A program made the position numbers and the translations under genes. Positions 1 to 22,038 of a stretch of 22,038 nucleotides of DNA are shown piece after piece. Where the stretch lies: positions 1 to 22,038 of the IMG/VR virus record IMGVR_UViG_3300047276_000459; one strand, given 5' to 3'. Origin of the DNA: a virus. Under the pieces are notes generated by a model. The model searched no databases, had not been told where the DNA came from, and saw nothing but the letters and a program-made list of their open reading frames with translations. The first letter of the stretch is position 1, and each line of letters opens with the position of its first letter.

Positions 1-686
1 GACAAGTGCTGAAGGGATCTTTTGAACAAAGCCACAAATGTCGCCGTTGCCGTGTCGGTAGAGGCCGCCGCATCAGCAGCCGAGCCAAAATTTGACTCCA
101 AAGCGTCAATGTCAGCAGCCGTGGCCTGTGTCGAGCTTTCAATGGCTTGAAGATTAGCCTCAACATCATCAGCCCAGTCCGAAGTTCCATCTGCTCGAAA
201 AACCTTCACGGGAAGCGGGCGAGAGTTCGATGCCGTGCTCGTATCCTCTTCCACCTCAGTGTCGACGTTGTCCAAGACGAACTGAGTCGGGCCCTGACTC
301 ACAGAAACTTGAAGGTTCCCGTCCTCATCGGACTGAGCATAGCGGGGCCGGAAGATCAGGAATGTGTCGCCATTGGTCGGCGCTGCCGAAAAAGGCGATG
401 CCACCTTGATCCAGTTCGCTCCAACCTCAACGACCTTCTGCTCGTCTTTGTCCAAAACACCCGCAGAAAAACGAATGATGTCACCAACCCGAGCGGCGTG
501 AGCCGTGGCACTGATGATCTGCGCTGTCGAGTCAGTTTCGGCTGTGTCCGATCCAACTTGATAGGCGAAAATCAGAGCGTTGACCGATAGTCCGTTCTGA
601 TACTGGCCAGTTGGCTCAACTGTTGCGTGCTGCCCTTTTGATTCGCCTTGCATCAAGCTAGATGCAAAGCCTCTCGGTGTACTCAT
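1..686 (-). CDS. Head/tail accessory or adhesion-type structural protein, partial (3' end beyond window)
   Basis: From an ATG at 686, preceded by a strong GGAGGGG Shine-Dalgarno, a frame with no stop runs off the left edge, giving 228 visible residues. I do not recognise a named family with certainty. Residues about 30-115 look like an all-beta domain (alternating small and hydrophobic residues around the segment VGDIIRFSAG). A central PLPVKVFRADGT motif and a following Ala/Asp/Thr-rich helical stretch with several near-repeats (AADIDALES, AADAAASTD) resemble the C-terminal parts of phage head-decoration, neck or tail-fibre proteins. It is the third gene after the major capsid protein and lies behind its own upstream terminator, which also suits a virion component. 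The existence of the gene is well supported; its role is inferred from position and composition. Long plus-strand frames in this region are shadows. Confidence 0.8.
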   Translation of the reverse strand, partial: MSTPRGFASSLMQGESKGQHATVEPTGQYQNGLSVNALIFAYQVGSDTAETDSTAQIISATAHAARVGDIIRFSAGVLDKDEQKVVEVGANWIKVASPFSAAPTNGDTFLIFRPRYAQSDEDGNLQVSVSQGPTQFVLDNVDTEVEEDTSTASNSRPLPVKVFRADGTSDWADDVEANLQAIESSTQATAADIDALESNFGSAADAAASTDTATATFVALFKRSLQHL

Positions 687-719
687 TACCCCTCCGCGTC
701 CTTAGTGGCGCCTCTCAGT

Positions 720-766
720 AGATAGAAGGGGCGAGCGGCTAACCACCAGATGTCTCCGCCCGCCCC
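720..766 (-). terminator. Rho-independent-like terminator after the 251-residue structural gene
   Basis: On the minus strand an 11-bp stem (GGGGCGGGCGG pairing with CCGCTCGCCCC, one G-U pair) encloses a 17-nt loop and is followed by the pyrimidine-rich tail TTCTATCT. It starts 12 bases after the stop at 778. The U-tract is imperfect, so it may be partial and tune the level of downstream genes. Confidence 0.6.
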
Positions 767-777
767 AGCACGGTTTC

Positions 778-1533
778 TTAGTAAGCATCCATTCCGGTAC
801 CGCCAACGACAAAGGCATGCCATGCCGAGTCCGCCGCTGCACCAGTTAAATCTTCCGTTTGGATCGTGATCGAAGCAGCCGTTGCTGCCGCAATCCTCGC
901 GATCCTGTTGTCAGTCGCACACATCACAACCACTTGGGGGGCCTTCTCAAAAGGTGTCCCAAAAGTCAGAGTGTACTCGCCGTCCGTGTCGCTTCCAGAC
1001 AATGTCGCGTCAAACTTCCCAGCATCCAATGCCGCCAAAGAGGCAGCACCTTGCTGCGTGATCGTGACACCAATGGATCCGTTTCCAGACTCGTCAGCAT
1101 TGTATCGCGTAGCATCGGTAACTGGTCCATCTTGGTCGCATGTGACAATCAGAGTGCCGTTGGCAGCCGAGTCATCGGTCGTGAAAGCGTCGGTAAACCC
1201 AGTCAGTCCGTTGATCGCAGCCTCGACCGCCGCAGCCATCTGAGCAGCTGTGGTCAACCCAGACACGTCAACATTGACCTTGCGTCCAGCGGCCACTGCC
1301 ACCCAAAGGGCACCAGTTGGCTCAGGAGCAGAACCTGTCTTGTCGAGCGCAAACGCCCAAGACTGGCCTGCCGCATCGTAGAAAATCACATGATCCCCGC
1401 TTGTCGAACCAGCAAAGGTCGCAAGCGTGAGAGTGGTGATTTCCTTCTTTGCTGTGGCACCAGCACACGAGAAGGCCAGGAGCTTCATCTTCGGCTGGGA
1501 GCCGACAATCGTTCTCGCAAAGCTCAAACGCAT
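778..1533 (-). CDS. Probable head decoration or fibre protein with inserted beta domain (paralogue of next gene upstream)
   Basis: A 251-residue protein with ATG at 1533 behind AAGGGGG. Residues about 178-251 form a compact domain (GEYTLTF, then APQVVV, then TDNRI, then a final FVVGG block) that aligns without gaps of note with the C-terminal two thirds of the 110-residue neighbour at 1545-1877. Residues about 32-165 are an extra block (DHVIFYDAAGQSWAFALD, then AAQMAAAVEAAINGL, then GTLIVTCDQDGPVTDAT) of a type I recognise from many phage structural and tail proteins, where it recurs as an exchangeable beta-alpha module. The gene therefore looks like the short paralogue with a module inserted between its N- and C-terminal parts. 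Position just after the capsid gene suggests a capsid-surface or fibre role; host binding is possible but not shown. Confidence 0.85.
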   Translation of the reverse strand: MRLSFARTIVGSQPKMKLLAFSCAGATAKKEITTLTLATFAGSTSGDHVIFYDAAGQSWAFALDKTGSAPEPTGALWVAVAAGRKVNVDVSGLTTAAQMAAAVEAAINGLTGFTDAFTTDDSAANGTLIVTCDQDGPVTDATRYNADESGNGSIGVTITQQGAASLAALDAGKFDATLSGSDTDGEYTLTFGTPFEKAPQVVVMCATDNRIARIAAATAASITIQTEDLTGAAADSAWHAFVVGGTGMDAY

Positions 1534-1544
1534 ATTAGCCCCCT

Positions 1545-1877
1545 TTAGATTGCATCCTCGGCATCAGATCCAAGAACGAACACATGGAAGTCTGCGTCTG
1601 TGGCCGATCCCGACAGGTTTTCTGTCAAAATCTGAACCGAGCCAACGCCAACCGTCCCCACCTTACACACGATATTGTCCGTGATAGGAGTCGCAATCAC
1701 TTGCGGCGCCCGCGCATACGGAACATCAAACGTGAGAAGATAGTCGCCAGTCCCTTGATCTGTGAGCGTCATGTCAGACGCACAAAGGCCAGAAAGAGCC
1801 GCTGTTCCAGTGCCGTCGACAATCGCCGTCATCAGGCGCATCAAACGCTGCGTGCTTTTCACTGCTTTTGCATTCAT
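1545..1877 (-). CDS. Small decoration/fibre-type structural protein
   Basis: A 110-residue protein, ATG at 1877 with AGGAAAGG upstream. After a short basic N-terminus comes a Gly/Ala/Ser/Thr-rich region and then the beta-domain pattern GDYLLTF, APQVIAT, TDNIV, ILTENLSG, FHVFVLG. The same pattern closes the next gene downstream, so the two are tandem paralogues with 11 bases between them. Such a short, all-beta, highly expressed gene immediately after a capsid terminator fits a head decoration protein or a head-fibre base. No enzymatic motif is present. The assignment is by position and fold-like pattern only. Confidence 0.8.
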   Translation of the reverse strand: MNAKAVKSTQRLMRLMTAIVDGTGTAALSGLCASDMTLTDQGTGDYLLTFDVPYARAPQVIATPITDNIVCKVGTVGVGSVQILTENLSGSATDADFHVFVLGSDAEDAI

Positions 1878-1911
1878 GTCGTACCTTTCCTCATGCTAAG
1901 GGCATGGACCT

Positions 1912-1950
1912 ATAAAGAGGCGACGGGGCCAACAACCAAACCCCGCCGCC
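1912..1950 (-). terminator. Terminator-like hairpin after the capsid gene
   Basis: On the minus strand GGCGGCGGGG pairs with CCCCGTCGCC (10 bp, one G-U pair), with a 12-nt loop and then TCTTTAT. It lies 14 bases past the capsid stop. Terminators of partial strength are common here in phages and set capsid message above downstream genes. Confidence 0.65.
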
Positions 1951-1964
1951 AAGGACTCTTCAGG

Positions 1965-3158
1965 TTACGTTGCAAGACCTGTCAACACGCCTTGGAAAGA
2001 CGGGATGATGAGGTTCTGGTAGTACCCGCCGTAGCGTGCGCCATACGTGTCCGCCGACGCCGAACGAAGGAAGACTGTCCCGTCGTCATCAAACCATCCC
2101 ATGTCTGGGCGGTGATGGGCCGTGATGTAGTTCGTGTTGAGGAAGTACATGCGGTCATCCTCGACGAAACGCTCAGGGAAGATACCGATTGAACCAGCCG
2201 CCGACATGAACTCGAGACCCTTGAACGACACCTTGCCTTTGAGTTCTGGCGAGCGTGGCTCAACGATGTACTGCTTCTGATCTTCCAGAAGGTTCATGAT
2301 TTTGCGGTACTGAGTGAAGGACGTGACGATCAGGTCAGGCACCTTGCCCGAACGACGTTGAACCTCGAGCATGACCTTGTTCATACGGTCAACGGTGATA
2401 CCAGCACCACCAGCTGCCTCTTGAACCGACTGCCAACGACGACCTACGTTGATTCCGTAGAGTGTCGACGAAGTCGCATCGCAAACACCTTTCAATCCCA
2501 AAGGATCGTTGTTGCGCGAGTTCTGCATGTAAACAACATGCGTACCTGCGCCGATCATTGTGAGATCGTCCGAACCACTGATGCGCTGCAATGTTACCGC
2601 GCGAGTGGCAGGGTCAACCGAAACGACCTCAAACACAGAAGCCAGCGTGTTGACGTTGCAGAAGTCGCCTTCCTCGAAGTTCGCTTCTTTCCAAGTCGCC
2701 GCCGTGATCGTGATGATCGGGTCAGTCGCCGTTCCAGACGAGCTGCCAGAGAACGATCCCAATGCACCAGTGCCGTCTCCGAACAAGATGCGCGATGCGT
2801 TGCGTGTCCAGCTTTCCACTGTCTTTTGAACAGTGTGCTTGGTCGCCTCAACGAACGCGCCCTCGTTGTTGATCGACGCTTTGATCGTCTCACGGTCGAT
2901 CTCGCAAACCGCGTAGACCTTCTTGGCTGTGAGCGTCAAATCGCCGTAGTTTGCGATGTTGGCAGCAGGAAGCGAACCCGAACCAACGCCGCCAGAGAAA
3001 CCAGTCGGAACAGGAAGTTTCATTTCCTTACCGACGAAGTTGTACTCTTTCTTGATGCGACCCAGCGTGACGTTCGCCGAGTTGTACACATTGTCCGAAA
3101 TCTTGCCGTACTTCTGCTTAAAGAGAGCTGAAGCATCTGTGATATTGAAATTAGCCAC
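1965..3158 (-). CDS. Major capsid protein, HK97-fold type
   Basis: A 397-residue protein. The start is GTG at 3158, set exactly 6 bases after GGGAGG; no ATG competes. The N-terminus (ANFNITDASALFKQKYG) is helical, followed by a Gly/Ser-rich segment at about 54-66 and a long region with the mix expected of an HK97-like capsid: an N-arm/E-loop area, an extended GDGTGALGSFSGSSSGT stretch near residue 125-142, and a C-terminal segment rich in aromatic residues (YGARYGGYYQNLIIPSF). Gene order portal, scaffold, this gene and a following terminator make the assignment firm even without a search. There is no N-terminal prohead protease or delta-domain signature in this protein; a separate scaffold is encoded just upstream. 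Confidence 0.9.
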   Translation of the reverse strand: MANFNITDASALFKQKYGKISDNVYNSANVTLGRIKKEYNFVGKEMKLPVPTGFSGGVGSGSLPAANIANYGDLTLTAKKVYAVCEIDRETIKASINNEGAFVEATKHTVQKTVESWTRNASRILFGDGTGALGSFSGSSSGTATDPIITITAATWKEANFEEGDFCNVNTLASVFEVVSVDPATRAVTLQRISGSDDLTMIGAGTHVVYMQNSRNNDPLGLKGVCDATSSTLYGINVGRRWQSVQEAAGGAGITVDRMNKVMLEVQRRSGKVPDLIVTSFTQYRKIMNLLEDQKQYIVEPRSPELKGKVSFKGLEFMSAAGSIGIFPERFVEDDRMYFLNTNYITAHHRPDMGWFDDDGTVFLRSASADTYGARYGGYYQNLIIPSFQGVLTGLAT

Positions 3159-3178
3159 TTAAAACCTCCCAAATTGGT

Positions 3179-4369
3179 TTATAAATCATCAAACGTCATT
3201 GGCTCGCTGGCGAAATTCTTCGGCGCGGCGGCCTTTGGCGCTGCCTTGGGTTGGCTGGCTCTGACTTTCTGCGACAGGTTGGATGCCTTACGATCCTTGA
3301 AGAACTCCTTCACGGTTTCCTTCACGATCTTCGGAGACATCTTGGAGCTGCGCGCCATCGGAATCAGCTTTGCCAAGAACTTATCTTTTTCGGAATCATC
3401 CAGCTTCAGACCCATTTCCTCGAATGCTTCGTCGCTTGCGCTGAGATAAGACTCAGTGGCGGCTACATTGAGAACGTCCTCGACTGTTATAGAACCGGAC
3501 CTTGGAACAAACTCTCCGCTCTGGGCCGCCTTCGCAAGCATGCTGTAGGTGGCTTCAAACTGATCTTTTGTCACTCCGGCTGCTTCGATCTGGCGTGTGA
3601 CTTGGGTCTCGAAATCGCGAAACTCGCGCTCCTGCCGTTCACTTTCCAGACGGGATTGAGTTTGGCTCCGGTAGAAATCAGCTTCGATTTCTGCGTCCGC
3701 CGCTCGTCTCTCAGCGTCAGACATTTCTAAGCGTTTTTCAAGCAAAGGATTGATGGCTTCAAGAAAATCTTTGCGATACTGGACCGGGTCCATACCAGCC
3801 ATCTCGGCCATCTTCATCAATCCCTGGATCGGGTCCTTCTGGCTTGCCTGGAACATCTCGCCAAGTTTGGACATGACAGTATCGCGTTCTTGCTTAAACT
3901 TCTGTTTTTCCGCACCGAGCTTTCCAAACTCATTCGACCACGACTTCTTGCCGGAATAGTCAGCTCGAAGCTGCTCGAGAGTAACTAGCTCTTCTTTGCC
4001 GTCGACCGTAACCGGAACCTGCGCTGTGGCCGGAAGTTCGGTTTCCTGGTCTCCTGCTTTGATCTTGTAGACCTTTGGCGGCTTTTCGCCTGCCTTGATC
4101 TTGTCATCTTTGGCGGCCTTGGCGGTCTTCCCATCCTGATCCTTGTCCTTTTGCGGCTTGTCATCGCCGGACTCAGAATCAGTTTCGCTCTCGCCCTTTT
4201 TCTTGTCCTTTTCTTTCGATTTGTCAGGACCACTGCTGGACTTTACCGAGTCCTCTGCGCGACTGCGTGCAGCCGATAGGTCATCAAAAGAGGTGGCCGT
4301 CTCGCCAGGACCTACCTCGATTGTTTCGTTTTCAAGACCTGAAACCGTCTCATTGACTGTTGTTTCCAT
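3179..4369 (-). CDS. Capsid scaffolding protein
   Basis: A 396-residue, highly charged protein with ATG at 4369 behind GGGAGGA. Residues about 35-95 are almost entirely Lys, Asp, Glu and Ser and should be disordered. A VTLEQLRADYSGKKSW segment follows (about 125-145); this kind of 'L-E-Q-L-R-x-x-Y' block is often seen in phage scaffolds ahead of a long helix. Residues about 150-300 are predicted coiled coil (many Glu, Lys, Arg and Gln with heptad hydrophobics). The C-terminus is Lys/Ala/Pro-rich and ends acidic (MTFDDL), the sort of tail that contacts the capsid inner surface. The position between portal and capsid genes is diagnostic. The protein would be present in the procapsid and lost or cleaved during maturation. 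Confidence 0.85.
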   Translation of the reverse strand: METTVNETVSGLENETIEVGPGETATSFDDLSAARSRAEDSVKSSSGPDKSKEKDKKKGESETDSESGDDKPQKDKDQDGKTAKAAKDDKIKAGEKPPKVYKIKAGDQETELPATAQVPVTVDGKEELVTLEQLRADYSGKKSWSNEFGKLGAEKQKFKQERDTVMSKLGEMFQASQKDPIQGLMKMAEMAGMDPVQYRKDFLEAINPLLEKRLEMSDAERRAADAEIEADFYRSQTQSRLESERQEREFRDFETQVTRQIEAAGVTKDQFEATYSMLAKAAQSGEFVPRSGSITVEDVLNVAATESYLSASDEAFEEMGLKLDDSEKDKFLAKLIPMARSSKMSPKIVKETVKEFFKDRKASNLSQKVRASQPKAAPKAAAPKNFASEPMTFDDL

Positions 4370-4425
4370 AGTTCCTCCCGCGCCAAGTGACGCGTGGTTG
4401 TTGGTTTAGTTCGGCCAATGGGCCA

Positions 4426-6585
4426 TTAAATCGGCTGGAATCCTCCGCCAGGAGCCATTCCCTCATCCTCGGGAGGAAGATCGAGCCCAGCTATGGCTGC
4501 GTCCGGCTGAATCATGCCCATCTCAGGCGGCATCGCTTCGGCAGGCATAGCCTCTGGCGGGAGCATCTCGGGTGGCATATCCGGTGGCATCGGTGGTGGC
4601 GGTGGTGGTTCTGGCGTGTAGAACACTGGGAAAAATGGATGTTGCTGCGCCTGCATTAAAATCGCCGGGTTCTTCTTTCCCTGCTCAAATATCAGCATTT
4701 CGGTCGCCATCACGTGATCTTTCATGGCCTCTCGGCGTTCCTGCGGCATCTTCTTGTAGGAAGAGTCCTGCATGGCCTTGAAGTGAATCTGCCAGTGAAC
4801 CCAGCTCGACTCATACTCCTGCGGCTCGTCAGTTGGCTTGCCGTCAAGAATCGCTTCGTTCTCAGCCTCTGCCGAACGGGCTGCGGCTGATGCGTCGGTC
4901 AGGAACTTCTCGGTCTGTCCAAGGTCCAACATCTCCACGACCTGCTCTTGCGGGAACATGCCTGGGAAGGTCTTGGCGAAGTCTAGAATCGACTGCATAC
5001 GAGCAGCCTTGGAGTCAGGAAGTGCTGACGAGTTTTGAATCCTGATATCGAACGGACGGGCAAGAACCTTTGGATCAAACTCCGAAGCCACCCAGGAGCC
5101 GTTCTTTCCGAGAATCAGCATTACCCGCTTGTCAGATGGCTTGTAGTACTGCGCACAAACCTTGAGCGTCTTCCATGCAACGCGACGCACGAACTCGTTG
5201 TAGTTCACGATCTCTGCATTGGCGATCTGCCGTTCTTGTTCGGCGACAAAGGTCAGCGCAACGCCCGATGTGATCCCGGCTGGCGGTTCGCCGCGAAGGA
5301 CATCACCAACCTGGGCCAGCATCATGATTTCGTCGCGAAGCATGGTCCTAAACTGGAACACTTCCCCTGGGGTCGGATTCTGCTGACCTAGTGTTGGCGG
5401 AACCCCGCCCTGATACTGAACCACCGTGATGTCGTTGCCGAGTGACTCGACGTTTACCGTTCCACGTGGAACAAACCACTTGGGATGAGCAGTCAGCATC
5501 TGGTTTCGGATGATGGCATTGGTGAGGTTGTTGTACTGGGCCTGTGGCCCGCGAACCAAGTTAAAGAATGACACGGCATGCTGTTCGCCAGGAATGTCCA
5601 TGCAAGGCATGCGCTCAAACGAGAACTCGCCGTGCTCATATTTGTTGTCATCGTTCTCGAGGATCACGTCCTTCGTGAAGACAATCGTCCGGCCCTTTGG
5701 CATGTGCGGGTGATGCTTGTGCGTAAAGGTCATCTTGAAGGTCTCGTTGACGAGCTTTTCCTCCTCGAGCTTTGAGACCGAGTACATGGTCTTGGCCGTC
5801 TCAGACTTGATCTGACCGGCTTTATCTGGATAGTCCCGCTTGAGTTCCTCGGTCTGCACGCGCTCGATCTCGAACACGTAGTTGGCATCCTCGAAGCTCA
5901 TCTTCTTTTCAAAGAACAAGAACAGGGGTAGCTTCACCTTATAGCGCACGTCGCCAATATGGACAGGTTCCTCGATCATTCTTGGCTGACCCTTGTCATC
6001 GAGGATCGGTTCACCCTTTTCATCCAGAAGGGGCTGCTTCTCATTCGGGTCATAGTCCGGGTGGAGCTTGCCTAGGTTCTTATCCCAGCAAATATCCAAG
6101 TATCCCTCGCCGCATATCTGAGCCACACGCAGGGCGGTCATATTCTTGACCTCGTATCCCTGTTGCTGCTGCACATAGTCGAGGAAATTTTTGGCGATCT
6201 TGGCAGATGTCTTGTCCTGGATCTCGTCGTGCTGAGGGATTACCTGAACAACCGGCTTAAACTTGATGAGGCGGGAAACTCGCTGCTCTGTCGTGTTCGA
6301 CAGAAGGTTCATGACCATCTTGGGCGAGAATTTGGCCCTTTCCTGCTCTCGATCGCGGTTTCCTGACCGGGTATCAAGTGTCTGGTACTGTACACCCTTG
6401 TACCTAGCCAGGTTGTACTTGATCTCCCTGATTCGGTCCTCGTTGAGGCGCTGAAGGAACTTAAGCTCAGCATTGAGCCACTCCAGAACCTTCGGCTCAT
6501 TGTCCATATCAATCGACCAAATCGGGTCTTTGTTGCCAGTCTGGTCAATAGAATCCATTGAGTCGAAATCAAGATCGCTGCTCAT
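4426..6585 (-). CDS. Portal (head-tail connector) protein, P22-like size
   Basis: A 719-residue protein with ATG at 6585 behind CTGAGG. Its length is close to the 725-residue P22 portal, and gene order (terminase upstream, scaffold and capsid downstream) matches. The N-terminal third contains a helical clip/wing pattern (WLNAELKFLQRLNEDRIRE at about 34-52). The middle holds membrane- and stem-like helices (NLVRGPQAQYNNLTNAIIRNQ). Portal rings dock the terminase and conduct DNA. The last about 60 residues are a low-complexity tail of Pro, Met and Glu (PPPPPPMPPDMPPEM and onward) ending in Gly-rich sequence; P22 portals carry a long C-terminal barrel instead, so this tail is unusual. Assignment is by length, context and general pattern. 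Confidence 0.88.
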   Translation of the reverse strand: MSSDLDFDSMDSIDQTGNKDPIWSIDMDNEPKVLEWLNAELKFLQRLNEDRIREIKYNLARYKGVQYQTLDTRSGNRDREQERAKFSPKMVMNLLSNTTEQRVSRLIKFKPVVQVIPQHDEIQDKTSAKIAKNFLDYVQQQQGYEVKNMTALRVAQICGEGYLDICWDKNLGKLHPDYDPNEKQPLLDEKGEPILDDKGQPRMIEEPVHIGDVRYKVKLPLFLFFEKKMSFEDANYVFEIERVQTEELKRDYPDKAGQIKSETAKTMYSVSKLEEEKLVNETFKMTFTHKHHPHMPKGRTIVFTKDVILENDDNKYEHGEFSFERMPCMDIPGEQHAVSFFNLVRGPQAQYNNLTNAIIRNQMLTAHPKWFVPRGTVNVESLGNDITVVQYQGGVPPTLGQQNPTPGEVFQFRTMLRDEIMMLAQVGDVLRGEPPAGITSGVALTFVAEQERQIANAEIVNYNEFVRRVAWKTLKVCAQYYKPSDKRVMLILGKNGSWVASEFDPKVLARPFDIRIQNSSALPDSKAARMQSILDFAKTFPGMFPQEQVVEMLDLGQTEKFLTDASAAARSAEAENEAILDGKPTDEPQEYESSWVHWQIHFKAMQDSSYKKMPQERREAMKDHVMATEMLIFEQGKKNPAILMQAQQHPFFPVFYTPEPPPPPPMPPDMPPEMLPPEAMPAEAMPPEMGMIQPDAAIAGLDLPPEDEGMAPGGGFQPI

Positions 6586-6592
6586 TTATACC

Positions 6593-6853
6593 TCAGAAAG
6601 CGTCGTCGCCCAGGTCGAGCATCGGCGCTGATGTGTTTTTGGCTTCGTTGTGAATCTTTTGCATCGCTTCGTCGCTGTCGGTCTTGAGTCCGGCAAGCTG
6701 CTCAACAGGAACAAGCTGGACCGAATGTGTTGAGCGTTTCATGGCTGCGACTTCGATCTTGGCGTCAATAGCTAGCCAGGTTCCGATCACAGCTGCGATT
6801 AGGGCGAGTAGGGATAAGACTAGGGTGATTGTTTCTAGTATCATGCGCCACAT
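6593..6853 (-). CDS. Small membrane-anchored protein, unknown function
   Basis: An 86-residue protein. I place the start at ATG 6853, about 9 bases after AAAGG; ATG 6844 is a second option and a longer TTG form at 6880 has no good ribosome site. Residues about 5-28 (ILETITLVLSLLALIAAVIG) form one clear transmembrane helix, followed by a soluble tail containing KIEVAAMKRSTHSVQLVPVE and an acidic C-terminus (LDLGDDAF). It would sit in the host inner membrane with the tail on one side. It lies 7 bases upstream of the portal gene and is presumably co-transcribed with it. A holin or spanin role is possible for single-helix phage proteins, but nothing here shows it. Confidence 0.7.
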   Translation of the reverse strand: MWRMILETITLVLSLLALIAAVIGTWLAIDAKIEVAAMKRSTHSVQLVPVEQLAGLKTDSDEAMQKIHNEAKNTSAPMLDLGDDAF

Positions 6854-6936
6854 CGTCACGGCCTTTGGTAAAAGTTTCAACGAAAAACTTACCGAACGAA
6901 CGGCACCGCAGAGAGTGTCGGATTTCCAGCCCTACC

Positions 6937-7173
6937 CTAGCGGATCGGAACAATCGTAACTTGCTGCTGCTCAGAATTAAACTGGACCTGGCCCTCGCAG
7001 TGGAGCACATAGGCCGGTGTGGCATTTCGCCGAGTGAGCGTCCGAGAAGGGACTTGGATTTCTACGTGCTTTACATAGAAGATAGACTTTGAGGTTTCAA
7101 CGCGCCACGGAAGGCCGTTGGCCTCAAACTCTTTTGAGTACATGACTAGGATTGAACTAGAATCGAATCCCAT
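6937..7173 (-). CDS. Hypothetical small phage protein (78 aa)
   Basis: ATG at 7173 overlaps the stop of the upstream membrane peptide as TAATG, with GGAG placed correctly inside the upstream gene, so the two are translationally coupled. The sequence is beta-rich in pattern (SIFYVKHVEIQVPS, then YVLHCEGQVQF, then QQVTIVPIR), without Cys clusters or catalytic motifs. I do not recognise the family. About 80 bases separate it from the next gene and nothing convincing is coded there. Confidence 0.7.
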   Translation of the reverse strand: MGFDSSSILVMYSKEFEANGLPWRVETSKSIFYVKHVEIQVPSRTLTRRNATPAYVLHCEGQVQFNSEQQQVTIVPIR

Positions 7174-7271
7174 TAAAGGTCTCCATCGAAGTCATCAAAG
7201 ATGTCGCACACGATTAGGGCAAAGCTCAGCGTTAGCAGGATTATGCATATCGCCACCATGCCAATGCTCAT
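7173..7271 (-). CDS. 32-residue transmembrane peptide
   Basis: This short gene starts with ATG at 7271, overlapping the upstream stop as ATGA, with AAAGG six bases before it, and ends in TAATG with the next gene. The translation is one hydrophobic helix (residues about 4-22, MVAICIILLTLSFALIVCD) followed by a short acidic tail (DIFDDFDGDL). Coupling on both sides makes chance unlikely. It is probably a small inner-membrane protein of unknown role; such peptides in phages are sometimes holins or regulators of lysis or superinfection. Confidence 0.65.
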   Translation of the reverse strand: MSIGMVAICIILLTLSFALIVCDIFDDFDGDL

Positions 7272-7801
7272 CTTGAGCCTTTGGCCGGAAGTGGTACTGA
7301 TTCTTCCTCGTTGTCGGCATATCTAAGGATCTGACGCATGCGCATCTCATCCACCGACCCGAACTTATCTTTGGCCTTTCCCATCAGTTCAGATGCGGCC
7401 CGAAGTTCGTCTTGGGTCTTTGCGCCAGATTCCATCCCGAGTAGTTTCAGCGCGAGGGACAGGTTTGCTTTTGCATCCTCACGATCAATAAATACTTCGT
7501 TTGACATATCTGGCGTATGGACTGTCAATCCGTCTCGTAAATACACCGAGTAGCTTTCGCCATCTGGGCTTTCCATGATTCGACCGGCCTGACGGCCTCG
7601 ATCCCACCATTCTCCAGATTCCTTTTCTTCTATTGAACTCTGAACGGAAGGACTCTGCTTTTTCCAGTCGTGAACCGGACCCGAAATAGGCGCCTTCCTG
7701 TTGATTGCCTGACGAGCTTCCTCATAGGCCTTAAGCCGAGCATTCTTTTCGGCCACGCCAGCTAAGTCCAAGAGTCTCTGGTTAAGCCGCATAGAAGCCA
7801 T
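7268..7801 (-). CDS. Hypothetical phage protein in the packaging module (177 aa)
   Basis: The start is ATG 7801, overlapping the upstream stop as TGATG; a GTG one codon earlier is equally reachable from GGGCGG. The N-terminal half is helical and basic (RLNQRLLDLAGVAEKNARLKAY cut into heptads). The middle contains SGEWWDRGRQAGRIMESPDG and SYSVYLRDGLTVHTPD, which look like a short beta region. The C-terminal third is helical (ANLSLALKLLG, ELRAASELMGKAKDKFG). It lies between terminase and portal, where phages often keep small adaptor or unknown proteins. I do not recognise the family and claim no function. Confidence 0.75.
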   Translation of the reverse strand: MASMRLNQRLLDLAGVAEKNARLKAYEEARQAINRKAPISGPVHDWKKQSPSVQSSIEEKESGEWWDRGRQAGRIMESPDGESYSVYLRDGLTVHTPDMSNEVFIDREDAKANLSLALKLLGMESGAKTQDELRAASELMGKAKDKFGSVDEMRMRQILRYADNEEESVPLPAKGSR

Positions 7802-7995
7802 CACTTACCGCCCATTAGCTTCAGTGCTCGCTTCTTACGGTTCTCGTACATTGCCGCCTGTTCAGCGTCAGCCTTGGCTTCGTCAGACATAAGTTCGCCA
7901 TCATCGCCGATCTTGATTGGCCGAAGCTCGCCCTTTCCAGCCTTTTGATGCTGTCCAGCGTAAATCAGAACATCCTTCAAACTTCTCTTTGCCAT
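7801..7995 (-). CDS. Hypothetical small basic protein (64 aa)
   Basis: ATG at 7995 with AGGGGAA upstream, 9 bases after the terminase stop. Mostly helical and charged (DEAKADAEQAAMYENRKKRALKLM cut in two halves), with a Lys-rich end. No motif recognised. Coupled by TGATG to the next gene. Confidence 0.65.
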   Translation of the reverse strand: MAKRSLKDVLIYAGQHQKAGKGELRPIKIGDDGELMSDEAKADAEQAAMYENRKKRALKLMGGK

Positions 7996-8004
7996 GCGTT
8001 CCCC

Positions 8005-10392
8005 TCAATACACTTCCAGATCGCCATCCATCTGGGCTTGAAACTCTTCCTCGATTGTATAGCCGCGACGGTCTTCTTGGGAAGCCTTCTGGGCTTCAGC
8101 CTTGCCAGGCAGCTCGTACAAAGCCTCAGACAAGAAGTAGCGGAAGTCATCAATCAAGTGGTCATTGGTCTTCGGGATCTTGCCGTGCTTGTCCTTGATG
8201 TAGTTCTGCATCTCCCACAAGAAGGCCTCGGCGAACTGTAGGTCGTCTGACTTTAGGTCCTTTTCCATTCCTGGGCGGCCAGCGATGTCGAGTAGGCCCA
8301 TGAGCATGATGTCCTTCATCATTCCCAGCTGACCCTCTTTGTCGTTGGTGGACTTGGTGGTCTGGTTGAAGCTGATGTCGTGGTTGTCGAACATTTCCTT
8401 AATGAACCACAAGGCGGCCTCGTCGCAAACATAGGTCCACTCTGAGTTGGGTGCCAGGCGGTTTTTGGTCTCGATGATCCTTGGTCCGATCTGCGTCACG
8501 CCAGTCTGCGTCGGGTCGCGTTCATAAATCGTCTCGAAAACATGAATTCGCTTGGTATTTGAGTTTAAAGCGAGGAACATAACAGCAAAGCATGTGGCCG
8601 TACCTGGGTCAGCGATGCAAAACCACTGAAGTCTTTTGATGTCTCTTGAGATAGTTCTTAACATCTCGCGTTGAGACTTTAATTCGACGCTATGCGCCTG
8701 CGGAAGGATCGACGCCTTACCGCCCTTTACGCGCCTAGCCATGTACTCCCGTTCCCAGATTACCCCGTCTCCTTTTGCATAGAGTTCGGCCTTTTTGTTG
8801 GCGAGCCACTCTCTTGAGAGGTGTGGGTTGGTCTCGGACGGCATATTGAAGTGTCGTTTTTTGGGGTTGATGGCGAACTCATCTGCGTCTTTGGTGAAGT
8901 GGCTTTCGGCTTCTGGCGGGGTTCCTACGATGATGAGTGAGCCGTCTAGGATATTTGGGTCAAAGACTCCGTAAAAGTCTGGTCTGAAGTCCTTGTATTC
9001 ATCGAAGCCCACGAGTCCGCCGTTGACGATCTTGATACCCCGGTACTTGTCGATATTGTCTGAGCCGTCGACCTTGATGAATGAGCCGTTTTTGAAGGTG
9101 ATCCGCATTTCGGTATCATTGATGCCCTCGATGTAGTCTTGGGGGCCAAAGGTCTTGATCCTGCCTGGAATCCAGATGATCTCTCGTCCTTGGTTCTGAA
9201 GGGGTGCGAAGTAGTAGTTTTCAGAGCCTGGGTTTAGGAGTGCCGTGCGCCAGAACATATAGCACATGAACTCGGTGTTATGGGTCGGAATGAAGCTCTT
9301 TGAAACAAGAAACAGGCTGTCTTCTGAGTCGACAGTCAGACATCGAACAGGAACAGATGGAACCTCTTTAATTGATTTGATCGCGTGGCTTCTGGTTCTA
9401 GATGTAGACCGGCGAAGGTACTTTTGCTTTCGCGGGAGCGAGAATGGAGTGAAGTTGATTGGTGTCCAATTGACCTGCCAGGATCTCTTGTACTCGGTTT
9501 TTCCAATCTTTGGGATTTTGCTTGTGAGCGTTGGACGTTCTCCCAAAGACGCTACGATCTCGAAAACATCGCGGGCCATCTGCTCATTGCTCTGACTGAA
9601 TGACACCATGCCTGTTTTTTCGCAGTGCCCGTCGGTATCCATTAAGCCATGCAGGAGTTCTAAACGCTGCCTAATGCTTGATAGGCGGTAGGCCTCTGGA
9701 ATATGCTTGTTTTTCTTTAGTCCTACCTCACGAAGCGGCACGCCTAACTTTTTTATGTAGTAGTCATAGGTGCTAAGACGCGTCGTTTCAAATCCTAAGG
9801 CATGAATGCGCTCGATTGTTTCTTGATCTGCTGTGGAGATTCTGGAGTCATTTGAGTTCCCGTTTCCAAGCCATGCACCTAACAGCCACGGATCAATTGG
9901 AAGGTCTCGCTCTTGATAAACCACCGGCTCTGATCTTCTGATGTGGTAGTTGTACTCGTTCCCAAGAGATGTTTTCCCAACCATGTCTTTGGTTTTAATG
10001 ACGCGTGGTTTCTTTTTGTGTTTGCGATCAGACTTTGTCGAAACCTCCCACAGATGATCTTCGCAAGCTGTTATCTTTTCGCCATTCAGGAATTCGATCT
10101 GAAAACAGCGGCGACCAAAGAGAACTTCATGGGCCTTTACCACCCGGCACGGCAGTCCGCTTGACCCAAGCACGAGATCGCCCGTGCGAATATCTCCAAT
10201 GGCCCGAAACCCTGTTGGAGTCGCCACCGGCGTGTCTAATGCAAGTGCTTTTCCCCAGTTTCGCCCACATTCGAGGAAAATCTGTTGAACTACCTTGTTT
10301 AGGATGACTTTCCCGACTTCTATTTGTCCAGGGTGCGGGGTCCAGTTGGCGTGGAGATCCTGAATGACCTGGGCGTAGTAGTCGATAGACAT
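8005..10392 (-). CDS. terL: Terminase large subunit (TerL) precursor carrying an in-frame intein
   Basis: A 795-residue precursor, ATG at 10392. It is the packaging motor: an N-terminal ATPase and a C-terminal RNase H-like nuclease that cuts concatemers and pumps DNA into the procapsid through the portal. The Walker A loop is split: GRNWGK (43-48) is followed by an intein (49-372) and then TEFMCY (from 373), so splicing would restore GRNWGKTE. Walker B is LVGFDEYKD (460-468) and the coupling motif is IIVGTPPE (487-494). Nuclease acidic residues are in FCIADPGTA (Asp 595), YVCDEAA (Asp 657) and HLIDDF (Asp 748/749). The mature protein would be 471 residues, a normal TerL length. TerS lies just upstream and the portal gene follows a few small genes later. 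Without splicing, ATP binding would be destroyed. Confidence 0.93.
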   Translation of the reverse strand: MSIDYYAQVIQDLHANWTPHPGQIEVGKVILNKVVQQIFLECGRNWGKALALDTPVATPTGFRAIGDIRTGDLVLGSSGLPCRVVKAHEVLFGRRCFQIEFLNGEKITACEDHLWEVSTKSDRKHKKKPRVIKTKDMVGKTSLGNEYNYHIRRSEPVVYQERDLPIDPWLLGAWLGNGNSNDSRISTADQETIERIHALGFETTRLSTYDYYIKKLGVPLREVGLKKNKHIPEAYRLSSIRQRLELLHGLMDTDGHCEKTGMVSFSQSNEQMARDVFEIVASLGERPTLTSKIPKIGKTEYKRSWQVNWTPINFTPFSLPRKQKYLRRSTSRTRSHAIKSIKEVPSVPVRCLTVDSEDSLFLVSKSFIPTHNTEFMCYMFWRTALLNPGSENYYFAPLQNQGREIIWIPGRIKTFGPQDYIEGINDTEMRITFKNGSFIKVDGSDNIDKYRGIKIVNGGLVGFDEYKDFRPDFYGVFDPNILDGSLIIVGTPPEAESHFTKDADEFAINPKKRHFNMPSETNPHLSREWLANKKAELYAKGDGVIWEREYMARRVKGGKASILPQAHSVELKSQREMLRTISRDIKRLQWFCIADPGTATCFAVMFLALNSNTKRIHVFETIYERDPTQTGVTQIGPRIIETKNRLAPNSEWTYVCDEAALWFIKEMFDNHDISFNQTTKSTNDKEGQLGMMKDIMLMGLLDIAGRPGMEKDLKSDDLQFAEAFLWEMQNYIKDKHGKIPKTNDHLIDDFRYFLSEALYELPGKAEAQKASQEDRRGYTIEEEFQAQMDGDLEVY
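9277..10248 (-). other. Class 3-like intein with LAGLIDADG homing endonuclease, inside TerL P-loop
   Basis: Residues 49-372 of TerL (324 aa). The N-terminus is ALALDTPVATPTGF: the usual block A, but with Ala in place of Cys1. Block B is TACEDHLW, with the His (113) followed two residues on by Trp 115. Block F is VRCLTVDS, with Cys 351 and Thr 353. Block G is FIPTHN, with His 371 and Asn 372, and the first C-extein residue is Thr 373. Non-nucleophilic residue 1, Trp-Cys-Thr and Thr+1 together are the published signature of class 3 inteins, where the block F Cys attacks the N-junction. The two dodecapeptides of a LAGLIDADG endonuclease are visible as WLLGAWLGNG (about 169-178) and LLHGLMDTDG (246-255). 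The element therefore can splice and probably home into intein-free terL genes. Endonuclease activity is inferred, not shown. Confidence 0.9.
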
Positions 10393-10394
10393 GA

Positions 10395-10844
10395 CTAATC
10401 TTTCATGGGGTCTTTTGGAGTGACATCGATGATCTCATTTGGCTGGATCTGGAAGAACGGGTCTTGCTGGATAATGCGCACGAGTTCTTCTCTTGAGAGC
10501 GGTTCTGAGTCCTCTTCGGCGTCAGTTTGGGCGCTAAGCTCCATCACGGTCGTGGCCTTAAGCTGCGGGTAAACGTACTTAAGGGCTTCCTTAAGGGCTA
10601 CCAGACGCATTTCTGGGGTGATCCAGGGTTCCTCGATGATCGAGCCGTCTTTGAGGAACTTGGTGCGCTTGCCTTCGTAACCGAGCGCGGCCTCATCGCC
10701 CTCCACAAAGTCCAGAATCTTCTCAAACAGGTTCACACCTCGACGACGCGCCACATCACCACACTGCTCTCCGATCTTCTCGAGCATCTTGCGCTTTGCT
10801 GCGGACAGGGTTCGTCTATTCTTCTCGAAGTGTGGGCGGGCCAA
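10395..10844 (-). CDS. Probable terminase small subunit (TerS)
   Basis: A 149-residue protein ending 2 bases before terL starts. The start is TTG 10844 with AGGA about 10 bases upstream; the previous stop at 10848 rules out anything much earlier. The N-terminal half is helical and basic (EKNRRTLSAAKRKMLEKIGE, then RRRGVNLFEKILDF), suitable for a DNA-binding helix-turn-helix. The middle has TPEMRLVALKEALKYVYPQL and the C-terminus is acidic and extended, ending NEIIDVTPKDPMKD. TerS proteins have an N-terminal DNA-recognition domain, an oligomerising core and a C-terminal TerL contact, which fits this layout. The call rests mainly on position before terL. No clear winged-helix residues can be named. 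Confidence 0.65.
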   Translation of the reverse strand: MARPHFEKNRRTLSAAKRKMLEKIGEQCGDVARRRGVNLFEKILDFVEGDEAALGYEGKRTKFLKDGSIIEEPWITPEMRLVALKEALKYVYPQLKATTVMELSAQTDAEEDSEPLSREELVRIIQQDPFFQIQPNEIIDVTPKDPMKD

Positions 10845-10847
10845 GGC

Positions 10848-11222
10848 TTAGGTTCCTTTGTCTTTAAGGCGCATGCGCTTCTTTTTGCCTTTTTCTGCCA
10901 CTTTCGATTCTCCGATCTGTGGAGTTCCTGCTGGGGTTACGGTCGGGTCTCCCACGACAAGATGTGTGTGCTCTGTGGGCGGGAATTGGTACTCTGGGAC
11001 ATTGTGCGGCATAACAGCGGCCAGGTAGTTTAAAAGCGACGCCGTGGTGAAGTCCTCTAGGTTTTGCCGCAGGAGCGCAATCATACGCTCTGATAGGATT
11101 CTGTTGGCGGTCTCAATCACTGCCGAGTCGTCCAGGTCGTCCTTGAACTCGTTTTTAAAGTTGGCCTTGAGCTTTTCGACATGGGCGATCATGTATTCTG
11201 CCGATTTGTCCTCGTAAAACAT
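10848..11222 (-). CDS. Hypothetical phage protein (124 aa)
   Basis: ATG at 11222 with TAGGAG upstream, 2 bases after the RusA-like gene. The first about 75 residues are helical with alternating charge (EYMIAHVEKLKANFKNEF, then SERMIALLRQNLEDF). The next part is Pro/His-rich (PHNVPEYQFPPTEHTHL) and the last 20 residues are strongly basic (EKGKKKRMRLKDKG), possibly nucleic-acid binding. No family recognised. It directly precedes TerS, and a packaging role is possible but unproven. Confidence 0.72.
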   Translation of the reverse strand: MFYEDKSAEYMIAHVEKLKANFKNEFKDDLDDSAVIETANRILSERMIALLRQNLEDFTTASLLNYLAAVMPHNVPEYQFPPTEHTHLVVGDPTVTPAGTPQIGESKVAEKGKKKRMRLKDKGT

Positions 11223-11224
11223 GA

Positions 11225-11659
11225 CTAGACTCCTACCTTGTAGACTACCATTTCACAGCCATCGAAGATGGCATCCATCTCTTTTATGGCCTCGATCTGG
11301 ACGATGTGCTTGTCGTTTTTGATAATTCCAAGCTCTTGGAGAAGGTCTTGTGGGCCTTCAATCAGGTTTGAAAGGTCAGGTTCGTTGGCTCGACCCTGCA
11401 TTGAGAAGGTGATCCGAAGAGCCAGATTGCCCTCGATAGGGAATAAAAGGCCGTCGTTTTCCATCTTTCGCTTTTGAAGGAAGAGCTGGGCCCTAGCTGA
11501 TGATTCCCACTCGGTAAAGGCTTCGGAGCTAACCAGGCGAGTCTTGCCGCGACGCACGATGAGCTGCTTTGAGTTCTTCTTGGACCGCACTCGGCCCTCT
11601 AGGCGGAACTCGACTGAGTTTAGGGCCACTGGCCTTGATGTCTTTGCGTAGAGCTTCAC
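11225..11659 (-). CDS. RusA-like Holliday junction resolvase family protein
   Basis: A 144-residue protein started by GTG 11659 in a GTGA overlap with the upstream gene, with GAGG 8 bases before. The RusA pattern is visible: an early basic strand region (GRVRSKKNSKQLI at 22-34), a beta strand (LALRITFSMQG) and the metal-site region EPDLSNLIEGPQDLLQELGI (93-112), then KNDKHIV (114-120). RusA proteins cut four-way junctions as dimers; phages use them to clear branched DNA before packaging, which matches its place beside the terminase genes. In E. coli RusA the first motif is Asp-x-Asp-Asn; here it is Asp-Leu-Ser-Asn (Asp 95, Ser 97), so one metal-binding Asp is replaced. Asp 116 takes the place of the distal acidic site. 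Activity is therefore uncertain. Confidence 0.8.
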   Translation of the reverse strand: MKLYAKTSRPVALNSVEFRLEGRVRSKKNSKQLIVRRGKTRLVSSEAFTEWESSARAQLFLQKRKMENDGLLFPIEGNLALRITFSMQGRANEPDLSNLIEGPQDLLQELGIIKNDKHIVQIEAIKEMDAIFDGCEMVVYKVGV

Positions 11660-12279
11660 TTGCCAAACCTCGCTACTTCTCTCACGTCATAGCCGTCGAA
11701 AACGCCATCTGGGGTCAAGTACGGCATGCCGATACCCCACACGTCAGACCAATCAAACTCGATCGAGTCCTGATAGGCGTGGGCCACAAGCTCGGCGCAA
11801 TACAGAGCCTTTGGTCCAATGGTGAACATACCGTCATACTTTGTGCCGATGCTGTTTAGGGCTCGGTCAATAGCGTCCCTGATTCTTCGGTCTGGATTGG
11901 ATCGGTCAGCTAAGAAAGGACGGGCCAGTGCTACCCCACGGGACGACTGGCAGAAGTCGTGAATGTAGCTTGCCACGACACCTTTTCCCGGCAAAGCCTC
12001 AACCACCATGAAGTCGTCAACCACGATCCCTACATGGGACCACTGCCCAGGAATGAGCAGGGTTGTGATCTTGTGTGGGTCTCTTGAAAAGATGATGTCC
12101 CCAGGCCTGACCACTTGCCGCAGGCGCACCATCTCTTCCCCTGTTAGGCCGCCATAGGCCGTCGAGAGGCGTATTTTTGGCAGAACCTTAAGGAGCAAGA
12201 ATTGGGTCGGTCCCCATGCTAAGACTCGAATCAGGACGGTCCGTAAGAGAGATAAGAGGCTTTGTTTCAGCGAATTCAT
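11656..12279 (-). CDS. Permuted NlpC/P60 (YiiX-like) papain-fold enzyme
   Basis: A 207-residue protein, ATG 12279 with AGGA about 10 bases upstream. Residues about 1-36 are Leu-rich and amphipathic (SLLSLLRTVLIRVLAW), which may be a membrane association segment. The catalytic pattern is circularly permuted: Asp 61 in RPGDIIFS, then His 82 in QWSHVGIVV, Glu 94 in MVVEALPG, and Cys 161 in LYCAELVAHAY. His before Cys is the hallmark of the YiiX/YebB/LRAT-like branch, whose members act as amidases, thioesterases or acyltransferases on lipid or peptidoglycan substrates. Next to an endolysin and a glycosyltransferase it may act on the cell envelope. The first 92 bases overlap the end of the previous gene, which is long for this genome. 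Confidence 0.82.
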   Translation of the reverse strand: MNSLKQSLLSLLRTVLIRVLAWGPTQFLLLKVLPKIRLSTAYGGLTGEEMVRLRQVVRPGDIIFSRDPHKITTLLIPGQWSHVGIVVDDFMVVEALPGKGVVASYIHDFCQSSRGVALARPFLADRSNPDRRIRDAIDRALNSIGTKYDGMFTIGPKALYCAELVAHAYQDSIEFDWSDVWGIGMPYLTPDGVFDGYDVREVARFGK

Positions 12280-12514
12280 ATTTCTGGATTCCTAAAAGGT
12301 TGAGTCGGTTTCTTGCATCAATCAAGCAGGACAAGAACGCTTCTTCGGCAGTTGATCCCATAGACTGTCCCATCACTTCCTGAGTGTCTGGTGCCTTCAT
12401 TTCCACAAAGTAGTGGTCGAACGCTGGGTTGAAGATAAACAGAAGCATCAGCCCCATATTCTGGGCTTGCTCCTGAGCCTCTTGTGCTGCCTTGCGATCT
12501 TTTGCTGTCCTCAT
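12188..12514 (-). CDS. Hypothetical phage protein (108 aa)
   Basis: ATG 12514 overlaps the glycosyltransferase stop as ATGA; the ribosome site is weak, so translation probably depends on coupling. The N-terminus is a charged helix (RTAKDRKAAQEAQEQAQNMG), then an aromatic, beta-like block (LLFIFNPAFDHYFVEMKAP) and another helix (STAEEAFLSCLIDARNRLNLLG). No catalytic motif recognised. Its last about 30 residues are encoded in sequence that also codes the N-terminus of the next gene, so either the C-terminus is little constrained or both frames are used. The alternative is that the true end is unaffected and the downstream gene starts later, but no later start has a ribosome site. Confidence 0.65.
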   Translation of the reverse strand: MRTAKDRKAAQEAQEQAQNMGLMLLFIFNPAFDHYFVEMKAPDTQEVMGQSMGSTAEEAFLSCLIDARNRLNLLGIQKYEFAETKPLISLTDRPDSSLSMGTDPILAP

Positions 12515-13551
12515 AGGTCGACTGAGTCCTCGTTGCGCTGGCGCATATAGAGTCGAATTTGATCGCGAAGTCGTGGCTTGCCTGGATCCAAAACCCAAAG
12601 GCCTTGAGCGTCCGGGAAAATGTCGTCATCTGGATCAAAGTCGTTTGAAATCAGAATCTGCCAACGCTCTTGGTACTTGCGGTCCTTTTTCTTACCGTGG
12701 AAGGCGTGAGTGATTGTCCCCGGAACATAGCCGACATTGTGGTTGATTGCGGCCTTCACTCTTGCTTGCCAGTCAGTCAGTTCGTCTAGGTACCTTGCGT
12801 TGACATTCTTCGGAACAGATCGCTCGACAAGTCCAAGATAACCAAGGCTCATGTGGTGATCGCCGGACCCCAATATAGCCCAGTCAATGATTCCGGCACC
12901 GTCGATGGCTTTGCGTGTAGCGGCCCACGCATATCCAGGATGCCAAAAACCACGCTTTGGATTGTAGCCATATTTGCCGCCTGTTCCTGGACCCTCTGGA
13001 ATGTGACAAAGGTTCTCGAAGTAGGACCACATGAATCCGTTATGAATCTGCATCGGCTCACCCTTTGGACCCATGTCGATGCATTGAGAGAACATCTGCA
13101 CCACGTCATAGGTTTGAAGCTGATGCCACGTCTCTTTGGCCCAGTCATCACGAGTGAATTGTACGTCGCCGTCGATCCAGCACACATACTTCCAGTCAAT
13201 CGGAAGGTGCCTGATCCCTATGGTTATCATGCGCTCCTTAAACCAAAGTTCCTCGCGCGATCTGAGCTGGACAAACCGGCAGCCACACTGCGGGGTGATG
13301 ACAAACGGGCGGTCTCCCTGCTGAAGCTCGACCACCATCATGTTCGTCTTGTAGTTCGGAAGCGTGCGCCTCATGTGGTTCAGGTAGTCCAGGAAAAGGC
13401 GATAACGAGACTCAAACCTAACCGGGTTCGAGATCACCGCAATAACATAGAATTGTCTTAGGTCGGCCTGAAGCCCTTTTTCCGCAGATGGCAAAAAGCT
13501 GTGTTCTTTGAACTGCCAGCTGTCGTCTTGTGGTTGTTGTTTGTCGTACAT
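12511..13551 (-). CDS. Phage glycosyltransferase, GT-A type
   Basis: A 346-residue protein. ATG 13551 overlaps the endolysin stop as TGATG (a GTG one codon earlier is possible). It opens with a short strand FYVIAVISNPVRFESRY (34-50), the nucleotide-sugar binding start. The metal/sugar-nucleotide motif is VCWIDGDVQF (about 123-132, with Asp 127 and Asp 129 as DxD). Later come HPGYAWAATRKAID and IDWAILGSGDHHMS, a stretch repeatedly seen in phage glycosyltransferases. This family resembles enzymes of large phages that decorate DNA, virion proteins or host surface polymers, but the acceptor cannot be read from the sequence. It sits inside a lysis-type cassette between an endolysin and a permuted papain enzyme, which is an uncommon place. 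Confidence 0.85.
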   Translation of the reverse strand: MYDKQQPQDDSWQFKEHSFLPSAEKGLQADLRQFYVIAVISNPVRFESRYRLFLDYLNHMRRTLPNYKTNMMVVELQQGDRPFVITPQCGCRFVQLRSREELWFKERMITIGIRHLPIDWKYVCWIDGDVQFTRDDWAKETWHQLQTYDVVQMFSQCIDMGPKGEPMQIHNGFMWSYFENLCHIPEGPGTGGKYGYNPKRGFWHPGYAWAATRKAIDGAGIIDWAILGSGDHHMSLGYLGLVERSVPKNVNARYLDELTDWQARVKAAINHNVGYVPGTITHAFHGKKKDRKYQERWQILISNDFDPDDDIFPDAQGLWVLDPGKPRLRDQIRLYMRQRNEDSVDL

Positions 13552-14093
13552 CACTTTTTAACCTTTGCGCCTGGCGGAAGCGGATATTCTTTCGGCCATC
13601 GGTATCCAATCACGTTCTTCTCAGTGTAATTTGAGAGCTTCACCGTGTTCGACTGATTGCCTCCGAGAACCTTAATCAGGCCGGTCTTGTAGCCGGAATC
13701 ATAGAAACCAACATGGCCGCCACCATCTCGAGTGAAGATGACCAAGCATCCAGGGATAGGAACATCAAGCGGAATACCCCACTCAAGCCAAGACTTCGCT
13801 CGTGCCGATCGTGTGGTGAGGTATTTAAGCTGAGTGAAGACCCAGCAAACGAAGCTGGAGCACCAAGCCACCTCATCTTCTGTTGCTTTGAGGCTCGTGG
13901 TTTTGTGGTACTCAAGAATGCGCGGATTGTGCTTTGAGCCCGCGATCTCTTTTTGCCCCATCTCTTTCTTGGCAATAGTAATCCAAGGAAGCTCAGTTGG
14001 AGACGCTGGGGGTTGGGGTTCTATTGTTGCGGGTTCTGGCGTGGCTGTGAGTTTCTTGAGCCAAGCAAGGATAGACGACAAAAACGCTTTCAA
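13551..14093 (-). CDS. Endolysin, TIGR02594/CHAP-like cysteine peptidase
   Basis: A 180-residue protein. I choose TTG 14093, because GAGGAGG stands 5 bases before it; a TTG at 14132 has nothing comparable. Residues 1-17 (KAFLSSILAWLKKLTA) are hydrophobic then basic, like a signal-anchor, followed by a Pro/Glu/Ala-rich linker (to about 36). The catalytic domain has AKKEMGQKEIAGSKHNPRI (41-59), the nucleophile in DEVAWCSSFVCW (Cys 78), and GGGHVGFY (His 127) with a third residue in LGGNQS (Asn 146). This is the pattern of the TIGR02594 family, CHAP-like peptidoglycan hydrolases of phages. A signal-anchor would suggest export by the host Sec system (SAR-type) rather than complete dependence on a holin, but this is inference. 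Confidence 0.85.
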   Translation of the reverse strand: MKAFLSSILAWLKKLTATPEPATIEPQPPASPTELPWITIAKKEMGQKEIAGSKHNPRILEYHKTTSLKATEDEVAWCSSFVCWVFTQLKYLTTRSARAKSWLEWGIPLDVPIPGCLVIFTRDGGGHVGFYDSGYKTGLIKVLGGNQSNTVKLSNYTEKNVIGYRWPKEYPLPPGAKVKK

Positions 14094-14310
14094 ATGAGCC
14101 TCCTCGGATTGGTTGGAGGCTATTTTGAACAAAATTCCATGTCAATGAGGTTTTTTTCTTATCGTGAAGAACCTTGATCCATCCAAAGAAGATCGCGATG
14201 AACGTCTGAAGTCCACCAAAGCCCGACCCAGGATTGTCACGGTTTAGAATTCGATCTGCCTCTTTTGCTCGCTCTATTTCTGCGGCCCATTTTTTTAGAA
14301 ATTCAGTCAC
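13993..14310 (-). CDS. Small hydrophobic protein before the endolysin; holin candidate with abnormal 3' end
   Basis: GTG 14310 has GGGGAAG just upstream and follows from the overlap with the preceding gene. The reliable part is residues 1-55: a charged helix (EFLKKWAAEIERAKEADRIL), a Gly-rich turn, a short hydrophobic helix (LQTFIAIFFGWIKVL, about 42-56) and a Lys-rich end (HDKKK). It directly precedes the endolysin, so a holin or lysis-regulator role is possible. After an A7 run near 14151-14157 the frame continues 100 bases into the endolysin gene, coding an atypical tail with no recognisable structure. A one-base shift at the A7 run would instead stop at 14120, just before the endolysin ribosome site. 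The annotated end is therefore doubtful. Confidence 0.55.
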   Translation of the reverse strand: MTEFLKKWAAEIERAKEADRILNRDNPGSGFGGLQTFIAIFFGWIKVLHDKKKTSLTWNFVQNSLQPIRGGSFESVFVVYPCLAQETHSHARTRNNRTPTPSVSN

Positions 14311-14530
14311 GCTTCCCCTTCTCGATGGCGTCGATCTCTGCGTCACATTCCTCTAAGTGTTCTTGGTACGACTTGTCAGGCATCTGGGCCATGTCGCAAT
14401 AGTAGTTTCGCTGCTCCCTCAGCTTCTCGATCACGCGTGCTTGTCTCTCAACCTCCGCCTTCAGCCTCACTAGCTCAGCGGCTCTAGCTTCCTCTTCCGG
14501 CGTTCTGAAGTTCGGATTGTCTGGGTTCAT
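14303..14530 (-). CDS. Small coiled-coil protein (75 aa)
   Basis: ATG 14530 overlaps the previous stop as ATGA. Nearly the whole chain is helical with strong heptads (AELVRLKAEVERQARVIEKL, residues about 18-40), then a Tyr/Cys/Met segment (YYCDMAQMPDKS) and a second helix ending Lys/Arg/Asp. No membrane segment or lipobox is visible, so a spanin role is not supported. It may pair with the larger coiled-coil gene just upstream. Confidence 0.65.
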   Translation of the reverse strand: MNPDNPNFRTPEEEARAAELVRLKAEVERQARVIEKLREQRNYYCDMAQMPDKSYQEHLEECDAEIDAIEKGKRD

Positions 14531-15006
14531 GTTTCGTCTCTCTTCTTGATGGCTTCGAGTTCTTTCAAAACCTTTGCGGCAAACTCTGCGACGCCTTCCC
14601 AGCCATCTTCATAGGACTTATATTTGTCGATCTGATAAAGGCGCCAACAAGTGTTTTTGTTTGCGATGTCGACTAGCGCACGCTTGAGTCGTTCGTTCTC
14701 GTCTTCAAGATTAGCCATAATTTTAGACTGCGTGTGTAGTCGCTGCACCATGGCCGCGTCTTCTTTTTTGAGCCGCTCAATCTCCGCATCTCTCACTCGC
14801 ATGGTTTCCTTGAGCGTGCTTTCAAACTGCGAGGCTTTGGATTTCAGAATCTCGTTCTCGGCCTTGAGTTCCGCCACGACGCGGTCGTGATCGGAAGCCG
14901 ATACAACGGTAACTCTGGGCACACCATCCACATCAGGCATAGTGCCTGATATTTTTGTATCAATAGAGATTGTTTCCCACCGCTTCACTTCGCTTGCGTC
15001 GCTCAC
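14527..15006 (-). CDS. Coiled-coil protein of unknown function (159 aa)
   Basis: GTG 15006 overlaps the Ea22-like stop as GTGA, with GGGGGAG immediately upstream; an ATG 15 bases earlier lacks a well placed site. Residues about 45-115 form a long coiled coil (RVVAELKAENEILKSKASQF and EIERLKKEDAAMVQRLHTQS are typical heptads). The C-terminal end has NTCWRLYQIDKYKSYEDGWE and a final helix EFAAKVLKELEAIKKR. Phage early accessory regions often contain such proteins. No function assigned. Confidence 0.7.
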   Translation of the reverse strand: MSDASEVKRWETISIDTKISGTMPDVDGVPRVTVVSASDHDRVVAELKAENEILKSKASQFESTLKETMRVRDAEIERLKKEDAAMVQRLHTQSKIMANLEDENERLKRALVDIANKNTCWRLYQIDKYKSYEDGWEGVAEFAAKVLKELEAIKKRDET

Positions 15007-15359
15007 TTCTCCCCCTTCCATTTCTCTAGGTACTGCCGCGCTCGTTTGCCGCCAGTGTATAACCCCTCTGTCCACAAATCAGAATCATAGTTCTCAATCC
15101 TCAATCTGTGTTCTTCGATTTCTTCCGACGGACCAAACCATTTGTACCGATTGGCGTAAAACCGCACCACATCCTCAGCTTCTTTAAGCCTGTCCAGCAG
15201 CGCGATGATGGCTTGAGGGTTAGCGGCCCTACACCAAGCGGCGTTGTTCTCTCTATTGTCTATCCACAACTGCGGAGCATCATTTTCACTTTCCCAGATG
15301 CTCGATTCAAAGGTGGCTTTCGAGGCAAGCTCTCTGAGTTTCTTGGTGTCTACGGTCAT
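15003..15359 (-). CDS. Ea22-like accessory protein
   Basis: A 118-residue protein; ATG 15359 overlaps the upstream stop as TGATG. The start TKKLRELASKATFESSIW and the block AANPQAIIALLDRLKEAED (46-64) are characteristic of the Ea22-like / 'LRELAEKATPGPW... AANPAAILALLDRLE' group found widely in phage accessory regions, where function is unknown. The C-terminal half has a helical charged region (EEIEEHRLRIENYDSDLW) and a basic end. Relatives are small, non-essential genes of lambdoid and other temperate phages. Confidence 0.72.
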   Translation of the reverse strand: MTVDTKKLRELASKATFESSIWESENDAPQLWIDNRENNAAWCRAANPQAIIALLDRLKEAEDVVRFYANRYKWFGPSEEIEEHRLRIENYDSDLWTEGLYTGGKRARQYLEKWKGEK

Positions 15360-15667
15360 CAGTAGTACCCCTTTATCGGATCATAGTCGAAAAGCGCATC
15401 TTCGTCTGACCAGAGCATCTCCGAGACGAGAATCTCGCCAGGTTTCCTTGTTATCTGTCCGGCAGCTAGCGCGACGAAATAGGCATCACTACGTGTGACA
15501 TAGCGACCAAAACTTGTAATGAAACCTTGATCGATCGCGCGGCCTGACATTTCAAAGCCAGAATGTTCGCCCTTCTTAAAGCAATCAGCGTGCGACTTGC
15601 CCATGATCGGCCAACCTCTACTAGCTGTCAGAACAGCGGCGTGCGTGATTCTCTCTATTTGATTCAT
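15359..15667 (-). CDS. Conserved-type hypothetical phage protein (102 aa)
   Basis: ATG 15667 overlaps the upstream stop as ATGA, with GGGAGG upstream. The sequence starts ERITHAAVLTASRGWPIMGK, has a His/Lys/Gly region (KSHADCFKKGEHSG), then GFITSFGRYVTRSDAYFVALAAGQI (49-73). This 'ITHAAV ... GF-TS-GR-V-R-EA---AL--GQI' layout is a recurring small phage protein of unknown function. The acidic, aromatic end (WSDEDALFDYDPIKGYY) is also typical of the group. Confidence 0.75.
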   Translation of the reverse strand: MNQIERITHAAVLTASRGWPIMGKSHADCFKKGEHSGFEMSGRAIDQGFITSFGRYVTRSDAYFVALAAGQITRKPGEILVSEMLWSDEDALFDYDPIKGYY

Positions 15668-15939
15668 CCCAACCTCCCATCAAAAATCAGAAACGTCTCA
15701 AGCAAGAGCACGCGGATCGTGCGCAGTTCTTCGGGGTCGCCTTGCCAGCTACAGAAGGGGCATCCAAACTGATCGTAGAAATCGCGAAAACTGGCCCGCA
15801 GTTTGAAATAGGCCCAAAAGTTACGACGCTTATCTAAGGCCTTACCTGAGGCGTCTGATATAGCCGTGATACAAGTTGTATCCGTTGCTGCCACAATCTC
15901 CGCCGCACGTCTGATGATCTTACGCTCTAAGGGTGTCAT
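15664..15939 (-). CDS. Hypothetical small protein with Cys pair (91 aa)
   Basis: I choose ATG 15939, which has GGAG 8 bases upstream; the ATG at 16032 has GAAGGG touching the start codon, too close. The chain is helical (LERKIIRRAAEIVAATD), then CITAISDASGKALDKRRNFW, then a second helix, and a FGCPFCSWQGDPEELR motif with two cysteines spaced as CxxC. A single CxxC pair suggests a metal or disulfide site but is not a complete zinc ribbon. No family recognised. Confidence 0.65.
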   Translation of the reverse strand: MTPLERKIIRRAAEIVAATDTTCITAISDASGKALDKRRNFWAYFKLRASFRDFYDQFGCPFCSWQGDPEELRTIRVLLLETFLIFDGRLG

Positions 15940-16038
15940 CCTGCATTCTCCAGTGCAGCCCAAAGGCCGATCATTGAAATCAAAAACGATACCGCTGATA
16001 GAGATAAAAAGATTGTGTCGTTCAAAGAACATCCCTTC

Positions 16039-16051
16039 GTTTACAGTAAAC
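16039..16051. promoter_or_regulatory. Perfect 13-bp palindrome GTTTAC-A-GTAAAC, operator-like
   Basis: A perfect 6-bp inverted repeat around a single central base, about 100 bases upstream of the best start of the 91-residue gene. It resembles a small repressor operator. No cognate repressor gene is visible in the window. Confidence 0.35.
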
Positions 16052-16073
16052 CAAATACTATCAACTACTACTA

Positions 16074-16091
16074 GCTACTAAGATTAGTAGC
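16074..16091. other. 18-bp palindrome GCTACTAA-GA-TTAGTAGC
   Basis: Perfect 8-bp arms with two central bases; it contains the stop codon of the 115-residue gene (TAA on the minus strand). Neighbouring CTACTACTAG repeats extend the pattern. There is no U-tract on either strand, so it is not a rho-independent terminator; a protein-binding site or mRNA-end hairpin is possible. Confidence 0.4.
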
Positions 16092-16431
16092 GAACTCCCC
16101 GCGCCCCAGGCGAACGCGGATCATCGTCCATCACATGAGTGTCATCGTCCTGAGCGACCAAGCCTGGCCGACCGCGCGATCTAACCAGACACCTCTCCGT
16201 TTCAAAGATCTCATGAGCGGGCCAGTCGCGAGGCTGGCCTTTATGCCTTGAACGCACTACGCAAGGCTCTCGTTTCTCAAGTGACTTGGTCCGTTCGCCA
16301 CCCACTAGGTCCCCAGTAGCTTCCCACCAAGTTCCCACCAAAGCCTCGTCCGACCGCCACAGCATTCCAACGCCGCCGCTCACTCGATCAAAAATCTCCG
16401 ACCCCGCAGGCTTCAATTTCAAAACACGCAT
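16084..16431 (-). CDS. Hypothetical Arg-rich protein (115 aa)
   Basis: ATG 16431, with only a loosely spaced GGGGAA upstream. The product is rich in Arg, Asp and Gly (RGRPGLVAQDDDTHVMDDD near the end) and has WRSDEALVGTWWEATGDL in the middle. No motif or fold is recognisable. It fills the gap between two better supported genes and is the only minus-strand frame that does so, but Arg-rich composition is also what a shadow frame gives. Moderate doubt remains. Confidence 0.5.
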   Translation of the reverse strand: MRVLKLKPAGSEIFDRVSGGVGMLWRSDEALVGTWWEATGDLVGGERTKSLEKREPCVVRSRHKGQPRDWPAHEIFETERCLVRSRGRPGLVAQDDDTHVMDDDPRSPGARGVRY

Positions 16432-16467
16432 TGTTTTAAATTCCCCACGGGGCCGAATGCTTAACTT

Positions 16468-16692
16468 TTAGCCGTAGCCGTCGCCGTCGCCGTTGCCGTA
16501 GCCGTCGCCGTAGCCGTAGCCGTAGCCGTCACCGTTGCCGTAGCCGTAGCCGTCACCGTCGCCGTAGCCGTAGCCGTAGCCGTCACCGTTGCCGTCGCCG
16601 TTGCCGTAGCCGTCACCGTAGCCGTTGCCGTAGCCGTCGCCGTAGGTAGTTTGTGACTCGTCTCCTATGTTCACTTTAAAAGAGCTTTCCAT
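16468..16692 (-). CDS. Tyr/Asp/Asn-Gly dipeptide repeat protein (74 aa)
   Basis: ATG 16692 has AGAGGA correctly placed; the first 16 residues (ESSFKVNIGDESQTT) are ordinary. They are followed by 29 uninterrupted X-Gly dipeptides, with X = Tyr 14 times, Asp 10 times and Asn 5 times, up to the stop. Such a chain should be disordered or form a glycine-loop, tyrosine-rich, possibly adhesive or phase-separating tail. It overlaps the upstream gene by 22 bases, so it is part of the operon. Function unknown. Confidence 0.7.
   Translation of the reverse strand: MESSFKVNIGDESQTTYGDGYGNGYGDGYGNGDGNGDGYGYGYGDGDGYGYGNGDGYGYGYGDGYGNGDGDGYG
16471..16644 (-). repeat. 29-unit tandem hexanucleotide array (TAC/GAC/AAC + GGC)
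   Basis: On the coding strand each unit is NAC followed by GGC (occasionally GGT), N = T, G or A, never C. The unit length is two codons, so changes in copy number keep the reading frame. The array runs to the stop codon. Confidence 0.9.
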
Positions 16693-16982
16693 GCGTCCTC
16701 TTTGCAAACGATTGTCGCCACTTCTGTCAAACGATGAAACTCGACAAGACCGTTGGTAGGATCAAGTTTGGTTTCCTTCTTTGGACCATCTGTAGCTATC
16801 TCACCAAGCCCCTTTGTCGTTCCCCAGTTTCTAATAACACTGGCTTTGGTAAGCGAACAGTTGTCACCGTCACGCTGATAGTAACCGACCATGACCCAAC
16901 CGCGCTGCAAGATGCAGATACGCACTTCGGAACCCTTTTGTAATGGCGCGTACTCAATACCGTTGATAACTACATTCTCCAT
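16671..16982 (-). CDS. Hypothetical phage protein (103 aa)
   Basis: ATG 16982 behind GGGAGACGAG. The N-terminal half is beta-like (VVINGIEYAPLQKGSEVRIC, then RGWVMVGYYQRDGDNC); it contains VRNWGTTKGLGEI-type Gly turns and ends EDAWKALLK. The pattern VMVGYYQRDG with paired cysteines resembles small phage 'SH3-like barrel' proteins, but this is only an impression. Unknown function; in operon with the membrane peptide upstream (13 bases) and the repeat protein downstream (overlap). Confidence 0.7.
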   Translation of the reverse strand: MENVVINGIEYAPLQKGSEVRICILQRGWVMVGYYQRDGDNCSLTKASVIRNWGTTKGLGEIATDGPKKETKLDPTNGLVEFHRLTEVATIVCKEDAWKALLK

Positions 16983-16995
16983 CTCGTCTCCCTTA

Positions 16996-17082
16996 TTAAA
17001 AAATCCAAGTTAAAATCAAAGTCCAAAACATCAGCGACAGAACGAACGCGATCTGCCAGGCGTACATGGTGATGTAAAGCAT
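16996..17082 (-). CDS. 28-residue transmembrane peptide
   Basis: ATG 17082 overlaps the upstream stop as TGATG, with GGTAGGG just upstream, and ends TAA at 16996. The whole chain is one hydrophobic helix with two flanking aromatic belts (start MLYITMYAWQ, end TLILTWIF). Charged residues are absent. It is too short for ordinary gene calling, but its coupling on one side and ribosome site support it. Probable small inner-membrane peptide. Confidence 0.6.
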   Translation of the reverse strand: MLYITMYAWQIAFVLSLMFWTLILTWIF

Positions 17083-17195
17083 CAAACCCTACCTTCACAG
17101 ATAGCAGCGATGTCAGCTGCTTTGAGTCCTTCTTTTGAAAGTTCACGCGCACGCTTTGCGAGCCTTTGGCTCGACTTCTGTAGTTTCTTTTCCAT
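17082..17195 (-). CDS. 37-residue basic helical protein
   Basis: ATG 17195 with GAGGAGA 8 bases before. The sequence MEKKLQKSSQRLAKRARELSK then GLKAADIAAICEGRV resembles the first helices of a small helix-turn-helix (a basic helix, a Gly turn, then an A-x-x-I-A recognition-like helix), but it is too short for a complete domain. Longer forms starting at ATG 17222 or 17276 have no ribosome site. Its site lies in a hairpin, so expression may be restrained. Confidence 0.55.
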   Translation of the reverse strand: MEKKLQKSSQRLAKRARELSKEGLKAADIAAICEGRV

Positions 17196-17201
17196 GTGTT
17201 T

Positions 17202-17219
17202 GGTCTCCTCAGTGAGACC
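17202..17219 (-). promoter_or_regulatory. Hairpin covering the ribosome site of the 37-residue gene
   Basis: GGTCTC and GAGACC pair (6 bp) around a 6-base loop, and the Shine-Dalgarno GAGGAGA (17204-17210) is in the loop and 3' arm. Folding would hide it from the ribosome. Confidence 0.4.
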
Positions 17220-17293
17220 CATGAGAACTAGGTGGCACACACTCCAAAAGTTAATTTGGTTTATCCTAGCTCCCATGAGCCTCACTCAAGAGA

Positions 17294-17317
17294 GGTCCGA
17301 TATTGCTCCCTCGGACC
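17294..17317 (-). other. 7-bp hairpin in the 133-base gap between small genes
   Basis: GGTCCGA and TCGGACC pair around a 10-base loop, 11 bases after the upstream stop. There is no U-tract, so it is a possible mRNA end or processing structure and not a classical terminator. Confidence 0.4.
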
Positions 17318-17328
17318 AGGGGATAAAC

Positions 17329-17550
17329 TTACTTCTTTTTAGATTTGATACGCTTTGCGCGGTTCTTTTCGAGCATCGCTTCAACCGCATCGTATATCGC
17401 CGCCTCAAGCGTGTCTTCTTTTCCAGATTCGACCATTGCGACCGTGTCGGCCACGATGATTTTCAGGATCTGGCGAATGTCACCGATGCGCGCCTGACTT
17501 TTTCCGCCCTCTAGTTTTGCGATCTTACTCGCTGCTTGATTCAGGGTCAT
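17329..17550 (-). CDS. Hypothetical helical protein (73 aa)
   Basis: ATG 17550 overlaps the upstream stop as ATGA with GGAGGGG upstream. All-helical (NQAASKIAKLEGGKSQARIG, DIRQILKIIVADTVAMV, LEAAIYDAVEAML) with a strongly basic last 12 residues (KNRAKRIKSKKK), suggesting possible nucleic-acid contact. No family recognised. Confidence 0.68.
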   Translation of the reverse strand: MTLNQAASKIAKLEGGKSQARIGDIRQILKIIVADTVAMVESGKEDTLEAAIYDAVEAMLEKNRAKRIKSKKK

Positions 17551-17807
17551 TTCCCCTCCTTGTTGTTGAGTGGGTTCATGTTAAGGCATCGAGTCGCTTG
17601 AATGTCCATCACTTTCGACGCTGCGGCGAGAAAATACGGATTCTGATTCATGCATACAAACACAAGTCCATCCTCTTCGTTTTCGAGAACGATTGCGCAT
17701 CTGTGACCTTTGGCTTTTTCCGAGACCTGCACAAGAAGTTCTGAAACTTCTTTTCGCATGGTATCTAGCACTTGTTGGTCTTTCGGGATGAACTCGATGA
17801 GCCTCAC
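17547..17807 (-). CDS. Hypothetical small protein (86 aa)
   Basis: GTG 17807 in a GTGA overlap with the upstream gene; a GGTGG ribosome site lies inside that gene. The chain has a Ser/Glu/Lys-rich helix (DTMRKEVSELLVQVSEKAKG), a beta-like block with acidic turn (CAIVLENEEDGLVFVCMNQN) and a helical end. No recognised family. Longer frames upstream have poor composition and no site. Confidence 0.65.
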   Translation of the reverse strand: MRLIEFIPKDQQVLDTMRKEVSELLVQVSEKAKGHRCAIVLENEEDGLVFVCMNQNPYFLAAASKVMDIQATRCLNMNPLNNKEGK

Positions 17808-18067
17808 TGAGCACCACCATAAATCGAGACATAGTCCATGTGCTCCTCGAGACAGTGACCAAGCCACCGCTCGTAACCTTGGGTAAAGCTGTTTACGATC
17901 GCCTTGCGGCCCATCTCTGTCACACTCTGCTCATTCCACTCAGTCCAGGTCATTTCTAGCGAGTGAAGAACCTCTTCGATCAAGTTCGACTCTGAAAGGT
18001 GCTCAGACCAAGTTCCGTTTCGCTTCATCACAAGCGCAATCGCGGTCATCATTTGTTCAAATGTCAC
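17804..18067 (-). CDS. Hypothetical small protein (87 aa)
   Basis: GTG 18067 overlaps the upstream stop as GTGA, with GAGG 7 bases before. Helical, acidic and Trp/His-containing (TAIALVMKRNGTWSEHLSES, then MTWTEWNEQS, then ERWLGHCLEEHMDYVS). No motif recognised. It is part of the chain of overlapping genes here. Confidence 0.65.
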   Translation of the reverse strand: MTFEQMMTAIALVMKRNGTWSEHLSESNLIEEVLHSLEMTWTEWNEQSVTEMGRKAIVNSFTQGYERWLGHCLEEHMDYVSIYGGAQ

Positions 18068-18276
18068 AATGTCACCTCGTAACCTTCCCATCCGACATAA
18101 ACACGGCCAAGGTTTGGCAGGTTCCAAACGCCGCCAACGATCATTTCGTCATTGAGCAGAGCATCGACTGCCACTGCGATCTCTGGCATACGCAGAGCCT
18201 CATTTAAGCTAACTGTTTTAACGACCTTTTCATTCAAAGTATTGAACGCAATTGTGATCTTCTTAAATAGCGACAT
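18064..18276 (-). CDS. Hypothetical small protein (70 aa)
   Basis: ATG 18276 with a perfect GAGGAGG at 7 bases; the first codons lie inside the end of the endonuclease gene (14-base overlap). Helix (LNEKVVKTVSLNEALRMPEI), then a Gly/aromatic C-terminal strand region (GGVWNLPNLGRVYVGWEGY). Unknown function. The overlap may reflect insertion of the nuclease gene just before this start. Confidence 0.68.
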   Translation of the reverse strand: MSLFKKITIAFNTLNEKVVKTVSLNEALRMPEIAVAVDALLNDEMIVGGVWNLPNLGRVYVGWEGYEVTL

Positions 18277-18784
18277 GATTTGTCCTCCTCGAATGACCAC
18301 ATAGTTCCCACATTGATCTCATGTTTTCAAGTGAATTTATTGATTGTCGTTTATTTCGCTTTATTATCTTCTCAGTCTTTTTTAAAATTTTAGCACGAAG
18401 TACAACTTCGCGTTCTTTCTCTGTTCTTAGTAATTTTTCCCAATAGAACCTATTGTCATATCTCAAGCGCACAACTCGAAGATTGTTTCTATAACAAAGG
18501 CCATCTCTTTGAATGTCCGAAATCCGAACAAACGGCTTGTCGTGATAAGGACCGTCTACCTCGATTATTAAATCCAAGTCGCAAACCAGAAAATCAACAA
18601 TGATCCGATCAAACAACGGAACTTCTCGAAAAATCGTCATCCCTCCAAATACATTATTAATAACTAAACAAGCCTCTTTCTCTAGAGAAGAACTTAAATT
18701 AACTCTTTTTTTTTGAAACTTAAGAAGCCTTTTAGATTGTCTCTTTCCAAGTAAGACACCGTATCTCGTATTCCAGTAATCCAT
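18263..18784 (-). CDS. DUF559/Vsr-like endonuclease, probable free-standing homing nuclease
   Basis: A 173-residue protein with ATG 18784 and GGGGAA about 9 bases before it; longer TTG form at 18847 begins with a Gly-rich stretch and has no site. N-terminus DYWNTRYGVLLGKRQSKRLL recalls the small Y-W-x-x-R-x-G DNA-binding element of phage homing nucleases. The catalytic region is IIVDFLVCDLDLIIEVDGPYHD (acid-x-acid with EVDG), then DIQRDGLCYRNNLRVVRLRY, the order found in DUF559 / very-short-patch-repair-like PD-(D/E)xK nucleases. The C-terminus is basic (KKTEKIIKRNKRQSIN). The base composition is clearly more AT-rich than both neighbours, a sign of transfer. It lies at one edge of the 520-base gene-free RNA candidate. 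A restriction or repair role cannot be excluded. Confidence 0.75.
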   Translation of the reverse strand: MDYWNTRYGVLLGKRQSKRLLKFQKKRVNLSSSLEKEACLVINNVFGGMTIFREVPLFDRIIVDFLVCDLDLIIEVDGPYHDKPFVRISDIQRDGLCYRNNLRVVRLRYDNRFYWEKLLRTEKEREVVLRAKILKKTEKIIKRNKRQSINSLENMRSMWELCGHSRRTNHVAI

Positions 18785-18915
18785 AATTACTTGTTCCCCG
18801 TAGATCAGAACCCAGAGAGTGTCCAAATTACCCCCCTTACCCCCCAAGCTATGACTGGAGGTAAAAGAAGTTTTGGACTTATCGTCAGTTCGGTTCCTCT
18901 TCCGGCTTGTTCCCC

Positions 18916-19225
18916 GTGAGTCGTCACCCGTCGTTAAGTCAGCCCGTCCACGTCTTTGGTGGACATACCTTGCGATTTCGGTCTGCCATCATACTCTCAG
19001 ATGGCTCAACCACAGATGCAGGTAGCTCTTGGCCTGAGCAAAATCACCCCCTACAACCACCGAGACTGTGTAAGCAGTTCCTCGTCACGAAAGAAACTTT
19101 CGGTAGGGCTTTTGGTTTTCTGTTGTAAAAACGACTGACTTTGGTAAAAGATCCGAAGTTGTGTTTTTGCAGATTCAACTAAAACCTCAGGGCCCTATCG
19201 GGCGTCAACCTGAGGTTCTTTTTTT
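18916..19225 (+). ncRNA. Candidate structured non-coding RNA on the plus strand
   Basis: The about 520-base stretch 18785-19306 has no supportable minus-strand gene. On the plus strand it folds into an ordered set of hairpins: GTGA/TCAC (18916-18927), GTCCAC/GTGGAC (18946-18964), GCCATC/GATGGC with 9-base loop (18985-19005), GCTC/GAGC (19025-19039), CCCTAC/GTAGGG (19049-19108) enclosing CGAAAG/CTTTCG with an AAA loop (19088-19102), AGTTG/CAACT (19157-19180), then a strong terminator with seven U. I find no tRNA, tmRNA, RNase P or SRP signature. The 5' end and promoter are not identified. Short plus-strand reading frames exist (for example ATG at 19001, 45 codons) but have no ribosome site, so a coding transcript is less likely. 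The hairpins are self-complementary, so the strand rests mainly on the terminator. Confidence 0.5.
19183..19225 (+). terminator. Strong rho-independent terminator reading rightward
   Basis: AACCTCAGG pairs with CCTGAGGTT (9 bp), topped by GCCC-tatc-GGGC with a small bulge, followed by CTTTTTTT. In the opposite direction the run after the stem is only four T, so the plus strand is favoured, though partial two-way action is possible. Confidence 0.8.
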
Positions 19226-19306
19226 GACTCGACTGGTCTTCGGATTTCTGGCTTTTCTGAGTTTCTTCGCAAGAATGTTGAAAGCCGCTCGGCTGTCCTG
19301 TATGAC

Positions 19307-19696
19307 TCAAGAGGTCGACGCAAACGATTGGATTTGAGTCTCCTCGAACAGACCCACCTCCATTGCTGGCCAGTATTTTGCGCTTGTCTGGTCCAGCTCC
19401 TTTCTTCCAAAGAACAAGTCAATTTGACCCTGAACCGCCTTACGCGGCACGCCCAAAAGCATCAGACTCGTGAGCCTTGCTAGAAGGCCATAGATTCGCA
19501 CATATCGGGCCGCCAAGCGGTTTTGCTCGCCAATGTGGGTCTCTGACTGGAATTGAGTCTTAAGCGTCTGTAGGGCTTTTATGAGATCAGGGAATTCGGT
19601 GGTGGCAATATCCTTGAATTTGGCGCGATGTGGGTCCGGCATCGCGCTCAATAGGTCTTTCACCTTCTGTTCGGTCTCGGTCCAAAGATCACTCAT
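19307..19696 (-). CDS. Hypothetical phage protein (129 aa)
   Basis: ATG 19696 with GGGAGG 7 bases upstream; the GTG at 19714 has no site. Mostly helical, beginning MSDLWTETEQKVKDLLSAMP (heptads), then FKDIATTEFPDLIKALQTLK, and a middle helix ARYVRIYGLLARLTSLMLLG with small residues. No motif recognised. It is the last gene before the gene-free stretch; a shadow frame (19195-19422) overlapping its end has Arg-rich composition and is not supported. Confidence 0.7.
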   Translation of the reverse strand: MSDLWTETEQKVKDLLSAMPDPHRAKFKDIATTEFPDLIKALQTLKTQFQSETHIGEQNRLAARYVRIYGLLARLTSLMLLGVPRKAVQGQIDLFFGRKELDQTSAKYWPAMEVGLFEETQIQSFASTS

Positions 19697-19748
19697 GGCC
19701 AAACCTCCCGACACGTTGAGTTAATCTCGAGATTGATTGCGCATCAAG

Positions 19749-19874
19749 TTATTTGTTGCCGGACAGTATCAAGAACAACATGAACAGGCCAATCGTGGCC
19801 CATAATGGAAACGCAAACAGGGCGAAGATCCAAAACGCCACGTGGGCCAGTAGAACCAATCCAATTAGAATCAT
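19749..19874 (-). CDS. 41-residue membrane peptide
   Basis: ATG 19874 overlaps the upstream stop as ATGA, with GAGGA 9 bases before. The chain is two adjacent hydrophobic segments (ILIGLVLLAHVAFWIFALF and FPLWATIGLFMLFLIL) with almost no charge until the end, GNK. It should span the inner membrane once or twice. Role unknown. Confidence 0.7.
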   Translation of the reverse strand: MILIGLVLLAHVAFWIFALFAFPLWATIGLFMLFLILSGNK

Positions 19875-20563
19875 TTCGCAAGTCCTCTCGTTTTTAGGTC
19901 GTTGATTGCTTTTCGGTAAACGTCGATCTCCCACTCTGCATTTGGCTCAAAGTCCTTCGGATTGAATCGGTAGGCTTCAAGTGCTTCGATACATTCCTTT
20001 GCCGGACGCGGAAGCTTTGCTTTGTATCCGATGCGATTTAAGAACGCAGTCGTTGCGATCATCGTCGGATAGTCCTGCACCTTGCCCTTACTTGAGCGAA
20101 GGCCAGCGCCTTCCGACTTATCGTCTGACCAGCGAAAAGGAAGGCCAAGCAGCCATCCTTGAATGTGGTTCATGAGGTTGAGAAGCCACCACTGTCGATA
20201 CAGAATCGCGTACACCGCAGGTTGAGCGAGTTTTTTGGTGCCGCGAATATAGACGCCATCAAGAACGTGATCTTTTCTTATATATCCAAAATCAAATTGC
20301 GCCATCATCAGCGGCACAAGCTGGTCATTTGTGAAGTCTTTGTGATCCCATCCTTCAACGCGAATAAGATCGCGATGACGAACAAAACCGTAATTCGCAT
20401 ATCCTGAAAACAACTGAAACGGGTCAAGCGGGTAAGCCATCCAATCATGACCGACGATATAAAGACGGCAAGTGTCGCTTGCGCTATCCCCCAAGTTCGC
20501 GATCTCATGTCCTGGCGGACGTGGCGCTTCGCGGATTAGTGAACCAGTAATGTCGAATCTCAT
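19871..20563 (-). CDS. Hypothetical phage protein (230 aa)
   Basis: ATG 20563, with GAGAGG upstream. The sequence is globular, with Trp/Tyr-rich blocks: CRLYIVGHDWMAYPLDPFQL (32-51), YGFVRHRDLIRVEGWDHKDF (58-77), the helical RQWWLLNLMNHIQGWLLGLP (about 123-142) and a basic region RWSDDKSEGAGLRSSKGK. The C-terminus is helical (WEIDVYRKAINDLKTRG). I recall similar 'FTxDQxxPL' blocks (here FTNDQLVPLMMAQF) in uncharacterised phage proteins near lysis or metabolism genes, but there is no known function. No transmembrane segment or catalytic motif stands out. Confidence 0.75.
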   Translation of the reverse strand: MRFDITGSLIREAPRPPGHEIANLGDSASDTCRLYIVGHDWMAYPLDPFQLFSGYANYGFVRHRDLIRVEGWDHKDFTNDQLVPLMMAQFDFGYIRKDHVLDGVYIRGTKKLAQPAVYAILYRQWWLLNLMNHIQGWLLGLPFRWSDDKSEGAGLRSSKGKVQDYPTMIATTAFLNRIGYKAKLPRPAKECIEALEAYRFNPKDFEPNAEWEIDVYRKAINDLKTRGLAK

Positions 20564-20608
20564 TTCATCGCCTCTCTAATTAATGCACCAAGCAAGTACG
20601 CTTGAGGC

Positions 20609-20884
20609 TCATGGCTCCACCTCAAACGCAGCACGAAACCGCACGCGATCCTTGGGCGGAATCGACACGACCATACCCTTCCAGCGGTTGAACATCTTCT
20701 TTCGCTTCGAGCGAATGATTACAAAGCTGCCAAAACCACGAAGGCGAACAGAGATGCCATTTTCCAGTCGTCCCATCACATTCTCAAGCCAGCAATTGGT
20801 GATCTGCCTAACTGTGTCGGGGTGAAATCCAGTCTGGCTCGATACCTCTGAAATCAATTCGGTCGTGTTGATGCTATTTTTCAT
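20609..20884 (-). CDS. HU/IHF-family DNA-binding protein
   Basis: A 91-residue protein, the usual HU length. ATG 20884 overlaps the upstream ATPase stop by 11 bases, with GGGGAAGG upstream. The fold pattern is clear: helix NTTELISEVSSQTGFHPDTV, helix NCWLENVMGRLENG, then the signature GISVRLRGFGSFVIIRSK (43-60) and the C-terminal KDRVRFRAAFEVEP. HU proteins bend DNA and could serve packaging, replication or transcription. Oddly, the DNA-binding arm, normally G-R-N-P-x-T-G, is replaced by KRKKMFNRWKGM, so the intercalating Pro is missing and DNA contacts must differ. Next to the ATPase, a recombination role is likely but inferred. Confidence 0.85.
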   Translation of the reverse strand: MKNSINTTELISEVSSQTGFHPDTVRQITNCWLENVMGRLENGISVRLRGFGSFVIIRSKRKKMFNRWKGMVVSIPPKDRVRFRAAFEVEP

Positions 20885-21569
20885 TTACCTTCCCCGCGTT
20901 AAGCCAGCTCGCAAGCAGTTCACCGTCTTTTGCCGATAACTGCCGAATGTTGTTAAAAATACCAGTTCGATCCTTTGATGCCTGGGCTCCATGATCCATG
21001 GCAATATCCAAAACCACAGTGAACTCGTACTCAAGGCCCTCACGCTGAACAGGAGCTAGGCCAACCTTGATTGGAGCTTGCTTGCCCTTACCATTGTCTT
21101 GGAGAACATAGTCTTGCTTAGAGCGCATTGTGGCGATGATGTGAATATTCGCTTGGAGAATAGCTGCCGTGAACGCCTCTTGCTTTGGAGTGATCTTGGC
21201 CCAGTTGGTAAACGAGTTTCCGCCACGAGCATCAAGCTGCTCCTTTTGCGACAGCAACCCACCTTCTCCATTCCATGCGTGACTAAGAGAGTCGATGATT
21301 AAGACATCATATCCAGCGGCCTCGGCCGCTTTGATCGCCTGGATGTACTTCTCAGTCAAAAACGGTGAATGCATTTCGGCGACATCAAACTCAATCCCTC
21401 GGTCGGAATAAAGCGAGGCTGATCCGTTCTCGGTGTCGACAACCGCATACTTGCCACCAGGAACCAGCCCTTTTGCGATCTGAAGGGCACTGTAAGTTTT
21501 ACCAGACCCAGATGGCCCAGTGAGAGCCAGCCTGATTTTTGACGTTGAACGTGTGGCCTTTTTAAACAT
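20874..21569 (-). CDS. Sak4-like RecA-family single-strand annealing ATPase
   Basis: A 231-residue protein. ATG 21569 is preceded by GGGGAAG and is the only start with a site; a longer frame from 21800 is a shadow. Walker A is GPSGSGKT (18-25) and Walker B LIIDSLSHAW (90-99), with an acidic site in VVDTENG (43-49). The ATM-like line ANIHIIATMRSK (about 146-157) fits the AAA_24 (PF13479) phage nucleotide-binding group, whose members include Sak4 recombination mediators. It overlaps the preceding gene by 8 bases and the HU gene by 11, so the three form an operon. The role in homologous recombination is inferred from family and neighbours. Confidence 0.85.
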   Translation of the reverse strand: MFKKATRSTSKIRLALTGPSGSGKTYSALQIAKGLVPGGKYAVVDTENGSASLYSDRGIEFDVAEMHSPFLTEKYIQAIKAAEAAGYDVLIIDSLSHAWNGEGGLLSQKEQLDARGGNSFTNWAKITPKQEAFTAAILQANIHIIATMRSKQDYVLQDNGKGKQAPIKVGLAPVQREGLEYEFTVVLDIAMDHGAQASKDRTGIFNNIRQLSAKDGELLASWLNAGKVNEK

Positions 21570-21924
21570 TTGAACTTCCCCAGTTAAAAGATTCTCTTTC
21601 GCGACGAGCGTCGTCGGTTTTGTCGAGTGGTGAATTGTCGTCGATAAAGTGACGCTGATCTGGCTGCTGGCCAGATTGCCTGATGTTGGCACGACCAAGA
21701 GCCTCGAAAAGCTCACGCCCGTCCCCAACAGTCTTTGGCTTCTGAAGCTCATATCGCTTTCTTGCGATGATCTCATAGGCCTTCTGATGAGCGTCCTCAT
21801 GCTTCATGCCTTGGAGCTTAAACTCGTCCCTTAAGATACGAACGTCACGGATCAGACATGGAAAAGGCTCAGGCTCAATGGCCAAGCCCGTAATCAATGA
21901 ATATGGTCTTGATGGTGGCTGCAT
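21562..21924 (-). CDS. Hypothetical phage protein (120 aa)
   Basis: ATG 21924 with GAGGAGA 5 bases upstream; the longer frame from 22008 overlaps a probable upstream gene and has no site. It begins with a Pro-rich segment (QPPSRPYSLITGLAIEPEPF), then a helix (IRDVRILRDEFKLQGMKHED), another helix (AYEIIARKRYELQKPK), and a polar Asp/Arg/Gln-rich end (DDARRERESFNWG). No family recognised. Overlap with the Sak4-like gene suggests a linked role in DNA metabolism. Confidence 0.72.
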   Translation of the reverse strand: MQPPSRPYSLITGLAIEPEPFPCLIRDVRILRDEFKLQGMKHEDAHQKAYEIIARKRYELQKPKTVGDGRELFEALGRANIRQSGQQPDQRHFIDDNSPLDKTDDARRERESFNWGSSNV

Positions 21925-21944
21925 AATGTCTCCTCGATGAATGC

Positions 21945-21973
21945 ATAATGAATGACTATCATTAGTTTTGCAA
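21945..21973 (-). promoter_or_regulatory. Possible sigma-70-like promoter
   Basis: TTGCAA, a 17-base spacer and CATTAT (four of six consensus bases in each box), ending 20 bases before the start codon at 21924, just after a probable gene end. Such matches are frequent by chance in AT-rich sequence. Confidence 0.25.
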
Positions 21974-22038
21974 TCAAAAAGGGTAAAGCCTTTCAACAAA
22001 CCGAACATAAGGCGTGTAACCGTATTTTTCTTTCATAC
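21974..22038 (-). CDS. Possible C-terminal end of an upstream gene, partial
   Basis: A reading frame enters at the right edge and ends TGA at 21974. The visible 20 or so residues read MKEKYGYTPYVRFVERLYPF. Ordinary protein composition suggests a real gene end, but the stretch is too short for certainty. Confidence 0.35.
   Translation of the reverse strand, partial: MKEKYGYTPYVRFVERLYPF

Follow-up and report, generated by a model that had tools for sequence, protein, structure and literature searches.

The gene for the terminase large subunit (terL) is the commonest intein host in mycobacteriophages, and class 3 inteins occur among its inserts (PMC5050341). The Trp, Cys and Thr residues (WCT) that mark this class have been assigned to positions B:12, F:4 and G:5 of the intein blocks (PMC5050341, PMC7891396), and LAGLIDADG motifs are present in 82.5% of 1701 class 3 inteins (PMC7891396). 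The TerL1-a inteins of mycobacteriophages and actinobacterial prophages interrupt the P-loop between Lys and Ser/Thr, and the terminase inteins of phages Baka (TerL1-b) and Bethlehem (TerL1-c) likewise lie in the ATPase domain of TerL and have an endonuclease domain; the Baka insertion is reported one residue off in the P-loop, and both inteins spliced efficiently and cut intein-free terL in a published test (PMC5050341). Class 3 TerL inteins and P-loop insertions between Lys and Thr are thus already published, with relatives that splice and cleave DNA. For the splicing domain, a Cys-His-Thr catalytic triad has been described in the DnaB1 intein of M. chimaera (PMC7664689). For the endonuclease, Asp218 and Asp326 of PI-SceI, the yeast VMA intein, are both critical for activity, and inactive yeast VMA endonucleases, the two from Torulaspora excepted, have not kept the pair (PMC1508164).

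The locus described here lies on a 22-kb virus fragment (IMG/VR record IMGVR_UViG_3300047276_000459), and the whole stretch of 22,038 nucleotides that was analysed is called the window below. An earlier reading made from the DNA letters (the sequence-only reading) had noticed an intein in the terL gene of this window and regarded class 3 terminase inteins that carry an endonuclease as notable, which is not borne out by the frequencies given above. Its placement of the insert, residues 49–372 of TerL within Walker A (GRNWGK/TE, the slash marking the insertion point), is right. Colinear comparison with three relatives, two of them intein-free, puts the insertion exactly between the Walker A Lys and Thr, and the boundaries are fixed by the intein-free homologues L315 (AARNWGK/TEL) and L016 (CGRKWGK/TDF), while the third relative, L002, is a TerL whose own intein occupies the identical site. 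The site is thus of the TerL1-a type, a known hot spot of insertion, and class 3 inteins are known among TerL inteins; the main differences are that the host here is a different, unclassified phage lineage and that the first LAGLIDADG Asp is replaced by Asn. The best phage intein matches are less than 42% identical to the window intein, and the locus extends the known class 3 inteins of the TerL P-loop by one divergent phage lineage. In a test for foreign composition, GC3 was 0.51 in the intein and 0.68 in the C-extein, the remaining genes of the window ranging from 0.34 to 0.68.

The insert has the sequence and fold marks of class 3 (Table 1). Residue 1 is Ala, which is non-nucleophilic and is also Ala in 71 of 92 relatives; Trp stands at B:12, Cys at F:4 and Thr at G:5 in a Hint fold that ends with Asn324 before Thr+1. 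These relatives were drawn from phage records and IMG/VR and picked by similarity, so that the invariance of His65, Trp67, Cys303, Thr322 and Asn324 in all 92 reflects family membership and not an independent motif frequency. Among sequences of solved structure, the class 3 DnaB1 inteins 6rix, 6bs8 and 6riy come closest (best E-value 3e-22 with the single sequence and 3e-41 with a profile), and in a gap-free alignment His65, Trp67, Cys303 and Thr322 correspond to His65, Trp67, Cys124 and Thr143 of the M. chimaera DnaB1 intein (6rix), Cys303 also matching Cys118 of 6bs8. Moreover, the AlphaFold2 model of the intein has a mean pLDDT of 97.2, and its splicing domain superimposes on M. smegmatis DnaBi1 (6bs8) with Z 22.0 and an rmsd of 1.1 Å over 125 of 125 residues, and on 6rix at 1.7 Å. 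The two DnaB inteins share with the window intein the layout of Ala1, Cys48, His65, Trp67, Cys, Thr and His-Asn, whereas they sit in DnaB, have no endonuclease domain and carry DxxH in block B, in contrast to TerL, a LAGLIDADG homing endonuclease (HEN) domain and CxxH here. The Baka intein can be aligned with the window intein end to end, the WCT residues included. The Pfam and NCBIfam intein models gave no useful splicing-domain match above cut-off (Pfam Intein_splicing gave nothing), to which we attach no weight because the class 3 relatives are clear; nor is weight given to the Ser at F:13, the block F His position, since the relatives vary there (44 His and 18 Ser among the 92).

The insert is therefore, very probably, a class 3 splicing intein, as judged from sequence, profile and structural model, which agrees with the earlier proposal of an active class 3 intein in that splicing competence is likely. 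Most of the residues named in the sequence-only reading are upheld as well: Ala rather than Cys at residue 1, block B His 113 and Trp 115 (intein His65 and Trp67), the block F Cys 351 at the position of the predicted first nucleophile, and a His-Asn end before Thr+1, the alignment placing the Cys and the Trp inside blocks F and B. The WCT Thr was misassigned, however, since the block F residue 353 is Thr in just 29 of the 92 relatives, against all 92 for Thr370. As a separate observation, residue 62 of the intein (window 10063–10065, minus strand) gives block B the form CxxH, where class 3 inteins usually have DxxH; it is Cys in 10 of the 92 relatives and occurs together with Cys48 in only one of them (L078).

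Table 1. Features of the terL gene and its intein in the window. Residue numbers are those of the intein unless TerL is named; relatives are the 92 related inteins.
Feature	Position	Strand	Basis or remark
terL (terminase large subunit) precursor	8005..10392	-	795 aa; mature form after predicted splicing 471 aa
Walker A N-terminal half GRNWGK (TerL 43-48), end of N-extein	10249..10266	-	Alignment to intein-free homologues
Predicted class 3 intein, 324 aa (TerL 49-372)	9277..10248	-	Sequence, profile, structure model
Hint (splicing) domain, N-terminal part, about 1-110 (Ala1, His65, Trp67)	9919..10248	-	Boundary with endonuclease domain approximate
Cys48; its M. smegmatis DnaBi1 counterpart forms a redox disulfide with the catalytic Cys	10105..10107	-	Gap-free alignment to 6bs8; Cys in 69/92 relatives
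Block B His65-Leu66-Trp67 (B:10 to B:12); Trp67 is W of WCT	10048..10056	-	His and Trp in 92/92 relatives
LAGLIDADG homing endonuclease (HEN) domain, about 111-285	9394..9918	-	PF14528, E 7.2e-06; PI-SceI fold and profile alignment
LAGLIDADG motif 1, LLGAWLGNG (122-130)	9859..9885	-	Sequence; alignment of relatives
Asn129 (AAC; TerL 177) at catalytic Asp position, PI-SceI Asp218	9862..9864	-	Profile alignment to PI-SceI
Lys181 of NKHIP, conserved endonuclease lysine	9706..9708	-	Lys in 92/92 relatives
LAGLIDADG motif 2, LHGLMDTDG (199-207), catalytic Asp206, PI-SceI Asp326	9628..9654	-	Asp206 in 92/92 relatives
Hint domain, C-terminal part (blocks F and G)	9277..9393	-	Alignment and model
Cys303 (TerL Cys351), F:4, C of WCT, predicted first nucleophile	9340..9342	-	Cys in 92/92 relatives
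Thr322 (TerL Thr370), G:5, T of WCT	9283..9285	-	Thr in 92/92 relatives
C-terminal His323-Asn324 (Asn cyclisation)	9277..9282	-	Sequence; alignment of relatives
Thr+1, first C-extein residue, Walker A Thr	9274..9276	-	Alignment to homologues

We propose that, after translation, the Hint domain would fold and Cys303, activated by His65 and Thr322, would attack the Lys48-Ala1 bond to give an internal thioester branch. The N-extein would then be passed to Thr+1, resolving the branch, and Asn324, aided by His323, would cyclise and free a 471-aa TerL with a complete P-loop. Because the 324-aa insert separates the Walker A Lys from the Thr, the ATPase loop is broken before splicing, and it is sound to infer that the packaging motor is inactive, so that packaging activity should await splicing.

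In the HEN domain, which PF14528 matches above its cut-off, the model has the two-motif LAGLIDADG fold, and the whole intein resembles PI-SceI (Z ~26) in its overall architecture of a Hint domain plus two LAGLIDADG motifs, although the splicing residues of PI-SceI do not place it in class 3. The catalytic residues are different too, since Asp218 and Asp326 of PI-SceI face Asn129 and Asp206 here, the call of Asn129 depending on one base (AAC vs GAC) in one contig, for which a sequencing error is possible. The Baka intein, unlike that of the window, has WLGDG in motif 1 and both catalytic Asp. At the catalytic position of motif 1, 87 of the 92 relatives have Asp, 3 have Asn, 1 has Ala and 1 has Gly. 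Leave-one-out profile scores revealed no decay of the window HEN beyond Asn129, the copy being no outlier (33rd percentile for the HEN and 46th for motif 1). The endonuclease had been read as intact, which does not hold for motif 1, and as the agent that spreads the intein among terL genes, which is unsupported for this copy with one of its two catalytic Asp replaced. Presumably the domain moved the intein among terL genes in the past. Because the first active site now has Asn, not Asp, normal double-strand cutting has probably been lost in this copy, or may have been reduced to nicking.

The replacement is not confined to the window. The DNA pattern for DPxxLGxWLGNG occurs in 98 viral stretches in IMG/VR, many of which belong to class 3 inteins whose host genes are of several kinds; this is a count of the Asn version alone, and no Asn:Asp ratio follows from these scans. 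Of the 72 Asn-types in an alignment of 235 inteins, 69 retain the second Asp (Asp206); Lys181 is kept by 68 of 71 Asn-types. Furthermore, on a FastTree tree of 201 inteins a minimum of 37 changes of the Asp/Asn label is counted, 25 of which are forced by well-supported branches; shuffled labels give a mean of about 54. Since the HEN domains of the Asn-types are elsewhere well conserved, a simple death of the nuclease is argued against, and the sequences suggest that the Asn-type endonucleases still do something.

It could accordingly be held that the window encodes a class 3 intein whose endonuclease is still active, through a nickase or one-Asp mechanism, with Asn129 as a tolerated natural alternative and not a loss. 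In addition to the number of stretches and the retained Asp206 and Lys181, this is favoured by a ratio of HEN to splicing-domain divergence that differs little between Asn-Asn and Asp-Asp pairs, and by the existence of some clades that are all Asn, but the Asn of the window stands isolated among Asp relatives, as a recent loss would. HEN dS/dN above 1.6 in every measurable Asn-Asn pair speaks for it too, and a median lower than in Asp-Asp pairs (2.8 vs 4.6) against it, though the splicing domains are lower too (3.7 vs 8.7), and these values come from non-independent pairs, with synonymous sites near saturation in many of them and a structural constraint that can hold dS/dN above 1. Against an active enzyme, yeast VMA endonucleases that lose these Asp also lose activity (PMC1508164), and a search of the Asn-types around position 129 revealed no acidic residue that might compensate. 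No published Asp-to-Asn variant of a LAGLIDADG intein was found, a weak negative given the partial coverage of the literature. Taken together, we regard an active endonuclease in the window as a tentative possibility and prefer the loss of normal cutting. The wider proposition, that many phage class 3 inteins, that of the window included, carry a one-site-Asn endonuclease that still functions by nicking or one-Asp cutting, has arisen repeatedly and is kept by selection, appears rather doubtful. The recurrence of Asp to Asn at the first LAGLIDADG site nevertheless looks unlike simple decay and raises the question of whether such proteins cut, nick or only bind, the answer to which would bear on how inteins home and possibly on natural nickases.

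Several other inteins may be recorded in this connection. Among the IMG/VR loci L097–L176, the motif 1 catalytic Asp is Asn in many otherwise well-kept phage class 3 inteins from several host genes, and one all-Asn clade comprises L099, L134, L139, L143, L152, L171, L190 and L192. In L107, L108 and L170, Asn at motif 1 is accompanied by DTNG in motif 2, both catalytic Asp being replaced. The TerL intein of Mycobacterium phage mushipu (L010, match 2001–2918) is near-identical to that of phage Contagion (L008), from which it differs by a deletion in the HEN and by a change from DTDG to DTNG in motif 2; judged by its sequence, this looks like ordinary endonuclease decay.

Redox sensitivity of the TerL intein is possible by analogy, since the pair Cys48-Cys303 matches the redox pair Cys48 and Cys118 of DnaBi1, whose disulfide blocks splicing (PMC6195587). 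Under oxidation, a Cys48-Cys303 disulfide might then hold TerL unspliced and act as a regulatory switch. The presence of Cys48 in 69 of the 92 relatives is in line with such a switch, but Cys48 of DnaBi1 is also required for splicing itself (PMC6195587) and its conservation may be structural, and we consider redox gating unlikely.

With the intein removed, the mature TerL (471 aa) can be aligned end to end with the intein-free TerL of L315 (469 aa; 44.8% identity over 455 aligned residues), and it is 39.9% identical to that of L016. Walker B (FDE), the GTPP motif and the conserved Asp residues are all present, and portal and major head genes lie intact downstream on the same strand. The exteins are assigned to a terminase on account of their similarity to annotated phage terminases, these motifs and the gene order; matches to PHROG terminase families were set aside as proof because they mostly span the intein. 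Since the rest of the terminase motifs are intact, the gene seems to yield a working protein only through splicing. A reading of the insert as degenerate and unable to splice, with terL as a pseudogene, is highly improbable: Asn129 is at least one catalytic change and the gene is known from the sequence of a 22-kb fragment alone, but the frame is unbroken through 795 codons, all splicing residues are kept, and the TerL motifs and the neighbouring genes are intact.

The closest TerL, that of L315 (JAAOYH010000061.1), has a portal-like neighbour, and its contig, the one genome hit among the TerL relatives, is filed under a Woesearchaeota genome; it is either from a virus of the Woesearchaeota lineage or a misbinned phage contig. 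Elsewhere in the window, a DUF559 gene (18263–18847, minus strand) has a GC content of 37% against 51% for the contig and is probably a recent arrival. An open frame at 16468–16707 (minus strand) consists almost entirely of YG[DN]G repeats, and at 20609–21800 (minus strand) a gene for an HU-like DNA-binding protein overlaps a gene for an AAA_24 ATPase at the latter's end.
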